The notes under the pieces are model-generated. The model was given only the letters and a program-made list of their open reading frames with translations, had not been told where the DNA came from and ran no database searches. Positions 1 to 64,000 of a stretch of DNA of 64,000 bases are shown here, in pieces (within the stretch, counting starts at the first letter, position 1; each line of letters starts with the position of its first letter). Both the position numbers and the translations under genes were made by a program. This DNA comes from Ferruginibacter sp. (GTDB taxonomy: Bacteria > Bacteroidota > Bacteroidia > Chitinophagales > Chitinophagaceae), in NCBI GenBank assembly GCA_017983695.1, contig JAGOAX010000003.1, positions 248,001 to 312,000 on the forward strand, given 5' to 3'.

Positions 1-74
1 AAGAAATTTACGAGCCGGTATTGAAAGAACTGGAAACAATGGGTATCAGGTTTACCGAAAAAGCATTGCCGTAA
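1..74 (+). CDS. 3' end of an unidentified gene
   Basis: An open frame enters from the left edge and stops with TAA at 72-74. Only about 23 residues are visible, ending in IRFTEKALP. They are mostly charged and helical, which is not enough to name the family. The next gene starts 55 bp later behind its own promoter, so this gene is probably a separate transcription unit. Confidence 0.5.
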   Translation, partial: EIYEPVLKELETMGIRFTEKALP

Positions 75-87
75 AAATATTTTTTAT

Positions 88-112
88 TATACGTATAGAT
101 TTTTTATCTTTG
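88..112 (+). promoter_or_regulatory. Promoter and palindromic operator of the toxin-antitoxin pair
   Basis: A perfect 10-bp palindrome (TATACGTATA, 88-97) lies directly upstream of TATCTTTG (105-112), which matches the Bacteroidota -7 consensus TAnnTTTG. The antitoxin ATG follows at 130. A palindrome in the spacer of a toxin-antitoxin promoter is where an autorepressing antitoxin usually binds; that role is inferred. Confidence 0.5.
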
Positions 113-129
113 TAGTATAAGTTAATTTT

Positions 130-387
130 ATGGATGCGAAAATCACTTTAAGTTTTGATGAAACCGTTATTAAAAAGGCAAAAAACTATGCTGAAAATAA
201 TAACATCAGCCTGTCCCGGCTTACAGAATTTTTATTGGTAAAAGCTAGTACCGGCAATTATAAATCTTTGGAAGATTTTCCGATAGCAGACTGGGTAAAA
301 GATATTACCGAAGGAAAAGCTGAATTTAAGAGAAAGGGAAATACATCAAAAAAATTAGCAAAAGAGTACTTTAATAGCAAAAGATGA
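130..387 (+). CDS. Antitoxin of a type II TA pair (DUF6364-like)
   Basis: This 85-residue protein opens with a short beta strand and a helix-turn-helix-like stretch (MDAKITLSFDETVIKKAKNY, then ISLSRLTEFLL). That arrangement is typical of ribbon-helix-helix-like DUF6364 antitoxins. The basic, polar C-terminal tail would be the toxin-neutralising part. Its stop codon overlaps the toxin start by 4 bp (ATGA at 384-387), so the two are translationally coupled. Expected role, known for such families: bind the toxin and repress the shared promoter, which carries a palindrome at 88-97. The pairing is well supported by gene order; the exact family name is less sure. Confidence 0.75.
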   Translation: MDAKITLSFDETVIKKAKNYAENNNISLSRLTEFLLVKASTGNYKSLEDFPIADWVKDITEGKAEFKRKGNTSKKLAKEYFNSKR

Positions 388-809
388 CAATATTTTTAGA
401 TGCCAATATTTTAGTCTCTGTTTTAAATAATGAATACCCTGCTTATACTTACACATCCAGGATTTTGAGCCTGGCTGGTACAAAAAATTATATAGTTTGT
501 ACTTCACCAATTTGTTTGGCTATCGCATTTTACTTTGCCGAAAAAAAGAGTAATGCAATAATTGCTAAGAAGAATATTACTAAACTAATAGAGAAATTAC
601 GAATTACTTCAGTAGGAAAAAGCGAGGTAGAAGATGCTTTGAAAAATAAAAAAATAACCGATTTTGAAGACGGATTACAGTACTACTCTGCTATAACTTA
701 CAATGTTGATGCAATTATTACAGAAGATCTAAGTGACTATTATTTTTCAACCATCCCCATTTATAATTCAAAGTTATTTTTTGAACATATAGTGTCATTT
801 AACAAGTAA
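384..809 (+). CDS. PIN-domain toxin (VapC-like ribonuclease)
   Basis: A 141-residue PIN-fold protein. The N-terminal FLDANIL carries the first metal-binding aspartate (D6), and the C-terminal half has TDFEDGLQY (D93, D96) and ITEDLSDY (D115/D118), the usual acidic cluster of PIN nucleases. The acidic residue normally near position 40 is not obvious, as in several divergent PIN subfamilies. PIN toxins cleave RNA, often tRNA or rRNA. The gene is coupled to the upstream antitoxin by an ATGA overlap. Its last 15 bp overlap the tail of the convergent sirtuin gene. Confidence 0.8.
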   Translation: MTIFLDANILVSVLNNEYPAYTYTSRILSLAGTKNYIVCTSPICLAIAFYFAEKKSNAIIAKKNITKLIEKLRITSVGKSEVEDALKNKKITDFEDGLQYYSAITYNVDAIITEDLSDYYFSTIPIYNSKLFFEHIVSFNK

Positions 810-1487
810 TTTCCTCAACTCCTCCACTCCTGCTGTTGCAGGTTTTTCTATTAAATGAAGATTAGAATAACTGCTGACCGCCGGTATTTTTTTATCGATA
901 ATAAACTTGGGTAAAAATGGCGGCGCATAATGCAATAGCGAAGCTGCAGGGTACACCTGGAGAGATGTACCCACTACAACAAAATAATCGCAGTTGTGTA
1001 ATAAAGCGGCGGCTTCTTCCATCATCGGTACTGCTTCTTCAAACCAAACAATATTCGGCCGCAGTTGAAAACCATCGGGAGCAAGGTCGCCGACATTAAT
1101 ATCGCCTCGTATATCGTAAATAGTGTTGATATTGGCCACACTCCGCATTTGAAAAATTTGCCCGTGCAGGTGCAGCACATTACTGCTGCCGCCACGTTCA
1201 TGCAGGTCATCAATATTTTGTGTAATAATGGTAACGTTAAAATCTTTTTCTAGTTCTGCTAACCCAATATGTGCAGCATTGGGTTTTGCTGCGGCAACAT
1301 CCCTCCGTCTTTCATTATAAAAATCTAAAACCAATTGTGGATTTTTTTTAAAAGCCCGTGGCGTGGCTACATCTTCTACATTGTAACCCATCCACAGGCC
1401 ATCACCATCTCTAAAAGTTTTTAAACCACTTTCGGCGCTGATGCCTGCACCGGAAAGTACCACGATATGTTTTTTATTTTCAGCCAC
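795..1487 (-). CDS. cobB: NAD-dependent protein deacylase, Sir2 family (CobB-like)
   Basis: A 230-residue sirtuin that removes acyl groups from lysines using NAD. Visible motifs are GAGISAESGLKTFRD (residues 13-27), TQNIDDLHERGG (89-100) and the catalytic histidine H108 in HLHG. FYNERRR contains Y57 and R60 in the Tyr-x-x-Arg arrangement that marks class III sirtuins such as E. coli CobB, which act on succinyl- and malonyl-lysine. The four zinc-binding cysteines of the small domain are absent; only one Cys (in HNCDYF) exists. Translation appears to begin at GTG (1485-1487). A TAAATTTG promoter box on the minus strand (1506-1513) lies just upstream and overlaps the stop codon of the preceding DUF4349 gene. 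Confidence 0.92.
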   Translation of the reverse strand: MAENKKHIVVLSGAGISAESGLKTFRDGDGLWMGYNVEDVATPRAFKKNPQLVLDFYNERRRDVAAAKPNAAHIGLAELEKDFNVTIITQNIDDLHERGGSSNVLHLHGQIFQMRSVANINTIYDIRGDINVGDLAPDGFQLRPNIVWFEEAVPMMEEAAALLHNCDYFVVVGTSLQVYPAASLLHYAPPFLPKFIIDKKIPAVSSYSNLHLIEKPATAGVEELRKLLVK

Positions 1488-1505
1488 AGGTTAAATATGT
1501 TTTTA

Positions 1506-1513
1506 CAAATTTA
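1506..1513 (-). promoter_or_regulatory. Probable -7 promoter box of the sirtuin gene
   Basis: On the minus strand this reads TAAATTTG, an exact TAnnTTTG match, 18 nt upstream of the GTG start. It covers the stop codon of the DUF4349 gene (1511-1513), so the sirtuin can be transcribed on its own or by read-through. Confidence 0.5.
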
Positions 1514-2440
1514 ATTCGTCTGGGTATTGATAATTGGTTTTCGGGATTGTTTAATTTTTTTCCAGCCAAAATAAAGTCCGATGGTGGTTAACAACAATGG
1601 CCATATTGAAATTAATCCGACAAACAGATCAGTTATCCAGCTGGCGCCGGTTTTAAAAGCCTGGCTTATCCTTGTAAAAAATGTTGGTGTATTGTCTGTT
1701 GGTGTATAACCTGCCAGTGGTTGAAAAAAAGTAAGGTTGATGGTACTGTAAGATGATTGATGCGACAAAAATCCTATACGGCCGGCAGCAGATTCAATTT
1801 CTTCCTGTATACTGTTGATCTCGTTTTGCACCTGTAATACTTCTTCCATATTTTTAGATTGCTTTAAAAACTCCAGGTATTTTAAACGCATTTGTTTTTT
1901 TGCTTCCAGCCTCGATTTGGTATCCACCACTTCCCCGGTAACATCTTCAGTATTTATCTTTCTTTCCAATACTTTTATACCGGCACCCGGCAATTGATTC
2001 ATCATTGTTTCAAACTGATCTACCGGAACTTTTATGGAGATGACAGTTTCAGATTTTTCATCAGTAAGATTTTGTTCTTCCTGTGCTATATAACCGCCAA
2101 ATTGTTTTACCGTTTTGTGTACATTATCATTGTATCCTTTAAAATCTTTTACTTCTAATTTAAGGGTTGCGGTTTTAATTATTTTTTTATCCCAATCAGG
2201 ATTGGCAACTGGTTTACTTATGGTAACAGGTGGTGGTGCTGCAGAGTCGGTAGCTATCTGTTGCTGCAATGTACCAACAGGGATTTGCGGCTCTTTTTTT
2301 TCTTCATTTTTTTGTGGTGGTGCCATTGTTACAGCAGAAAGCGTAACGGTATCAGCTTCGTCTTTTGTTTTGTTTGCCCTATTGCAAGATAAGAGCATGG
2401 ACAAAAAAGCAAGGCAAACAATAATTAGTTTTGTTTTCAT
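1511..2440 (-). CDS. DUF4349 lipoprotein
   Basis: A 309-residue lipoprotein. The signal peptide ends in the lipobox LLSC (C19), followed by a low-complexity Thr/Pro/Ala/Glu-rich linker to about residue 90. The DUF4349 core follows (KIIKTATLKLEVKDFKGYND onward), including a long helical stretch (KSRLEAKKQMRLKYLEFLKQ and NSIQEEIESAAGRIGFLS) likely to form a coiled coil. A C-terminal transmembrane helix (about 270-293) ends in a basic KKIKQSRK tail. DUF4349 proteins are envelope proteins of unknown biochemical role. It lies 23 bp upstream of the sirtuin gene on the same strand. The family call is firm, the function unknown. Confidence 0.85.
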   Translation of the reverse strand: MKTKLIIVCLAFLSMLLSCNRANKTKDEADTVTLSAVTMAPPQKNEEKKEPQIPVGTLQQQIATDSAAPPPVTISKPVANPDWDKKIIKTATLKLEVKDFKGYNDNVHKTVKQFGGYIAQEEQNLTDEKSETVISIKVPVDQFETMMNQLPGAGIKVLERKINTEDVTGEVVDTKSRLEAKKQMRLKYLEFLKQSKNMEEVLQVQNEINSIQEEIESAAGRIGFLSHQSSYSTINLTFFQPLAGYTPTDNTPTFFTRISQAFKTGASWITDLFVGLISIWPLLLTTIGLYFGWKKIKQSRKPIINTQTN

Positions 2441-2535
2441 ACCAATGAGTTTAGAGTTATTAGATGCTCATTGATACAAATTGCATAAAACTAGTAACCG
2501 CTATTAAATGTTAAATGAAATAGAAAGCTCTGTTT

Positions 2536-3021
2536 TTAGAAGGGATCATAAGATTTAATAATTTCTGTTGTTGCTGCTAATTCCTTTTTAAATAAATTAA
2601 ACCCTTTATAATTTGTGTTTACCCTAATTGTTCTGTAATGGCTTGATCTTTCTCTGGATTTATAAAAACTAATTTCATCCTGCGGATTGATCAATTGAAG
2701 TCTTGATATACGATGTTCATCATTAAAATAATAGTAATATCCCAATTTGTACTTAATAAGATCATTTTTTTCAAAATCTACTATGATAGTTTGGAAAAAA
2801 GGAAATGGATATTGAACAATTATTCTATTCTCACCCATTTTTACTTTACAAGCATATCTGGCAATAATTATGTAGGAAAAAATACCAAAAATCAACTCGA
2901 ATACTATTGCATTTAAAATGGTGTTATAAAAGATGAAAATACTTGTCAATACAATATTCAGTAAAACCCATACATAATAACAAACCGGGAGCTTGGTTTC
3001 TACTGAATATTTATTTGCCAT
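2536..3021 (-). CDS. Small membrane protein, hypothetical
   Basis: A 161-residue protein with two hydrophobic helices near the N terminus (about residues 14-32 and 36-54), then a soluble strand-rich domain (KMGENRIIVQYPFPF onward). Two helices followed by a small beta domain resemble bacterial PH-like (bPH) membrane proteins, but no diagnostic motif is visible and I do not assign a family. The coding sequence is visibly AT-rich. It sits 28 bp downstream of the EVE-domain gene on the same strand and could be its operon partner. Confidence 0.7.
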   Translation of the reverse strand: MANKYSVETKLPVCYYVWVLLNIVLTSIFIFYNTILNAIVFELIFGIFSYIIIARYACKVKMGENRIIVQYPFPFFQTIIVDFEKNDLIKYKLGYYYYFNDEHRISRLQLINPQDEISFYKSRERSSHYRTIRVNTNYKGFNLFKKELAATTEIIKSYDPF

Positions 3022-3049
3022 TATAACGCCTTTTATATATTGCCGCTTA

Positions 3050-3457
3050 TTATTGCCCCGCCATTTCCATAATTATTTTCCATTCTTCCTCTTTCACTGT
3101 CTGCACACTCAACCTGCCTAGTCTTACCAGATCCATATTGGCAAGGCGTTTATCTTTTTTAATAGTATCCAGCGGTACAGCTTTTTTTAATTTACGTACG
3201 GGCTTCAGATCCACAGCCACCCACCTGTCATCTTCTGTGGTTGGGTCCTGGTAGGCTTCTTTGATCACTTTTGCTATGCCCACAATTTCCACACCTTCAT
3301 TACTGTGGTAATATAAAACTTCATCGCCTTTTTTCATGGCACGTAAATTAATACGGGCAGCATAATTGCGTACACCACTCCAAAAAGTTTGTTTGTCTGT
3401 TACAAACTGGTCCCAGCTGTACACCGAGGGTTCTGATTTTACTAACCAATAAGCCAT
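3050..3457 (-). CDS. EVE-domain protein
   Basis: A 135-residue single-domain EVE (PUA-like) protein. It has the typical start MAYWLVKSEPSVYSWDQF, the core WSGVRNYAARINLRAMKKGD, YYHSNEGVEIVGIAKV, and WVAVDLKPV. EVE proteins bind modified bases in DNA or RNA in an aromatic pocket; stand-alone bacterial members are widespread and poorly understood. The length matches the family. The upstream spacer (3458-3500) contains short degenerate AAGAATTAAAA-type repeats of the kind seen elsewhere between genes in this window. Confidence 0.9.
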   Translation of the reverse strand: MAYWLVKSEPSVYSWDQFVTDKQTFWSGVRNYAARINLRAMKKGDEVLYYHSNEGVEIVGIAKVIKEAYQDPTTEDDRWVAVDLKPVRKLKKAVPLDTIKKDKRLANMDLVRLGRLSVQTVKEEEWKIIMEMAGQ

Positions 3458-3647
3458 ATCAATTAAGAATTAAAATGTAGAATGAGAATTGTGTTCAAAA
3501 TTATAGATAATAATGATAGCGTTTTCAATACAGTACAAGTATTTAAACCTCCTGTTTTAAAAAAGTTAAAACCATTTAACAACATTCCACGTAAGTAAAC
3601 TTTGAGACGAGCTGTTTCATTTTACGAAAACTAAAAATTTAAAACAC

Positions 3648-4778
3648 ATGATTTCAAAATTAACCAAAATCATCCTCCCGGTTTTGGCGCTGTTGTTGTT
3701 TATAAAAACATCATACGCCCAATCGGGAAACGAAAACCCCATTACCACTGCGGTACCTTTTTTAAGGCTGGCAGCCGATGCCCATACTGCAGCAATGGGT
3801 GATGTTGGGGTGGCAACAAGTCCTGATGCCAACTCCATTTTTTACAATGGCAGTAAAACCGTTTTTAACGATACCAAATACGGTATTGGCCTTACTTACA
3901 CGCCATGGCTCAGCGAACTGGATGTAAAAAATTTATACCAACTCTCCATGTCAGGTTTTTACAAACTGAGTGATAAGGAAGCGATTAGTTTTGGCCTGCG
4001 CAATTTCAGCCAGGGTACATTTACTTTTACCGATAATCTTGGCCAGGAATTAAGAACCTTTAAACCAAACGACCTTGCCATTGAAGCCGGGTATTCTCGT
4101 AAACTTTCCGAAAAAATGGGCGTGGGCATTGGCCTTAGATATATTGGCAGCAGGCTGGCCGATAACAGCGTAAGCAGTAACTACAAATCGGGCAGTACAG
4201 TTTCAGCCGATATCTCTGCATTTTATATGAATAGCAAAGGCTGGAATTTTGGTGCAGCACTAAGCAATCTTGGAGGTAAAATAAATTATGGCGGCACATC
4301 AAGCTTTATACCAGCCAATCTTGCATTGGGTGCAGCTTACAACAAAAAATTTAATGAAGACAGTAAGATCAGTTTTGCACTTGACCTTAATAAATTATTA
4401 GTACCCACACCACCCGACCCTGCTGATGCCAACAAAGTAATGGAATACGAAAATAAAGGTGTGGTAAGCAGTTGGTTCAGTTCATTTGGTGATGCACCAG
4501 GTGGTTTTAGCGAGGAGATAAAAGAATTCCAGGTAGGGCTTGGCAGTGAGTTTACTTATAAAGAACAGTTTAGTGTACGTGCCGGTTACTTTACCGAAAA
4601 TAAATTAAAAGGCAACAGAAACTATTTAACTGTTGGTGCAGGTATAATGTATAAAGTAGCAGGCTTAAACTTTTCGTACTTAGTACCTACAGGTAACAAT
4701 ACCAACAACAATGCACTAAAAAATACCATCCGCCTTTCGCTGTTGTTTGATTTTAATAATGGCAAATCATCTAAATAA
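3648..4778 (+). CDS. porV: PorV-family outer-membrane protein of type IX secretion
   Basis: A 376-residue outer-membrane beta-barrel with a signal peptide ending at SYAQ (about residue 25). It shows the PorV/PorQ signature near the mature N terminus, AVPFLRLAADAHTAAMGDVG, then SPDANSIFYN. The rest alternates short strands and Gly/Asn-rich turns. PorV (LptO) shuttles T9SS cargo from the SprA translocon to the sortase PorU at the cell surface. The next gene starts 21 bp downstream and the one after carries a T9SS sorting domain, so this looks like a carrier encoded with its own cargo. PorU is not adjacent, so it may be a PorV paralogue dedicated to this locus. Confidence 0.8.
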   Translation: MISKLTKIILPVLALLLFIKTSYAQSGNENPITTAVPFLRLAADAHTAAMGDVGVATSPDANSIFYNGSKTVFNDTKYGIGLTYTPWLSELDVKNLYQLSMSGFYKLSDKEAISFGLRNFSQGTFTFTDNLGQELRTFKPNDLAIEAGYSRKLSEKMGVGIGLRYIGSRLADNSVSSNYKSGSTVSADISAFYMNSKGWNFGAALSNLGGKINYGGTSSFIPANLALGAAYNKKFNEDSKISFALDLNKLLVPTPPDPADANKVMEYENKGVVSSWFSSFGDAPGGFSEEIKEFQVGLGSEFTYKEQFSVRAGYFTENKLKGNRNYLTVGAGIMYKVAGLNFSYLVPTGNNTNNNALKNTIRLSLLFDFNNGKSSK

Positions 4779-4799
4779 TAACAACTAAAATTTACAATA

Positions 4800-6548
4800 A
4801 TGAAAATTACATTTATTAAAACAAAGCAACTGATACTATTGCTGGCCTTGCTTACAGGCAGCATTGTAACAAATGCATCAAGCCACAGGGAAGCGCCGTT
4901 AATTTCTAATGATCCGCTTTGTGATAATACCGATCTGTATGCATTTCGCAGTCCTGATGATCCCAATACAGTTACCATTATTGCTAACTATATTCCATTT
5001 CAGTTACCCGAAGGTGGACCAAACTATTATACATTTGGTACCAACATCCGTTACGAGATTCATATAAAAAATAAAACAACATCTGCTGCAGATGATATTC
5101 TGTACCGGTTTACTTTTTCTCAAATTAACCAGGATCCAACAACATTCTTCAACATTCGTTTGGCACAGCAAAATATAAAAACCACTTACCTCTGCGAAAA
5201 AAGTGTGAATGGTGGCCCTTTTACAACCGTTGTTTCAAACGGTATTGTACCGCCGGCAAATATTGGCCCACGCTCTATACAAAGCACACCGGTTGGTTTA
5301 GGTGTTGCTAATTATGATGCCTTAATTACAGGTGCAATTGCAACTGCAACAAGTGGCGAAAAAGTTTTTTGTGGCCCCGTTGATGATCCTTTCTTTGTTG
5401 ACCTCGCTGGTGCATTTGATGCCGGTAATTTCCGTCCGCAAGGCAATACTATCAACGCAACAAAAGATGGTGTGGCAAGATATAATGTACACAGTATCGC
5501 TTTAAAAATTCCAATCAATTTATTACAGAAAGATGGTAAAGCCGTATCTCAGGCCGCTAATATTTTAGATGGTGATTTTGTAATTGGTGTTTGGGCAAGT
5601 GCAAGCAGGCAGCAAATAAAAACTATTAATGCAGGCGCCGGTTCAGTTGCTTATTCAGGTAACTGGGTGCAGGTTTCCCGTTTAGGTATGCCATTAACCA
5701 ATGAAGCTGTTATTCCTGTTGGGATGAAAGACAAATGGAATGCTACCACTCCTGCAAATGATCTGCAGTTTGCATCTTACTTTTCTAATCCTGAATTGGC
5801 ATTGTACATGGACGATACACAATTTGGTGGTGCTGTTCCTTCATTAAATGCTTTAAGAATTCAAAATCACTCATTAGGTGCTTACGATTTTAGAAATGGT
5901 AAACCAGGATTATATTCTTTAAAAGGTTCTGCTGCTGTAAAAGGCACTGCGTTGGATGATGCCATCTTCGGTACTATTTTATTACCTGATAACAAAAGCC
6001 CGAGAGCAGTTGATCTGTTACCGATATTTTATACCGGTGTGCCAAACCTTGCGCCTTATCAATTAGCAACTGGCAAAACCGGTGGCCCACTTTCTCCAGG
6101 TAAACCTTTTATCAATAATTTTTTACCAACATTAGGTGATATGTTACGCCTTAACATGGCCGTACCTCCTACACCACGTAATGATGCAAAATTCAGCAGC
6201 CTGGGTATTGTAAATGCAGCGGTACTTGGATTAACAGACCCTGCTTACAATGGCAGCACAGCAATACAATTTATTCCTAACATGGATGGTTTCCCTAACG
6301 GAAGAAGACTGGAAGATGATGTAACAACAATAGAACTGCAGGCAGTAGGCGGTGTTGCATTAGCGGCTATTGGTTTGTGGTATGATGATTATAAATTAGA
6401 CGGCAGCAGCCCGGTTACAACCAACCTGGTTAATGTACTGAGCTTTACTGCTGGCCCAACTAAAAACGATACCACTTTTAAACCGGCCTTCCCTTATGTG
6501 CAAACACCATGGAGAGGATTTGATTACACTTTACAAGCAAGGTTTTAA
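4800..6548 (+). CDS. DUF4331 secreted protein, no sorting domain
   Basis: A 582-residue exported protein with a signal peptide ending about residue 26, immediately followed by the DUF4331 opening SSHREAPLISNDPLCDNTDL. Further hallmarks are TDLYAFRSPDDP, FCGPVDDPFFVDL, RLGMPLTNEAVIPVGMKDKW, FIPNMDGFPNGRRLEDDV and a final TPWRGFDY. DUF4331 proteins are secreted and have no established biochemical activity. The protein ends right after the DUF4331 core and lacks the C-terminal T9SS domain of its neighbour, so it may stay periplasmic. It lies 21 bp after porV and 36 bp before the second copy, with which it shares most of its sequence, indicating a tandem duplication. Confidence 0.85.
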   Translation: MKITFIKTKQLILLLALLTGSIVTNASSHREAPLISNDPLCDNTDLYAFRSPDDPNTVTIIANYIPFQLPEGGPNYYTFGTNIRYEIHIKNKTTSAADDILYRFTFSQINQDPTTFFNIRLAQQNIKTTYLCEKSVNGGPFTTVVSNGIVPPANIGPRSIQSTPVGLGVANYDALITGAIATATSGEKVFCGPVDDPFFVDLAGAFDAGNFRPQGNTINATKDGVARYNVHSIALKIPINLLQKDGKAVSQAANILDGDFVIGVWASASRQQIKTINAGAGSVAYSGNWVQVSRLGMPLTNEAVIPVGMKDKWNATTPANDLQFASYFSNPELALYMDDTQFGGAVPSLNALRIQNHSLGAYDFRNGKPGLYSLKGSAAVKGTALDDAIFGTILLPDNKSPRAVDLLPIFYTGVPNLAPYQLATGKTGGPLSPGKPFINNFLPTLGDMLRLNMAVPPTPRNDAKFSSLGIVNAAVLGLTDPAYNGSTAIQFIPNMDGFPNGRRLEDDVTTIELQAVGGVALAAIGLWYDDYKLDGSSPVTTNLVNVLSFTAGPTKNDTTFKPAFPYVQTPWRGFDYTLQARF

Positions 6549-6584
6549 CTGAAAACAATTACATCATTATAAATAATTAATAGT

Positions 6585-8606
6585 ATGAAACAATATTTAA
6601 AAATACTTACCACCCTGCTGCTTTGCACAACGGCATTTGCAATAAGTGCTTCTGCATCCAGTCACAGGGAAGCACCATTAATCAGTAACGATCCGTTGGC
6701 TGATAATACTGACCTGTATGCATTCCGCAGCCCGGCAGATTCAAGTAAAATAGTTTTAATCGCCAATTATATTCCTTTTGAACATCCGGCCGGTGGACCC
6801 AACTGGTACACATTTGGTGAAAACATCCGTTACGAAATTCATATAGACAATAATACGGCAACACCGGGAGATGATATTATTTACCGTTTTACATTTACAC
6901 AGGTAAATGAAGATGGTTCTACATTCTTCAACATACGTTTGGGTAAACAAAATGTAAAAACCACGTACACCTGCGAAAGAAGTATCAACGGCGGAACTAC
7001 ATTTACAGCTGTCGTTACAAACGGTGTGGTGCCCCCACCAAATATCGGCCCACGTTCTATTGAAGGTGGTGTTGGTTTAGGTGCAACTGATTATAATAGT
7101 TTAATGACTGCTGCTATTGCAACAGCAAGTAGCGGCGAAAAAGTTTTTTGTGGGCCCGTTGATGATCCGTTCTTTGTTGACTTAGGTGGTGCATTTGATG
7201 CCGGTGGTTTTAGAACAATCGGTGCAAGAGACGGTGTTGCCAAATTCAATTGCCACACTATTGCTATTGAAGTGCCTATTGCTACTTTACAAAAAACCGG
7301 TAAAACAACAGCAATGGCAACAAGCATACTGGATGCAGATTTTGTAATTGGTGTGTATGCTAATGCAAGCCGCCCTGCAATAACTACATTAAGTGCTGCC
7401 GGTGATAAACCTGCTACTTCCGGTGCATGGACGCAGGTATCACGTTTAGGTATGCCATTAACAAACGAAGCAGTTATTGCAGTTGGGATGAAAGATAAAT
7501 GGAATGCCGTTGCTCCCGCTGCTGATGGTCAATTTATTCCTTTCTTTAAAAATCCTGAGCTGGCTTTGTACATGGACGATTCTCAATTTGGTGGTGCTGT
7601 ACCGGGCCTTGCTAAATTAAGAGTACAATCCAACTCTTTAGGTGCTTTTGATTTCAGAAATGGTAAGCCAGGTTTGTTTCCTTTAAAAGGCTCTCCTGCT
7701 GTTGCTGGTACTGCATTGGATGATGCTATCTTCGGAACAATTTTGTTACCGGATAATGCAAGCCCGAGAGCAGTTGATATCTTACCTATATTTTACACCG
7801 GCGTTCCTAACCTGCGTCCTTATCAATTGGCAACAGGTAAAGGTGGCAACCCATTGGCTGCCGGTAAACCTTTTATCAATAATTTTTTACCAACACTTGG
7901 TGATTATTTAAGATTGAATATGGCTGTACCCGTTACTTCAAGAACAAGTGCCGACTTTAGCCCTTTAGGAATTGTGCATGCCGCAGTGCTGGGTTTAACC
8001 GATCCAAGGTTTAATGCCAATGCCAATTTGCAATTCATTCCTAATATGGATGGTTTTCCTAATGGAAGAAGACTGGAAGATGATGTAACCACAATTGAAT
8101 TACAAGCTGTAGGTGGTGTTGCATTAGCGGCTATTGGTTTATGGTACGATGATTATGTTCCGGGTGGATCACCAGTTACAACACAATTGGTAAATACCAT
8201 TACTTTTAAAGAAGGTTTTGGTAAAAACGATACCACTTTTAAAATAGCATTTCCTTTTGTGCAAACACCATGGAGAGGTTTTACAGGAGCTGGTTACACA
8301 GGACCAAAAAGCAACACCTTTAACTTAGGTATTGCAGCCGAGCCAATAGCATTGTCTGCTTTCCCCAGTCCGTTTAAATCATCTACTACTTTCCATTATA
8401 AAGTAAGCCAGGATGCAACCAGTGTAATGATAGTTATTACAGATGCATTGGGCAGAAAAATAGCTACTATTAATGAAGGCAGCCGTACCAAAGGGGATTA
8501 TTATGTACCCTGGAGCAAAACAAATTTAGCCTCAGGAGCCTATTATGCCAGGATGTTTGTTGATGGTATAAAGTCTACAACAGTAGGTATTGTAAAAACA
8601 AATTAA
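6585..8606 (+). CDS. DUF4331 protein with T9SS type A sorting domain
   Basis: A 673-residue paralogue of the preceding gene: signal peptide to about residue 25, the same SSHREAPLISNDPLADNTDL start, FCGPVDDPFFVDL, and FIPNMDGFPNGRRLEDDV. About 85 residues are added after the DUF4331 core. The tail (LSAFPSPFKSSTTFHYKV, ALGRKIATI, LASGAYYARMFVDG, then VGIVKTN) is a type A T9SS C-terminal sorting domain, the signal for export through SprA and attachment or release by PorU. This copy is therefore predicted to be displayed on the cell surface. A strong terminator follows at 8629-8656. Confidence 0.88.
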   Translation: MKQYLKILTTLLLCTTAFAISASASSHREAPLISNDPLADNTDLYAFRSPADSSKIVLIANYIPFEHPAGGPNWYTFGENIRYEIHIDNNTATPGDDIIYRFTFTQVNEDGSTFFNIRLGKQNVKTTYTCERSINGGTTFTAVVTNGVVPPPNIGPRSIEGGVGLGATDYNSLMTAAIATASSGEKVFCGPVDDPFFVDLGGAFDAGGFRTIGARDGVAKFNCHTIAIEVPIATLQKTGKTTAMATSILDADFVIGVYANASRPAITTLSAAGDKPATSGAWTQVSRLGMPLTNEAVIAVGMKDKWNAVAPAADGQFIPFFKNPELALYMDDSQFGGAVPGLAKLRVQSNSLGAFDFRNGKPGLFPLKGSPAVAGTALDDAIFGTILLPDNASPRAVDILPIFYTGVPNLRPYQLATGKGGNPLAAGKPFINNFLPTLGDYLRLNMAVPVTSRTSADFSPLGIVHAAVLGLTDPRFNANANLQFIPNMDGFPNGRRLEDDVTTIELQAVGGVALAAIGLWYDDYVPGGSPVTTQLVNTITFKEGFGKNDTTFKIAFPFVQTPWRGFTGAGYTGPKSNTFNLGIAAEPIALSAFPSPFKSSTTFHYKVSQDATSVMIVITDALGRKIATINEGSRTKGDYYVPWSKTNLASGAYYARMFVDGIKSTTVGIVKTN

Positions 8607-8628
8607 GCATAAACTAAAACAAACGTTA

Positions 8629-8656
8629 AAAAAGGAGAACCATGGTTCTCCTTTTT
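8629..8656 (+). terminator. Rho-independent terminator after the DUF4331 genes
   Basis: A perfect 28-bp palindrome, A-rich on the left and T-rich on the right, whose core arms are GGAGAACC and GGTTCTCC. It ends in five Ts. It sits 23 bp after the second DUF4331 stop and should end the porV-DUF4331 transcript, at least partly. Confidence 0.85.
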
Positions 8657-8768
8657 GCGTATGTGAATAAAACAACTTAAAATGAAATGAGCCATAAGCA
8701 TAAACGTCCAGACCAGGATGAATGTTTCAGGCGAATTCCATGTGACCAAAAACAATAAAATTATACAC

Positions 8769-10010
8769 ATGAAAAAGACTTTACCCCTCCTCGCATTTTT
8801 CGCTGCAGTATTTTTTGTATCAGCACTTACAACTGGTTGCAACAACAGCGAAGCAAAATTAAAAGCTTATGTAAATGAACAAAATTCGCTTGAAATTCCT
8901 GATCTTTTAGAAAGAAACGGTGAATTAGCTACTGCCGCCGAATGGAGCAAAACCAAAGAAAAGACCGCTGAATTAAAAGCAAAACTTGCAGCACAGCCAG
9001 CTGATATAAAAACCCGACTGCAACTGGCTACCATTTTTATTACTGAACAAAGAATTACCGGCGAACATCATTTTTATTATCCGGCAATTGAAAAAATATT
9101 GAACGGTGTTTTAAGCATCGACCCTAAAAATTTTGAAGCTACGGTTTACAAAGCTTCATTAAGAATGAGCCAGCACCAGTTTGCAGATGCAAAAAAACTG
9201 GCTGAAGAAGCAAAAACCATCAATCCTGATAATGCTTATGTGTATGGTATTTTGGTAGATGCTAATGTAGAATTAGGTAATTACGAAGAAGCGGTGGCAA
9301 TGAGTGATAAAATGCAGGCCTTAAAACCATCATTAGAATCTTATTCAAGAGCCAGTTACTTACGTGAAATATACGGGGATTATCCTGGTGCTATTGAAGC
9401 TATGAAATTAGCAGTAAAAGCAGGCTTACCCGGCAGCGAACCACAATGCTGGAGCTTAAATGTACTGGGCGATTTGTATTACAACACCGGCAATTGGGCT
9501 GCTGCTGAAAATGCTTATGCCGAAAATTTAGCCATACGCCCAAGTTACGCACCAAGTATGGCAGGCCTTGCAAAAGTGGAAACTAAAAAGAAAAATTATG
9601 CAAGAGCGCTGGCTTTATTAGACTCTGCGAATGCTGTTATGCCGCAATCTTCATTTGAAGAACAAAAAGCGGATGTGTACGCAGCAATGGGTGATACCAA
9701 AAAAGCTATGGATAAATATGCGGAAGTTCAAAAATTACTTATAACAGATGCCAACTCCGGTCATCATTCGGTATCATTAGAATTGACTAAATCATTTATT
9801 AAAACCAATCAATGGGATAGTGCAAAAAAATATGCTACGATGGAATATGCTATACGCTCTAAAAACATTGATGTGAATAATGAACTGGCATGGATCGCTT
9901 ATAACCAAAAAGATAATGCTAAAGCAAAAGAATATTTAAAAACAGCATTAAGCACAGGCAGTAAAAATCCTGAGTTATTAGTAAGAGCAACAGCAATCAA
10001 TACAAAATAG
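8769..10010 (+). CDS. TPR-repeat lipoprotein
   Basis: A 413-residue protein. I start it at the ATG at 8769 because this places a signal peptide (MKKTLPLLAFFAAVFF) directly at the N terminus, with lipobox TTGC (C24); an upstream in-frame ATG would bury it. From about residue 80 onward there are repeated helical pairs with TPR spacing (for example ALKPSLESYSRASYLREIYG, then DLYYNTGNWAAAENAYAENL and PSYAPSMAGLAKVETKKKNY). TPR lipoproteins act as protein-binding scaffolds. It lies between the DUF4331 genes and the TonB receptor on the same strand, which suggests a supporting periplasmic role there. Confidence 0.85.
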   Translation: MKKTLPLLAFFAAVFFVSALTTGCNNSEAKLKAYVNEQNSLEIPDLLERNGELATAAEWSKTKEKTAELKAKLAAQPADIKTRLQLATIFITEQRITGEHHFYYPAIEKILNGVLSIDPKNFEATVYKASLRMSQHQFADAKKLAEEAKTINPDNAYVYGILVDANVELGNYEEAVAMSDKMQALKPSLESYSRASYLREIYGDYPGAIEAMKLAVKAGLPGSEPQCWSLNVLGDLYYNTGNWAAAENAYAENLAIRPSYAPSMAGLAKVETKKKNYARALALLDSANAVMPQSSFEEQKADVYAAMGDTKKAMDKYAEVQKLLITDANSGHHSVSLELTKSFIKTNQWDSAKKYATMEYAIRSKNIDVNNELAWIAYNQKDNAKAKEYLKTALSTGSKNPELLVRATAINTK

Positions 10011-10039
10011 TTTGAGCAATAAATAAGCATGGGTCTTAA

Positions 10040-10408
10040 ATGAAAAAACTACTGTTACATATTATCCTGATGAGCTATGCAGTAGTTGTATTTAAGCCTG
10101 TGCTTCCTTTTATCAATGATTTTATTGGCCATGTTTTCTTTCTTTCAAAACATATGGCTACTGTTCATTTAGAAAATGGTAAATACCATGTACATTACGA
10201 AACAGCGAAGGATGCAAAAGAAGAAAAGTCTGATAAAAATACAGCTGCTTCAAAAAAAGATAATTCAGCAAACGATCAAATAGTTATTATCCCAAAGCTG
10301 CTTACTCCTTACGCAGCAATAATAATCGGTAAGAAATATTTTGCTGTAAGTTCCTCCGCAACGCTAAGCGGTATATCAAATCTCAATTATCCTCCTCCCC
10401 GTATTTAG
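10040..10408 (+). CDS. Small exported or membrane protein with His cluster
   Basis: A 122-residue protein with one N-terminal hydrophobic segment (about residues 3-27), then a short region with spaced histidines (H31, H38, H43, H50, H52; KYHVHYE), a Lys/Asp/Ser-rich linker, and a C terminus ending YPPPRI. I do not recognise a named family. The HVH pair between a membrane anchor and a TonB receptor gene would fit metal handling, but this is inference. It is 30 bp after the TPR lipoprotein and 90 bp before the receptor, so probably co-transcribed. Confidence 0.7.
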   Translation: MKKLLLHIILMSYAVVVFKPVLPFINDFIGHVFFLSKHMATVHLENGKYHVHYETAKDAKEEKSDKNTAASKKDNSANDQIVIIPKLLTPYAAIIIGKKYFAVSSSATLSGISNLNYPPPRI

Positions 10409-10497
10409 ATAGATTTTTTCATTGTTTACATTTCATCATCCATAAAAATTAAGGTATGATGTTATGCGATTATTTATTCACTATCTAAAAATTAGTT

Positions 10498-12744
10498 ATG
10501 AAACTATCAAAATATTATTCGTATAAATTGATAATAATTTTAGTGTGCTTTATTTCAATTAGTTCGGCTGCACAAAATATTATCAGGGGAAAGGTAATAG
10601 ATGCAGTAAGCAGGCAACCGCTGGAAGCTGCTTCAATTACTATTGGGGGAAACAGTAAAGAAAAAGAAGTGACTGACGAACACGGAAATTTTTTATTAAA
10701 AACAGTGCAGCAGCATTCTGTAATATCTGTATCTCATGTAGGATATAAAACAGGTATTGGAACTGCAGATAATAAAAATACTTTAATAGTGGAACTGCAG
10801 CCGGATATTATAAAACTTGAAGATGTAAAATTGCAGTCGGCCGGAAATGCTAAATTCAGTTCGCTTGCAAAAATAGATTTGGCATTAAACCCGATAAAAA
10901 ACACACAGGAATTATTAAGAATTGTACCCGGTTTATTTATTGCACAACATGCAGGTGGTGGTAAAGCTGAGCAAATATTTTTACGTGGCTTCGATTGCGA
11001 CCATGGTACCGATGTACAGGTAAGTGTAGATGGTATGCCGGTGAATATGGTAAGCCATGCACATGGGCAGGGTTATGCAGATGCTCACTTCATCATTCCT
11101 GAAACGATCAATAATATTGATTTTGGTGCAGGGTCTTATTATACACAAAAGGGAAATCTGAATACTGCAGGCTATGTAGCCTTCTCTACATTTAAAAATA
11201 TTAGTAAAAGTACAGTGCAGTTTGAAGCAGCAAGATTCAACAGCTACCGCACTCTGGCTATGATTGATTTGTTGAAAAAAAATAAAGACAAACAAAGTGC
11301 TTATGTTGCCGCTGAATTTTATTACACAGATGGACCTACAGAAAACAAACAAAATTTTAACCGCTTTAATTTATTTGGAAAATACAATGCGGCATTAGGC
11401 GATAAAACCAATCTTACATTTTCTGCATCAGCCTTTAAAAGTAAATGGGATGCCAGCGGGCAAATACCCGACCGTGCAGTGCAAAGTGGATTGATTACCA
11501 GGTTTGGCAGCTTAGATCCAACAGAAGGAGGCAATACTGAAAGGTATAATGCCAATGCAGTAGTAACGCATCAATTTAATAATGGTACCAGTTGGCAAAA
11601 CCAGGTATTCTTTAACCGCTATAAATTTAAACTCTATTCAAACTTCACCTTTTTCTTAAACGATGCTGTAAATGGAGATGGTATTGTACAGGCAGAAGAC
11701 AGAAATATTTTTGGTTTTGCTTCTACCCTTAAAGCCAAATATTTTTTTAATAAATGGACATTAACCTCAACCGATGGTATTGGTTTGCGATACGATGCTA
11801 CCAGCAACAGCCAGTTGGCTAACCAGGTAAAGCGGCAATTTCTTAACAACATTATGTTGGGTGATGTAAAGGAATTAAATGCTTATGCATTTACACAACA
11901 GCAGGCAACATTTGGCAACTGGGTAATTGATGCCGGTATTCGTTTTGATTATTTCCATTTTAATTATTTAGATAAATTAAATGCAGCTCAAATGCCGGCA
12001 CAGGGTAAAGCAATTGTAAGCCCTAAGTTAAATGTGCAGTACAATATTTGTAAAGCTGTGCAGTTGTATGCAAAAGCCGGTAAAGGTTTTCACAGCAACG
12101 ATACCAGAGTGGTAATTGCTAATGAGGGTAAAGAAATTTTACCAGCGGCTTATGGTACTGATTTTGGCGTGATACTTAAGCCCACTAAAAATTTATTGCT
12201 GAATGTGGCAGTATGGAATTTGTATTTAAACCAGGAGTTTGTATATGTTGGTGATGCTGGTATTGTAGAACCCAGCGGTAAAACAAAAAGAGAAGGTATT
12301 GATATTGTAGCCCGTTACCAGTTTACAAATAATCTGTTTGCCAATGCCAGTATTAATTTTACAAAGCCACGTGCAAGAGGCAAAGCAAAGGGACAGGATT
12401 ATATCCCACTTGCCCCAACTGCAACAAGCATTGGCGGTATATTTTATAAAAAGCAAACAGGGTTTAATGGCGGCATTAATTACCGCTATATAAAAAGCCG
12501 GCCGGCTAATGAAGATTATTCCGTTGTAGCTAAAGGATATTTTTTGATGGACGCTTCGGTTAACTATACTAAACCAAAATATGAAATTGGTTTTGCGGTT
12601 GAAAATATTTTCAATATTGATTGGAACGAAGCCCAGTTTGCAACAGAAAGCAGGTTGGCTAATGAACCAAATGCAGTTACCGAATTAAATTACACGCCGG
12701 GTACGCCAATTTTTGCAAAACTAAAACTGGCGGTATTCTTTTAG
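10498..12744 (+). CDS. TonB-dependent receptor with His-rich plug
   Basis: A 748-residue outer-membrane receptor. The signal peptide ends near residue 25 (SSAAQ), followed by a carboxypeptidase-regulatory-like domain (IIRGKVIDAVSRQPLEAASI, about 27-105), a plug domain (about 115-230) and a 22-strand barrel. The plug carries FLRGFDCDHGTD (161-172) and VSHAHGQGYADAHF (185-198), clusters of His/Asp/Cys also typical of a receptor group of unknown substrate in other phyla. These residues could coordinate a metal or metal chelate (inference). No SusD partner follows, so glycan uptake is unlikely. The barrel ends in a final aromatic residue, as expected for BAM insertion. A terminator separates it from the HupE-like gene. 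Confidence 0.88.
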   Translation: MKLSKYYSYKLIIILVCFISISSAAQNIIRGKVIDAVSRQPLEAASITIGGNSKEKEVTDEHGNFLLKTVQQHSVISVSHVGYKTGIGTADNKNTLIVELQPDIIKLEDVKLQSAGNAKFSSLAKIDLALNPIKNTQELLRIVPGLFIAQHAGGGKAEQIFLRGFDCDHGTDVQVSVDGMPVNMVSHAHGQGYADAHFIIPETINNIDFGAGSYYTQKGNLNTAGYVAFSTFKNISKSTVQFEAARFNSYRTLAMIDLLKKNKDKQSAYVAAEFYYTDGPTENKQNFNRFNLFGKYNAALGDKTNLTFSASAFKSKWDASGQIPDRAVQSGLITRFGSLDPTEGGNTERYNANAVVTHQFNNGTSWQNQVFFNRYKFKLYSNFTFFLNDAVNGDGIVQAEDRNIFGFASTLKAKYFFNKWTLTSTDGIGLRYDATSNSQLANQVKRQFLNNIMLGDVKELNAYAFTQQQATFGNWVIDAGIRFDYFHFNYLDKLNAAQMPAQGKAIVSPKLNVQYNICKAVQLYAKAGKGFHSNDTRVVIANEGKEILPAAYGTDFGVILKPTKNLLLNVAVWNLYLNQEFVYVGDAGIVEPSGKTKREGIDIVARYQFTNNLFANASINFTKPRARGKAKGQDYIPLAPTATSIGGIFYKKQTGFNGGINYRYIKSRPANEDYSVVAKGYFLMDASVNYTKPKYEIGFAVENIFNIDWNEAQFATESRLANEPNAVTELNYTPGTPIFAKLKLAVFF

Positions 12745-12754
12745 CATACTATAT

Positions 12755-12784
12755 AAAAGTGCAGCATTGTGGTGCTGCACTTTT
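12755..12784 (+). terminator. Rho-independent terminator after the TonB receptor
   Basis: A perfect 12-bp stem (AAAAGTGCAGCA / TGCTGCACTTTT) with a 6-nt loop and a T run, 11 bp after the receptor stop. The HupE-like gene starts only 27 bp later, so it depends on read-through or on a promoter within this short gap. Confidence 0.85.
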
Positions 12785-12810
12785 CTTTTACCGCTTAATA
12801 AATTAAAAAA

Positions 12811-13488
12811 ATGATGTTTAATAATTTAAAAAGTCAATACAGGATATTGGGTTTTATGCTCCTCTCCTTTTTAGTATGCAATACTGCAATGGCACATGAT
12901 GTGGAAGGCTTAGCAAAACTGAGTAAAACTGAAGTAGCAGGTATCTATATGCAATTGGGTTTTACGCATATTTTACCACTGGGTTTAGATCATATTTTAT
13001 TTGTGCTGAGTTTGTTTTTACTCAATCCCAAACTAAAACCCATACTTTGGCAGGCCACTGCTTTTACGGTAGCACATACCATTACATTGGGCCTTGCTAT
13101 GTACAAAATAATTAAACCACCTGTAAATATTGTAGAACCAGTAATTGCGTTATCCATTATGTATGTGGCTTTGGAAAATATTTTTTCGTCTAAACTAAAA
13201 GCCAGCCGTATTGGCATTGTATTTTTATTTGGGCTGATACACGGCATGGGCTTTGCCAGTGTGTTAATAGAATTAGGGTTACCCAAAAATGCTTATTTCA
13301 GTTCTTTACTCATGTTTAATTTAGGAGTAGAACTTGGGCAGATAACAGTAATTGTAGCGGCATATTTTTTAATAGGGAAATTTTTTGGCAGCAAACCGTA
13401 TTACAGAAAATGGGTGGTAATGCCGCTATCCATTTTAATTGCAGCTATTGCTTTGTATTGGGCGGTGGAGAGAATTTTCTTTGCCTGA
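12811..13488 (+). CDS. HupE/UreJ-family membrane protein
   Basis: A 225-residue integral membrane protein with a cleavable signal peptide (to about residue 28, NTAMA|HD). The family signature HILPLGLDHILFVLSLFLL (H53, D60, H61) is followed by about six transmembrane helices, with a second conserved motif LIHGMGFAS. HupE and UreJ proteins are linked to nickel or cobalt uptake for hydrogenase and urease, but many family members, including this one, are not next to such enzymes. Placed after a TonB receptor with a His-rich plug, it is a natural candidate for the inner-membrane step of a metal uptake route. The start could also be the second Met at 12814. Its stop abuts the stop of the convergent gene with no spacer. 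Confidence 0.85.
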   Translation: MMFNNLKSQYRILGFMLLSFLVCNTAMAHDVEGLAKLSKTEVAGIYMQLGFTHILPLGLDHILFVLSLFLLNPKLKPILWQATAFTVAHTITLGLAMYKIIKPPVNIVEPVIALSIMYVALENIFSSKLKASRIGIVFLFGLIHGMGFASVLIELGLPKNAYFSSLLMFNLGVELGQITVIVAAYFLIGKFFGSKPYYRKWVVMPLSILIAAIALYWAVERIFFA

Positions 13489-14211
13489 TCATTCCCATCC
13501 ACTTGCCAACACATCAGCAATATGCATGGTTTGTAATGGTAAACTTTTTCCTTTGATGTAGCCATCAATATGCATCAGGCAACTTAGGTCGGTAGATATT
13601 ATAAGTGCTGCACCGGTAGCAGCTGCGTTGGTTACTTTTTGATCAACCATTCCAATAGAGATGGCATCAAACTTTACGGCAAAGGTACCGCCAAAACCAC
13701 AGCAGGTTTCCACGTCATTCATTTCTACCAGTTGCAAACCTTTTACATTACTTAATAATTTACGTGGGGCTTCTTTTATTTTACATTCCCGTAATGCGGC
13801 GCAACTATCGTGGTAAGTGGCCGTGGTATTTAATACGGCACCAAAATTTTCTATTTTCAATACATCAGTTAAAAATTCAGCGAATTCATAAATGCGTTTG
13901 CTTAAATCTTTTACCTGGTTATGCTGAGAAGAATTTTCGAAAAGCTTAGCGTAATAATTTCTAACAAAGCCCACACAGCTTGCACTGGGAGCAACAATAT
14001 AATCAGCGCCTTCAAAATCTTTTAAAAATTTACTGCATACTGTTCTGGCCTCATCCCAAAAGCCGGCGTTAAAGGCCGGCTGGCCGCAACAGGTTTGATT
14101 GGTATTGTAAACAACTTCGCAACCGGCTTTCTCCAAAACCTTTACCATATTAAAGGCCGTTTGCGGATAAAGCTGGTCAACAAAACACGGTATAAAAAGT
14201 TGAATTTTCAT
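13489..14211 (-). CDS. LutA/LldE-like Fe-S oxidoreductase subunit
   Basis: A 240-residue protein with two cysteine-rich CCG domains: NQTCCGQPAFNAGF in the N-terminal half and VETCCGFGGTFAVKF in the C-terminal half, plus the family start MKIQLFIPCFVDQLYP. LutA acts with LutB and LutC in lactate oxidation, and the CCG domains bind an Fe-S cluster or act like the non-cubane cluster site of heterodisulfide reductase. LutB and LutC are not next to it; ribH lies 3 bp upstream on the same strand, which suggests an operon. Confidence 0.88.
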   Translation of the reverse strand: MKIQLFIPCFVDQLYPQTAFNMVKVLEKAGCEVVYNTNQTCCGQPAFNAGFWDEARTVCSKFLKDFEGADYIVAPSASCVGFVRNYYAKLFENSSQHNQVKDLSKRIYEFAEFLTDVLKIENFGAVLNTTATYHDSCAALRECKIKEAPRKLLSNVKGLQLVEMNDVETCCGFGGTFAVKFDAISIGMVDQKVTNAAATGAALIISTDLSCLMHIDGYIKGKSLPLQTMHIADVLASGWE

Positions 14212-14214
14212 GTA

Positions 14215-14703
14215 TCAATAACTTTGTTTCAATGCAATCATCTTAATTGCAGTTACAGCAGCTTCTTCTCCTTTATGGCCGTGCTTGCCTCCAGTTCTTT
14301 CATCTATCTGCTGTTGATTATCTACAGTTAACACACCAAAAATTGTAGGTACCGGAAGTAGTAAGTTTAATTGTACCACACCATCGGTTACAGCTTTGCA
14401 TACATAATCAAAATGCGGTGTATCACCACGCAGTACACAACCAAGGGCAATAAAGGCACAGGGTTTATCATCTTTATATTTATGAAACTCCCAATAACTT
14501 TTTACAGCAAAGGGTATTTCAAATGCACCAGGTACAGTTATGGTTTTATGCTGTACTTTATGTTCGTCTAAAATTTTAATACAGCCTGCTTCCAGTTTGT
14601 CTATTGTTGCTGCATTCCATTCGGTACGTATAATTACAACACAGGCATCCTTTTTAAGTTGGATGCCTGTAGTATTATATAAGTTTGAAGATTCGGTGGA
14701 CAT
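14215..14703 (-). CDS. ribH: 6,7-dimethyl-8-ribityllumazine synthase
   Basis: A 162-residue enzyme for the penultimate step of riboflavin synthesis, joining the ribityl-diaminouracil and dihydroxybutanone phosphate. Motifs: IIRTEWNAATIDKL near the N terminus, TITVPGAFEIPFAVK, and the phosphate-binding ALGCVLRGDTPHFDYVC. The final third (PTIFGVLTVDNQQQIDERTG) is also typical. Length is normal. It lies 3 bp from the LutA-like gene, which follows it on the same strand. No FMN riboswitch is visible upstream; the upstream spacer is filled with short repeats. Confidence 0.96.
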   Translation of the reverse strand: MSTESSNLYNTTGIQLKKDACVVIIRTEWNAATIDKLEAGCIKILDEHKVQHKTITVPGAFEIPFAVKSYWEFHKYKDDKPCAFIALGCVLRGDTPHFDYVCKAVTDGVVQLNLLLPVPTIFGVLTVDNQQQIDERTGGKHGHKGEEAAVTAIKMIALKQSY

Positions 14704-14812
14704 ATCGTGAATTGTGAGTGGTGAATCGTCAGTTGTGAATCAAGAGATTATTTATTGTAAACAATCTCTGTTCCTGATTAACGATAAACCAATTAACCAA
14801 TAAACTAATTAA
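14704..14812. repeat. Intergenic short-repeat tract
   Basis: The spacer between ribH and the TPR gene contains degenerate tandem words of the types GTGAATTGTGAGT and AACCAATTAACCAATAAACT. The same class recurs at 3459-3492, 18169-18215 and 42457-42486, and appears to have entered the ubiD-family coding sequence. No gene is seen here. Confidence 0.6.
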
Positions 14813-15553
14813 CTACTTAACCACGCCTAATTTAGCCAGGTACCTATCTGCGTCAAAATCTATACGGTTGTTCCTTAAAAAATCCGTTGTAATCTCTTCT
14901 TTTATCCGGGTAAAGAATTCGATAGCTTCTTTAGTTTTACCGGTAGCATCGCAAAATAAGGCTGCTCTTGATAAAGATAAAAATTTAGTCGATTCATCTT
15001 TTGATGAAGCAGCATCAATCGCTTTTTTATAGTTGCTTAAAGCCTCATCATTTTTCTTTTGCTCTGCATAAGCATCACCAAGCATACGGAATGCAGCACT
15101 TTCTATCTGGCCTGCGCCGTTGCCGTCAAATTCTTTTAAATGCTTAATGGCTTTATCAAATTCGCCCAGGTGCAGGTAACAGGCACCGGTCATATACTCA
15201 GCCAGGTTTCCGGCAGGTGTACCACTATATTTACTGATCACTTTTAAAAGTCCTGTAACTGTGGTGCCATCAAGTGTACCGCCATTCAACAAAATATTTG
15301 CAGAATCTTTTGAAAAGCCTGTGTTGTTAGACATTTCTTTAAATAATTTTTCCGCAGGAAAAATTACCTCACTTGCTTTTTGTGCTTTAGGTGCGGTAAC
15401 AAAATATTTATAACCGTACCAACCACCTATTAATAAAATAACTGCACTTCCCACATATGTAATGGGCTTGCTGAATTTTGCCCAAAAACCTTTTGCTCTT
15501 TGTAATGTATCATTCGTTTCCACGGTTTCAACCTGTACTTGCTTATCTGCCAT
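14813..15553 (-). CDS. Membrane-anchored TPR protein (YfgM-like)
   Basis: A 246-residue protein with a short cytoplasmic N terminus, one transmembrane helix (about residues 32-52, ITYVGSAVILLIGGWYGYKY) and a periplasmic TPR region (GNLAEYMTGACYLHLGEFDK, AFRMLGDAYAEQKKNDEAL, LSLSRAALFCDATGKTKEAI). The topology matches YfgM/TPR_21 proteins, which interact with the Sec translocon and periplasmic chaperones. It is the first gene of a possible TPR-ribH-lutA run on the minus strand, and pdhA lies 36 bp upstream. Confidence 0.85.
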   Translation of the reverse strand: MADKQVQVETVETNDTLQRAKGFWAKFSKPITYVGSAVILLIGGWYGYKYFVTAPKAQKASEVIFPAEKLFKEMSNNTGFSKDSANILLNGGTLDGTTVTGLLKVISKYSGTPAGNLAEYMTGACYLHLGEFDKAIKHLKEFDGNGAGQIESAAFRMLGDAYAEQKKNDEALSNYKKAIDAASSKDESTKFLSLSRAALFCDATGKTKEAIEFFTRIKEEITTDFLRNNRIDFDADRYLAKLGVVK

Positions 15554-15589
15554 CGTTAGCTTTATTTATTTTAAATTAAAATTTATGTA

Positions 15590-16582
15590 TTAATCAACTA
15601 TAAAAGGATAGTCCTCTTGTATGTAAACATCTTTCAGTAATTCATTGTCATCCGGCCATGGGCTTTCTTCTGCAAAAGCCACACTTTCTTCCACTTCTTT
15701 TTTCACCCTGTCATTAATTACCTCAATATCGGCTTCGCTCACTTTATATTGCACCTGTAATACTTTTAATACATGATCAATCGGGTCTTTTTCTTTGTAC
15801 TCCTCTACCTCATCTTTACTGCGGTATTTCTGAGGATCACTCATACTATGCCCTTTGTAACGGTAAGTTTTTATTTCCAAAAAAGTTGGTCCGCCTTTTT
15901 CCCTTGCCCTGTTTACTGCTCTTAATACAGCATTGTGTACATCTTCCGGGCTCATACCATCTACAGAATCGGCAGGCATATCGTAGGCGTCAGCCAGTTT
16001 ATAAATATCTAAGGTTTTGCTGGTACGGGCTACAGAAGTACCCATTGCGTAATGGTTATTTTCGCAGATAAACACTACGGGTAAATCCCACAACATGGCC
16101 ATATTAAAAGTTTCATGCAGCATACCCTGTCTTGCAGCGCCATCGCCAAAAAAGCAAAGGGCTACATTATTGGTACCTTTATATTTTTCTGCAAAAGCCA
16201 AACCTGCACCTGTTCCAATTTGAGCACCCACAATACCGTGGCCGCCAAAAAAGCCAACATCCACTCCAAAAATGTGCATACTGCCGCCTTTTCCTTTACT
16301 ACAACCGGTAGATTTACCATACAATTCGGCCATAGTTGCCTTGGGTGTAACCCCTTTGGCAATTGCCAAAGCGTGGCATCGGTAAGCAGTAATAAATTTA
16401 TCATCAGGCTGGGTTGCCGTCATACATCCGGCAGCTACAGCTTCCTGGCCAATATATAAATGGCAGAAACCCCTGATTTTTTGCATTCCATACAATTGAC
16501 CGGTCTTTTCCTCGAATCTGCGTAACAAAAGCATCAGTTCGTACCAGTATAAATAAGTTTCTTTAGAAAACTTTGTTGCCAA
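15590..16582 (-). CDS. pdhA: Pyruvate dehydrogenase E1 component, alpha subunit
   Basis: A 330-residue thiamine-diphosphate enzyme subunit that decarboxylates pyruvate as part of the alpha2beta2 E1. The ThDP/Mg motif reads GDGAARQGMLHETFNMAMLW, ending near CENN. Other hallmarks are RGFCHLYIGQEAVAAG, KGGSMH and the phosphorylation-loop-like YRYKGHSMSDPQKYR. Translation appears to begin at TTG (16580-16582), because an in-frame stop lies just upstream and the -7 box at 16603-16610 gives a short leader. The beta subunit gene lies about 17 kb away in this window (33475-34458), not in an operon with it. Confidence 0.95.
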   Translation of the reverse strand: MATKFSKETYLYWYELMLLLRRFEEKTGQLYGMQKIRGFCHLYIGQEAVAAGCMTATQPDDKFITAYRCHALAIAKGVTPKATMAELYGKSTGCSKGKGGSMHIFGVDVGFFGGHGIVGAQIGTGAGLAFAEKYKGTNNVALCFFGDGAARQGMLHETFNMAMLWDLPVVFICENNHYAMGTSVARTSKTLDIYKLADAYDMPADSVDGMSPEDVHNAVLRAVNRAREKGGPTFLEIKTYRYKGHSMSDPQKYRSKDEVEEYKEKDPIDHVLKVLQVQYKVSEADIEVINDRVKKEVEESVAFAEESPWPDDNELLKDVYIQEDYPFIVD

Positions 16583-16602
16583 GGTGTATAAATTTTAGTC
16601 GG

Positions 16603-16610
16603 CAAAGATA
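16603..16610 (-). promoter_or_regulatory. -7 promoter box of pdhA
   Basis: On the minus strand this reads TATCTTTG, an exact TAnnTTTG match, 20 nt upstream of the TTG start codon of pdhA. It supports the choice of that unusual start. Confidence 0.55.
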
Positions 16611-16738
16611 AGGGAGAAAAGGGAAAATAGAAATTGGTAATTAAGGAAGCTGGAATTTGGGATTTCAGCCCCGGAATCTGTATTTCAAAAAAAGCATATT
16701 TTATATATTTATACCCATCGCCTTATCTTGCAGCCCCA

Positions 16739-17821
16739 ATGCTTAAGCTTTATAAAATAGATATTACCCAGTTTAAAAATTACGACTTTAATTCTTTTGA
16801 TTTTAAAGAGCGGATTGTTGGTATTTGCGGCCTTAATGGCAAAGGCAAAACCAATTTGCTGGATGCCATTTACTACTGTTGTTTTACCAAAAGCTACTTT
16901 AGTAAAACTGATGCCTTGAGTGTGCAGTTTACTAAAGACGGGTTTCGCCTGCAGGCAAGTTTTGAAAAGCAAGGCGAAGCACAAAAGCTGGTCTGCATAC
17001 ACCGTGGCATTGGTAAAAAAGAATTATTGCTAAACGATGCCCCTTATGAAAAGATGAGCCAGCATATTGGCAGATTTCCTGCGGTGATGGTGGCACCGGA
17101 TGATATTGAACTGATAACCGGTGGTAGCGAAGAAAGGCGACGCTTTATTGATACCGTAATCAGCCAGATGGATGGAGAGTATTTACTGCAGTTGATACAA
17201 TACAATAAAGTACTGCAGCAACGCAACAGTTTATTAAAGCGTTTTGCAGAAGAAGGTAAAACCGACTGGCCGCTTTTAGAAGTACTGGATGAGCAATTGA
17301 TAAAACCCGGTAATTTTATTTATACCAAACGTAAAAATTTTACTGCTGCCTTAATACCGTTGGTACAACAATTTTATAACCAGATTGCCGATAATAATGA
17401 AATAGTAAACTTACAATACGAGAGCCAGTTGAATGCAGGCAATTTTGAATCGGTGCTGAACGATAACCGGCAGAAAGATTTTATGCTGCAGCGCACCAAT
17501 GGCGGTGTACATAAAGATGATATCAGTTTGCTGTTGAACGGGCAGTCTTTTAAAAACACGGCATCGCAGGGGCAACGGAAAAGTTTGTTATTTGCATTAA
17601 AGCTGGCTGAGTTTGAATTACTGAAAGCCAATAAAGGTTTTGCACCATTATTATTTTTAGATGATGTGTTTGAAAAACTGGATGATAACCGCATGCAGCA
17701 ATTACTGCATTGGGTTTGTAACCAAAACGAAGGCCAGGTATTTATTACCGACACTCATAAAGACAGGCTGGAGGATGCTTTTATTGGATTAAAAACAAAA
17801 TACCAGATAATAGAATTATAA
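16739..17821 (+). CDS. recF: DNA replication/repair protein RecF
   Basis: A 360-residue SMC-like ATPase that helps load RecA at gapped DNA. The start is placed at ATG 16739, giving the conserved opening LKLYKIDITQFKNYDFNSF; an upstream frame extension has no family similarity. Walker A is GLNGKGKTNLLDAIYY (31-46). The signature TASQGQRKSLLFALKLAEFE and Walker B PLLFLDDVFEKLD are present. A near-consensus promoter (TATCTTG) lies about 10 nt before the start. The DUF721/DciA-like gene follows 56 bp later, a common Bacteroidota arrangement. Confidence 0.95.
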   Translation: MLKLYKIDITQFKNYDFNSFDFKERIVGICGLNGKGKTNLLDAIYYCCFTKSYFSKTDALSVQFTKDGFRLQASFEKQGEAQKLVCIHRGIGKKELLLNDAPYEKMSQHIGRFPAVMVAPDDIELITGGSEERRRFIDTVISQMDGEYLLQLIQYNKVLQQRNSLLKRFAEEGKTDWPLLEVLDEQLIKPGNFIYTKRKNFTAALIPLVQQFYNQIADNNEIVNLQYESQLNAGNFESVLNDNRQKDFMLQRTNGGVHKDDISLLLNGQSFKNTASQGQRKSLLFALKLAEFELLKANKGFAPLLFLDDVFEKLDDNRMQQLLHWVCNQNEGQVFITDTHKDRLEDAFIGLKTKYQIIEL

Positions 17822-17877
17822 AACAGAAATAGTTTATCGCCCATTTGCTACAGCAACAAATAAACTAACTTTACACT

Positions 17878-18159
17878 ATGGCAGAAATTTCTTTACAGGA
17901 TGCGATACAGCAGTTTTTGCAAAAAAGCCGTTTAAAAAGCGGCATACAGGCACTGCGTATTGAAGACATTTGGGAAAATGTGATGGGTAAAACAATTGCT
18001 AAGTACACTGATAAGATTCAGATCATCAACCACACTTTATATATTACTTCCACAGTGGCACCACTTAAAAACGAACTGCTCTATCAAAAAGAAAAAATTA
18101 TTGAAAGGGTTAACGAAGCACTGGGTGAAAAATTGGTGAAAGATGTTGTGATAAAATAG
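17878..18159 (+). CDS. DUF721 protein (DciA-like)
   Basis: A 93-residue DUF721 protein (QDAIQQFLQKSRLKSGIQAL, then IEDIWENVMGKTIAKYT and LYITSTVAPLKNELLYQKEK). DciA proteins load the replicative helicase DnaB in bacteria lacking DnaC. Bacteroidota DUF721 proteins are short and correspond to the KH-like core. The position directly after recF supports a replication or repair role. The sequence TAACTTTA just before the start is close to the -7 consensus and may give it its own promoter. Confidence 0.88.
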   Translation: MAEISLQDAIQQFLQKSRLKSGIQALRIEDIWENVMGKTIAKYTDKIQIINHTLYITSTVAPLKNELLYQKEKIIERVNEALGEKLVKDVVIK

Positions 18160-18168
18160 GAATTAGGG

Positions 18169-18215
18169 ATTAGGAATTTGTAATAGGGATTAAGCTTTAA
18201 AACCAAATTCCTAAT
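18169..18215. terminator. Inverted repeat between convergent genes
   Basis: Perfect 12-bp arms ATTAGGAATTTG and CAAATTCCTAAT with a 23-nt loop lie between the DciA-like and TraB/GumN genes. The sequence is built from the GGGATTAGGAATT-type repeats common in Bacteroidota spacers. It may serve as a bidirectional terminator, although no clear T run follows. Confidence 0.45.
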
Positions 18216-18221
18216 TACGAA

Positions 18222-19112
18222 TTACTTATTTTCAATCGGCCTCAAAGTATACCCTTCTTTTCGTAATAATTCAATCAGCCCCTTCTCTCCCACTAAATGC
18301 CCTGCACCAACAGCTACAAAAACACTTTCTTTTTTCATAATGGTGTTTAACTGTACCACCCAGTTTATATTACGCTTATCTAATAAAATATCCTGGTTAT
18401 CCTCCATGCCAAATTCGCTTTTGGTAAACAGGTTTTGCATTGCGGCTAATTGCTGTGTTTTATAAATTTTAACCATGGTATCAAAATACTTTTTGTAGGC
18501 ATCAAGGCTGTCAATGGTTTTTAATAATTCCTTAGCCTGCTGTGTGTACGGTATGCTATAGAATACTGCAGCCTGGAAAGCCATTGTTTCCAATCCCTTT
18601 ATTTCTTTTTTATTGGCTTTGGCCAGTTTCATTATTTCTTCTTCCACGCCACTCATGGTAGTACACTTCAGCATTTTTGGGTAAAGCATCGCCATTAAAA
18701 AAAATGGTTTCATACTTTTAAATAAACCAATTGGCGTGTGCAGCGAATCATTAAAAAAGGTTTCTATTTTTTTGTACTCCGCTTCGGTAAAAAGTGTTTT
18801 TAATGTGGTATCACCTTTCATATTCATCAACATTAACCCGCCAAACATAGTGGCCGGATCATCCATATCAAGTTCCATATAAATTTCCTTAGCCGATTTA
18901 ACAGCAGTTTTAAACTGTTCGCCAAACGGGATATCATCTTTACAGATCAAATGAAATGTACCAAACAAATAACTTGGTGCAACCAGTTTATTACCACTTA
19001 CTTCCCAAAGCAGGGTATTGTTATCTGCATTTGTTTTTAAATGAATTGCTCCCGGCTGCGCTTTACAGGAACCGAATAACAAAACCACTGCAAGTATCCT
19101 GATTACCTTCAT
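18222..19112 (-). CDS. TraB/GumN-family lipoprotein
   Basis: A 296-residue lipoprotein. The start at 19112 gives MKVIRILAVVLLFGSC with lipobox Cys at 16; an upstream in-frame ATG would displace the signal peptide. Family motifs are LLWEVSGNKLVAPSYLFGTF near the N terminus, EIYMELDMDD, KGLETMAFQ and the C-terminal FVAVGAGHLVGEKGLIELL, which carry the conserved GTFH-type and GxxH residues of the TraB/PrgY/GumN fold. Some members are metalloproteases or pheromone-control proteins; the substrate here is unknown. It is divergent from the DUF3857 pair. Confidence 0.88.
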   Translation of the reverse strand: MKVIRILAVVLLFGSCKAQPGAIHLKTNADNNTLLWEVSGNKLVAPSYLFGTFHLICKDDIPFGEQFKTAVKSAKEIYMELDMDDPATMFGGLMLMNMKGDTTLKTLFTEAEYKKIETFFNDSLHTPIGLFKSMKPFFLMAMLYPKMLKCTTMSGVEEEIMKLAKANKKEIKGLETMAFQAAVFYSIPYTQQAKELLKTIDSLDAYKKYFDTMVKIYKTQQLAAMQNLFTKSEFGMEDNQDILLDKRNINWVVQLNTIMKKESVFVAVGAGHLVGEKGLIELLRKEGYTLRPIENK

Positions 19113-19196
19113 TATACCAAAATTTTCATAAAAATACAATTAAGATGCTATTAGGGTGGTATAAAACATAATTAGATTACCTTAGTTAAGTAAATT

Positions 19197-21179
19197 ATGA
19201 AACTGACCGTCTTATTTTTCAGCCTGCTGTTTTCCAGTTTAGCTGTTGTTGCACAAAAAGAAATTCCATCATTTGGCCAGATTGATAAAGCCGACCTGCT
19301 GATGAAGGATTGCGCTTTTGATAAAGGTGCAGTTGCAGTAAAACTTATTGATTGGGGCAATACTTATTACGACAGGGGTACAACCGAAACTTCTCCCTTT
19401 AAAACAATTTTTGAAAGACGCATCCGCATTAAAATTCTAAAAGAAAACGGATTAGCTGAGGCTGATATAAGTATACCGTATTACGCTTTTAATAGCGATG
19501 AAAAAATAACCAGGCTTAGTGCCTGTACTTTTAATATTGATGATGCTGGAAATATCAAAATGACCCCGGTAAAAAAAGAAGCTATCTACTCCAAAAAAAT
19601 TGATAAATATTATTCTGCAAAGATCATTGCTTTTCCCGAAGTTAAAGTTGGCAGTGTGATTGAATACAGGTTTACCATGGAAAGGGAAACTATGGGGCAG
19701 TTGAAAGACTGGTTCTTCCAGGAAAGGATACCGGTACGTTACAGCGAATATGATTTAAAGATTCCACAGATATTCCGCTTTTCTGTGCAGCCATCGGTAA
19801 TAGACAGCATGGAGTGTAAACAATCAGTATCGTACGAAAGATTAAGTGCTGGCAACAGGTTAATTGATACCCGTGTTTTAAAAAGCACTTATATCATGCG
19901 TAATCTTGCCGGCATAAAAGACGAACCTTATATGGGATCGGCAAAGGATTATATGCAGCGCCTGGAATTTCAATTGTCGCAAGTTGATTATGGGAATAAT
20001 AATATAGTTGACCTTAGTGCAAACTGGAGCGATGTAATTACCGATTTGATGAAGAATGATAATTTTGGTATGCAACTTGAAAAAACTGTTACTGACGCAA
20101 CCGAACTTATTACAACTGCCAATTTAATTACTGGTGCAGAAAATACAATGCTTTTTATTTTTAATGCCGTTCGCAAAACTGTTAACTGGAATGAGCAGGA
20201 AGCCATTTTTATTGATAACAATATTAACCAGACATGGCAAAAAAAAACCGGTAACAGTGCGTCGCTTAATCTTTTATTAATAAAGCTGCTTACCGATGCC
20301 GGGCTGAAAGCATTGCCTGTATTGTTCAGTACCAGGGATAATGGTTTAGTGAATTCGCACTACCCTTTTTTAAACCAGTTTAATACTGTAATGACGTTTG
20401 TTGTTATTGCCGACAAATCTTTCGTGCTGGATGCCACCGATAAAATTTCTAACTATAAACTTATTCCTGAGAAAGTGGTAAACTCACCGGGGTTTATTAT
20501 TGAAGGAGAATCGGGCAGATGGCGCAATTTTATTGCAGGCGATTATAAATATAAAATGACAGTAGCTGTACGTGGAGAAATTGACAGCACAGGTACAATG
20601 AAAGGCAATGGCCTGGTAAGCTGCAGTGGTTATGCCCGTAACGAACGCTGCGAAAGCTGGTTAAAAAGTAAAGAAAAATTTAAGGAAGATTATTTTACCA
20701 ACCTGCATCCGTTTCTTAAAATTGAAAATATTATGGTAAATAATATTGAACCGGATTCGCTGCCGCTGGAACAAAAAGTGCAATTCAGTACAGTGCTTAA
20801 CGGTTCCGGCGATTACCGTTATTTTACAATTAATCTTTTTTCTGGTTTTGATAAAAACCCTTTTACAGCAGATGAACGTATTGCTGATGTTGACTTTGGG
20901 TTTATGCAGGAGTATACTTTATTTGGCAATTACACAATACCGCAGGATTATGTATTTGACGAATTGCCCGAAAATCTATCGATAATAATGCCCGATACCA
21001 GTATTATCTTTACCCGGTCGTTGCTGGCTGATGAAAATTTATTGAATGTGAAGATATCAGTTGAATTTAAGCGAACTTATTATGCAGCAACTGATTATCC
21101 CTTTTTTGCAGCATTTTATAAAAAATTATTTGCCTCACTAAACGAACCAGTTGTTATTAAAAAGAAAATTACCCCATGA
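19197..21179 (+). CDS. DUF3857 protein with degenerate transglutaminase domain
   Basis: A 660-residue exported protein with signal peptide (to about 19, VVAQ), an N-terminal DUF3857 beta domain (about 45-240) and a transglutaminase-like domain (about 290-420). In that domain the catalytic cysteine is replaced by serine (GNSAS, S354) and the histidine by threonine (FNT, T397), while the aspartate survives (LDAT, D412). The C-terminal third is a further beta domain. It is therefore probably not an active cysteine transglutaminase or protease. Its stop overlaps the start of the next gene by 4 bp (ATGA), so the two proteins are likely made in equal amounts and may act together. Confidence 0.85.
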   Translation: MKLTVLFFSLLFSSLAVVAQKEIPSFGQIDKADLLMKDCAFDKGAVAVKLIDWGNTYYDRGTTETSPFKTIFERRIRIKILKENGLAEADISIPYYAFNSDEKITRLSACTFNIDDAGNIKMTPVKKEAIYSKKIDKYYSAKIIAFPEVKVGSVIEYRFTMERETMGQLKDWFFQERIPVRYSEYDLKIPQIFRFSVQPSVIDSMECKQSVSYERLSAGNRLIDTRVLKSTYIMRNLAGIKDEPYMGSAKDYMQRLEFQLSQVDYGNNNIVDLSANWSDVITDLMKNDNFGMQLEKTVTDATELITTANLITGAENTMLFIFNAVRKTVNWNEQEAIFIDNNINQTWQKKTGNSASLNLLLIKLLTDAGLKALPVLFSTRDNGLVNSHYPFLNQFNTVMTFVVIADKSFVLDATDKISNYKLIPEKVVNSPGFIIEGESGRWRNFIAGDYKYKMTVAVRGEIDSTGTMKGNGLVSCSGYARNERCESWLKSKEKFKEDYFTNLHPFLKIENIMVNNIEPDSLPLEQKVQFSTVLNGSGDYRYFTINLFSGFDKNPFTADERIADVDFGFMQEYTLFGNYTIPQDYVFDELPENLSIIMPDTSIIFTRSLLADENLLNVKISVEFKRTYYAATDYPFFAAFYKKLFASLNEPVVIKKKITP

Positions 21180-23074
21180 TAAGATTTTGTACAGCCTTTG
21201 TTGTTTTTGTTGTTGCCGCACATTTTGCGATAGCACAAAAAAGCAATTATGATTTTGTACTTATACCCGAAGCAATGAAAAAAAACGCCTATTCTGTAAA
21301 ACGGGAAGAACGGATTGAATTTGAAGTAAGGTCGACTGAAAAAGCCTATTACAAAGTGCACAAAGTAGTAACCATATTAAACGAATCCGGTAAAGATGAA
21401 CTTTTCTTTTACGAATTTTCCGACAAATTTCATTCTATAGAAGCGTTTGGCATACAGATTTTTGATGCAGATGGTAAGTTGCAACGCAAATATTCAGGAT
21501 CTGATCTTACCAAACAGGCATCTGGTGAAGGTTTGGTTCCTGATGGTAAAGTGTATTATATCAATACACCGGTTCAAGGTTACCCGGTAACCATACAAAT
21601 TGATTATGAACTTAAATATAATGGTACCATTGACTATCCCGATTTTGAAGTACAGTTGCCTGAGCAATCGGTTGAACATGCAGAATTCATCGTCAGGATA
21701 CCTCCGGAACTGGATCTGAGGTATAAGGCGAAAAATACGTCAATTATGCCAGCTGTATCTACTGATGATAAATTTAAAGTATACCGTTGGTCGGCAGATA
21801 ATTTACCTGCGTTGGGGTATGAAGAAGGTAGTGTAAGCCGTGAAAGCAGGTATCCGAAAATTTTAATTTCTCCCAATAAATTTGAATTAGACGGTTACGC
21901 AGGAGACATGAGCAGTTGGCAGAATTTTGGAAAGTGGTATGGTATGCTTGCAAAAGATGCCGGCATACTGCCAGACGATAAGAAAATATTTTTAAATGAC
22001 ATGGTGAAAGGCATTACTGATAACCGGGAAAAAATAAAGGTAATTTATACTTACCTGCAAAATAATTTCCGGTATGTAAGCATTCAATTGGGAATTGGTG
22101 GCTTTAAACCATTTAATGCCGACTTTGTTGACAAAAAAAAATATGGTGATTGCAAGGCATTAAGTAATTATATGCAGGCCTGCTTAAGTGCAGTTGGATT
22201 AAAAAGTTACCAGGCACTCATCAATGCCTCTTACAACAAAGCACCTGTTGATCCTGATTTTCCACAGAATAATTTTAATCATGTAATTGTTTGTGTGCCC
22301 GGAGAAAAAGATTCGGTTTGGCTGGAATGTACCAGCACAACAAACGATTTTGCCGTATTGGGCAATTTTACTGAAAATAGAAACGCCCTGTTGATTACAG
22401 AAGATGGAGGCAAGTTGGTACCAACACCCAGAAGTAAAGCTTCGGAAAATAAGTTTGCGGCCACATCTGTTATTAATTTAAAAGACGATGGCTCAGGTAC
22501 TGTATCAGTAAAACTGGCTACTACCGGCGAGTATAAGCAGGATATTTTATACAATATTTTTGATCAGAAAAAAGACGACCAAAAAAAATACCTGGTGGAT
22601 GATTTTGGATTTTTACAACCCGACGATTTTGAAGTAGATTATAACAAAGCTGATAAAACGGTACCGGTAAAAATTGAAATGCAGATTGAGAAAATACCGG
22701 AATTTTCTGCAGGCAATAAAAAATTCCTTAATCCACGTGTTTACAAAATATGGCATTATGCGTTGCCTAAAGCTGAAAACCGTACGCAGGATTTTTATTT
22801 TCAACATCCATTTATAAAAACAGATACTACCATTTATAATCTGCCCGAGGGCTATGTGATAGAAACTTTGCCTAAAACAAAACAAGTGAGTTTTGATTAC
22901 GGCAGTTTTATCAGCACTTATCAATACGACGAAAACAAAAAACAAATTATCACCACAGTAAAACTGCAACTCGATGAATACAAAATACCTGCAGCAAAAT
23001 TTATTGCTGCAAAAAAATTCTTTAATGATGTGCTGGTGGAATACGCAGAAAAAATTGTGATAAAGAAATTATAA
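21176..23074 (+). CDS. DUF3857 protein with intact transglutaminase domain
   Basis: A 632-residue exported paralogue of the gene upstream: signal peptide to about 21 (AIAQ), DUF3857 domain (about 45-230), transglutaminase-like domain (about 270-390) with C326 in KKYGDCKALSNY, H369 in NNFNHVIV and E384 in VWLECTST as the likely catalytic set, then a C-terminal beta domain. Bacterial transglutaminase-fold proteins of this kind are cysteine peptidases or amidases, often acting on envelope substrates; the target here is unknown. It is translationally coupled to the degenerate copy, which suggests an enzyme/pseudoenzyme pair. Its 3' end overlaps the convergent ubiD-family gene by 6 bp. Confidence 0.88.
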   Translation: MIRFCTAFVVFVVAAHFAIAQKSNYDFVLIPEAMKKNAYSVKREERIEFEVRSTEKAYYKVHKVVTILNESGKDELFFYEFSDKFHSIEAFGIQIFDADGKLQRKYSGSDLTKQASGEGLVPDGKVYYINTPVQGYPVTIQIDYELKYNGTIDYPDFEVQLPEQSVEHAEFIVRIPPELDLRYKAKNTSIMPAVSTDDKFKVYRWSADNLPALGYEEGSVSRESRYPKILISPNKFELDGYAGDMSSWQNFGKWYGMLAKDAGILPDDKKIFLNDMVKGITDNREKIKVIYTYLQNNFRYVSIQLGIGGFKPFNADFVDKKKYGDCKALSNYMQACLSAVGLKSYQALINASYNKAPVDPDFPQNNFNHVIVCVPGEKDSVWLECTSTTNDFAVLGNFTENRNALLITEDGGKLVPTPRSKASENKFAATSVINLKDDGSGTVSVKLATTGEYKQDILYNIFDQKKDDQKKYLVDDFGFLQPDDFEVDYNKADKTVPVKIEMQIEKIPEFSAGNKKFLNPRVYKIWHYALPKAENRTQDFYFQHPFIKTDTTIYNLPEGYVIETLPKTKQVSFDYGSFISTYQYDENKKQIITTVKLQLDEYKIPAAKFIAAKKFFNDVLVEYAEKIVIKKL

Positions 23075-24907
23075 CACACCGTACAAGCTGCCCCCTTTTT
23101 CAAACAGGCGGTCAATTTTATTTTCTATGGCAGTGTCTTTTTCTACAGGTGGTGCATGATGTGGTTTTATTCTTGCATCAAATACCAATGGACCGTTGCA
23201 GCCCCAGTGTTTGTTTAAAATAAAACTATCAACACCATAAATGTCATGACTGGGATTACAACGGGTGAATGTGCCCCATAAAAAATTGTTGAGTTGCTCC
23301 GATAGAAAATTACTGTCATCGCAAACAATAATAAAAGGCAGGTTGGTGAGTTGAGAGTTGTGAGCTGTAAGCTGGGAGCTTAATATTTGCAGCTCATTAT
23401 TTGCTGTGGCATAATCCACAAACTTATTTGTTTGCAAGGCAACTACTCCAGGCATTACCAATTTAGCATTCTCAAAAATCTGTATATTTTTCAAAACATC
23501 AGGCACTTCAATTGCCAATTCCCTTTGCTTTTGCCCGTAAACTGCCAAAACTACTTTACTGCCACTGTTTAATCCGGTACCGCTATAATCCAATGTATCA
23601 ATGGTGGTGTTGGTATAAAAGTGAATGTCTCTTTTTAAATTGATCCGCTCTAAAACAAAGCGTAAATAGTTTTCAATATCATGTGTGGTAATTTTATTAT
23701 CATCATCTGCAGTAATAAATAAAAATTTTGCCAGGCTTAATTGACCGGTGCCTAAAATATGATTGGCAATAGTTAAAATTTCCGCAGGTTGTTTTGTTGG
23801 TGAGTATGGTGTGTATCGTTCGCTACCCACAGCCAATAATAACGGATGCACACCTGCGGCATCAACAGCATGCACTTCTTTAAGTCCGGGAATTTCCTGT
23901 TGCAAAGCTGTACCGGTTATTTCATGTATCAGCTGGCCAAAGCTGGTATCTTCCTGCGGCGGCCGGCCAACAACAGTAAAAGGCCATATTGCATTTTTAC
24001 GGGCATAAACCTTATGCACTTTCATTAAAGGAAAATCGTGCTGTAAACTGTAATAACCTAAGTGATCGCCAAAAGGTCCTTCCGGTTTATTTTGCCCGGG
24101 ATATACTTCTCCCGTAATTACAAAATCAGCATCGGTACTTAAACAAAAACCATCTTTATAAATATAACGGAATCTTCTGTTGCCTAATACACCGGCAAAA
24201 GTCATTTCACTTATTCCTTCGGGCAAAGGCATTACCGCAGCCACGCTGTGCGATGGCGGCCCGCCAACAAATACACTTACTTTTAATGGTAATCCTTTTT
24301 TATTGGCCTTGGTTTGATGCACACCAATGCCTCTGTGTAACTGGTAATGCAAGCCAATTTCTTCATTCGTTATGTATTCATTGCCCGAAAGCTGGATACG
24401 GTACATCCCTAAGTTCGCATTCATAATGCCGGGCTTATCAATATCTTCAGTATACACCTGGGGTAAGGTTACAAATGCCCCGCCATCCATTGGCCAGTGC
24501 TGTATTTGCGGAATGTCGGTAATTTTTATCTCTTCAAATAAAACCGGTTTACTTAAGGGATTTTTTAACGGCAAAGCTTTTAATGCCGCCAGCCCTGTAC
24601 TAAAATTTGTTATGGGATGTTTGATGGCTTTTACCGGATCATTCTTCAGGTCGATTAATTGCTGTACGGTTTTTAAAGTATTCCTGAAAATGAATTTACT
24701 TCTTTGCAGTGTGCCGAAGATATTTGATGCAGCCCTGAACTTACTGCCTTTTACATTTTCAAATAATAATGCCGGCCCTCCTGCTTCATGCACTCGTAAA
24801 TGAATGGCCGCCATTTCTAAAAAGGGATCCACCTGTTCTTTTATACGTACAAGCTGACCGTTTTTTTCCAGGTCCAGTAAACATGCTTCCAGCGATTGGT
24901 AGGCCAT
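23069..24907 (-). CDS. UbiD-family decarboxylase (menaquinone-type)
   Basis: A 612-residue prenyl-FMN-dependent decarboxylase. The family signature GPFGDHLGYYS, with its preceding Glu, is visible, as are GGPPSHSVAAVMPLPEG and VVGRPPQEDTSFG. Bacteroidota members of this length are usually annotated as menaquinone biosynthesis decarboxylase, acting on a prenylated naphthoate. Near the C terminus, residues 509-521 (LSSQLTAHNSQLT) match the translation of a common intergenic repeat and look like an in-frame insertion. A TACATTTG promoter lies 15 nt upstream of the ATG. No ubiX-type flavin prenyltransferase is in this window. Confidence 0.9.
   Translation of the reverse strand: MAYQSLEACLLDLEKNGQLVRIKEQVDPFLEMAAIHLRVHEAGGPALLFENVKGSKFRAASNIFGTLQRSKFIFRNTLKTVQQLIDLKNDPVKAIKHPITNFSTGLAALKALPLKNPLSKPVLFEEIKITDIPQIQHWPMDGGAFVTLPQVYTEDIDKPGIMNANLGMYRIQLSGNEYITNEEIGLHYQLHRGIGVHQTKANKKGLPLKVSVFVGGPPSHSVAAVMPLPEGISEMTFAGVLGNRRFRYIYKDGFCLSTDADFVITGEVYPGQNKPEGPFGDHLGYYSLQHDFPLMKVHKVYARKNAIWPFTVVGRPPQEDTSFGQLIHEITGTALQQEIPGLKEVHAVDAAGVHPLLLAVGSERYTPYSPTKQPAEILTIANHILGTGQLSLAKFLFITADDDNKITTHDIENYLRFVLERINLKRDIHFYTNTTIDTLDYSGTGLNSGSKVVLAVYGQKQRELAIEVPDVLKNIQIFENAKLVMPGVVALQTNKFVDYATANNELQILSSQLTAHNSQLTNLPFIIVCDDSNFLSEQLNNFLWGTFTRCNPSHDIYGVDSFILNKHWGCNGPLVFDARIKPHHAPPVEKDTAIENKIDRLFEKGGSLYGVL
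23345..23382. repeat. Short intergenic-type repeat inside the UbiD-family gene
   Basis: The words GAGTTGAGAGTTGTGAGCTG and GTAAGCTGGGAGCTTA match the degenerate GTTGTGAGTTGAGAGTT repeats common in Bacteroidota spacers, including the one at 14704-14745 here. They lie in frame and encode residues 509-521 of the decarboxylase, a Ser/Gln/Leu/Thr-rich stretch unlike its surroundings. Confidence 0.6.
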
Positions 24908-24921
24908 TTGTTTTATTTATG

Positions 24922-24929
24922 CAAATGTA
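24922..24929 (-). promoter_or_regulatory. -7 promoter box of the UbiD-family gene
   Basis: On the minus strand this reads TACATTTG, an exact TAnnTTTG match, 14 nt before the ATG. Confidence 0.5.
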
Positions 24930-24959
24930 AAACAGTAACGGCGTAATAATGTTTAATGG

Positions 24960-25868
24960 CTAACTGGAAGTTGTTTCGTTGGCTTTTGGGGTATCTGTTA
25001 CAGGTTGTTGAGGTTGCTGGCTTTCTCTCAGCTCCCGTTCTTTTGCCATTCTTCTGTCAAACTTATGGCGCATACGTGCATTGTACCAACCCATAAAAAG
25101 CGGTATCAGCAATGTGGCAAGCATCCATTGAAAGTTTTTCTCAAAAAAAGTACCTACTTTGCTCATAACACTTTCTGGTTCTGCAAAAATTATAACAGGT
25201 ATGTTACGTACCGGCAGATTAATCTTATCTCCATCTTTTGCTTTAACTGTAATGGTTAGCAAAAGTTTTTGTTCGCCGGGTTTCAGTGGCGTTATTTTCC
25301 ACTGCCACATTAATTTTTTTCTTTTTTCAGTTATTTTCTGTTCTAGAGTTTCCTCATCACCCATATAATCTATATCAAATCCTTTATCATCCCCTTCATT
25401 TAAAGGCCTTAATTTGGCTTTCATAGTGTTGCCAATTTCCAAGGTGGTGTCTTGATGAGTCTTATTATCAGTTGCATTTGAATTATCTAATACCGCGTCT
25501 TTTACCTCTCCTAAAATCTGATCCTTGGCCATAATCAAAGTTACTAGGTAAGACTTCTTAATCGTCATCGTATCATCTGCATGAAATACGAGCAGGTTTT
25601 TATACCTGCGTTTCAGGTTTTCTTCCGGACTTTCTTTAACAGGGTCTTTTGCCGGCTTATCGTCTTGTCCGTTTATTCCGTTAAGTGTGGTAGGATCCTG
25701 TGGTATGTTAGTTACAGCCGTTGCATCATCTACAATAAACCGCCCCCTGGGCAATGCTGTTTCGGTAATGGTGCCATCTGCAGCAACAGTAGTAACGGTC
25801 TTTTCCTTGTTATTGCATGCGGTAATAAAAACGAAAAATGCAAGAGTTAGTAATAAACCGGGTTTCAT
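24960..25868 (-). CDS. Uncharacterised lipoprotein with a C-terminal membrane helix
   Basis: A 302-residue protein with lipobox ITAC (C18), a disordered acidic/Pro linker to about residue 95, a beta-rich central domain and a transmembrane helix (about 252-272, FQWMLATLLIPLFMGWY) followed by a basic, Gln/Pro-rich tail. The central domain contains MWQWKITPLKPGEQKLLL, a W-x-W-x-I-x-P-x4-G pattern I have seen described in beta domains of bacterial conflict-type proteins; here this is only a resemblance. A good TTTG-N19-TAnnTTTG promoter lies just upstream. It is divergent from the transglutaminase-TM-patatin genes and may belong with them. Confidence 0.75.
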   Translation of the reverse strand: MKPGLLLTLAFFVFITACNNKEKTVTTVAADGTITETALPRGRFIVDDATAVTNIPQDPTTLNGINGQDDKPAKDPVKESPEENLKRRYKNLLVFHADDTMTIKKSYLVTLIMAKDQILGEVKDAVLDNSNATDNKTHQDTTLEIGNTMKAKLRPLNEGDDKGFDIDYMGDEETLEQKITEKRKKLMWQWKITPLKPGEQKLLLTITVKAKDGDKINLPVRNIPVIIFAEPESVMSKVGTFFEKNFQWMLATLLIPLFMGWYNARMRHKFDRRMAKERELRESQQPQQPVTDTPKANETTSS

Positions 25869-25888
25869 TGTGCCTGGGTTTTAAGTAA

Positions 25889-25919
25889 CAAATATAATAA
25901 ATAAGCTACTGCCATCAAA
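25889..25919 (-). promoter_or_regulatory. Full Bacteroidota promoter (-33/-7) of the lipoprotein gene
   Basis: On the minus strand TTTG (25919-25916) is followed after 19 nt by TATATTTG (25896-25889). This fits the Bacteroidota TTTG-N19-TAnnTTTG layout, 20 nt before the ATG of the lipoprotein gene. Confidence 0.6.
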
Positions 25920-26056
25920 TGGTTTTACAGGCAGTTTTACATTCTTTTTAACGTAAAAAATATTCACATACACCAAATTGGGTATTTGAGGGTTAACATT
26001 TTTATTTTATATTCACCCTCGAATCTACCTTAATTATACAACCTAAAACTTATGCA

Positions 26057-27742
26057 ATGAAAAAATTCCTTCCCATTATTTTGGTGGCAGCAGGGTTGCT
26101 GATGGCTTTTAACAAACCTATTATGGGGCTAATTTCCCCTGCAACCTTAGATGTCCAGATAACTAAGCCACCGATAATAATGCCGTCTATTTATAAGGTA
26201 TATGCAAACAGCGATGCACTGGAAGGTAAATACAGTTTATTTAAAATGGTGGTTAAAAACACCAGCAGTGTTGCGGCTAAAAATGTAGAAGTAAATTATA
26301 GTGTAAGTAATTTTATTGAATCTGCCCTTGCAGAAAAGATTCCGCTTATACAGCCCGGGCAAACAGTAGTGGTAAACTGTTATCCCAATTTTCCTGAAAA
26401 AATTGTTGAAAAAATGACCGATTCTAAAGAAACGGTTAAGATTATTCTTAAAGGAGAAAATATTAAGACAAGAGAAGAAAGTTTTACCATTCCTGTAAAG
26501 GGCAGAAATGAGTTTATGTATAATTTTTTGCCTGCTGATGAAATACGTACATCGGCTGAGTATTTCGACAATATGCCATTGCTTTCCTGCCTGGTTACAC
26601 CCCAGGATCCTATTATAAAATATCTTACCCAGCAAATCCAGGAAAAAGTATTAAAAGGTGAAACAGCTTCGGTAGAAAATAAAGAGCAGGAAGGCGTACG
26701 CTTTTTACAGGGGATATATTATGCTACACTGCAAAGCCATATGGTGTATAGCGGTACCAGTGGTGTGCCCGAACAGATAAGCGACGTGAATTCTATTGTA
26801 CAAAACATACGCCTGCCCAGGGAAGTTATTACAGGTAAAACAGGTTTATGCATTGAGCTTTCATTGCTTTATGCAAGTATAATGGCTTGCGCCGGTATGG
26901 ATCCCGTGGTTTATCTTGTACCAGGCCATGCCTACCCCGGTTTTAGAATGAATAACAGTTATTATGCATTGGAAAGCACTGCAATTGGCGGAGAAGGTAT
27001 TGGTGGCAGAAGCACACCACAACAGGCTTTAGAGGCCGGCATGAAAAATTTAAAAACATTTTTTGAAAGAGCGCAGGCCGGAGATGACAGGTACACAGTA
27101 GTTGATATAAGAGAAGCGATAAAAAACGGAGCAGTTGCAGTTGAATTAAAAGACGATAATTTTTTACGACAGAAGATTGATGAGATAGCCAGGTCATTTG
27201 ATGCATCTAGTACCCAGATAACGTCTAATGCACAACCTAATAATGGTGGTGGAGGAAACACAGGTGGCGGCGGAAATGATGACGGTGGAGGAAACACTGG
27301 CGGCGGCGGTGGAGGTAACGTACCAAGTGGTTATAACCTGTTTGAAGGTATTGTAACATTTGCTTATCCTTCAAGCTGGAAAATGATATCTACACAAGGT
27401 TATATGCCCCAATGCAAGTATATTATCAGCAATAGTTCTAAAACTGCAAATGTTCAGGTTTACAGTTTTCCGGGTTTTAACCAACCTGCTCAGGCTTTGG
27501 ATGCAATAAACCAATCTATGTCCCAGTATGGGTATGGCCTTCAGTACCAGGTAACTGGTCAGGCTAATGGTTACACCATTTTTAATGGGCAAACTGGTAA
27601 TAGTAACGGTGTCACGATTAATTGGGTTGCAGCTTTTAAAGCAACTGGTAGCGGCGTATCAGGTATTGCAGCCGGAGCCAGTGCAAATACAGGCACAACG
27701 CACCAGCAAACTATTATGAAAATACTCAACACCATACAGTAA
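26057..27742 (+). CDS. Secreted transglutaminase-like protein with Gly-rich hinge
   Basis: A 561-residue protein with one N-terminal hydrophobic segment (residues 4-20), a beta-sandwich region (about 40-155, FKMVVKNTSSVAAKNVEV), a transglutaminase-fold domain (about 185-330) and, after a Gly/Asn/Asp-rich hinge (about 396-422), a C-terminal domain (YNLFEGIVTFAYPSSWKM) resembling small lipoprotein or PsbP-like folds. The catalytic Cys and His are visible: C265 in TGLCIELSLLYASI and H291 in VPGHAYPGF, with E306 (ALEST) as possible third residue. It may be a cysteine protease or amidase in the envelope. It is the first of three closely spaced genes. Confidence 0.78.
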   Translation: MKKFLPIILVAAGLLMAFNKPIMGLISPATLDVQITKPPIIMPSIYKVYANSDALEGKYSLFKMVVKNTSSVAAKNVEVNYSVSNFIESALAEKIPLIQPGQTVVVNCYPNFPEKIVEKMTDSKETVKIILKGENIKTREESFTIPVKGRNEFMYNFLPADEIRTSAEYFDNMPLLSCLVTPQDPIIKYLTQQIQEKVLKGETASVENKEQEGVRFLQGIYYATLQSHMVYSGTSGVPEQISDVNSIVQNIRLPREVITGKTGLCIELSLLYASIMACAGMDPVVYLVPGHAYPGFRMNNSYYALESTAIGGEGIGGRSTPQQALEAGMKNLKTFFERAQAGDDRYTVVDIREAIKNGAVAVELKDDNFLRQKIDEIARSFDASSTQITSNAQPNNGGGGNTGGGGNDDGGGNTGGGGGGNVPSGYNLFEGIVTFAYPSSWKMISTQGYMPQCKYIISNSSKTANVQVYSFPGFNQPAQALDAINQSMSQYGYGLQYQVTGQANGYTIFNGQTGNSNGVTINWVAAFKATGSGVSGIAAGASANTGTTHQQTIMKILNTIQ

Positions 27743-27774
27743 AACCATACTGATAACTGACTAAACTTATAATT

Positions 27775-28539
27775 ATGAAAATAAATAAATTAAAATATTG
27801 TACGGTTGTATTGCTGATGTTTACTGTATTGAACATAAGCCAGGCACAGGAAACGCAAAGGTCTTATAAAGAAACCATGGAGATGAAGGCCGAAGAAAAC
27901 GGAGACATTGTTGTAAACTCCAGTATTAAATTTATTGCTTCGGCATGGGAAGGGGTAAAACAGCGCCGGGGTAACGAGCCTTCAATTTTAAAAAATGAGT
28001 TAAAGAAAAGGTTTCCCAAGTATGTGCTTACCGACTTCGACATTAAAACCGATGATATGGAGCGTACGGTTAATATAAAATTTAAAATACTTGGTTTGTT
28101 AAAACTGGATGATAACGGAAAATGGATAGCAGAACTTGATTCTAAAAATCCGGATATTACAAAAGTATCCGACAACCAGTTTTTAATGGTGGATGAAGGA
28201 AGTGCACAAACATCAAAAATTATTTTGCCATCATCAGCATCTAATTCAAAAATTGAAAAAGACAGTTTTGGCAAAGCCATACTTACTTATACTGCACCGG
28301 TAAGCGGCGGCGGCATGGGTAATATTATTAAGTATCTTGGTTTTTTAGTAGCTGCTGGTGGTGTATTTCTTTTCTTTAGAGGACGTAAGCTTAATACTAT
28401 AGTGGTTAATGATCCAAAAAATCAGAAAATTAATTACCAGGATGCAAAAAAGATTGAAGATGCCGTAATAATAAATCAGCCGGTAAAAGAAAGCAGCAAG
28501 CCCGGCCAAAACGAACAAAGCAACAACGATAAATACTAA
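27775..28539 (+). CDS. Single-pass envelope protein, hypothetical
   Basis: A 254-residue protein with a signal peptide (to about 26, SQAQE), a soluble beta/alpha domain (about 30-165) and a C-terminal transmembrane helix (about 182-200, YLGFLVAAGGVFLFFRGRK) followed by a charged cytoplasmic tail. I recognise no family. It starts 32 bp after the transglutaminase-like gene and ends 14 bp before the patatin gene, so the three very likely form one operon and may form one membrane-associated assembly. Confidence 0.75.
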   Translation: MKINKLKYCTVVLLMFTVLNISQAQETQRSYKETMEMKAEENGDIVVNSSIKFIASAWEGVKQRRGNEPSILKNELKKRFPKYVLTDFDIKTDDMERTVNIKFKILGLLKLDDNGKWIAELDSKNPDITKVSDNQFLMVDEGSAQTSKIILPSSASNSKIEKDSFGKAILTYTAPVSGGGMGNIIKYLGFLVAAGGVFLFFRGRKLNTIVVNDPKNQKINYQDAKKIEDAVIINQPVKESSKPGQNEQSNNDKY

Positions 28540-28553
28540 GCCTTAATAATTGC

Positions 28554-30869
28554 ATGATTATGATTCCTGATAAAAGCAAAAAGATCATTAGCTATAAAGA
28601 TTTATTTATTGGCGATTTTTGGAGATATTTTGTAAGAGCCGCATGGCTCTTTTTTCCTGCCATAATTTTTCTTGTATTTACCTATCTGTGTTTCTGGTCG
28701 TTAAACCAGGGTAAAGATGTAATGATAATTACGCTGGAAAACAGGAAGGTTTTTGGGCTGTTTTTTTTAGCCCTAATTTTTTGGGTGGTTACCACCTGGT
28801 ACACTACAAGAATGGTGGCCAAGGCAAAAGAATTGCAGGACAGCGATAAACATTTAATGTGGCAAACATTAAGGGTGCAGGGGCCAAGGATTTTGGCATT
28901 TACCTGTATAACTATAATTTTTCTTGCATTCTTTCAACTCCCCTATCCGGAAACGCCACATCTTTCCAAAGGTGTTTGTTACCTGTTGCTTTTTTTAAGT
29001 TTTAGCTGGTATTTTATTGTATACCAGGTATGCAACAGGCTGCTTGATAAACCTCATCTGCCCATTCCGCAGCAATTGCACTTTTGGCATAAAGTGAGGT
29101 TTATAAATTATGCGTTAATTCTTGTGTTTACCCTGGTGGTAATTTTTACTAAATGGATATGGGGTTTAATAATTCTTTTATTGATATACCAGGTAGGGTT
29201 TATAATTTTTGTACTTATCCGCAGAAATATTATTGATGCTAAAGGCCATTATTCTTCATTAGACACTGAAAAGTACGAGTTTGATAACAAGAAAGTGAAG
29301 GCCTGGAAAAAACTGATGCGGCTGGTGACCGATAATGAAGATAAAAGATATTTCCAGGCATTTACATCCATTGGTATAATTGCTACAGGTGTATATATTG
29401 CAACGGTAGTGTCGGTACAGTTTGCCACGTGGATTGGCCCCTTCCCATTTATATTTCTTGCATTCGGGATACTATTAGCCATAGGAAATTTTATTACCAT
29501 CTTTTCAATTATTATGCGGTTTAATTTCCATTTGCTTTTATTAACCTTATCATTTTTTATCGGGTATTTTGTTGAGCCGCATTATACGAGGCTGGTTAAA
29601 AACGAAACAGGTTTTAAATTTGAAGAACGACAAACGCTTAAAGAATATTTTTACCAGTGGGTTAATAATCCCGACAGGCAAAAATTACTGGCCGACAGCA
29701 GCGTAAAAAAAATACCCATGTATTTTGTCATGGCAAATGGCGGCGCTTCACGTTCGGGCTACTGGACAGCATCTGCACTTTCAAAATTTGAGGATGAAAC
29801 CGGCGGTGAGTTTTCCAAACATTTATTCTGTTTAAGTGGTGCTTCTGGCGGCAGTGTAGGTAACGCAACATTTTTTTCGGTGTTAAGAAGCAAAGAAAGT
29901 TTATTGAAAAATAATACTGCTGCCAACCCATGCTGGCAGGCATCATCAAGTTATTTAAAATCTGATTTTTTAACTTATACTGTTGCCCGTACACTTGGTC
30001 CTGATGTTTTTAGAAACCTGGTAACGTTGTATAATGTAAATGACAGGGCATCTGCACTTTCGCTATCTATTGAAAAAGCTTCCGGGCCAAAAGATTTTTT
30101 ATACGACAGCCTCGGTATTGCTTTCTCCAGCATTATTACTCAAAAAAATACGCCTTATAATTTGCCCATACTTTGTATTAACACTACACGTATGCAGGAT
30201 GGCAACCCCGGTGTAATCAGTAATATCAGGATTTCCGATTCGGTATTTAATGGCCGCATTGATGTTTTAAGCCTGTTGAAAAAAGAGGAAGACATGAAAT
30301 TAAGTACCGGAGTTGTACTGGGTGCCAGTTTTCCGTATTTAAGCCCTGCAGGCAGGATCGATCATAAAAAATGTGATACCTGTACAGAAGAGCCTAATTA
30401 TTTTGTAGATGGCGGATATTTTGATAATTCAGGTGCAGGCGTTGTATTTGAAATGATTATTAACCTGCAAAAGATTATTGCAGCAGACACTACTATTAAA
30501 AATAAAGAGAAACTGGAGTTCAATGTTATTCATGTAACCAACGAAAATTTTGATGATGTAACCTTAACGGCTGTTAACCCATTAATGAATGACCTGGCAG
30601 CGCCTTTTAAAACTTTACTGGGTGCTTATGATACGCAAACATCAGTTAATGATCTTCGTTTAAAAGGGTTTTTAAGTAATCTATATAGAGACAGCCGGCA
30701 TTACAACAAAATATCTTTGTACATAAAAAACGATCCTATGCGCTATGCGATGAATTGGGTGATTTCGAAATATGTTTTAAATGCCATTAATAAAAGACTG
30801 GAAACACACCCCGAGTTACAGGACATGATTAAGGAACTGAATAGTTTAAAACCACAAACGCCACATTAG
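28554..30869 (+). CDS. Multi-pass membrane protein with patatin-like lipase domain
   Basis: A 771-residue protein. The N-terminal half (about residues 20-335) has about eight transmembrane helices in groups separated by charged loops. The C-terminal half is a patatin-like phospholipase with a glycine-rich oxyanion motif GGASRSGYW, nucleophile S431 in GASGGS and aspartate D619 in DGGYFDNSG. Patatins hydrolyse acyl chains from phospholipids; an enzyme tethered to the inner membrane would act on its lipids on the cytoplasmic side if topology is as drawn (inference). It is the last gene of the three-gene run and converges with a lipoprotein gene 1 bp away. Confidence 0.85.
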   Translation: MIMIPDKSKKIISYKDLFIGDFWRYFVRAAWLFFPAIIFLVFTYLCFWSLNQGKDVMIITLENRKVFGLFFLALIFWVVTTWYTTRMVAKAKELQDSDKHLMWQTLRVQGPRILAFTCITIIFLAFFQLPYPETPHLSKGVCYLLLFLSFSWYFIVYQVCNRLLDKPHLPIPQQLHFWHKVRFINYALILVFTLVVIFTKWIWGLIILLLIYQVGFIIFVLIRRNIIDAKGHYSSLDTEKYEFDNKKVKAWKKLMRLVTDNEDKRYFQAFTSIGIIATGVYIATVVSVQFATWIGPFPFIFLAFGILLAIGNFITIFSIIMRFNFHLLLLTLSFFIGYFVEPHYTRLVKNETGFKFEERQTLKEYFYQWVNNPDRQKLLADSSVKKIPMYFVMANGGASRSGYWTASALSKFEDETGGEFSKHLFCLSGASGGSVGNATFFSVLRSKESLLKNNTAANPCWQASSSYLKSDFLTYTVARTLGPDVFRNLVTLYNVNDRASALSLSIEKASGPKDFLYDSLGIAFSSIITQKNTPYNLPILCINTTRMQDGNPGVISNIRISDSVFNGRIDVLSLLKKEEDMKLSTGVVLGASFPYLSPAGRIDHKKCDTCTEEPNYFVDGGYFDNSGAGVVFEMIINLQKIIAADTTIKNKEKLEFNVIHVTNENFDDVTLTAVNPLMNDLAAPFKTLLGAYDTQTSVNDLRLKGFLSNLYRDSRHYNKISLYIKNDPMRYAMNWVISKYVLNAINKRLETHPELQDMIKELNSLKPQTPH

Positions 30870-30870
30870 T

Positions 30871-31494
30871 TTAAAGTGCAGCCTTTACCGCTTCAGCCGA
30901 AGAAGTTTTAGGTGTAAATGGTTTTATAATGCCTTTACTTAAACCTAAAGCCAGAATATTGGTAAGGCGGCCGATACATTGTGTTGCTTTGTTCAACTTT
31001 TCAGATACACTTTGTAAATGGCCTACATTTTTTTGTAGTTCTGCAGTAATGCCGGCAAGTTCCTTTGTCCTTACCCGCAGGTTTGCTAATATAGCAGCAT
31101 CAAGCGTACGGGTTAATTCATTTTGTATAATATTGATATTGAAAATTGTCTTTGACTTTTTATTTCTTTCAGTTGCTGTCAACTCTGCCGGAGAAAACTC
31201 TGTCATTTCTTCTTTTACATCATCTAATAATGATATGGCCTCGTAGGTTGAATCAATCTGCATTATAATCATTTCCTGGCGCTCAGCATCACCTGGTTTT
31301 AAAAATTTGTTTACTGCACCATTTTCTGGTTTAACATATGGCGCAGTGTTTATTGCCGTGTCAGCAACAGTATTGTCAGCTGTTGTTTCTGTGCCGGATT
31401 TAGTATCGTTATTACCACAGGATTGCAGCAGCATAAAGGACAAAACAAAAAACTGTACCGGTAAAAGTTTAGATTTAAAAATAGCGGGTATCAT
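30871..31494 (-). CDS. Helical lipoprotein, hypothetical
   Basis: A 207-residue lipoprotein with lipobox LQSC (C26), a Thr/Asn/Ala-rich linker and a mostly alpha-helical body with coiled-coil-like stretches (KTIFNINIIQNELTRTLDAA, TKELAGITAELQKNVGHLQS). No family recognised. It converges with the patatin gene. The next minus-strand lipoprotein lies 23 bp upstream, so the two lipoproteins form a pair, and both are long-helix proteins with similar architecture. Confidence 0.7.
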   Translation of the reverse strand: MIPAIFKSKLLPVQFFVLSFMLLQSCGNNDTKSGTETTADNTVADTAINTAPYVKPENGAVNKFLKPGDAERQEMIIMQIDSTYEAISLLDDVKEEMTEFSPAELTATERNKKSKTIFNINIIQNELTRTLDAAILANLRVRTKELAGITAELQKNVGHLQSVSEKLNKATQCIGRLTNILALGLSKGIIKPFTPKTSSAEAVKAAL

Positions 31495-31517
31495 AATTTG
31501 ATATTTTATACAATCCG

Positions 31518-32519
31518 TTAATAAGTTATTTTAAATAATCTTTCCCTTGCTTCAGAAAATTTAGCAATGGTATCGAGTAAAGTATAGTAATCCGTTTCCA
31601 GTTGTAGTATTTCAGCAGGTACTTCGTTACTTGTTTTATCAGAGCTGATAAAACTATCCAGCACGCCATAAGAATTTCTTAAACTAAGGATACATGCCTG
31701 TAGCTGTTTAACCAGGTCACTCAATTCTCTTAACTGCACCTGCCAGTTTAAATAAATAGGTAAATACAATTTGTAGTAATTGTATGGGCTATTCCCCTGC
31801 TTGGTTTCATAAGCCTTAAGATTATTTAAAAAATCTTTATAGTTCTCATTTATAAATGAAGGGAGTTCAACTAATTCTTTTTGTATTTTAGGTATGTCGG
31901 TATTTAAAAAGTCATTGCAAATACCTTCAAATGGTTCACGTGCCGTACTGATTGCAGCCTTAAGATATTTTTTTTGTAAGGTCTTAATTTTTACTGAGCC
32001 CAGTTCTTTAATTATATCCGCTGCAATACTGCCAACCGATGGTGGTATTCTTGTTGATGGCGGCATTCGCTTAGCACATGCGGCATTATAGGTAGTTACC
32101 ATTCCATCAAAAGATTTTTGCCACTGCAATTTATTCTGTGTAAAATTTTTCAGGTACGAGTCACTTATAAGGCAATGCACCAGGTCGGCATATTTACCCA
32201 CAATTCTGTAAGCATACGCAAAAGAATCCACAAGGTCTAAAAACTTAAGTTTATCACTCAGGTCCAATTGAAGAGCTTCTACACTCTCACGGGCAGATTC
32301 ATTGGTTGCAATTACGCCACTTAATTGCAGTGCCTGGGTTTGCGAACGCAACTGGTAAACCCGGTTGTACACATCAGGTGGAATTGCGGAAATACCCTTG
32401 GTAACTGTGGTGTATTTTTCCACAGCAGTAAGCTGGGATTTTTTAAGGCCTACACATGATGTAAGCAGGCCTGCAGTAAAAATTACAATGCAGGTTTTTA
32501 TCAGGGAGTAATAAGGCAT
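31518..32519 (-). CDS. Helical lipoprotein, hypothetical
   Basis: A 333-residue lipoprotein with signal peptide and lipobox LTSC (C22). The body is almost entirely predicted helix (LQLDLSDKLKFLDLVDSFAY, LSDLVKQLQACILSLRNSYG, LQLETDYYTLLDTIAKFSEA). No family recognised. It precedes the smaller helical lipoprotein by 23 bp on the same strand. A long AT-only hairpin (32527-32553) lies immediately upstream of its start codon and would sit at the ribosome-binding region of the mRNA. Confidence 0.7.
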   Translation of the reverse strand: MPYYSLIKTCIVIFTAGLLTSCVGLKKSQLTAVEKYTTVTKGISAIPPDVYNRVYQLRSQTQALQLSGVIATNESARESVEALQLDLSDKLKFLDLVDSFAYAYRIVGKYADLVHCLISDSYLKNFTQNKLQWQKSFDGMVTTYNAACAKRMPPSTRIPPSVGSIAADIIKELGSVKIKTLQKKYLKAAISTAREPFEGICNDFLNTDIPKIQKELVELPSFINENYKDFLNNLKAYETKQGNSPYNYYKLYLPIYLNWQVQLRELSDLVKQLQACILSLRNSYGVLDSFISSDKTSNEVPAEILQLETDYYTLLDTIAKFSEARERLFKITY

Positions 32520-32526
32520 ATGTAAA

Positions 32527-32553
32527 TATATTATTTTTTCTAAAAATAATATA
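32527..32553. other. AT-rich hairpin upstream of lipoprotein gene
   Basis: Perfect 12-bp arms TATATTATTTTT and AAAAATAATATA with a 3-nt loop end 8 nt before the start codon of the minus-strand lipoprotein. It could be a weak terminator of the upstream beta-barrel gene or a structure at the translation start; it also lies 24 bp past the stop of the beta-barrel gene. Confidence 0.55.
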
Positions 32554-32576
32554 TACTTAAAATACAGTATTAAAAG

Positions 32577-33413
32577 TTAAAAATTGGAGGGACAGCCTGT
32601 TCTGGATTTGTTTGAATTACTAGCCCCATTTCCATTTAAACGGATAGCCAGGTTTATGCCGGAGAAATAATACCAGTCCTTACTTTTTGCACTACCCCGC
32701 TGCGTGCCCTCTGCCGGATAACTGAGGCCGGTTTTTAATTCATCCCCTCTAAAAGACATATCCACAGCTTTTTGGCCACGGTTAACAAATAATAAAAATT
32801 CATCAACATAGGTCGTGCTAACATCATCTAAATAGTCGGTATTGGTTTTACGCATGCCAATTTCAAAAGCCAGCCTTATATTTTCACTTAAAGCAAATTT
32901 TACCCCACCGCCAAACGGAATGGCAAACTGGTTAAGCGAATATTTTTTTCTATCCTGGTAAAACCCCTGCCCTTCGGTACTTAATGGTTGTAGAAAAACT
33001 TTATTGCCAGCTGTATCTTTTGCAGATGGGTTAAAGCTGAAATAACTGATGCCGGCAAATATATATGGCGTAAAGCTTCTCTCGTTTAAATTAAATAAAC
33101 TGTATTCCAGCCCCAGGTGCATATCGGTAACAGGCGAAGAAAAACTTAAATTACGTACCGCATTTTTGGCACTTTTCCCATCATCACTACTTACTTTCCC
33201 AAGAGTTATATTTGCTCTTGCCGATAATTTATCGGTTATATCGTATAATAAACCTGCACCAAATGCCGGGTGGGCCTGGCTCATTGTAAATCTTTTATCC
33301 TGCAGGTCGCCCTGGTAATTGCTGAAACCACCGAATACAGTTGCCTGCAGCTTTTGTGCCGAAGCAAGAAAACTTATGGTAGAAAATAATATTAAAAGAA
33401 TGCTGCGTATCAT
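32577..33413 (-). CDS. Outer-membrane beta-barrel (DUF6089/PorG-like)
   Basis: A 278-residue outer-membrane protein with a signal peptide (to about 19, LASAQ). It begins with GGFSNYQGDLQDKRFTMSQA and GAGLLYDITDKLSARANI, which are typical of DUF6089 proteins, the group that includes the T9SS protein PorG. Aromatic-edged strands continue to the end, and the C-terminal tail is Asn/Ser-rich. PorG forms part of the periplasmic ring of T9SS; whether this one does is unclear, as many paralogues exist. It may share transcription with the lipoproteins downstream. Confidence 0.75.
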   Translation of the reverse strand: MIRSILLILFSTISFLASAQKLQATVFGGFSNYQGDLQDKRFTMSQAHPAFGAGLLYDITDKLSARANITLGKVSSDDGKSAKNAVRNLSFSSPVTDMHLGLEYSLFNLNERSFTPYIFAGISYFSFNPSAKDTAGNKVFLQPLSTEGQGFYQDRKKYSLNQFAIPFGGGVKFALSENIRLAFEIGMRKTNTDYLDDVSTTYVDEFLLFVNRGQKAVDMSFRGDELKTGLSYPAEGTQRGSAKSKDWYYFSGINLAIRLNGNGASNSNKSRTGCPSNF

Positions 33414-33420
33414 AAGTAAA

Positions 33421-33446
33421 AGGGTAAACTTTTTATAGTTTACCCT
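33421..33446 (-). terminator. Terminator between pdhB and the beta-barrel gene
   Basis: A perfect 10-bp stem AGGGTAAACT / AGTTTACCCT with a 6-nt loop, followed on the minus strand by TTTTA. It ends the pdhB message and lies only 7 nt before the start codon of the beta-barrel gene, so read-through transcripts would carry it in the ribosome-binding region. Confidence 0.75.
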
Positions 33447-33474
33447 GCTAATATTATACCAAATAAAAAATTGT

Positions 33475-34458
33475 TTATTTTTTCATGTACATCACTTCTT
33501 TTACCAGCTTAACTGTTCTGTCAATACTTGGTAAATAGGCCGCTACTAAATTAGGAGCATAGTGCATCGGTGCATCTACTGAAGTTATCCTGCGGATCGG
33601 TGCATCTAAGTAATCAAATCCTTCTTTTTGTATGCGGTAAGCAATTTCAGATGATACAGAGGCAAACGGCCATTGCTCTTCAACAATTACAAGGCGGTTT
33701 GTTTTTTTAACACTCTCTAAAATAGTAAACCAATCCAGTGGACGAATAGTTGCCAGGTCAATTACTTCAGCTTCAATGCCTTCTTTAGCCAGTTCTTCAG
33801 CAGCACCTAAAGCAATTTTCATCATTTTATTAAAAGAAACAATCGTTACGTCTTTACCTTCTCTTTTAATAAAAGCTTTACCTATTGGTAATACATATTC
33901 TTCTTCAGGCACTTCACCTTTATCGCCATAAGCAACTTCACTTTCCATAAACATAACCGGATCGTCATCACGAATGGCAGCTTTCATCAATCCTTTTGCT
34001 TCGTATGGCGTGGCCACACTTATTACTTTTAACCCCGGAATGTTTGCATACATCGATTCAAAAGCTGTAGAGTGCTGAGCGCCTAATTGCCCAGCGCTGC
34101 CATTAGGCCCACGAAAAACAATTGGACAACCAACCTGTCCGCCACTCATTGCCAGCATTTTAGAAGCAGTATTTAATATTTGATCTAAAGGTAAAACAGC
34201 AAAGTTCCAGGTCATAAATTCAACAATAGGACGAAGACCATTTTGAGCAGCACCTACAGCTATAGCTGAAAAACCAAGCTCTGCAATCGGGGTATCAATT
34301 ATTCTTTTTTCACCAAATTCGTCCAGCATGCCCTGGCTCACTTTATAAGCACCATTGTATTCCGCAACTTCTTCGCCCATTAAAAATACCCTTTCATCCC
34401 TTCTCATCTCTTCCTGCATGGCTTCCCTTATGGCTTCTCTTAATGCTATTTGACGCAT
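33475..34458 (-). CDS. pdhB: Pyruvate dehydrogenase E1 component, beta subunit
   Basis: A 327-residue subunit that forms the E1 active site with PdhA. Hallmarks are REAIREAMQEEMRRDERVFL, GEEVAEYNGAYKVSQG, RIIDTPIAELGFSAIAVGAA, GAQHSTAFESMYANIPGLKV and PLDWFTILESV. Length and start are normal. A TAAATTTG promoter lies 42 nt upstream and a terminator follows. It is encoded alone, about 17 kb from pdhA in this window. Confidence 0.96.
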   Translation of the reverse strand: MRQIALREAIREAMQEEMRRDERVFLMGEEVAEYNGAYKVSQGMLDEFGEKRIIDTPIAELGFSAIAVGAAQNGLRPIVEFMTWNFAVLPLDQILNTASKMLAMSGGQVGCPIVFRGPNGSAGQLGAQHSTAFESMYANIPGLKVISVATPYEAKGLMKAAIRDDDPVMFMESEVAYGDKGEVPEEEYVLPIGKAFIKREGKDVTIVSFNKMMKIALGAAEELAKEGIEAEVIDLATIRPLDWFTILESVKKTNRLVIVEEQWPFASVSSEIAYRIQKEGFDYLDAPIRRITSVDAPMHYAPNLVAAYLPSIDRTVKLVKEVMYMKK

Positions 34459-34500
34459 GTTAGTTTCTGATTTTATTTGTTTTTATTATTTCAACGTGTG

Positions 34501-34508
34501 CAAATTTA
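34501..34508 (-). promoter_or_regulatory. -7 promoter box of pdhB
   Basis: On the minus strand this reads TAAATTTG, an exact TAnnTTTG match, 42 nt before the pdhB ATG. Confidence 0.5.
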
Positions 34509-34573
34509 TTCCATCGAAGTCAGATGAGCAAATTGTATTAAAAGGAAGACAACAATAAATAAATTCCCGGCTT

Positions 34574-35674
34574 TTACATTAATTCAGCCAGCTTAGCCAT
34601 CAGTTTTTTTCCAAAAAGGTTCTTGGCAATAATACGGCCTTCCTTATCCAGCAGTAAATTACTGGGAATTGCTTTTATATAGAATTGATCAGAGGTAGCA
34701 TTTTTCCAGCCTTGCAGATCGCTTACCTGTTTCCAAACCAGTCCATCAGTTACAATAGCTTTTTTCCATTTTTCTTTTCCTTTTTCATTATCATATGATA
34801 CACCAAAAATTTCGAAGCCTTTTTCTTTATAAATATTGTATGCTTTTACAATATTGGGATTTTCCTTGCGGCATGGGCCACACCAGCTTGCCCAAAAATC
34901 CACCAATACATATTTCCCTTTAAGGGATGATAGACTTAGTTCTTTATCTAAAGTATCTTTTTGCGTAATATCCGGTACTACCTGGCCTATTGCGATTGAC
35001 TGGTAGGCATCCAGCATTTTTCTTACAGCAATTCCACTTACTGAATTTTTAATTTTTTCATCCAGTATATTGTATAACGGCGCCACATCGCTTGCCTCAG
35101 CATAATAGCCAAAATTGTCCTGTATAGCCATTGCACTTCTTAATGAAGCAGGATTTGCTTTTATATAATCTGCTGCATGTTTTCTTTTTAGTTGTGTTAT
35201 CGATTCTTCTGCTTCATCAAGGCTATCGGTTAAAGCCTGGTTCTTATCTTTTTCAGCCTTATCGTATAAGGCATAAAAATTTTTCTCCGCATCATTTGCA
35301 GGTTTCATTACAGCTTTATAGTTTTTATCATCGTCATTTATTTTACTGCCGCTTATAACAAGGTCTGCCAGTTTATCTCCGGTACCTGTAATTTTCATAT
35401 TGCCTGCTTCTGCAAAAAAACGCAGGCGATCTTCTTTGCGGTCTTTTATGGTAAGAATTGCAGTTTCGGGTGTTACAGCCGCACCTTTAAAACTAAATTT
35501 TCCATTTACAATTGTTGTGCTGTCTTTTTTTGTACTTGTTTCGCCATAGGTGGTTAAGTATATGGTGCCGGTTTTTACTTTAGTTAAATTGCCGGTAATG
35601 GTAAAAGCCGAATCGTTTTGTGCAGTTGCTGTAACGCTGGCCAAAACCAAAAAAGATAATAGTGATTTTTTCAT
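34574..35674 (-). CDS. TlpA-like thiol-disulfide oxidoreductase with DUF4369
   Basis: A 366-residue exported protein with a signal peptide (to about 19, ATAQ), an N-terminal DUF4369 beta domain (about 22-115), a helical connector (about 115-225) and a C-terminal AhpC/TSA-TlpA thioredoxin domain with the active site WCGPC (264-268) and the cis-Pro region AIPSNLLLDKEG. Such proteins reduce disulfides of periplasmic proteins, for example apocytochromes or outer-membrane proteins. A near-consensus promoter (TACCTTCG, minus strand 35701-35694) lies just upstream. Confidence 0.9.
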   Translation of the reverse strand: MKKSLLSFLVLASVTATAQNDSAFTITGNLTKVKTGTIYLTTYGETSTKKDSTTIVNGKFSFKGAAVTPETAILTIKDRKEDRLRFFAEAGNMKITGTGDKLADLVISGSKINDDDKNYKAVMKPANDAEKNFYALYDKAEKDKNQALTDSLDEAEESITQLKRKHAADYIKANPASLRSAMAIQDNFGYYAEASDVAPLYNILDEKIKNSVSGIAVRKMLDAYQSIAIGQVVPDITQKDTLDKELSLSSLKGKYVLVDFWASWCGPCRKENPNIVKAYNIYKEKGFEIFGVSYDNEKGKEKWKKAIVTDGLVWKQVSDLQGWKNATSDQFYIKAIPSNLLLDKEGRIIAKNLFGKKLMAKLAELM

Positions 35675-35745
35675 GTAATATTTTTTTACAGAGCGAAGGT
35701 AAATTAATTAATAACAGCTAGTAACCATTCATAAATATTATAATT

Positions 35746-35785
35746 AAAAAAGCCTTCTGAAAGAATACATTCAGAAGGCTTTTTT
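35746..35785 (-). terminator. Rho-independent terminator after the first GNAT gene
   Basis: A perfect 16-bp stem (core GCCTTCTGAA / TTCAGAAGGC with A and T runs on either side) and an 8-nt loop. It lies 19 bp past the stop of the GNAT gene and can work in both directions. Confidence 0.88.
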
Positions 35786-35803
35786 AATGCGTTTAGCATT
35801 ATT

Positions 35804-36478
35804 TTAAATTATTTTTTCCAGCAATACCTTAACATTATGCGGCAGGTATTTAAAAATTTCTTCATTATCGCAAACATATCTTTTAACTACCTGGAAACCG
35901 TTTTTCTGATGCATTTTTATACTGGTCTGGTTTGTTTCAAAGCACGACACCTGCATTAATCCGATAGATGAGTTCAGGTTCTTTGCAAAAGCCTGATGTG
36001 CCTCCATAAGCCGGTCGGTAATCCGTTTACCCCGGTGTTCATTATCTACAAAGCCATATTCAATCTGGTATGTACCGGCAGGTCGTTCTATCTGCAGCAT
36101 TTCCCTAATCATTCCTAATCTTTCCTGCGCCTTAATGATACTTTCTTTTGGAAACACATAATTAATCAGGTTTGATTTAATAATGTTTGATGATACCCCG
36201 TTGTAATGTCCTTCGGGCCATCCGCCTACGGCACCAACCGGTTTATCCTGATACCAGGCAATAAAAAAACTGCTCACTGAAAATTCACATCCATCAACAT
36301 CTTCCTTCAACATGGCGACGATCAGTTCTTTCACGCTGTCTTCTGAAAGATCAAACAGGTTAGCAAGCCCCATGTTATTGGTAAAGCTTTTTTCCGCCCC
36401 TATAATTACATCTGCCAGAAACTCCACATCGTTTACTGTGGCTTTCTGAATAACATAGTCTGTATCTGCATTGATCAT
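35804..36478 (-). CDS. GNAT-family N-acetyltransferase (copy 1)
   Basis: A 224-residue acetyltransferase. The acetyl-CoA-binding segment is FVDNEHRGKRITDRLMEAHQ (the R/Q-x-x-G-x-G/A loop in divergent form, HRGKRI), followed by CFETNQTSIKMHQKNGFQVV, which is the typical GNAT C-terminal helix-strand. The substrate is unknown. It is closely similar to the next gene (copy 2) over its whole length, showing a tandem duplication; 127 bp separate them, and only this copy is followed by a strong terminator. Confidence 0.85.
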   Translation of the reverse strand: MINADTDYVIQKATVNDVEFLADVIIGAEKSFTNNMGLANLFDLSEDSVKELIVAMLKEDVDGCEFSVSSFFIAWYQDKPVGAVGGWPEGHYNGVSSNIIKSNLINYVFPKESIIKAQERLGMIREMLQIERPAGTYQIEYGFVDNEHRGKRITDRLMEAHQAFAKNLNSSIGLMQVSCFETNQTSIKMHQKNGFQVVKRYVCDNEEIFKYLPHNVKVLLEKII

Positions 36479-36605
36479 AGGTTGAATTTAATTGAAAAAT
36501 TAACGGTAAAACTACCGGAATATTATCCGTTAAGCGAAGTGATTTGAAATAGTAGGGTCTGGTACTAAACGGTTATAATTAAATGTGAGGTGACGCGATA
36601 ATTAA

Positions 36606-37271
36606 TTAAAAGCTTTTTTCAAGCAGTACTTTTACGTTAAAAGGCAGGTATTTAAGAATATCTTCATTGTCACACACATATCTTTTCATTCTTACATAAC
36701 CATTCCTTTCATGTGCTTTAATGATCGATTCATTATTTTCAAAACAAGACAGCTGTGCCTTGCAGACATTCGGGTCAAGTTCTTTTGCATAAGCCAGGTG
36801 TACATCCATTAATTGTTGTGTAATTCTTTTTCCACGATGGTCTGCATCAACAAAAACATACTCCAGTTGGTAAGTACCTACAGGCCTTTCAATATGGAGC
36901 ATCTCTTTTATCATTTCCATTTTTGCCTGCGCCTTGATCACACTTTCCTTAGGAAAAATATAGGCAATTAAATTAGATTTAAGCATATTTGATGACATAC
37001 CATCATAGTAGCCTTCCACCCATCCGCCTAAAGCACCTGCTGGCTTATCGCCATACCAGGCTATAAAAAAACTGCTTATTGAAAAATCGCAACCATCAAC
37101 TTCCTCTTCCAGCATTTTTATAATAAGTTCCTTTACCTCTTCTTCGGTTAGTTCAAAAAAATTAGCAAGGCCAAGATTATCAGTCAGGCTTTTTTCGGCA
37201 CCAATAATTACATCTGCCAAAAAATTGACATCATTAATAGTAGCCTTACGAATTACATATTCCGATTCCAT
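36606..37271 (-). CDS. GNAT-family N-acetyltransferase (copy 2)
   Basis: A 221-residue paralogue of the adjacent gene, with the same start (EYVIRKATINDVNFLADVII), the same CoA-binding segment (FVDADHRGKRITQQLMDVHL) and the same C terminus (LPFNVKVLLEKSF). The differences are spread evenly, suggesting an old duplication with both copies still under selection. The substrate is unknown. The 93-bp spacer towards the thiolase gene is AT-rich and holds no clear terminator. Confidence 0.85.
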   Translation of the reverse strand: MESEYVIRKATINDVNFLADVIIGAEKSLTDNLGLANFFELTEEEVKELIIKMLEEEVDGCDFSISSFFIAWYGDKPAGALGGWVEGYYDGMSSNMLKSNLIAYIFPKESVIKAQAKMEMIKEMLHIERPVGTYQLEYVFVDADHRGKRITQQLMDVHLAYAKELDPNVCKAQLSCFENNESIIKAHERNGYVRMKRYVCDNEDILKYLPFNVKVLLEKSF

Positions 37272-37364
37272 AGATTTATTTTTGCTTTAACGGCGAATCT
37301 TACACATTATTATCAAAAATATTTATTATTATTTTATAAATGATTTTTAAGGTGCAATTTATCG

Positions 37365-38543
37365 TTACATATTTTCTATCACCATGGCACTGGCACCACC
37401 ACCGCCATAACAAATACCTGCGGCTCCATATCTTGCATTGTTTTGTTTCAACACATTGATCAGTGTAACAATTATTCTTGCACCGCTGCATCCCAACGGG
37501 TGGCCTAAGGAAACCGCACCACCGTTTACATTTACTTTTGCAGGATCTAGTTTCATGCGCCTGCTGTTTTCAATACCAACTACGGCAAAAGCCTCATTTA
37601 TTTCCCAGTAATCAATGTCTTCCATTTTTAATCCGGCTTTAGCAACTGCCTTTGGCATGGCTACAGCCGGTGTGGTGGTAAACCACTCTGGTGCCTGCTC
37701 GGCATCGGCATAAGAAATAATTTTAGCAATCGGTTTTAAGCCAAGAGCTTCGGCTTTTTCCCTGCTCATTAAAACCAATGCCGCAGCACCGTCGTTCATG
37801 GTGCTTGAATTGGCAGCTGTAACAGTTCCATCTTTTACAAAAGCACCCTTCAGCCCCGGTATTTTTTCAAAATTAACTTTAAACGGTTCTTCATCTTTTG
37901 AGAATAAGACCGGTTCGCCTTTACGCTGCGGAATTTCTACCGGCACAATCTCTGCATCAAATTTGCCCGAATTTGTTGCAGCCTGGCTGCGTTTATAACT
38001 TTCAACAGCAAAAATATCCTGGTCGTCACGACTTACACCACATGTAGTGGCACATAATTCGGCAGAGTTGCCCATGGCTTTACCATCATATACATCCGTT
38101 AATCCATCTTTTGCAAGGCCATCAATAAGGGTAGTATTTCCATAGCGGTTTCCCCAGCGCATGGTATCTGCATAAAACGGAACACTACTCATATTTTCCA
38201 TACCACCTGCTACAACAATATCTGCATCTCCCAGCAAAATACTTTGTGCGGCAAGCGAAATCGCTTTCATACCGCTGGCGCAAACTTTATTAATGGTAGT
38301 ACAATTCACTTCGTTTGGCAAACCGGCAAACTTTGAGGCCTGCCTTGCCGGTGCCTGGCCAAGATTAGCCTGTATAACGCAGCCCATTAAAACATCGTTT
38401 ACATCGGTTGGCTTAATACCGGCTTTTTCTATGGCTCCCTTTATAGCAATGGCGCCTAATTTAGTGGCTGAAAAATCTTTTAATGTACCGCCAAAACTTC
38501 CCATTGGCGTACGTACAGCAGAAATAATATATACTTCTTTCAT
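37365..38543 (-). CDS. Acetyl-CoA C-acyltransferase (thiolase)
   Basis: A 392-residue type II thiolase that condenses or cleaves acyl-CoAs. It shows the nucleophile C88 in NKVCASGMKA, NEAFA, the general-base H348 in SLGHPLGCSGARI and the second active-site cysteine C378 in GICYGGGGASA. The length is typical of biosynthetic acetoacetyl-CoA thiolases (AtoB/PhaA type), but a beta-oxidation FadA role cannot be excluded from sequence alone. It has its own TACCTTTG promoter, divergent from the small exported protein gene. Confidence 0.93.
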   Translation of the reverse strand: MKEVYIISAVRTPMGSFGGTLKDFSATKLGAIAIKGAIEKAGIKPTDVNDVLMGCVIQANLGQAPARQASKFAGLPNEVNCTTINKVCASGMKAISLAAQSILLGDADIVVAGGMENMSSVPFYADTMRWGNRYGNTTLIDGLAKDGLTDVYDGKAMGNSAELCATTCGVSRDDQDIFAVESYKRSQAATNSGKFDAEIVPVEIPQRKGEPVLFSKDEEPFKVNFEKIPGLKGAFVKDGTVTAANSSTMNDGAAALVLMSREKAEALGLKPIAKIISYADAEQAPEWFTTTPAVAMPKAVAKAGLKMEDIDYWEINEAFAVVGIENSRRMKLDPAKVNVNGGAVSLGHPLGCSGARIIVTLINVLKQNNARYGAAGICYGGGGASAMVIENM

Positions 38544-38562
38544 AAAACAATCATTTAATGAA

Positions 38563-38600
38563 CAAAGGTAGACGGTTGATTATTTATTTTTTTAAATTTG
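38563..38600. promoter_or_regulatory. Divergent promoter pair
   Basis: TACCTTTG on the minus strand (38570-38563) serves the thiolase gene, 19 nt from its ATG. TAAATTTG on the plus strand (38593-38600) serves the small exported protein and favours its ATG at 38615. Both match TAnnTTTG exactly. Confidence 0.6.
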
Positions 38601-38614
38601 AGAAATATCAAGCG

Positions 38615-39085
38615 ATGATGACAAAACATTTGAGACTATTTATAAGTTCATTCATTTTATTAACATTTGCTAAAGCACAAAATAATAATGCCGATAGCAC
38701 TGCAGTTGCAACAACATTAAAAACATTGCTTACAATTTGTAAAACTGTTGATTTTACTGACCCAAAAACCAACGAACTGGGTATGTTTTACAAAGCTGCA
38801 CCGTACATCATTTATCGAGGCGATGATAAGGCAAGAGCATGGAAAGACTTTGCTAACTATACCAAACCGGAAGAAAAGAAAGGTGTAGATGCTGTCTGCA
38901 TCCGCATTAACGAATCGGTTAACAGGGACAGCAGCTTTACCATTGAAAAATACTTTACCAAAAAAGAAAGCGAAGGCAAATGGCATGTACTAATGATAAA
39001 TTATACCAAAAAGGGTGTGGCTAAAAAAGCAGCATTTGCTTTTTTAAAAATTGGTAAGCGCTTTGGTTTGGGAGATATTGATTAA
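38615..39085 (+). CDS. Small exported protein, hypothetical
   Basis: A 156-residue protein. The start at 38615 (MMTKHLRLFISSFILL) is chosen because a TAAATTTG promoter ends at 38600 and because it puts the signal peptide (ending FAKAQ) at the N terminus. The mature part is mixed alpha/beta with TYTKPEEKKGVD-like charged loops and ends in a basic KKGVAKKAAFAFLKIGKRFG. The fold may resemble NTF2-like or SnoaL-type small domains, but no motif is diagnostic. The c-type cytochrome gene follows on the same strand. Confidence 0.7.
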   Translation: MMTKHLRLFISSFILLTFAKAQNNNADSTAVATTLKTLLTICKTVDFTDPKTNELGMFYKAAPYIIYRGDDKARAWKDFANYTKPEEKKGVDAVCIRINESVNRDSSFTIEKYFTKKESEGKWHVLMINYTKKGVAKKAAFAFLKIGKRFGLGDID

Positions 39086-39181
39086 AACAGTATAAATGTT
39101 CATATAGATATTTTGCCTTTTATCCTCAAACGCAGGTTTAATTAAAAAAGCTCCTTATCTTACTTCATATAAATCAAAAAA

Positions 39182-39556
39182 ATGAAAAAAATCCTGATCA
39201 TTGTAACAACGCTTTCAATAGTTTTTTTTGGCGCCTGTTCAAAAAAAGCTAATCCCACAAAAACTGATGGCACAACAGTAGAAACGCCGGCCAAACCTGC
39301 TGCTACTGTTTACAACAGCGCTGTGCAATCACTGATCCAGGCAAAATGTACTCCCTGTCATATTCCTTCAAAAGGTGGGTTTAAAGCCAACCTTGATGGT
39401 TACGATTTATCAAAAAAATATATTGCTGATATTATTGCCCGTATAGAAAAAAATCCTGGTGATAAAGGCTTTATGCCTTTTAAAAATCCAAAGCTTTCTG
39501 CGGAAGAAATTGGCGTATTTAAAAAATGGCTTGCCGAAGGCTTGCTGGAAAAATAA
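39182..39556 (+). CDS. c-type cytochrome lipoprotein
   Basis: A 124-residue lipoprotein with lipobox FGAC (C19), a short Thr/Pro/Ala linker and a single cytochrome c domain: haem-binding CTPCH (56-60) and a likely distal methionine M98 in KGFMPF. It resembles the cytochrome domains fused to DUF1549/PSCyt-type and other surface proteins, but here it stands alone, suggesting an electron shuttle on the periplasmic face of the outer or inner membrane. A strong terminator follows. Confidence 0.88.
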   Translation: MKKILIIVTTLSIVFFGACSKKANPTKTDGTTVETPAKPAATVYNSAVQSLIQAKCTPCHIPSKGGFKANLDGYDLSKKYIADIIARIEKNPGDKGFMPFKNPKLSAEEIGVFKKWLAEGLLEK

Positions 39557-39580
39557 ATAAACTTCTTTTTAAAATAGTAT

Positions 39581-39614
39581 AAACTGTCAAATGCTGAGCC
39601 CATTTGACAGTTTT
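39581..39614 (+). terminator. Rho-independent terminator after the cytochrome gene
   Basis: A perfect 13-bp stem (AAACTGTCAAATG / CATTTGACAGTTT) with a 7-nt loop and trailing Ts. Confidence 0.85.
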
Positions 39615-39667
39615 GCATATATCTCCCGTTACCAAAATCTCCCCATCTGCCCTAGCCTGCTTTTTTG

Positions 39668-39675
39668 TACTTTTG
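39668..39675 (+). promoter_or_regulatory. -7 promoter box of valS
   Basis: TACTTTTG matches TAnnTTTG exactly and lies 27 nt before the valS ATG. Confidence 0.55.
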
Positions 39676-39702
39676 CCATCCTGAAAAATTAGAACGACGA
39701 AA

Positions 39703-42453
39703 ATGGAACTGACTAAAAATTTTGAGCCCACAGCAATTGACGCAAAATGGTACCAGCATAGTTTGGATAAAGGGTATTTTAATAGTACTCCCGATAGCAG
39801 GGAAGCTTATACCGTTGTAATTCCCCCGCCCAATGTTACCGGTGTGTTGCACATGGGCCATTGTTTAAATAATACCATACAGGATATTTTAGTACGCCGT
39901 GCAAGAATGGAAGGCAAAAACGCCTGCTGGGTACCAGGTACAGATCATGCTTCTATTGCTACAGAGGCCAAAGTTGTGGCTATGTTACGGGAAAGAGGCA
40001 TTACCAAATCTTCTTTAACAAGAGAAGAATTTTTAAGCTATGCCTGGGAATGGAAAGAAAAATATGGCGGCATTATTTTACAGCAATTAAAAAAACTGGG
40101 TTGCAGTTTAGATTGGAACCGCACTTCATTCACCATGGATGAAGATTATTATAAAGCGGTAATAAAAGTTTTTATCGACCTGTATGGCAAAGGATTAATT
40201 TACCGGGGCAAAAGAATGGTAAACTGGGATCCGGTTAGCCAGACGGCATTGAGCGATGAAGAAGTAATTTTTAAAGATGTAGATTCAAAATTGTATTACG
40301 TTAGCTATCCGTTTGCAGATGGCAGTGGCAAAATTACTGTAGCTACCACAAGGCCCGAAACCATTTTAGGCGATGTGGCCATTTGTGTAAACCCAACTGA
40401 TGAAAGATATACCGCTCTTGTTGGTAAAGAAGTTATAGTACCCATCATCAACAGAAAAATTCCGGTAATTGCAGATGAATATGTAACGGCAGATTTTGGT
40501 ACCGGAGCATTAAAAATTACGCCAGCGCATGATAAGAATGATAATATGCTGGGCTTAAAGCATAATTTAAAAGCTATTGACACTTTAGATGCCACAGGTA
40601 AATTCACCACAGTGGAATTGCTGGACGATCAGCCTTCTGAATTGGTGTTGTCTTACAACGGTGTGGATCGTTTTGCACTGCGTAAAAAAATTGTAGAAGA
40701 TATTACAGCCTTAGGCCAAATTGAAAAAATAGAAGATTACAAAGGACAAGTTGGTACTAGTGAAAGAACGGGAGCTGTTATTGAAAGCCGTTTATCAATG
40801 CAATGGTTTATTGACATGAAAAAATTCATGGATAAAAACCCGGAAGCATTATCTGCAGTAATGGATGATACCATTCAATTTCATCCGGCTAAATTAAAAA
40901 ATACCTATAGTCATTGGTTAAGTAATATTAAAGACTGGTGCATCAGCCGACAGTTGTGGTGGGGACAGCAAATACCGGCCTGGTATGATGCGGAGGGGAA
41001 TGTTTTTGTGGCAGCAACAGTTTTAGAAGCCGCAAGTTACAAGCTGCAAGGGGCAGGAATTACGCAGCCATCTAATGCTGAACTTGAAGCTTGCAGCTTG
41101 AAGCTTTCCCAGGATGAAGATGTACTGGATACCTGGTTCTCTTCATGGTTGTGGCCAATGGAAGTTTTTAAAGGCATCAGCAATCCGGGTAATAAAGATG
41201 TTGATTATTATTATCCCACAACAACCTTAGTTACCGGCCAGGATATTATTTTCTTTTGGGTAGCCAGGATGATAATGGCTGGTTACGAATACAAAAAGGC
41301 AATCCCTTTTAAAGACGTTTATTTTACCGGTATGGTACGGGATAAACAAGGCAGAAAAATGAGCAAGCAATTGGGCAACTCTCCTGACCTATTAGGATTG
41401 ATAGACCAGTACGGTGCAGATGCTACACGTTTTGGAATTATGATCGCTTCGCCGGCAGGTAATGATTTATTATTCGATGAAAGCAGTTTGGAACAAGGCA
41501 GGAATTTTAATAATAAATTGTGGAATGCTTTGAAGCTGGTGAAGACCGTTTGGAAAGTAGCTCCTGAATTTAAGGTTACAAATAATTACGATTTAGAAAA
41601 AGGCTATGGATATATTAAATCAGAAGAATTAGCAACAACAAATGACAATCAACATTTTGCTGTAGAATGGTTTGAAAATAAATTAAATATCGTTAGCGAA
41701 GAAATAGACTGCTTAATAAAAGAGTTTCGGTTAAGTGAAGCTTTAAAAACTTTATACAGTTTAATATGGGGTGATTTTTGCAGTTGGTATTTAGAATGGG
41801 TAAAGCCCGATTTTGGAGAACCAATTGATGCTGAAATTTATAAAAAAACAATTCATTTTTTTACTAAATTAATGCAGCTACTACATCCATACATGCCATT
41901 TGTTACCGAAGAAATCTATCACTTACTGGAAGAAAGAAAAGATGATTTATGTATAAACCAATTGAACAATAATTTACGTTTAGATATCGATACAGGATTT
42001 TTAATAAAAGGCGGGTTGTTACAAACAGTTATTACTGGCATACGTGATGTAAGAAATAAAAATCAGATAAAACCTAAAGAACAAATTGACATATATATTC
42101 AAACTGTGAGTATAGATACTTATCAAGCAATTGAAAGTATTTTAGCAAAACAATTAAATGCTAAAGCAATTTCGTTTGTAAAAGATAAAATACCTGGTAC
42201 TATTTCATCTGTAATTGGTAACGATACATTTTATATAAAATCAGAACAACCCATTAATACCGGCAGCCAGAAAGATGATTTGGTAAAAGACCTTGAACAT
42301 CAAAAAGGCTTTTTACTATCAGTAGAAAAAAAATTAAGCAACGAAAAATTTGTAGCCAATGCCAAACCGGAAGTGCTGGCGCTGGAACAAAAGAAAAAAG
42401 CTGATGCTTTATCAAGAATAAAAGCCATTGAAGAAAGTTTGGCAGCGCTTTAA
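39703..42453 (+). CDS. valS: Valyl-tRNA synthetase
   Basis: A 916-residue class I aminoacyl-tRNA synthetase. HIGH motif: PPPNVTGVLHMGH (41-53); KMSKQ motif at 552-556; editing (CP1) domain with TTRPETILGDVAICVNP; anticodon domain and C-terminal coiled-coil tRNA arm (LSNEKFVANAKPEVLALEQK). The segment between the CP1 domain and QDEDVLDTWFSSWLWP (about residues 440-468) contains an unusual stretch with an 11-bp inverted repeat in the DNA (41040-41050 and 41090-41100), probably a short repeat that has entered the gene in frame. The rest is normal in length and sequence. Confidence 0.97.
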   Translation: MELTKNFEPTAIDAKWYQHSLDKGYFNSTPDSREAYTVVIPPPNVTGVLHMGHCLNNTIQDILVRRARMEGKNACWVPGTDHASIATEAKVVAMLRERGITKSSLTREEFLSYAWEWKEKYGGIILQQLKKLGCSLDWNRTSFTMDEDYYKAVIKVFIDLYGKGLIYRGKRMVNWDPVSQTALSDEEVIFKDVDSKLYYVSYPFADGSGKITVATTRPETILGDVAICVNPTDERYTALVGKEVIVPIINRKIPVIADEYVTADFGTGALKITPAHDKNDNMLGLKHNLKAIDTLDATGKFTTVELLDDQPSELVLSYNGVDRFALRKKIVEDITALGQIEKIEDYKGQVGTSERTGAVIESRLSMQWFIDMKKFMDKNPEALSAVMDDTIQFHPAKLKNTYSHWLSNIKDWCISRQLWWGQQIPAWYDAEGNVFVAATVLEAASYKLQGAGITQPSNAELEACSLKLSQDEDVLDTWFSSWLWPMEVFKGISNPGNKDVDYYYPTTTLVTGQDIIFFWVARMIMAGYEYKKAIPFKDVYFTGMVRDKQGRKMSKQLGNSPDLLGLIDQYGADATRFGIMIASPAGNDLLFDESSLEQGRNFNNKLWNALKLVKTVWKVAPEFKVTNNYDLEKGYGYIKSEELATTNDNQHFAVEWFENKLNIVSEEIDCLIKEFRLSEALKTLYSLIWGDFCSWYLEWVKPDFGEPIDAEIYKKTIHFFTKLMQLLHPYMPFVTEEIYHLLEERKDDLCINQLNNNLRLDIDTGFLIKGGLLQTVITGIRDVRNKNQIKPKEQIDIYIQTVSIDTYQAIESILAKQLNAKAISFVKDKIPGTISSVIGNDTFYIKSEQPINTGSQKDDLVKDLEHQKGFLLSVEKKLSNEKFVANAKPEVLALEQKKKADALSRIKAIEESLAAL
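41040..41100. repeat. Inverted repeat inside valS
   Basis: Perfect 11-bp arms CAAGCTGCAAG (41040-41050) and CTTGCAGCTTG (41090-41100) flank 39 nt. Both lie within words of the GAAGCTTGCAGCTTG type seen in Bacteroidota intergenic repeats. They encode an insert-like stretch in a variable loop of the synthetase. Confidence 0.55.
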
Positions 42454-42456
42454 GTT

Positions 42457-42486
42457 AGTTGGTTAACTGGTTAATTGGTTGATTAG
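42457..42486. repeat. Short GGTTAA-type intergenic repeat
   Basis: The valS 3' spacer starts with GTTGGTTAACTGGTTAATTG, a degenerate tandem repeat of the same class as the tract beside ribH. No terminator hairpin is evident in the 153-bp spacer. Confidence 0.5.
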
Positions 42487-42606
42487 TGTAGAAATCAAGG
42501 GGTAAAAATTCGTGTAATTCGATAAAATCAGTGTAATTAAAGAATACGTTAAAGTCAAAGCCCATACTTTTTTGTGCCGTAAATTCGTTGTTATAAAAAA
42601 ACTCCA

Positions 42607-43080
42607 ATGACAGTACTTAAACATACCGTTGTTTTATTTTGCCTGCTGGCTTTTAGCACAATGGCTATTGCACAAAAGCCTAAACCAGCCACCACACAAA
42701 AATTTGTACTCCCCAAATTAAAAATTGCTTTAGGCTCCCGTTCCGATTCTGTACTTAGCGTTTCTGTCGACGAAGCAATTGACCTTATTAATAAACCCCT
42801 TACAGTTACTGACGATAAAAAAGCCATTTACGCCATCGCTTCTTACCAATGCCTGTATAGAAGAAAAGCTGTAACAGAAGATGAGGAAAGCGGTAAAGTA
42901 AGCCCTGTTTCAAGTTTAGTGGCACAAACATTTAAAACCACTCCCCTTTCTGCCATATGGATAAAAACCATTTCGGAACAATTGAAAGCAGGTGAAGAGA
43001 TCTTCTTTTTTGATATTGTAGTGAAGAGTGCCGATGGCCGTTTGATGTTTGCGCCTCATCTTAAGTTGGTGGTTCGGTAA
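42607..43080 (+). CDS. Small exported protein, hypothetical
   Basis: A 157-residue protein with a signal peptide (to about 22, MAIAQ) and a compact mature domain: VLPKLKIALGSRSDSVLSVS, a central hydrophobic KAIYAIASYQCLYRRKAV, and a C-terminal EEIFFFDIVVKSADGRLMFA. The latter resembles the end of GldM-type or similar beta domains that interact with envelope machinery, but this is only a visual likeness. No family assigned. It is followed by a 614-bp non-coding region. Confidence 0.65.
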   Translation: MTVLKHTVVLFCLLAFSTMAIAQKPKPATTQKFVLPKLKIALGSRSDSVLSVSVDEAIDLINKPLTVTDDKKAIYAIASYQCLYRRKAVTEDEESGKVSPVSSLVAQTFKTTPLSAIWIKTISEQLKAGEEIFFFDIVVKSADGRLMFAPHLKLVVR

Positions 43081-43200
43081 TCAAAAATATTTTTACAATT
43101 GAAAGCAGGATACTTTATAGTTCCTGCTTTTTATTTATCCTCTTTAGGCTTTTTCTTTTAGTCATTCTTTTTCCTCTACAGCATTCAATTTATTTTTCTT

Positions 43201-43224
43201 CTTCTTTTTCTTGATAAAAAGAAG
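43201..43224. terminator. Bidirectional hairpin in a repeat-rich spacer
   Basis: Perfect 9-bp arms CTTCTTTTT and AAAAAGAAG with a 6-nt loop. This CTTTTTCTTGATAAAAAG sequence is a recurrent intergenic element in Bacteroidota and probably works as a bidirectional terminator for the small exported protein gene. It lies at the left of the 614-bp gene-free stretch 43081-43694. Confidence 0.6.
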
Positions 43225-43473
43225 CAAAAATCATGGGCTGCGGAAAAAAAAGCTAAAAATTTATCGTCAAGGGTAAAATGAAATAAGTCACAACGGGAGA
43301 ATAAAACCGGACATTGTGCGACTTACAGACTAAGAATATTACCAGGCAGCGGTAACATCTATTTCATTTTTACCACTTGCCACTAAATTTTCTTAACGCA
43401 ATTTTTTCCAATGCCCATACTTCAAAACTCTTAGCTGAGTAGCATGCTGCGGCTTCTTTTCTTTTGAAAATAT

Positions 43474-43605
43474 ATTCTATTAATCAACAGTAAACTGTTT
43501 GAACCTAAGAGTAGAATTACAAATGCTGAAGCCACAGTAGTACAAAAGTTGAACATAGCTGCTTCCCGGGATTGGGCTGTATTCAATCCCGGGGCTCTTT
43601 TTTTG
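43474..43605 (+). ncRNA. Candidate structured RNA ending in a terminator
   Basis: In the gene-free stretch 43081-43694 a set of nested helices is seen: outer arms ATTCTA/TAGAAT (43474-43479 / 43512-43517) around a hairpin AACAG/CTGTT, then a spacer, then a perfect 10-bp terminator stem CCCGGGATTG / CAATCCCGGG (43565-43574 / 43584-43593) with a T run. A strong terminator not preceded by a coding frame suggests a short transcript of about 130 nt. No family is recognised; a 6S-like RNA is one possibility. No clear TAnnTTTG box lies upstream. The rest of the stretch shows only simple repeats. Confidence 0.35.
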
Positions 43606-43633
43606 TTTCTTTTTTGGAGAAGCAAAAAAGAAA
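43606..43633. other. T/A-rich hairpin next to the terminator
   Basis: Perfect 11-bp arms TTTCTTTTTTG and CAAAAAAGAAA with a 6-nt loop lie directly after the terminator above and before the convergent Lrp gene. It probably helps stop transcription from the right. Confidence 0.5.
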
Positions 43634-43694
43634 ATAGAAAACCTAAAAGAGGTTCAAAGTATTCAAACAATCATTTCAAAAAAGAATATTACAC

Positions 43695-44198
43695 TCACCC
43701 ACCCACCAACACATGCGTCTGCTTAATAACCCCCATCACAAACACACTCTGCACATGCCCCATGTTTTCAATGTTGCTTAATTTGTTCACATGAAAATCA
43801 TGATAGGTATTCATATCCGCACTCATTACTTTAAGCATAAAATCAAATTCACCGCTGATGGTATAGCACTCCACCACTTCCGACATTTGCAAAATGGCTT
43901 TTACAAATTTGGTACCCGCCGTTTTACTATGCTCTTTTAACGATACATAACAAATAGCGATCAACCCTTTATTCACCTTGGTATGGTCAACAAGAGTTGC
44001 GTATTGCTTTATCACCCCGCTGGCTTCCATGCGTTTAATACGTTCATGTATGGGTGTGGTGCTCAGGTGTATCTTTTCCGCAATTTCCTTCACCGTCATT
44101 CTTGCATTTTGCTGCAACAGGTTAAGTATTGCAAGGTCTTTAGCATCTAATGCAATAGTGCCGGTAGCTGTTTTTCCTGTTTGAGTAGCTTTTGCCAT
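43695..44198 (-). CDS. Lrp/AsnC-family transcription regulator
   Basis: A 167-residue regulator: a short Thr/Ala-rich lead, an N-terminal winged HTH (LDAKDLAILNLLQQNARMTV, then EIAEKIHLSTTPIHERIKRM) and a C-terminal RAM ligand-binding domain (VVECYTISGEFDFMLKVMSA). Lrp/AsnC proteins form octamers and sense amino acids such as leucine or asparagine. The gene is divergent from ahcY with a 116-bp shared spacer, so control of S-adenosylhomocysteine/methionine metabolism is possible but inferred. Confidence 0.93.
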   Translation of the reverse strand: MAKATQTGKTATGTIALDAKDLAILNLLQQNARMTVKEIAEKIHLSTTPIHERIKRMEASGVIKQYATLVDHTKVNKGLIAICYVSLKEHSKTAGTKFVKAILQMSEVVECYTISGEFDFMLKVMSADMNTYHDFHVNKLSNIENMGHVQSVFVMGVIKQTHVLVGG

Positions 44199-44288
44199 AG
44201 TTAAAAAGGATTTATTCCTGTTATTAACACAATAACGGGATATTTCCCCAAATTTATATAATTACTTAGAATATTATTCTATAAGTTT

Positions 44289-44296
44289 TACTTTTG
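44289..44296 (+). promoter_or_regulatory. -7 promoter box of ahcY
   Basis: TACTTTTG, an exact TAnnTTTG match, lies 18 nt upstream of the ATG at 44315. It covers an in-frame TTG (44294), which therefore cannot be the start. Confidence 0.6.
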
Positions 44297-44314
44297 CCTT
44301 CTAAAACATTAAAT

Positions 44315-45643
44315 ATGTCAACAATAACAAAAACCTCCATCGATTTCAACCTTAAACATAAGGTTGCAGATATGAGCCTTGCTGAATGGGGCCGTAAAGA
44401 AATCAGATTAGCCGAAGCAGAAATGCCGGGCTTAATGGCCATCCGTGCCGAGTACGGACCAAGCCAACCATTAAAAGGTGCAAGAATTGCAGGTTGCCTG
44501 CACATGACCATTCAGACTGCCGTGTTAATTGAAACGTTGACCGCATTAGGTGCAGAAGTTAAATGGAGCTCATGTAATATCTTCTCTACACAAGACCAGG
44601 CTGCTGCTGCTATTGCCGCTGCAGGTATTGGTGTATTTGCATGGAAAGGACAAACACAAGCCGAAGCTGATTGGTGTATTGAACAAACTTTATGGTTTGG
44701 TGGTGCAGACCGTCCTTTGAATATGATCCTTGATGATGGTGGTGATTTAACCAATATGGTTTTTGATACTTACCCTGAATTGATACAACACGTTAAAGGT
44801 TTAAGTGAAGAAACTACAACCGGTGTACACCGTTTATACGAAAGAATGGCGAAAGGTACTTTACCTGTTCCTGCATTCAATGTAAATGACTCAGTTACCA
44901 AATCTAAATTTGATAACAAGTATGGTTGTAAAGAATCTCTGGTAGATGCTATCCGCCGTGCTACTGATGTAATGATGGCTGGTAAAGTTGCTGTTGTAGG
45001 AAGTTATGGTGATGTAGGTAAAGGTTCTGCTGCTTCTTTAAAAGGTGCAGGTTGCCGTGTTATTGTTACTGAGATCGATCCTATCTGTGCCTTACAGGCT
45101 GCAATGGACGGTTTTGAAGTTAAGCCAATGATAGATGCAGTTAAAGAAGCTGATATCATTGTTACTGCAAGTGGTTGCCGCGACCTTATTACCGAAAAAC
45201 ATTTCCGTGTAATGAAGGATAAAGCTATCGTTTGTAATATTGGCCACTTTGATATTGAAATTGATATGGCTTGGTTAAATGGTGCTTATGGCAATACCAA
45301 AAATACCATTAAACCACAGGTTGACATGTACACTATCGACAGTAAAGATGTTATCGTATTGGCTGAAGGCCGTTTGGTAAACTTAGGTTGTGCAACAGGC
45401 CACCCAAGTTTTGTAATGAGTAACTCTTTCAGTAACCAGACTTTGGCACAAATTGAATTGTGGACCAAAGGCGACCAATACAAAAACGAAGTGTACGTTT
45501 TACCAAAAGTACTGGACGAAAAAGTTGCCCGTTTGCATTTAGCAAAAATTGGTGTAGTTTTAGATACGCTTACACCGGCACAGGCAGATTATCTTGGTCT
45601 TCCGGTAGAAGGACCATTTAAGCCTGAAGCTTACAGATATTAA
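44315..45643 (+). CDS. ahcY: Adenosylhomocysteinase
   Basis: A 442-residue NAD-dependent enzyme that hydrolyses S-adenosylhomocysteine to adenosine and homocysteine, removing the inhibitor of methyltransferases. Motifs: [20 protein letters not shown], the NAD-binding [33 protein letters not shown], and the C-terminal [10 protein letters not shown] with the conserved Lys-Tyr end. The start is ATG 44315, because the promoter box overlaps the more distal TTG. Strong codon bias suggests high expression. A terminator follows at 45675-45707. Confidence 0.97.
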
Positions 45644-45674
45644 TGATCTCTTTTTAAAGGTGAAATAAATACAT

Positions 45675-45707
45675 AGCCCTGGCTCATTCCTGACCGGGGC
45701 TTTTTTT
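45675..45707 (+). terminator. Rho-independent terminator of ahcY
   Basis: Stem AGCCCTGG / CCGGGGCT (one G-U pair), an 11-nt loop and seven Ts. Confidence 0.8.
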
Positions 45708-45714
45708 GTGCCCC

Positions 45715-45740
45715 CCGGGTTCGAATCCCGTACGTGGTAC
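45715..45740 (+). other. tRNA 3'-end fragment (possible attachment-site scar)
   Basis: GGGTTCGAATCCCG (45717-45730) forms a T arm with the invariant TTCGAAT loop, followed by ACGTGGTA as an acceptor-like 3' strand. No 5' part, D arm or anticodon arm precedes it and the outermost T-stem pair is a mismatch, so this is a remnant. It sits just after the ahcY terminator, at the edge of the AT-rich island with the ATPase-methyltransferase gene. tRNA 3' ends are common integration sites, so a scar of element insertion is likely (inference). Confidence 0.6.
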
Positions 45741-45820
45741 GATCACGGAGTTGTAAACTTAAAAGTGTTCCACTTTTCATAAGCATTTTGAGACGAACAT
45801 TTGGAATGCTATTGGGCTGC

Positions 45821-45842
45821 ACCTGCCTGCCGGCAGGCAGGT
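45821..45842. repeat. Perfect 22-bp GC-rich palindrome
   Basis: A perfect palindrome centred on CTGCCGGCAG. It is GC-rich against its AT-rich surroundings and is of a kind dispersed in Bacteroidota spacers. Weaker relatives (CCTGCcttaaGCAGG, CTGCCgacaGGCAG) occur near 49250 and 50470. Confidence 0.7.
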
Positions 45843-45908
45843 TGGCGTCGCACTCTTCAGCAACATAACTTTATTGAACTTTTTTTTGTGAAGTAGATTT
45901 AAGCGAAC

Positions 45909-45928
45909 GGCTCGTGAAGACACGAGCC
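45909..45928 (-). terminator. Hairpin after the ATPase-methyltransferase gene
   Basis: Perfect 8-bp arms GGCTCGTG and CACGAGCC with a 4-nt loop, 9 bp beyond the stop of the minus-strand gene. There is no strong T run on the minus strand, so it may act as an mRNA 3'-end stabiliser or a weak terminator. Confidence 0.5.
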
Positions 45929-45937
45929 GAGGCGACG

Positions 45938-47875
45938 TTATTTAAACTTAATCAAATTTAGACTTGCATTAGCATACTGATTTAACCAAAAACTCAATTT
46001 CATACCATTTTTATAATTACTTTGTAATTTACGATACTCTCCAATTTTAGTTAACGAAAATTCCATAAGATTACTAATAGCAATTTCAATAGATTTAGGT
46101 GTGCAATTTATTAAATGAGATTTTGGAATTAAATGACCTTTTAATCGACCATCATTTCTAGCATCATCAACTATATAGTCTTTAGTTTCATTCTCGAAAC
46201 CAAATAGTTTTTTAAACTGACTTTCATCAAAAACCATAAATCCATTTTTGTAAGCTTTTTCCCCGATAGGAATCTCTTGATCTTCAACAATCAACAAGTA
46301 TCCGTTTAATTTTAAATTTTTTGAAATAATACTTTGAGTTCCCAATATTTCAAGCCATTGATTGGGCTCAATCTCGTGCAAGACGTTGCACATAATAACT
46401 ATGTCAAATGACATTGGATTTAATTTGTGAAACTCAATATCTTTTGTAAAATATCTCTTTTTTTTCGGAAGTTCATCAGGATAAACTTTTGAAATTATAT
46501 CCAGACATTTTGAAGATACTTCTTTATTTTCTTGTTCCAAGTCGTAAGCAAAATAATCTATTCTCTTATCTAAGTTACTAGGATATTTTTCTTTCAAAAA
46601 AGATAGTAACCTTCCTTTTCCAGCTCCAAAATCTAAAATTCTAATTTTTTCTTCATTTTCATAAAGTTTAGCTATTATTTTATTTATTTGATTTGTTTGA
46701 GGGTCATTCTGACCTGTTTCTACAATTCTTGGAGGCAAAAGACATTCTGTAGCAAATTTAGAAGCGGCAAAAACATTTGTTGAAGTTACAAATTCAAATA
46801 TTTTTTCTTTCTCTTTTTCTCCTAATAATGCCGTTACAACTTTTTCAGGCTCTCTACCAACATACTTTATTTTAGAATCTTCCATGTGCCACAAATAACT
46901 AGTATCAAAGTGGGCAATTAAAGGAAGTGAATGAGTTGCAATCCATATTTGTCCATTCGTATTTAAGCTTATAATTTTTTCTAAGACATCAATTAAAATT
47001 TTGGGATGCAAGTGATTTTCTGGTTCATCTAGCAACAATACAGCATTTTCGATATTTACATCGTGAAATGTTAGAGCTAAACTTAATTGCAGCAAAATCT
47101 TCTGACCTTCTGATAAATTGCATTCGTTTACTTCTTTTGAAAAAAGGGTAGCTTCACCATGTACATTTCTTTTTAGTTCAACTCCTAAAAAATCATAAAT
47201 CAATGAATTTAACTTAGAGTAAACATTCTGCGCTTTCGCTAGATATTCTTTTTCATTTTCTTCTAAAAAATTTTCGCTTTGATTATTGTAAACAATATTT
47301 TGTAATGATTGAATAATCCCAGTGGTACTTTCCGAAAAATCATCCATTTTCTGGTTTCCAACTTCATTTAAAAGATTTTTTAACTGCTTATTTGATAATT
47401 CATTTGAATCTTTTAAATCTATTTTTTTTGGAATAAACTTATAAATATCTCCTTTAGGTTTCGGTTCATCATATTCTATAAATAAAGCTAAACCTAAATT
47501 TCTTTCGCTTTCAGGAATTGATATTTGTAGTTCATTTATTTTTAGATTAGTGAATTGATAATCGTCAGGAGTCATCATCTTCTTTAAATCTTTAACCTCC
47601 TTTCCCATTTCAGTATCATGCTCTAATTTCTTTTTTCGTAGATAATTTAAATAAGTTTGATCAGTTTTTAAATTGTTTTTTCTTCTATTGATTTCTGAAG
47701 AATTGCTATCGTCAAGTTCACTGCGAAAATTTAGGATTGAATTCAAAACTCTGGTTTTTCCTGAGCCATTTTTACCAGCAATTATCACAACCCTATCCAA
47801 ATTATTCATTTCTAAATGTGTCAAATTAATAGACTGAAGAACATTTTTCGGAAGTGAAAGTTTTTTTATTTGCAT
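45938..47875 (-). CDS. ABC/OLD-like ATPase fused to a SAM-dependent methyltransferase
   Basis: A 645-residue two-domain protein. Residues 1-340 form an SMC/ABC-type AAA domain: Walker A GKNGSGKT (34-41), a helical insertion with charged coiled-coil (65-110), signature LSEGQ (254-258), Walker B VLLLDEPE (279-286) and H-loop ATHS (H315). In OLD-type nucleases a Toprim domain would follow; instead residues 405-575 form a class I methyltransferase with motif I ILDFGAGKGRLL (413-424), an acidic motif II region (YFAYDLEQEN) and NVLHEIEPNQW. Such ATPase-effector fusions are typical of phage-defence genes, but this combination is unfamiliar to me. It is AT-rich, stands alone and is flanked by a tRNA fragment, repeats and a mobile-element relic. 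The methylation target is unknown. Confidence 0.85.
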   Translation of the reverse strand: MQIKKLSLPKNVLQSINLTHLEMNNLDRVVIIAGKNGSGKTRVLNSILNFRSELDDSNSSEINRRKNNLKTDQTYLNYLRKKKLEHDTEMGKEVKDLKKMMTPDDYQFTNLKINELQISIPESERNLGLALFIEYDEPKPKGDIYKFIPKKIDLKDSNELSNKQLKNLLNEVGNQKMDDFSESTTGIIQSLQNIVYNNQSENFLEENEKEYLAKAQNVYSKLNSLIYDFLGVELKRNVHGEATLFSKEVNECNLSEGQKILLQLSLALTFHDVNIENAVLLLDEPENHLHPKILIDVLEKIISLNTNGQIWIATHSLPLIAHFDTSYLWHMEDSKIKYVGREPEKVVTALLGEKEKEKIFEFVTSTNVFAASKFATECLLPPRIVETGQNDPQTNQINKIIAKLYENEEKIRILDFGAGKGRLLSFLKEKYPSNLDKRIDYFAYDLEQENKEVSSKCLDIISKVYPDELPKKKRYFTKDIEFHKLNPMSFDIVIMCNVLHEIEPNQWLEILGTQSIISKNLKLNGYLLIVEDQEIPIGEKAYKNGFMVFDESQFKKLFGFENETKDYIVDDARNDGRLKGHLIPKSHLINCTPKSIEIAISNLMEFSLTKIGEYRKLQSNYKNGMKLSFWLNQYANASLNLIKFK

Positions 47876-48020
47876 GTATGTTAACTAGATATGAGTTAGT
47901 GGTAGTTGCAATATACAAAAAATTAGTACGGCCTATTAGTTCTAACTTTTTTAAATTCTGGAAAAAGTGGCTTTAAAACAACACTTATCACTTACCAACT
48001 GGCTTAAGTGTTCGCATTTT

Positions 48021-48104
48021 CTGGCGCCAGTCTTCTTGCGCAGCAAGGCGACTGGTGTCTATTAATTCTGCCGGCCTGCGTCCGGAATCAGCATTACAAA
48101 TGCT
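48021..48104. repeat. Composite palindromic repeat
   Basis: CCAGTC (48027-48032) pairs with GACTGG (48050-48055) around an inner TTGC/GCAA hairpin, followed by GTGTCTATTA. The same unit occurs at 55325-55362. A second hairpin AGCATT aca AATGCT (48090-48104) follows. The 301-bp spacer 47876-48176 holds no gene. These units look like fragments of a degraded, dispersed element. Confidence 0.6.
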
Positions 48105-48176
48105 CATTATTTACAAAAATAGTAGTGCTTACCAGCCCGTTTCACTTTTTGGATAATTTGCTTAATTTTATTTAAA

Positions 48177-48440
48177 ATGTACAATGATGAAACAAAACGG
48201 AAACTTGAAAATATCATTCGAGGAAGCCTCATTGAAGGGGATCCGGATCATTGCACAGCAGTCCGCAACTTCTTATGTAAAAGCTTTAGCACAAGTACAA
48301 CTGTTAAAAGAGACTTCGAAAGTAAGCTCCTCATTAAAAAAGAACAGGAGTCAGGCCTAAGAAACTACGCCACCAGTAACCAGCTTTGGGTTACTCATTT
48401 ACCAAAACAATATTTCTGCCCCAGCTGGGGTTTCACGTAA
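48177..48440 (+). pseudogene. Truncated relic of a mobile-element polyvalent-kinase-like gene
   Basis: The frame opens with YNDETKRKLENIIRGSLIEG, DHCTAVRNFLCKSFSTSTTV and KRDFESKLLIKKEQE, then LWVTHLPKQYF. To my knowledge this is the start of the putative polyvalent protein kinase domain protein carried by Bacteroidota mobile elements, which normally continues for about 130 more residues with a GGEAKVYL-type loop. Here the similarity ends near residue 80 (CPSWGFT) and a stop follows, so only the 5' part remains. An overlapping 58-codon frame (48184-48360) is also open but is less convincing. Confidence 0.6.
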
Positions 48441-48572
48441 GACTTTTAAATGTTGAGCAGAAAACTGTGAAAACCCTTTTTGGACAGAAACCTCAAGTTG
48501 CTATTGATAATTAATTTTAGCATTGCCTTTCAGCAAAACTGGCGTAATTTGCAACTACACAAATTAAAAACT

Positions 48573-49184
48573 ATGTCACTAAAATTATACTCCCTTAGCT
48601 TTATACTTATTGCAGCCCTTTTTTCCTGCAGCCAAAAAAGTGAGAAAGATGAAATAGATGAATCATTACTCAACGCAGTTAAGGAAAACAAACCTGCAGA
48701 TTCTACCCTTGCAAATTCAAATACTGTTCAACCTGCTAATGCTGTAGTTAATCCTTTAGCTGCTCCTGCTCCTGGTAGTACTGCACCTGTTTTTAGTGTA
48801 CCTGTTAATCAAACACAAACACAAGTTCAAACGCAACCGGCGCAATCTGGTACAGTAGCATTAAATCCTGCACATGGCCAGCCGGGGCACCGTTGCGATA
48901 TAAATGTTGGCGCACCACTCAATAGCAAACCACCGGCGTTGCCAAATGCAAATCCGGCAACTACTATCAGTACTGCTCCTCCTGCAAATACCACTGTACA
49001 AAATGCCGCACAACAAACTTTACCGGGTATGAATCCTGCACATGGTCAGCCTGGTCACCGATGCGATATTGCTGTTGGTGCACCACTTAACAGCAAACCT
49101 GCACCAGCTGCTATCCCGGTAGGAACAAATGTTGCGCCGCCTGTAAAATCTGCAGCACTGCCAGCCGACAGTTCTAAAAATTAA
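48573..49184 (+). CDS. Lipoprotein with two HGQPGHRCD repeats
   Basis: A 203-residue lipoprotein. The start at ATG 48573 puts the signal peptide (MSLKLYSLSFILIAALFSC, C19) at the N terminus. After an Ala/Pro/Gln-rich linker it carries two near-identical copies of a motif NPAHGQPGHRCDI-x-VGAPLN, starting near residues 98 and 154, each with two His and one Cys in GHRC. The linkers between are proline/alanine-rich and disordered. This motif occurs in uncharacterised Bacteroidota lipoproteins; metal or haem binding through His/Cys is possible but unproven. A TAATTTG sequence (48546-48552) is close to the -7 consensus. Confidence 0.8.
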   Translation: MSLKLYSLSFILIAALFSCSQKSEKDEIDESLLNAVKENKPADSTLANSNTVQPANAVVNPLAAPAPGSTAPVFSVPVNQTQTQVQTQPAQSGTVALNPAHGQPGHRCDINVGAPLNSKPPALPNANPATTISTAPPANTTVQNAAQQTLPGMNPAHGQPGHRCDIAVGAPLNSKPAPAAIPVGTNVAPPVKSAALPADSSKN

Positions 49185-49248
49185 CGATTAGGTACTTCTT
49201 AGCGGATTGATTAAAGGAATGTTTCTTTCACAGTACGCTATGGTTGTG

Positions 49249-49263
49249 CCTGCCTTAAGCAGG
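49249..49263 (+). terminator. Small hairpin after the repeat lipoprotein
   Basis: CCTGC cttaa GCAGG, 65 bp after the stop, followed by TCTTAAT. It is related to the palindrome at 45821-45842 and may be a weak terminator. Confidence 0.4.
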
Positions 49264-49275
49264 TCTTAATAAACT

Positions 49276-49716
49276 TTACTCACACAATTTATTAGCATGC
49301 CGTGCTGCTAATTTCCATGTTCCATCTTTTTTCATCCAGATATTGGTATATCGCCTGGTTATCTTTTGCACTGCATTTGATGCTTCGTCCGTTGCCACCA
49401 CATTTTCTTTTCCCATCGAGATGGCAATATCTCCATTGATAAGAACTTTTTCCACCGTACGTGTAAAGGAAACTTTTTGCCTTTGTAAAACAGGTCTGTC
49501 AACTGAATTGGATTTAGCTAAAATGATTTTATTGTCGGGGTTATTTACAATATAATCGTTGTCCCATAGTTTTTTTAAAGCAACGGTATCTTTGTTAACC
49601 ACAGCATCCACTTCAGTTTGTTCAAGCGTTCTTATTTCAGTTTCAATATTTTGTTGCTGCGCAAATAAACAGTAGCTGCACAAAAGCAAACAACTTGCAA
49701 TTATAATTTTTTTCAT
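49276..49716 (-). CDS. NTF2-like exported protein (DUF4440 type)
   Basis: A 146-residue protein with a signal peptide (to about 20, LFAQQ) and a single NTF2/SnoaL-like domain (IRTLEQTEVDAVVNKDTVAL, KKLWDNDYIVNNPDNKI, RRYTNIWMKKDGTWKLAARH). The C-terminal HANKLCE resembles DUF4440 members, which bind small ligands or act as isomerases, but no catalytic site is certain. It converges with the lipoprotein gene. Confidence 0.82.
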   Translation of the reverse strand: MKKIIIASCLLLCSYCLFAQQQNIETEIRTLEQTEVDAVVNKDTVALKKLWDNDYIVNNPDNKIILAKSNSVDRPVLQRQKVSFTRTVEKVLINGDIAISMGKENVVATDEASNAVQKITRRYTNIWMKKDGTWKLAARHANKLCE

Positions 49717-49835
49717 TACTTAAAGTATTAGGTTGATACCATTATTGATGTATCAAGATATGACTTTGTTGGTGGACTTTTAGAAAAAGACTGGAATAGC
49801 CGGGAATAAAATTTTTAATTAACCCACACCATAAA

Positions 49836-50363
49836 TTATGCCACAGCTTTCACCTTTCTTTTTAAAATTAGCGCAGCAATAAGGGATACCAGCAATCCTA
49901 CCGGTAAAATTTCAACATAAGTTAACAGTATAACGTAAACAGGATTTTTATACATCGTTATAAAGCTGTCCATCTCTTTGGTTTTTGCGGCAATTTCTGC
50001 TGCGGCCGCACCGCCTGCTTTTAGTTTGTCCAGCATACTGGCAGCATATTTTTCCGCAAAGTCGGGTATAAAACAATAGTAGTCTATCAGCCATCCAATA
50101 ACATAAATGGTGGAAGCGATGAGTGTGATATACAAACCGATCTTAAATCCCTTACCAAAACTGATAATGCCGGCATTGTATTTATCCCGGTAATTTTTAA
50201 TGGCTACAAAAATAAGCGAAAAGGCCAGCAGCATACTGGCATAACCCACCAACATACCACCTTCGTAATTACCATTTTTATGGTACAGCCCCATTGTGAT
50301 AAAGAACATAGCAGATACTATAACACCTGCTATTACGCCGTTTACGATTACAATTTTTTTCAT
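49836..50363 (-). CDS. DUF4199 membrane protein
   Basis: A 175-residue integral membrane protein with four transmembrane helices: near residues 7-27, 37-57, 72-94 and 140-165 (DUF4199 pattern IVNGVIAGVIVSAMF, then GFKIGLYITLIASTIYVIGW). A soluble loop with KAGGAAAAEIAAKTKEMDSF lies before the last helix. DUF4199 proteins are unknown in function. It is 135 bp from the membrane-tethered LuxR gene on the same strand, an association I consider common, suggesting a sensor/regulator pair. Confidence 0.88.
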   Translation of the reverse strand: MKKIVIVNGVIAGVIVSAMFFITMGLYHKNGNYEGGMLVGYASMLLAFSLIFVAIKNYRDKYNAGIISFGKGFKIGLYITLIASTIYVIGWLIDYYCFIPDFAEKYAASMLDKLKAGGAAAAEIAAKTKEMDSFITMYKNPVYVILLTYVEILPVGLLVSLIAALILKRKVKAVA

Positions 50364-50498
50364 GATTTTTAATTTTGGTTTACAAGGCTGTAAAAATGAA
50401 AATTAAGTTTCGCTTTTGCCTCATACTTTCGGACGATTTTACATTTATCCAGGCATTTTCATACTAAAGCCTGACTGCCGACAGGCAGTAACCAGCTA

Positions 50499-50987
50499 TT
50501 ATGGTATCAGCATCAGCCTTTTTGCTTTTTCAATGGCCTGTGTTCTGCGGCTTGCATCAAGTTTTATAAAAAGATTAGCTGCATGGGTTTTAATGGTACT
50601 CAGCGAAACAAATAAGCGCCCAGCTATTTCGCCATTGCTCAATCCTTCGGCCATTAACTGCAGCACTTCCAGTTCCCGTTTGCTTATACCCAGCCGCAGC
50701 ATTTCGGTGTCGTTAAAAACAAAGTCATTATTTTTTTCGATGTAAATTTCTTTCTCCACCACTACCCTTTCAATTTTGGGTTTGGTAAGTTTAAGTGCCA
50801 GCCAAATACCCAGGCCGGTAAAAATTATGGCAATAACGCCGATATAAATTTCAAAAGCATGGTCGAAGATGACGAACCTTAATTCGAACCACCGCAGCAA
50901 AAACAATAACACAGCAAGGCCCAAACCGTACAGCAGTGTGGATTTATGTTTTGAAAATAAGTTCCGGGTTGTCATTATAAATTTCAT
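50499..50987 (-). CDS. Membrane-tethered LuxR-type HTH regulator
   Basis: A 162-residue protein with two N-terminal membrane helices (about 17-31 and 46-67), a short charged linker and a C-terminal LuxR/GerE DNA-binding domain (about 98-160: LGISKRELEVLQLMAEGLSN, GEIAGRLFVSLSTIKTHAAN). No receiver domain is present, so signals probably reach it through the membrane part or by proteolytic release. Two in-frame Met codons exist (50987 and 50975), and the shorter form may be used. A DUF4199 gene follows on the same strand. Confidence 0.85.
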   Translation of the reverse strand: MKFIMTTRNLFSKHKSTLLYGLGLAVLLFLLRWFELRFVIFDHAFEIYIGVIAIIFTGLGIWLALKLTKPKIERVVVEKEIYIEKNNDFVFNDTEMLRLGISKRELEVLQLMAEGLSNGEIAGRLFVSLSTIKTHAANLFIKLDASRRTQAIEKAKRLMLIP

Positions 50988-51231
50988 GCAGTGGGATCTG
51001 TATTTTCAAATGTAAAACTTTTTGGTTTGCCTGCAAGGCTGCCAGGGTTTGGGTACTCCATTCCGGCAGCATTAACCGGCAAAAAGTCAATCCATTCATA
51101 AGACTTGCACCGGATACGGCTCTTTATCTACTTCTATAATTTGGCTGGCATACTATAATAGGAAATTTTCTTTTCAAATGGCTTTTAAAGAGTATTTTTA
51201 ATAAGTATGGATTATTAAACTATACCTGTTT

Positions 51232-52629
51232 ATGAAATTCCTGTTGTTCTGTATACTATTGCCCATTGCTGCATCGGCACAAAATGATACAGCTATGCTT
51301 GATGCTTACATGAAAGCACAAGCTTCCATTTATAATTTTAATGGTAATGTATTGGTAGCAGACAAAGGCAGGGTTATTTATAAAAGATCTTTTGGTTATG
51401 CTGACTTTAACAGTCAAAAACTACTTGATGAAAACAGCATTTTCGATTGCGGTTCTGTTGCAAAAGAATTTACTGCTATGGCAATTTTAATGTTGAAAGA
51501 TAAAGGCAAGATCAGCCTTACCGATACACTCACTAAATTCTTTCCAGGCCTTCCTTACCAAACTGTTACTATACAGCACCTGCTTACCCATACTTCCGGT
51601 ATACCAGACGGTTTTGCACTGATAGAAAAGTATTTTGATCATAATAAGATAGCAACCAATACAGACCTGCTGCGCTTGCTGGAAGAAGAACATCCATTGC
51701 TGTATTTTAAGCCCGGTACCAACCTCATGTATTCTGGTACAGCATTCAACCTGCTGGCATTAATTATTGAAAAGATAACCGGGCAAGCTTACAGTGATTA
51801 TATGAACAAAAATATATTTAAGCCTTTAGGTATGGCGCATACACAAGTGGCTAATTTTTTACGCACAGCTAAAAATATTCCCGGCTTTGCCGAAGGATAT
51901 ATATATTCCGATTCGTTAAAGAAGTATGTGGTTAATTATAACAAGCCATCCGGGTGGACAAGCTATTTTACCGGCATTACCGGCGAGGGTATGATCGTTA
52001 CTACATCAGGCGACCTTTTAAAATGGGATCGTGCTTTACAGGCGCATCAGTTGCTTAAGCCCGCTACGCAGCAGCAAATGCTTACGCAGCAGGCCGAAAA
52101 GATATTCCCCAAAGTGGCTTTCGGCTATGGCATGCGGGTAGGTAAGAATGAAAATGGTAATTTCATTTTTCACAACGGTTATTACCCCGGTTATAAAAGC
52201 ATGCACCTGCGCTATACAGATAATGATGTAACCGTTATCGTGCTATCCAACAATGAATCACAGTCGGAGTTTATTGCCGATGCTTTAGCGGCCATCACTT
52301 TACATAAAAAAGTAGTAATACCGTATGTACATACCGTTATGGATCGGCCTGATATTCCCAACAATTTTACCGGCAAATACATGATGCAGCTTACCAGACC
52401 GCCATACATGGCAGTGTTTCCGGTAGAATTTATTAAAAGAGACGGCAGCATTTTCCTTCACCCTTCCACTGGTAACGATATTGAATTAAAGCAGGCAACG
52501 GCCAATACCTTTTTCTTTGGCAATAACACCGATCAGCAACTGGAATTTGAAACAACAGCCGGAGGACAACTGATACATGTATGGCATATTGCCTGGGGGT
52601 TGAAAAAGGAATTGACGAAAGTAGAATGA
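51232..52629 (+). CDS. Class C beta-lactamase-fold serine hydrolase
   Basis: A 465-residue exported protein with a signal peptide (to about 17, ASAQ), a beta-lactamase/transpeptidase-like domain (about 20-350) and a C-terminal domain that resembles those of DUF3471-type accessory regions. Catalytic motifs: S75-V-A-K78 (SxxK) in DCGSVAKEF, YSG (second motif, Y-S-G-T), LLTHTSGIPDGF and the HxG motif HNGYYPGYKS. Such enzymes can be peptidases, esterases or cell-wall hydrolases; true beta-lactamase activity is not implied. The spacer 50988-51231 (244 bp) shows no gene. Confidence 0.9.
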   Translation: MKFLLFCILLPIAASAQNDTAMLDAYMKAQASIYNFNGNVLVADKGRVIYKRSFGYADFNSQKLLDENSIFDCGSVAKEFTAMAILMLKDKGKISLTDTLTKFFPGLPYQTVTIQHLLTHTSGIPDGFALIEKYFDHNKIATNTDLLRLLEEEHPLLYFKPGTNLMYSGTAFNLLALIIEKITGQAYSDYMNKNIFKPLGMAHTQVANFLRTAKNIPGFAEGYIYSDSLKKYVVNYNKPSGWTSYFTGITGEGMIVTTSGDLLKWDRALQAHQLLKPATQQQMLTQQAEKIFPKVAFGYGMRVGKNENGNFIFHNGYYPGYKSMHLRYTDNDVTVIVLSNNESQSEFIADALAAITLHKKVVIPYVHTVMDRPDIPNNFTGKYMMQLTRPPYMAVFPVEFIKRDGSIFLHPSTGNDIELKQATANTFFFGNNTDQQLEFETTAGGQLIHVWHIAWGLKKELTKVE

Positions 52630-52815
52630 GTTGGTAACTCAAATAAAACACTCAGCTTAGTAGCTTAAAGTAAACGCAAAAGGGAGGTTACACCGATATC
52701 TGTTCCAGCATGGGTTCATTCAAAACTTTTAAATTTAGCAGCAAAATGCACTAAAAACCCACCTGTGATGAATGAATAAAAGAATCCGTCATGTGGCTTA
52801 ATTGTCTACTGCTAT

Positions 52816-53262
52816 TTATTTCGCAATACTCAATCCTTCGTGTGCCAATTCCATAGTTTCTACTGCTGGATTTTTATTATCCGTTACAGTCATCTTAACA
52901 GGATATGCATTCGTCAATTCCCAACTCATAGCTTCGTTATTAGTTTCATCCAGCAAGCTTATCGTTACTTTTTTTCTATCAAAAGTATTCATCACTACAA
53001 GATTGTACATATCCCAAAGTGCCTTATCATTTTTAAAAATGCCTTTCTTAAGTGTTACGTTGCCGTATTTTTTAATGCCGGGCATTTTTACGGTAGAAAA
53101 TGCTTTACTGTTTCCTGCACGATACTCAATGATCTGGGTCTCGGCATTTAACCCGGTTACTTCCTGGAATAAAATTTCTGTATCGCCGATTTTTACCCTG
53201 AAAACGAATTTAACTAAAGGCCATGTTGACTTCGATTGTTGGTTACCTGTTTCGTCTGCCAT
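52816..53262 (-). CDS. Phage-tail-tube-like protein (T4 gp19/Afp1-Pvc1 family)
   Basis: A 148-residue protein with the tail-tube core: FVFRVKIGDTEILFQEVTGL, IEYRAGNSKAFSTVKMPGIK, YGNVTLKKGIF. This is the family of T4 gp19-like tube proteins, including the inner tube of contractile injection systems (Afp1/Pvc1). No sheath, baseplate, spike or AAA ATPase gene lies nearby, so it is an orphan. Possible explanations are a relic of an injection system, a tube subunit acting with a distant cluster, or a recruited scaffold. The sequence is intact and ordinary in composition. Confidence 0.75.
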   Translation of the reverse strand: MADETGNQQSKSTWPLVKFVFRVKIGDTEILFQEVTGLNAETQIIEYRAGNSKAFSTVKMPGIKKYGNVTLKKGIFKNDKALWDMYNLVVMNTFDRKKVTISLLDETNNEAMSWELTNAYPVKMTVTDNKNPAVETMELAHEGLSIAK

Positions 53263-53577
53263 AAAATATTTTTACATAAGTTATAAAATGATTAATTGAA
53301 AGGGTTATGCTTTTTGTTCTGCAATATACACACCGGGAGTTTTGTAATCTGCCATCAGGAAAGGTTTATGAAAGGAAATAAAAAAACTAAAGTATGTTCC
53401 TGTTATCTGTTCTTGAATATAGTTACTATTTCAGGGAATCAAAATTTTTCGCTGTATGTGATGCCTTATTATAGTACATCAATTGTATAAAACTGCCTTG
53501 CTGTTAAAGACTAAAAACTTGCACCTGTTGTTTCTTTTGCTTACTTTTCTGCTAGCTTAACTATTAACGCTGTAAAA
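53263..53577. other. Intergenic region, no gene seen
   Basis: This 315-bp stretch contains no reading frame with a plausible start and codon use. It probably holds the promoters for the divergent tail-tube and serine-hydrolase genes. No exact TAnnTTTG box or strong hairpin was found. Confidence 0.5.
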
Positions 53578-55308
53578 ATGAATATCGTAAAATTATTTAT
53601 TGCCTTGGTGTTACTCGCCGTATGTACACAAACATCAGCCCAATCAATTAATAAATTAAAACTGGAAAAATTTATTGACAGCATTTATAAACCCTTCGGC
53701 AACAAAAATTCTCCGGGCTGTGCAGTTACCATAATGGAGAACGGGAAACTGATCAGCAAAAAAACATATGGCATGGCCAGTATTGAATTGCAGGTTCCTT
53801 TTTCGCATCAAACTGTAGTTAAAATTGGATATTCGGAGGCGAGGGAATTTATTTCTATTGCTGCTGTATTAATGGAGAAGGATGGTATTCTTTCATTGAA
53901 TGATAAAGTGCGACAATATTTTCCAAAACTACCGGAGTGGTCAGACCCGGTTACGATCTGGGATTTGCTTAATCATCGCAGTGGCTTTGTAGATGAATGG
54001 GCAAATTTATTACTGATGCATGGTGCTATGTCGAATCGTCTTGATAAGGAACAGTTCTTTCGGTTGTTGTATAACCAACCTGAGCCTGAAGTTGAACCCG
54101 GAAAAGGATTTATGTATTGTAATTCCGATTTTGGTTTATTACGGTTGATCATGGAAAAAGCTTCGGGGAAAAATTTACCCGATTGGATAAAGCAACGGAT
54201 ATTCTATCCCTTAAAAATGAATAACACCAGGATGCAGAAAAATGCACTGGATATTATTTCAAACCGTGCAACTAAATATTCACATGTTGGAAATGGTTTT
54301 GAACAGGATAATGTGCAGAAGACATCTCCAGGTGGAAATTATTTTATCCTGACCTGTGCTGACGATCTTGTGAAATGGTCAGCGGCTATTAGTGATCCCG
54401 TTTCGGAGTTTAATACTGCGTTTAAAAAACTATTGGCAAATGTGCGGATGATACCCGGAAAAAAGAATCATTATGTTACCGGGCACAGTATTGATACAAT
54501 AAATAATCAAACAGTTATTTTTCATGAGGGGGTTAATGGCGAGAATTATCTCAGCCGTATTCCTTCAAGAGAATTAACGATCATAACCATGGGCAACCTT
54601 GATGGAGAAGGTTTTTCGGAACAAAATAAATTGCTGTGTGATTATATGCTGCATGCAAAAAAACCTCCATTCATCAAACCGGTTTTCGCAAAAAAGCCCA
54701 TCCCCGTTACGGAAGCGGAATTAAAAAAATACGAAGGCAAATACCGCTGGTTAAACCAGGTGTCGTGGGAGAGTTATAATGAGAAAAGAAAGACAAGCAA
54801 TTTTTTTGTTGAGAATGGCAAATTAAAATTCAGGTATAGCGGAAGTTATATTATTGAACTTATCCCGGTTGGTAAAGATCTTTTTTATTACGAAGACGGG
54901 TTTGGTGCAGAGATAAAATTTATGCAGCCTGAAGGCAATACACCGATGAGGGTGAAAGTAACTTTTGATGACGGATTTCTTGGTGAGGCCATGGAGAAGG
55001 AAAGTGCAGTATGGTTGCCATCACCAGAAGATATTAAAATATTTACAGGAAAATATTATAGTAAGCATCTGAACTACTATTGGAATTTTGAATTGAACGA
55101 ACAGGGAAAAATGGTTTTAAGAAGAGCAACAATGCCGGATGCTATTATGGAACCCGATGGGGAAAACCAGTTTCATTACATAGCTGAAAAAAATCCGGGA
55201 GCCGGATTTGACCAATGGATATTATTCAATAAAAACTCCGCAGGAGAAATAACAGGTTTAACTGTTTGGTCTGGCCGGGTAATGCATCACCGCTTTGATA
55301 AGCAATAG
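53578..55308 (+). CDS. Beta-lactamase-fold protein with degenerate catalytic motif
   Basis: A 576-residue exported protein with a signal peptide (to about 22, TSAQ), a beta-lactamase-like domain (about 30-355) and a C-terminal lipocalin-like part (ELKKYEGKYRWLNQ, DIKIFTGKYYSKHLNYYWNF) found in class C relatives. The SxxK motif reads S86-E-A-R89 (GYSEAREF), so the catalytic lysine is replaced by arginine. The second motif YCN and the HEG third motif persist. Activity is therefore doubtful or altered. It is related in overall design to the hydrolase 1 kb upstream but clearly diverged. Confidence 0.85.
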   Translation: MNIVKLFIALVLLAVCTQTSAQSINKLKLEKFIDSIYKPFGNKNSPGCAVTIMENGKLISKKTYGMASIELQVPFSHQTVVKIGYSEAREFISIAAVLMEKDGILSLNDKVRQYFPKLPEWSDPVTIWDLLNHRSGFVDEWANLLLMHGAMSNRLDKEQFFRLLYNQPEPEVEPGKGFMYCNSDFGLLRLIMEKASGKNLPDWIKQRIFYPLKMNNTRMQKNALDIISNRATKYSHVGNGFEQDNVQKTSPGGNYFILTCADDLVKWSAAISDPVSEFNTAFKKLLANVRMIPGKKNHYVTGHSIDTINNQTVIFHEGVNGENYLSRIPSRELTIITMGNLDGEGFSEQNKLLCDYMLHAKKPPFIKPVFAKKPIPVTEAELKKYEGKYRWLNQVSWESYNEKRKTSNFFVENGKLKFRYSGSYIIELIPVGKDLFYYEDGFGAEIKFMQPEGNTPMRVKVTFDDGFLGEAMEKESAVWLPSPEDIKIFTGKYYSKHLNYYWNFELNEQGKMVLRRATMPDAIMEPDGENQFHYIAEKNPGAGFDQWILFNKNSAGEITGLTVWSGRVMHHRFDKQ

Positions 55309-55324
55309 TCAACTACATGAAACG

Positions 55325-55362
55325 AGTCGTCTTCTTGTCCGGCAATGCGACTGGTGTTTATT
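55325..55362. repeat. Second copy of the palindromic repeat
   Basis: AGTCGTCTTCTTG, an inner GG-CAA hairpin, then GCGACTGGTGTTTATTA. It matches the unit at 48029-48062 with a few substitutions and a 3-nt insertion. It lies in the 212-bp spacer before the lyase gene. Confidence 0.6.
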
Positions 55363-55520
55363 AGTCTTGGTTGTTTGCAACGGCAGCACAAGCATATCTA
55401 AAACAAATAAAATTTATCCTTTGTTGGTACACATATAACTGCTTATCCATGCCACCCCATACAACAGGATGCCAAATGCCAACCATCAACTACATTAGCA
55501 ATTTATTTTAATTACGCTGT

Positions 55521-56843
55521 ATGAAAAAAATATTATTACTCCTGTTGGTATTAACAACCCAAATCTGCTTTGCAAATATTTATTATGTAGCAGTTGATGG
55601 CAGCGATGCTAATGCAGGCACCAAAAGCCAGCCCTTTGCCACAATTCAAAAAGCACAAACTGTTGTACAGCCCGGCGACACGGTGTATTTACGTGGCGGC
55701 ACTTACAACCTTACCGAGGCACAGATAGCAAAAAAAGAAAGAATTTATGCCTGCCTTACTTACCTTGATAAAAGCGGTACTGCAGGTAAGTATATCAGCT
55801 ATATTAATTACCCCGGCGAAACACCCGTGTTTAATTATGCGGCGGTAAAGCCCGAAGGTTTTCGGGTGGCTGCTTTTTATGTTACCGGCTCCTACATTCA
55901 TTTAAAGGGTTTTGAAGTAACTGCTGTGCAGGTAACTATTAAAACGCATACACAGTCGGAGTGTTTTGAAAACCACGGCAGTAATAATATTTACGAGCAG
56001 TTAAGCATGCACGATGGTATGGCCATTGGGTTTTATTTGCTGGCCGGCTCAAATAATTTAATTCTTAATTGCGATGCTTACCGCAACTGGGATTATTTTT
56101 CTGAAAATGGAAGAGGCGGTAACACTGATGGTTTTGGCAGCCACCCAAGGGCTGGTGGTAAAAATAATATTTTCAGGGGTTGCCGGGCATGGTTTAACAG
56201 TGATGATGGTTACGATTTGATCAATGCTTCTGAAGCAACCACCTTTGATCATTGCTGGGCTTTTTATAATGGCTTTAATAAAGATTTTGGAAGCCAGGGC
56301 GATGGCAACGGTTTTAAAAGCGGCGGCTATGGGCTAAAAAAAGTGGGTACTGAAATACCAAATCCTGTTCCCCGTAACACGATTCAATTTTGTTTAGCAG
56401 TTCGCAATAAAGCCAATGGTTTTTATTCTAATCATCATACCGGCGGCAGCGATTGGTATAATAATTCGGCTTACCGTAACAATAGCAGCAATTACAATAT
56501 GCTTAACCGCCTTAGGGACACCGCACAGGATGTGCCGGGCTTCGATCATATTATGTACAACAACCTTGGCCATAAAGGAGGAAAAGAAATAGTACAAATA
56601 GATGCAGCCAAATGTACATTGGCCAATAATTATTTTGATTTAAACCTGCAGGCCACTGATGCAGATTTTATAAGCCTTGATGAAAACCTTTTAACTGCCC
56701 CACGCAAAGCTGATGGCAGCCTGCCTGATATTGATTTTATGAAACTTAAATCTACCAGCCAGTTTATTGATAAAGGAAAAGTGATCGGTTTTTCTTTTAA
56801 GGGTAAGGCACCGGATCTGGGAGCTTTTGAAGTGGGTAAATAA
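55521..56843 (+). CDS. Right-handed beta-helix polysaccharide lyase (PL9-like)
   Basis: A 440-residue exported protein with a signal peptide (to about 18, CFAN) and a single beta-helix domain. It opens with YYVAVDGSDANAGTKSQPFA and continues through NNIYEQLSMHDGMAIG, GFGSHPRAGGKNNIFRGCRA, SDDGYDLINA and GDGNGFKSGGYG. This asparagine-rich pattern matches family 9 pectate lyases, in which a lysine acts as base. It would cleave polygalacturonate. No T9SS tail is present, so it is either periplasmic or released by another route. No SusC/D pair lies nearby, but a GH78 rhamnosidase is about 3.5 kb further on. Confidence 0.82.
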   Translation: MKKILLLLLVLTTQICFANIYYVAVDGSDANAGTKSQPFATIQKAQTVVQPGDTVYLRGGTYNLTEAQIAKKERIYACLTYLDKSGTAGKYISYINYPGETPVFNYAAVKPEGFRVAAFYVTGSYIHLKGFEVTAVQVTIKTHTQSECFENHGSNNIYEQLSMHDGMAIGFYLLAGSNNLILNCDAYRNWDYFSENGRGGNTDGFGSHPRAGGKNNIFRGCRAWFNSDDGYDLINASEATTFDHCWAFYNGFNKDFGSQGDGNGFKSGGYGLKKVGTEIPNPVPRNTIQFCLAVRNKANGFYSNHHTGGSDWYNNSAYRNNSSNYNMLNRLRDTAQDVPGFDHIMYNNLGHKGGKEIVQIDAAKCTLANNYFDLNLQATDADFISLDENLLTAPRKADGSLPDIDFMKLKSTSQFIDKGKVIGFSFKGKAPDLGAFEVGK

Positions 56844-56882
56844 TATACTGTCTTTCATTAGCCAATACATTTGCAAAACCAA

Positions 56883-56890
56883 TACTTTTG
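56883..56890 (+). promoter_or_regulatory. -7 promoter box of the GNAT gene
   Basis: TACTTTTG matches TAnnTTTG exactly. It ends only 4 nt before the GTG at 56895, so the message is probably leaderless or starts at the next in-frame TTG (56907). Confidence 0.5.
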
Positions 56891-56894
56891 TATA

Positions 56895-57575
56895 GTGAAA
56901 CATGTATTGCACAATCCCGTTTTTAATGCTTTAAGCTCAGGCGATAAACAACTTAGTTTGGGTACTGATACAGTAAAATTTTTTAATGAAACTGTTTCAC
57001 CTTTTGCTGGTTTTGAAGAAAGCTATACCAACGGTTTTGCCGACCTGCATGAATTACTAGCACCGGGTAGAAAAATCCTTTATGCCATTCCCACTCCCAT
57101 CACTTCACCCACGGGTTGGCAGGTACAGCATGACATAAAAGGATTACAATTTGTTTATGAAGGCGACTTTGCCATCAAAAATGAATTTGAGAATGTGGTA
57201 CCATTAACTGAAATGCATGTTGAAGAAATGGTTGCGCTGGCAACATTAACCAAACCCGGGCCATTTGCAACAGGCACTATTAAATTCGGTTACTACCATG
57301 GCATATTTGATAAAGACAAGCTGGTAGCCATGACAGGCCAGCGGTTGCATGTAGAAAATTATACAGAGATAAGCGCCGTATGCACACACCCGGAACATAC
57401 AGGCAAAGGCTATGCAAATACTTTAATGCAACATCAGTTACAACTCATCCTGCAACAGGGGCAACAGCCGTTTTTACATGTAAGAGAAGATAACCAGCGG
57501 GCTATCGCAATCTATCAAAGGCTTGGGTTTACCATAAGCCGCCCTATGAATTTTTATTTTATGAAACGGTTGTAA
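56895..57575 (+). CDS. GNAT-family acetyltransferase (FR47-like)
   Basis: A 226-residue acetyltransferase. The GTG at 56895 is taken as start, because the promoter box at 56883-56890 excludes the upstream TTG. TTG 56907 is an alternative. The FR47-like C-terminal half holds TEISAVCTHPEHTGKGYANT (acetyl-CoA loop H-x-G-K-G-Y-A) and LHVREDNQRAIAIYQRLGF. The N-terminal half carries a degenerate duplicate of the fold. The substrate is unknown. It is not close in sequence to the tandem GNAT pair at 35.8-37.3 kb. Confidence 0.85.
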   Translation: MKHVLHNPVFNALSSGDKQLSLGTDTVKFFNETVSPFAGFEESYTNGFADLHELLAPGRKILYAIPTPITSPTGWQVQHDIKGLQFVYEGDFAIKNEFENVVPLTEMHVEEMVALATLTKPGPFATGTIKFGYYHGIFDKDKLVAMTGQRLHVENYTEISAVCTHPEHTGKGYANTLMQHQLQLILQQGQQPFLHVREDNQRAIAIYQRLGFTISRPMNFYFMKRL

Positions 57576-57720
57576 TTAGTTTTCATACAATTGCTGCTCA
57601 GCAAGAAATTATTATCCCGGTAATTTGTAAAAATGCTTTTGAATTTGCTGCCTAAATATTATTTTAGTTGCATCATACTGCAATTAAAATACTAAAAATA
57701 CAACCTTAAACACCGCATCA

Positions 57721-58452
57721 ATGAACAAGTATGCCACCCTTTACAAATGGATGATCATCCCGATGATTTTTATGCAACTGGGTATTTTCAGGGATTATTG
57801 GGGCGACTTTACTGATAATGCATGGTCGGTGCATGTACATTACTGGACAGGTACAGTTTGGTATCTCTATCTCATTATTCAACCTTATTTTGCTACACAT
57901 GGCCAAATGGCGAGACATAGAACTAATGGTATCATCGGTATGTTTCTGGCTGGTGCTGTTTGCCTAACTGCATTTAGTATGATGAACAGGGACATTGTTA
58001 CAACCCAGAAAGCACTGGAAATGCCGGACAGATTTGGGCCATTTCAACCCTGGTTCTTTTTTGGTGTTGCAGCAGTAGAAATTGTAATGATGACGGCTTT
58101 TGGATATGCTGTGATAAAAAGTATCATTCACAGGAAACAACTCGAAGATCATGCCTGGTGGTTAATTACAACTGTATTTATTATTATGATGCCGGCACTT
58201 GGTCGTGGCATACAAACTGTTTATATTGGTATATATAGTGCAGCATGGCCAAATATCAGTATCATGGTTCCCCTTTACATTACACAGGTGTTGATTATTG
58301 CAATGCTGCTGCTGGGTGCATGGAAATACCAAAAGCTAAAACATCCTGCCACGTATCTTGCCCTGTGTATTAACCTTTTTATATTTTTATTAGAGCCCAT
58401 TGGAAGATCAGCCACTGTGCAACAGTTCTTAAAAGCAGTGATCAAAGGATAA
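57721..58452 (+). CDS. Multi-pass membrane protein, DUF2306-like
   Basis: A 243-residue integral membrane protein with about seven hydrophobic helices and His/Arg pairs at their edges (VHVHYWTGTVWYLYLIIQPY, HRTNGIIGMFLAGAVC, ALGRGIQTVYIGIYSAAWPN). The spaced histidines (VHVHY, THGQMARHRTNG, EDHAWW) are reminiscent of DUF2306-type proteins and haem-binding membrane proteins, but I assign no activity. Short inter-helix loops point to a compact transporter or electron-transfer role. Confidence 0.75.
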   Translation: MNKYATLYKWMIIPMIFMQLGIFRDYWGDFTDNAWSVHVHYWTGTVWYLYLIIQPYFATHGQMARHRTNGIIGMFLAGAVCLTAFSMMNRDIVTTQKALEMPDRFGPFQPWFFFGVAAVEIVMMTAFGYAVIKSIIHRKQLEDHAWWLITTVFIIMMPALGRGIQTVYIGIYSAAWPNISIMVPLYITQVLIIAMLLLGAWKYQKLKHPATYLALCINLFIFLLEPIGRSATVQQFLKAVIKG

Positions 58453-58484
58453 CTTTATATTTTGTACACCTGAAAATAAAATGT

Positions 58485-58904
58485 ATGGCCACAGCAAAAG
58501 CAAAAACTGTTGCAACAACTAAAAGTGTTGCAGGCTTTATTAAAACTGTTGAAGACAAACTAAGGCAGGCTGATTGCCTGAGTATAATAGAAATGATGAA
58601 GCAACAAACGGGCTTAGAACCAAAAATGTGGGGCCCGGCCATAATAGGTTTTGGCACCTATCATTATAAATACGAGAGCGGGCACGAAGGTGATGCCCCG
58701 CTGGTTGGCTTTTCGCCACGTAAATCGGAATTTGCACTCTACATTGCCAACTTTGATGGCAAAGCGGCTTTACTGGAAAAATTTGGAAAACATAAAACTG
58801 CAAAAGCCTGTGTGTACATCAAAAAAGTTGCAGATATCGATATTGCTATATTAAAAAAACTGGTGACTGGTTCTGTTAAACATTACCAGGCAAAATATAA
58901 GTAA
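58485..58904 (+). CDS. DUF1801 protein
   Basis: A 139-residue soluble protein with the DUF1801 (YdhG-like) core: a Lys/Ala/Thr-rich lead, then DCLSIIEMMKQQTGLEPKMW, GPAIIGFGTYHYKYESGHEG, FSPRKSEFALYIANFDGKAA, and GKHKTAKACVYIKKVADIDI. The conserved motif GFGTYHYKY is characteristic. The function is not established; related proteins include iron-chaperone-like YdhG. It starts 32 bp after the membrane protein gene. Confidence 0.88.
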   Translation: MATAKAKTVATTKSVAGFIKTVEDKLRQADCLSIIEMMKQQTGLEPKMWGPAIIGFGTYHYKYESGHEGDAPLVGFSPRKSEFALYIANFDGKAALLEKFGKHKTAKACVYIKKVADIDIAILKKLVTGSVKHYQAKYK

Positions 58905-58998
58905 AAAGTTGGCTGTTGCTGTTATCATACCCTCTCCCATCTTTGTTGCATCTTACTATTTTTAATGCTATTTTAATGGCTTACATTAACTTAACTTA

Positions 58999-59006
58999 TA
59001 ACTTTG
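58999..59006 (+). promoter_or_regulatory. -7 promoter box of the OmpA-family gene
   Basis: TAACTTTG, an exact TAnnTTTG match, lies 38 nt before the ATG at 59045. Confidence 0.55.
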
Positions 59007-59044
59007 TACCTGCGTTTTATCATTCATTTTAAAAACCACATGTT

Positions 59045-59932
59045 ATGAAATACAAACAATTTTTTATACCGGCAATAGCCGTCTTTTTTCTTTTTTCCTG
59101 CGTAAGTTCAAAAAAATTTAAAAAATCAGAAGCCGATTATGCTGCTTTACAGGTACAGCACAGCCAGTTACAGACCCAATTGCAAACTACTATTACCGAT
59201 TGTACCAGCGATAAGGCGGAGCTCAACCGCCAAAAGTCGGTGCTGGAAAATGATATTGCCAATTTGAATAAGCAGATCGATTTTTTGAAACAGAATAATA
59301 CCCAGGCGTTAAAACAACTGCAGGACCTTTCGGTAATTTCATCGACACAGGCCGAAAGCATTAAAAGATCAATGGAAAATATCGGGGCAAAAGATTCTTA
59401 TATACAAACACTGCAACAACAAATGGCGCATAAAGATTCATTGAACATGGCTTTGGTGATGAACCTGAAAGGAGCTGTTGGTAATCTTGATGATAAAGAC
59501 ATCAATATTAAGGTAGATAAGGGTGTTGTGTATATTGATATTTCGGATAAGTTACTTTTTAAAAGCGGTAAGTATGAAATAACCGAACAGGCCAACGGCG
59601 TGTTGGGTAAAGTAGCAGCGGTACTCCATAATCAACCTGATATTGAATTTATGGTAGAAGGCCATACTGACAACGTACCTTATAAAGGAAATACAGCAAT
59701 TATTGATAACTGGGATTTGAGTGTTAAGCGGGCAACTGCAGTGGTAAGGGTTTTGCAAAATAAATATGGCCTTGACCCTGCAAAAATTGCTGCGGCCGGC
59801 CGCGGCGAATACCTGCCTGTTGCAGATAACAGTACAAAAGAAGGCAAAGCTGCTAACCGCAGAACCAGGATAGTGATACTACCCCAGTTAGATCAGTTCT
59901 TTAAATTACTAGAACCTGCAAAAACCAATTGA
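59045..59932 (+). CDS. OmpA-family lipoprotein
   Basis: A 295-residue lipoprotein with lipobox LFSC (C19), a long coiled-coil stretch (about 30-130, QVQHSQLQTQLQTTITD, ELNRQKSVLENDIANLNKQI) and a C-terminal OmpA/MotB-like domain (about 165-285) with the peptidoglycan-binding VEGHTDNVPYKG and the family pattern WDLSVKRATAVVRVLQNKYG, AAGRGEYLPVADN, RRTRIVI. It likely tethers the outer membrane to peptidoglycan through a coiled-coil spacer. Confidence 0.92.
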   Translation: MKYKQFFIPAIAVFFLFSCVSSKKFKKSEADYAALQVQHSQLQTQLQTTITDCTSDKAELNRQKSVLENDIANLNKQIDFLKQNNTQALKQLQDLSVISSTQAESIKRSMENIGAKDSYIQTLQQQMAHKDSLNMALVMNLKGAVGNLDDKDINIKVDKGVVYIDISDKLLFKSGKYEITEQANGVLGKVAAVLHNQPDIEFMVEGHTDNVPYKGNTAIIDNWDLSVKRATAVVRVLQNKYGLDPAKIAAAGRGEYLPVADNSTKEGKAANRRTRIVILPQLDQFFKLLEPAKTN

Positions 59933-59990
59933 TATAAAAATAATTTTCACGCCTGCGTTTTGTACAAGCGTATAAATAAGAATGTATAAT

Positions 59991-60018
59991 AAAAAGGCCG
60001 GCAAGCGCTGGCTTTTTT
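59991..60018 (+). terminator. Rho-independent terminator of the OmpA-family gene
   Basis: Stem GCCGGC / GCTGGC (one G-U pair) with a 4-nt loop, an A run on the left and six Ts on the right. Confidence 0.75.
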
Positions 60019-60148
60019 ATTATACTGCCAAATATATTATTTATGCAAATGCAACAAGTGATACAAATAGAAATAAACCTGTAAGCTTTTTCGTAAACTT
60101 AAATTTTAAAATGAAACAATAAAAAAGGCTCAGGCCAATATGATGGCA

Positions 60149-60176
60149 ACAAGTACTTTTCTGTAAGTACTTGTTT
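60149..60176 (+). terminator. Second hairpin in the spacer before the rhamnosidase
   Basis: Perfect 10-bp arms ACAAGTACTT and AAGTACTTGT with a 6-nt loop and trailing TTTTA. It lies in the 376-bp spacer 59933-60308, which holds no gene. Confidence 0.6.
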
Positions 60177-60308
60177 TACAAAAAAGTGCCATAAATATTT
60201 ATGTTGATAACATGGTTGTCATTTATTTGTCTTCTTGTAGTAAATACCAGGTGCAATAACAAAATAAAAACTGCTGTAAAAAACTTATATTTAAAAAAAG
60301 ATTTCAAC

Positions 60309-63017
60309 ATGAAACTGCTTAAACTTGTCTTGCTGCTTTTACTTACGCAATCCCTGTCTGCTCAAAAATTACTGGTAAGCGATCTTAGCTGCGAACATAA
60401 AATAAACCCGATGGGTATAGATCTGGCACAACCCAGGCTTAGCTGGAAAATAAATGGTACGGGCAGGAATATTATGCAAACATCTTATAGCATCCGGGTG
60501 GCAACCAATAAAAATTTTGCTGCAAAAACTATAGTATGGCAAAGTGAAAAGATAAATTCTGCGGAATCTGTTTTACAATCTTATGCAGGTAAAGCTTTGC
60601 AAAGTGGTCAGCGATATTACTGGCAGGTAAAAGTTTGGGATGCTAATAAAAATGAATCGGTATGGAGTACTGCAGCATTTTGGGATATGGGTTTATTGCA
60701 GCCTAATAACTGGAAAGCAAACTGGATACAACCGGTACAGGATACCACGAGGCATATTCCCGGGTTATTGGTGAGAAAAGATTTTGTAGTAAAAAAGAAA
60801 ATAGCCACCGCAAAAGTTTATGTTACCAGCCATGGTTTTTACGAGCTATACTTTAATGGAAAAAAAGCAGGTGATGAAGTACTTACACCCGGCTGGACAG
60901 CTTACCAGAAAAGATTACAATACCAGGTGTATGATGTAAGTGATATGTTGCAGCAGGGCAATAATGCAGTTGGTGCAATGCTGGGTGATGGCTGGTACCG
61001 GGGTTCGCTGGCATGGGAAAACAACTGGGGCATTTGGGGTAAGCGGCTGGCCCTGCTGTGCCAGTTGCAAATACAATACGCAGATGGTACAACAGAATCA
61101 GTTATAACAGATAATACCTGGAAGGGAACACAAGACGGCCCTGTAACAGTGAATGGTATTTACGATGGTGAAGATTATGATGCCCGTAAAGAAATGAATG
61201 GCTGGAGCAATAATGGTTTTGATGACGGCAAATGGAAAAATGTAACAGCAGTTAATTTTTCAAAAAATGATTTGATAGCTACACAAACAGTACCAGTTAA
61301 AAAAATACAGGAACTGCAGGCTTTAAAAATATTCAGAACACCTAAGGGAGAACTGGTAGTTGATTTTGGGCAGAACATGGTGGGCTGGATAAAACTTAAA
61401 GTAAAAGGTAATGCAGGCACAACAGTAAGCATACGCCATGCAGAAGTACTGGATAAGTATGGTAATTTTTATATTGATAATTTACGTGCTGCAAGGGCTA
61501 CAGCAAAATATACATTAAAAGGCGGCGACACTGAAACTTATGAACCCAGGTTTACTTTTTTTGGTTTCAGGTATATCGCTGTAAGCGGCTATCCCGGCGA
61601 GTTAAAACCAGGAGATGTTACTGGAGTTGTTGTTCATTCGGATATGAAACCCACGGGTACATTTGAATGTTCCAATGCTTTAATCAATCAACTGCAACAT
61701 AATATTGAATGGGGGCAAAAAGGAAATTTTGTTGATGTGCCAACTGATTGTCCGCAACGGGATGAAAGATTAGGATGGACAGGAGATGCACAGGCATTTT
61801 GCCGTACAGCAGCATTTAATATGGATGTGGCAGCCTTCTTTACAAAATGGTTAAAAGATCTTTCTGCCGATCAATACCCCGATGGTAAAGTACCGTTTGT
61901 AATTCCCAATGCTTTAAAAAACTCAAACGCCACTTCTGCCGGCTGGGGCGATGTAGCAACCATTGCACCATGGACAATATATAAAGTGTATGGCGATAAA
62001 CAGATACTGGAAACACAATACCAAAGTATGAAAGCCTATGTTGAATACATTCGTAAAATAGCAGGTGAAAGTTATTTGTGGAAGGGCGGCAGCATTTTTG
62101 GCGACTGGTTATTTTATAAATCAATGCGGCAAACAGAGAATGATGGTTACACCAGTCCTGATATGATTGCTACCATGTTTTATGCCTTCTCTTCAAAATT
62201 ATTGGCGCAAACAGCAGCAGTATTAGGTAAAGCAGCCGATGAAAAAATTTACAATGATGTTTTTGAAAAAGTAAAAGCCGCCTTTACTAAAAACTATGTT
62301 ACTGCTGCAGGACGTATTGCATCAGAATCGCAAACTGCTTATGTGCTGGCATTAAATTTTAACCTGCTGCCAAATGAAATGCGGCCCATTGCTACGCAAT
62401 ATTTAGTTGATGATATAAAAGGAAGAGGCAATCATTTATCAACAGGGTTTTTAGGTACGCCATATTTGTGCCATGTATTAACCGAAAACGGGAGAAGCGA
62501 TGTTGCTTATGACCTGCTATTGCAGGAAAGTTTTCCATCATGGTTGTACCCTGTTAAAATGGGTGCTACTACTATCTGGGAAAGATGGGATGGACAAAAA
62601 ACAGACAGCACTTTCCAGGATGTAGGCATGAATTCATTTAATCATTATGCTTATGGCGCTATAGGCGACTGGATGTACCGTGTGGCAGCCGGTATAGAAA
62701 TTGGAACACCCGGTTATAAGCATATTCTTATACAACCACAAACAGACAAAAGATTAAGTTTTGCAAAAGCCGCTTTCGAAAGCAGCTATGGTAAAATTGC
62801 TTCGGGCTGGCAAACCAAAGATGGAAAAATAATTATTACAGTCAGTATTCCGCCTAATACAACTGCAACCATTAAATTACCTGCAGCAGCTATTGAAACA
62901 ATAACAGAGAGTGGTATAGCTGTTGCAACAGTATTTAAAAATATAAAACAGGATGGTACAAATGTTTTAATTGAAACAGGGTCGGGAAATTATGTTTTTG
63001 AATACCCGGTAAAATAA
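60309..63017 (+). CDS. Alpha-L-rhamnosidase, GH78
   Basis: A 902-residue glycoside hydrolase. The start at ATG 60309 places the signal peptide (MKLLKLVLLLLLTQSLSAQ) at the N terminus; the longer open frame upstream has no signal-like sequence in the right place. Domain order: N-terminal beta domains (about 20-310), a middle beta sandwich (about 320-420), the catalytic (alpha/alpha)6 barrel (about 430-780) and a C-terminal beta domain. Catalytic hallmarks: DVPTDCPQRDERLGWTGDAQ (D476 onward, with D485/E486) and TIWERWDG (757-762). GH78 enzymes release terminal alpha-L-rhamnose, for example from rhamnogalacturonan side chains or flavonoid glycosides. Confidence 0.93.
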   Translation: MKLLKLVLLLLLTQSLSAQKLLVSDLSCEHKINPMGIDLAQPRLSWKINGTGRNIMQTSYSIRVATNKNFAAKTIVWQSEKINSAESVLQSYAGKALQSGQRYYWQVKVWDANKNESVWSTAAFWDMGLLQPNNWKANWIQPVQDTTRHIPGLLVRKDFVVKKKIATAKVYVTSHGFYELYFNGKKAGDEVLTPGWTAYQKRLQYQVYDVSDMLQQGNNAVGAMLGDGWYRGSLAWENNWGIWGKRLALLCQLQIQYADGTTESVITDNTWKGTQDGPVTVNGIYDGEDYDARKEMNGWSNNGFDDGKWKNVTAVNFSKNDLIATQTVPVKKIQELQALKIFRTPKGELVVDFGQNMVGWIKLKVKGNAGTTVSIRHAEVLDKYGNFYIDNLRAARATAKYTLKGGDTETYEPRFTFFGFRYIAVSGYPGELKPGDVTGVVVHSDMKPTGTFECSNALINQLQHNIEWGQKGNFVDVPTDCPQRDERLGWTGDAQAFCRTAAFNMDVAAFFTKWLKDLSADQYPDGKVPFVIPNALKNSNATSAGWGDVATIAPWTIYKVYGDKQILETQYQSMKAYVEYIRKIAGESYLWKGGSIFGDWLFYKSMRQTENDGYTSPDMIATMFYAFSSKLLAQTAAVLGKAADEKIYNDVFEKVKAAFTKNYVTAAGRIASESQTAYVLALNFNLLPNEMRPIATQYLVDDIKGRGNHLSTGFLGTPYLCHVLTENGRSDVAYDLLLQESFPSWLYPVKMGATTIWERWDGQKTDSTFQDVGMNSFNHYAYGAIGDWMYRVAAGIEIGTPGYKHILIQPQTDKRLSFAKAAFESSYGKIASGWQTKDGKIIITVSIPPNTTATIKLPAAAIETITESGIAVATVFKNIKQDGTNVLIETGSGNYVFEYPVK

Positions 63018-63052
63018 ATCAGTGTTCGTATAAAGCATTTTAACTTTAAAAT

Positions 63053-63553
63053 ATGGCAACTATCAAATTACCTCACTTCGGAATGCTGGATGCAGAAGCA
63101 TTAAACGAATATTATGATGTGGATATTGATTTTAATAACAGCACTATCCAGGTTGATTTAAACTTTGATGCCAAAACTATTGATATTAAAAGACTGGAAG
63201 TGGTAAAACATTTTATTGAGAACATAAGGATACATGATATCAGTAACCGTAAACATATAGTGCAAGACTTTGATGATGAAGACGGAGATACGGTCCTTTT
63301 TTATATAGAACATCATTTAGAAGAATTGGCTACCGATGATCTAAATCAATTGATCGGGACAAATAAAAAAACAGCAGACCGGCCGCGGCTTTTATTACAG
63401 CAGTTGCATTTGGTAAGGGTTGGTTTATACCCCGACAGTACAGATCAGTTTGCCATATTTGATTATTCTATCGGGAAAGATCTTACCAATTACTTAGTGG
63501 TAATTAATACAGATGAGAATGGTAACATGGATTATATGACCATGGAAAGCTAA
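63053..63553 (+). CDS. DUF2004-like cytoplasmic protein
   Basis: A 166-residue soluble protein without signal peptide. It starts MATIKLPHFGMLDAEALNEY and includes VDIDFNNSTIQVDLNFD, an acidic QDFDDEDGDTVLFYIEHH and a C-terminal QFAIFDYSIGKDLTNYLVVI. This matches the DUF2004 type, a small family near immunity-protein-like (SUKH/Imm) folds. No toxin partner is visible. TAACTTTA just upstream is close to the -7 consensus. The DoxX gene starts 5 bp after its stop. Confidence 0.75.
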   Translation: MATIKLPHFGMLDAEALNEYYDVDIDFNNSTIQVDLNFDAKTIDIKRLEVVKHFIENIRIHDISNRKHIVQDFDDEDGDTVLFYIEHHLEELATDDLNQLIGTNKKTADRPRLLLQQLHLVRVGLYPDSTDQFAIFDYSIGKDLTNYLVVINTDENGNMDYMTMES

Positions 63554-63558
63554 AAACG

Positions 63559-63957
63559 ATGAAAATATTTAACAGTACATTCCTGCTGCGCCTGGCCACT
63601 GCCATAATTTTATTTGCACACAGTGTACCGGGAATGTTTAACAATGGTATAAATGATTTTGGAAACCTTTACTTAAACCAAATTGGATTTGCACCAATGG
63701 GTGTAGCAATTGCATGGGCTATAAAATTATCACACGTTGTATGTGCATGTTGCCTGCTCTTTCAAAAATATATAATGGCGGCATGCCTGCTCACCATTTC
63801 TATTCTTGTTGCCGGTATTGTTTTAGTTCATTATAAAGAAGGCTGGTTTGTGGTAGGCGGCGGAAGAAATGGAGTAGAATTTAATTTTTTATTGATTGTA
63901 GTGTTGTTAACCATTATGTTTCCCGGCGGTATTAAAAAAAATGCTTCGGAAAAATAA
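63559..63957 (+). CDS. DoxX-family membrane protein
   Basis: A 132-residue integral membrane protein with four transmembrane helices (about 7-25, 47-66, 70-90, 105-125) and the family features RLATAIILFAHSVPGMFNNG, GVAIAWAIKLSHVVCACCLL and GVEFNFLLIVVLLTIMFPGG. DoxX proteins are quinone-linked or redox-related membrane subunits; the specific role here is unknown. Five bp separate it from the DUF2004-like gene, so they are probably co-transcribed. The remaining 43 bp of the window show no gene. Confidence 0.82.
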   Translation: MKIFNSTFLLRLATAIILFAHSVPGMFNNGINDFGNLYLNQIGFAPMGVAIAWAIKLSHVVCACCLLFQKYIMAACLLTISILVAGIVLVHYKEGWFVVGGGRNGVEFNFLLIVVLLTIMFPGGIKKNASEK

Positions 63958-64000
63958 CTTATTGCATAAGGCAATGCATATAATTAGTTACGATGCCCTG

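What the first reader, a model, noticed from the sequence alone, without database searches (positions are those of the whole stretch)
45938..47875. ABC/OLD-type ATPase with a methyltransferase where Toprim would be
The N-terminal half has all the ATPase motifs (Walker A, LSEGQ, Walker B, H-loop), and the C-terminal half is a class I methyltransferase with motif I ILDFGAGKGRLL. ATPase-effector fusions are a hallmark of phage-defence proteins, but the effector is usually a nuclease, protease or Toprim domain, not a methyltransferase. The gene is solitary, AT-rich and lies in an island flanked by integration scars. A single-gene defence or self-modification system is the simplest idea (inference).
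Basis: partly seen in the sequence, partly recalled or inferred. Interest (0 to 1): 0.75.

Follow-up and report, generated by a model that had tools for sequence, protein, structure and literature searches.

The report
ATPase-gated methyltransferase, likely phage-defence protein
One gene encodes an ATPase domain, predicted to fold like the switch protein of the Septu anti-phage system, fused to a methyltransferase domain with a conserved SAM-binding motif; relatives are scattered thinly over many bacterial phyla and in some genomes lie beside known defence genes or in phage-like regions, so it likely protects cells from phages, perhaps by methylating a still unknown target instead of cutting DNA or RNA.

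Summary
The 645-aa gene (45938-47875, minus) has an intact ABC-type ATPase half and an intact class I SAM-methyltransferase half. By sequence and predicted fold the ATPase is closest to PtuA (Septu, retrons Ec78/Ec83) and AriA (PARIS). The C half lacks the DNA-adenine DPPY motif; its substrate is open. In an alignment of 167 rows the catalytic residues of both halves are nearly invariant. The gene is sporadic: 1 of 24 genomes of the genus, 2 of 392 of the phylum. No neighbour is shared by more than 4 of 47 loci. Neighbours hit far more defence-protein models than control proteins did, and genes of known systems (Gabija, type I RM, ThsB, type IIG RM) lie beside at least 4 of 47 loci; but HsdR alone is not clearly enriched and many loci look ordinary. 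Relatives sit just past the same phage module in two related phage regions and in a filamentous-phage region. Beside the window gene lies an exact 25-nt copy of a tRNA-Glu 3' end, a likely integration scar. Best reading: a single-gene defence protein whose ATPase gates a methyltransferase effector, a new variant of the PtuA/OLD ATPase-effector theme. Activity, trigger and target are untested.

The parts
45938..47875 (-). ATPase-methyltransferase fusion gene, 645 aa
46820..47875 (-). ATPase half, residues 1-352 (with a variable helical insert, about residues 51-135), PtuA/AriA-like ABC ATPase
47753..47776 (-). Walker A GKNGSGKT, residues 34-41
   Evidence: K40 in 161 of 161 rows that cover it
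47102..47116 (-). ABC signature LSEGQ, residues 254-258
   Evidence: S255 and G257 in 166 of 166 rows that cover them
47018..47038 (-). Walker B LLLDEPE, residues 280-286
   Evidence: E284 in 166 of 166 rows
46931..46933 (-). H-loop histidine 315
   Evidence: 166 of 166 rows
46100..46819 (-). class I SAM-dependent methyltransferase domain, residues about 353-592
46604..46639 (-). MTase motif I ILDFGAGKGRLL, residues 413-424 (SAM pocket)
   Evidence: G417 and G419 166 of 166, G421 164 of 166
46370..46393 (-). MTase motif IV MCNVLHEI, residues 495-502
   Evidence: V498 and E501 166 of 166, H500 165 of 166
46238..46288 (-). family hallmark VEDxxxPxGEKAxxxGF, residues 530-546
   Evidence: E531 166, D532 165, G538 167, E539 166 of 167 rows, one row being the wrong L047 frame
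45941..46099 (-). C-terminal helical hairpin, residues 593-645, outside the model range that the listed structural alignments span
   Evidence: G624 and N636 at least 98% conserved
45908..45929 (+). perfect 9-bp hairpin CGGCTCGTG-AAGA-CACGAGCCG just past the stop codon; possible terminator (inference)
   Evidence: sequence; only place in the genome at up to 2 mismatches
45716..45740 (+). exact copy of the last 25 nt of tRNA-Glu(TTC): likely attachment-site scar
48177..48440 (+). 87-aa orphan ORF, near the right edge of the foreign stretch
   Evidence: no Pfam or NCBIfam match over cut-off, no PADLOC match; found only in this genome, 1 of 30 of the genus

Best explanation
The gene encodes a fusion of an ABC-type ATPase domain and a class I methyltransferase domain that likely works as a single-gene anti-phage system: the PtuA/AriA-like ATPase would sense infection and switch on the methyltransferase, which would methylate a non-DNA target (a guess: RNA such as tRNA, or an essential small molecule) and so stop phage growth. 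Shown here: both active sites are intact and conserved together; the gene is sporadic; relatives sit in phage-like regions and beside defence genes in some genomes. Inferred: that it defends, that the ATPase gates the methyltransferase, the trigger and the target. Models for the mechanism are PtuAB of retron-Eco7, whose expression leads to tRNA-Tyr degradation and abortive infection (PMC11555353, passages), and PARIS, where AriA activates AriB, which cleaves host tRNAs (PMC12839542, passages).
Against: No activity was measured. HsdR alone is not clearly enriched: of 81 HSDR_N matches in 45 genomes I could place one beside the gene and did not place the others one by one; about 0.2 would be expected in a 12-kb span. 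Of 20 neighbours picked by eye and scanned singly, 5 had no PADLOC hit, and several hits (kinase, Fic, AAA_14 ATPases, a DNA MTase) are not defence-specific. Many loci sit among ordinary genes such as UvrA or ATP synthase (by eye). Model counts overstate the contrast, since one GajA hits dozens of models. My by-eye SIR2 call beside L006/L049 failed its test. 32 of the 90 C-half hits start after residue 343, 17 of them with a nearly whole MTase, so stand-alone forms are not excluded. The MTase resembles N-, O-, C- and tRNA-methyltransferases about equally, so the target is a guess. No plasmid or phage record holds a full relative of the two queries tried.
Confidence: 0.5

Rival explanations
1. 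It is cargo that serves the mobile element: a superinfection-exclusion or anti-defence gene of phages that was left behind in host genomes.
For: Position just past the same phage module in L039 and L087, Zot region in L025/L086; tRNA scar beside the window gene.
Against: Only 3 of 15 loci found in viral contigs are full relatives, two of them identical to bacterial contigs already listed; I saw no phage genes around many other relatives (by eye). Overlaps with the main reading, since phage-borne defence is common (recalled).
Confidence: 0.17
2. It is a modification enzyme without defence role: an ATP-driven RNA or metabolite methyltransferase that gives a niche benefit.
For: MTase fold near METTL6, Hen1, TrmK and small-molecule MTases; several loci sit among ordinary genes; one relative (L019) sits beside an RNA ligase and an AAA_33 domain protein.
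Against: Sporadic presence and no conserved partner; the ATPase is nearest to defence ATPases.
Confidence: 0.18
3. It is an unusual restriction-modification-like protein whose MTase marks self DNA while another activity attacks phage DNA.
For: Two relatives lie next to HsdS-like genes (L032, L034) and one beside a type IIG enzyme (L048).
Against: Motif IV is NVLHE, not DPPY, and Pfam shows no nuclease domain in the protein; no nuclease seen beside the window gene (by eye).
Confidence: 0.06
4. The C half is a SAM or ligand sensor, not an enzyme, that controls the ATPase.
For: SAM pocket conserved; no activity has been shown.
Against: H500, E501, E531, D532 and E539 are as invariant as the pocket itself, which suits catalysis better (inference).
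Confidence: 0.09

Closest known systems
PtuA of Septu and of type I-A retrons (Ec78/Eco7) and retron Ec83
   Same: ATPase half: best PADLOC model, best solved-structure hits, best predicted fold
   Different: Septu uses a separate HNH nuclease PtuB (PMC11555353); here a methyltransferase is fused and no PtuB was seen beside the gene
AriA / AriAB of PARIS
   Same: ATPase half scores almost as well as PtuA (9.4e-19); single-gene AriAB fusions exist (PMC10568477, passages)
   Different: effector is Toprim nuclease AriB, not a methyltransferase
OLD family / GajA (ABC ATPase plus Toprim)
   Same: ABC ATPase followed by a C-terminal effector in one chain (PMC10568477, passages)
   Different: Toprim is replaced by a class I methyltransferase
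ptuXYZ locus (PMC11980606, passages)
   Same: PtuA-like ATPase with non-standard effectors
   Different: three genes with DUF262 and BECR/PIN domains; the word methyltransferase does not occur in the paper's text
Class I small-molecule and RNA methyltransferases (PsoF, CurJ, AprA MT2, METTL6, TrmK, Hen1)
   Same: fold and SAM motif of the C half
   Different: the solved relatives listed are described without such an ATPase; the C-terminal hairpin and the VEDxxxPxGE stretch look specific to this family (inference)

Membership tests
Septu (PtuAB) | PtuA-type ABC ATPase | tested here: met
   (similar, not orthologous: NCBIfam PtuA 42.4 bits against a cut-off of 500)
Septu (PtuAB) | HNH nuclease partner PtuB next door | tested here: not met
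   no such ORF seen beside the window gene (by eye); no neighbour family shared by more than 4 of 47 loci
PARIS (AriAB) | Toprim nuclease AriB, separate or fused | tested here: not met
   C half is a methyltransferase by Pfam and predicted fold
OLD family nucleases | ABC ATPase plus C-terminal Toprim domain | tested here: not met
   C half is a methyltransferase
Restriction-modification DNA methyltransferase | DPPY-type motif IV (adenine/N4-cytosine), motif recalled | tested here: not met
   motif IV is NVLHE: N497 in 164, H500 in 165 and E501 in 166 of 166 rows
Class I SAM-dependent methyltransferase | Rossmann-like fold with glycine-rich motif I | tested here: met
Class I SAM-dependent methyltransferase | methyl transfer activity | not testable with these tools
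   needs bench work
Anti-phage defence system | lies in defence neighbourhoods more than other genes | tested here: inconclusive
   PADLOC model contrast strong but inflated; HsdR not clearly enriched; at least 4 of 47 loci with genes of known systems
Anti-phage defence system | reduces phage infection | not testable with these tools
   needs plaque assays

The most novel reading that the evidence does not exclude
A class of bacterial immunity in which a PtuA-like ATPase gates methylation instead of cleavage: on infection the fused methyltransferase marks tRNA or another RNA (or a key metabolite) and shuts down phage and host synthesis, all in one protein carried by tRNA-targeting cassettes and phages.
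Probability: 0.25. Interest if true: 0.85.

Novelty: new variant of a known kind. Interest (0 to 1): 0.58.

Why it matters
The OLD-type ATPase modules that I found described are paired with nucleases: Toprim, HNH, PD-(D/E)XK or PIN (PMC12839542, passages). A methyltransferase under the same type of switch would suggest that the ATPase module can gate quite different enzymes, and methylation used as the attack step would be an unusual way to stop a phage. A single gene, many homologues and clear point mutants make it quick to test.

Tried and rejected
Plasmid and phage records: no match with the window protein; with homologue P0086 one plasmid and two phage records, each over 25% of the query and in the ATPase part only. 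Rfam: nothing at gathering score in the window. Repeat search for matching flanks: only short chance-like pairs. The hairpin at 45908-45929 as a mobile-element repeat: unique in the genome; in the 83 loci then held only copies of the window's own site. Empty-site test: in the relatives' stretches that I took, the right-hand lipoprotein has relatives but the SAHH gene was not found near it, so the site could not be compared. tRNA hot spot: ARAGORN on 50 loci found 6 tRNAs; two (L015 tRNA-Arg, L022 tRNA-Met) have their 3' end facing the gene's 3' end at about 110-130 bp, but a T-arm scan showed no excess near the gene (3 against 2.6 expected). HsdR enrichment: not shown. SIR2 neighbours: by-eye guess for L006 and L049 not confirmed. 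His-Glu dyad of PKS C-methyltransferases: considered and dropped, because the paper passages give the AmxMT1 dyad as H304-E308, a spacing unlike the H500/E531 pair I had in mind. TrmK as the top Foldseek row for the C half: TM-scores only 0.38-0.47, rmsd near 11, so only a lead.

Stand-alone methyltransferase: I first thought the subfamily was found only joined to this ATPase. Of the 90 hits with the C half, 58 carry ATPase residues; 32 start after residue 343 at scattered points, 17 of them with a nearly whole MTase. Truncated genes and contig ends would explain these, but I saw no contigs for them, so the claim is dropped.

Literature: the listings of searches show no paper on this fusion (one search had 115 papers, 20 listed); the broad ABC-ATPase survey that could list it (Krishnan 2020) is not held, so I cannot say it is undescribed. 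Of papers I saw search listings and found passages, no whole text.

Full report
What is there. The minus-strand ORF 45938-47875 encodes 645 aa. Residues 30-320 match AAA_21 (E 2.7e-15) and 397-531 match Methyltransf_23 (E 7.1e-8), both over Pfam's cut-offs. The two 1-kb steps 46001-48000 have GC 0.284; 58 of the other 62 steps of the window have 0.34-0.41. The genome (4.48 Mb, 36 contigs) has one full copy; a second match covers 56 residues of the ATPase.

A coherent family. A protein search scored 7998 candidates and kept 1037 at E<=1e-3; 118 of the 120 listed cover 96-100% of the query. A genome-contig scan found 120 relatives among 290 candidate stretches and kept 80 loci; L003-L049 (47) match beyond the common ATPase core, some cut by contig ends, the rest only in it. 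The 47 come from Bacteroidota, Pseudomonadota, Myxococcota, Planctomycetota, Bacillota, Campylobacterota, Fibrobacterota, Verrucomicrobiota and others. I aligned 167 rows: 120 search hits (the window protein among them) and 47 locus rows; some of these are the same protein twice, and the L047 row is a wrong 81-aa frame. Identity to the window protein is 24-52%, L047 apart. K40 is kept in 161 of 161 rows that cover it, S255, G257, E284, H290 and H315 in 166 of 166; in the other half G417, G419, R422, V498 and E501 in 166 of 166, H500 in 165 of 166, E531 and E539 each in 166 of 167. Fifty-one positions are at least 98% conserved, spread over both halves and the C-terminal hairpin; the insert at 51-135 is the variable part (mean 0.33 against 0.54-0.74 elsewhere).

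Distribution. Among 39 genomes of relatives, the window's own included, only that one has it at E<=1e-30: 1 of 24 of the genus, 0 of 15 others of the order. In 392 genomes of the phylum, 2 have it at E<=1e-60, own included; three candidates were scored in each genome shown. The tree of 46 rows needs 10 changes of phylum label where 7 is the least possible and shuffles average 20.3; so it follows phyla in part but mixes, with the window row next to a Campylobacterota, Fibrobacterota and Pseudomonadota set (support 90, not starred). Paralogues and mis-binned contigs are not excluded.

Neighbourhood. Of 486 neighbouring ORFs around 47 loci the most widely shared family is in 4 loci (an XRE-type regulator by eye): the gene has no constant partner. 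I scanned 210 neighbours of at least 150 aa within 3.5 kb (106 and 104) with PADLOC at 1e-20: 18 and 190 models were hit. As control, 190 proteins (109 and 81) from one 10-kb stretch in each of 28 of the 45 genomes gave 1 and 3 models. The control stretches were mostly on contig 1 or on contigs known from the HsdR search. Model counts are inflated by families with many models, so I also scanned 20 neighbours picked by eye one by one at 1e-10 (10, 10). Genes of known systems: GajA, GajB and an HsdS fragment (L034), HsdS, HsdR and PDC-S49 (L032), ThsB without a ThsA seen (L033), a type IIG enzyme (L048). Weaker or unspecific: PD-T4-6-like kinase (L008), PDC-S01 ATPases (L010, L038, L048), SoFic (L036), a DNA MTase (L039), an ATPase matching Ppl and mad3 (L033). 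No hit: 5 of the 20. A Pfam scan of ten (two of them also) found among others nSTAND3 (L026), SLFN_AlbA_2 (L018), RNA ligase and AAA_33 (L019) and an integrase (L012). Against: of 81 HSDR_N matches in 45 genomes I could place one (L032) next to the gene, by its coordinates, where about 0.2 would be expected in a 12-kb span; the others were not placed one by one. Many loci sit among ordinary genes (by eye).

Phage regions. Fifteen viral-contig loci match; three are full. L085 and L086 are identical to L003 and L025. L086 carries a Zot protein (PF05707, 1.6e-68), so the gene lies in a region like a filamentous phage. L087 and the Stenotrophomonas locus L039 share three successive genes at 72, 33 and 60% identity, with the ATPase-MTase (57% identical) just past them in both, in L039 after a DNA methylase gene; that the shared genes are tail genes is by eye.

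The scar. Window 45716-45740 is an exact copy of the last 25 nt of tRNA-Glu(TTC). The genome has three matches to a 28-nt pattern around it at up to 3 mismatches, all holding the 25-mer. The other two lie 5 kb apart on contig C10: the intact tRNA gene and a 55-bp copy of its 3' part, enclosing a 29% GC stretch (40-42% outside) with a metallophosphoesterase, an 897-aa protein without Pfam match and a 147-aa protein. So the same genome carries an AT-rich cassette at this tRNA, and the window gene, AT-rich too, sits about 200 bp from a copy of the same sequence. That the two came by one kind of element is inference. No right-hand copy was found.

Reading. I take it as a single-gene defence protein in which a PtuA/AriA-like ATPase gates a methyltransferase. 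In known relatives the ATPase type works with a nuclease: expression of retron-Eco7 PtuAB leads to tRNA-Tyr degradation and abortive infection (PMC11555353, passages); AriA activates AriB, which cleaves host tRNAs (PMC12839542, passages). RNA as the target here is a guess that fits those cases and the METTL6/TrmK/Hen1 likeness, no more. Membership: it fails the partner test of Septu and the Toprim test of OLD and PARIS, so it is not filed under them; it likely works like them.

Scores. Architecture and family: near certain. Defence: likely, not shown. Gated methylation as attack: plausible and untested.

Noticed in passing
G000 contig C10, L152:1151-6299 (L152 = C10:10501-18000): AT-rich 5-kb stretch between tRNA-Glu(TTC) and a 55-bp copy of its 3' end, with a metallophosphoesterase, an 897-aa protein of no Pfam family and a 147-aa protein; no integrase among the ORFs of 90 aa or more. 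Looks like a non-autonomous cargo cassette.
   Followed up: partly
window 52816-53262 (minus): T4-like tail tube gene (PF06841, 5.1e-37), possible part of a contractile injection system; the rest was not sought.
   Followed up: no
L019:4225-6061: RNA ligase and an AAA_33 domain protein directly upstream of a relative of the gene; possible RNA-repair pair.
   Followed up: partly
L039:1798-11770 and L087:950-9830: Two related phage regions carry the gene just past the same three genes; in L039 a DNA methylase gene lies between.
   Followed up: partly
P0138 (protein search hit): A 483-aa relative is recorded for the bdelloid rotifer Rotaria sordida on a 1.45-Mb contig: gene transfer or contamination.
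   Followed up: no
window 45823-45842: Perfect palindrome CCTGCCTGCCGGCAGGCAGG between the tRNA scar and the gene.
   Followed up: no
window 48177-48440: 87-aa orphan ORF found in no other of 30 genomes of the genus.
   Followed up: partly
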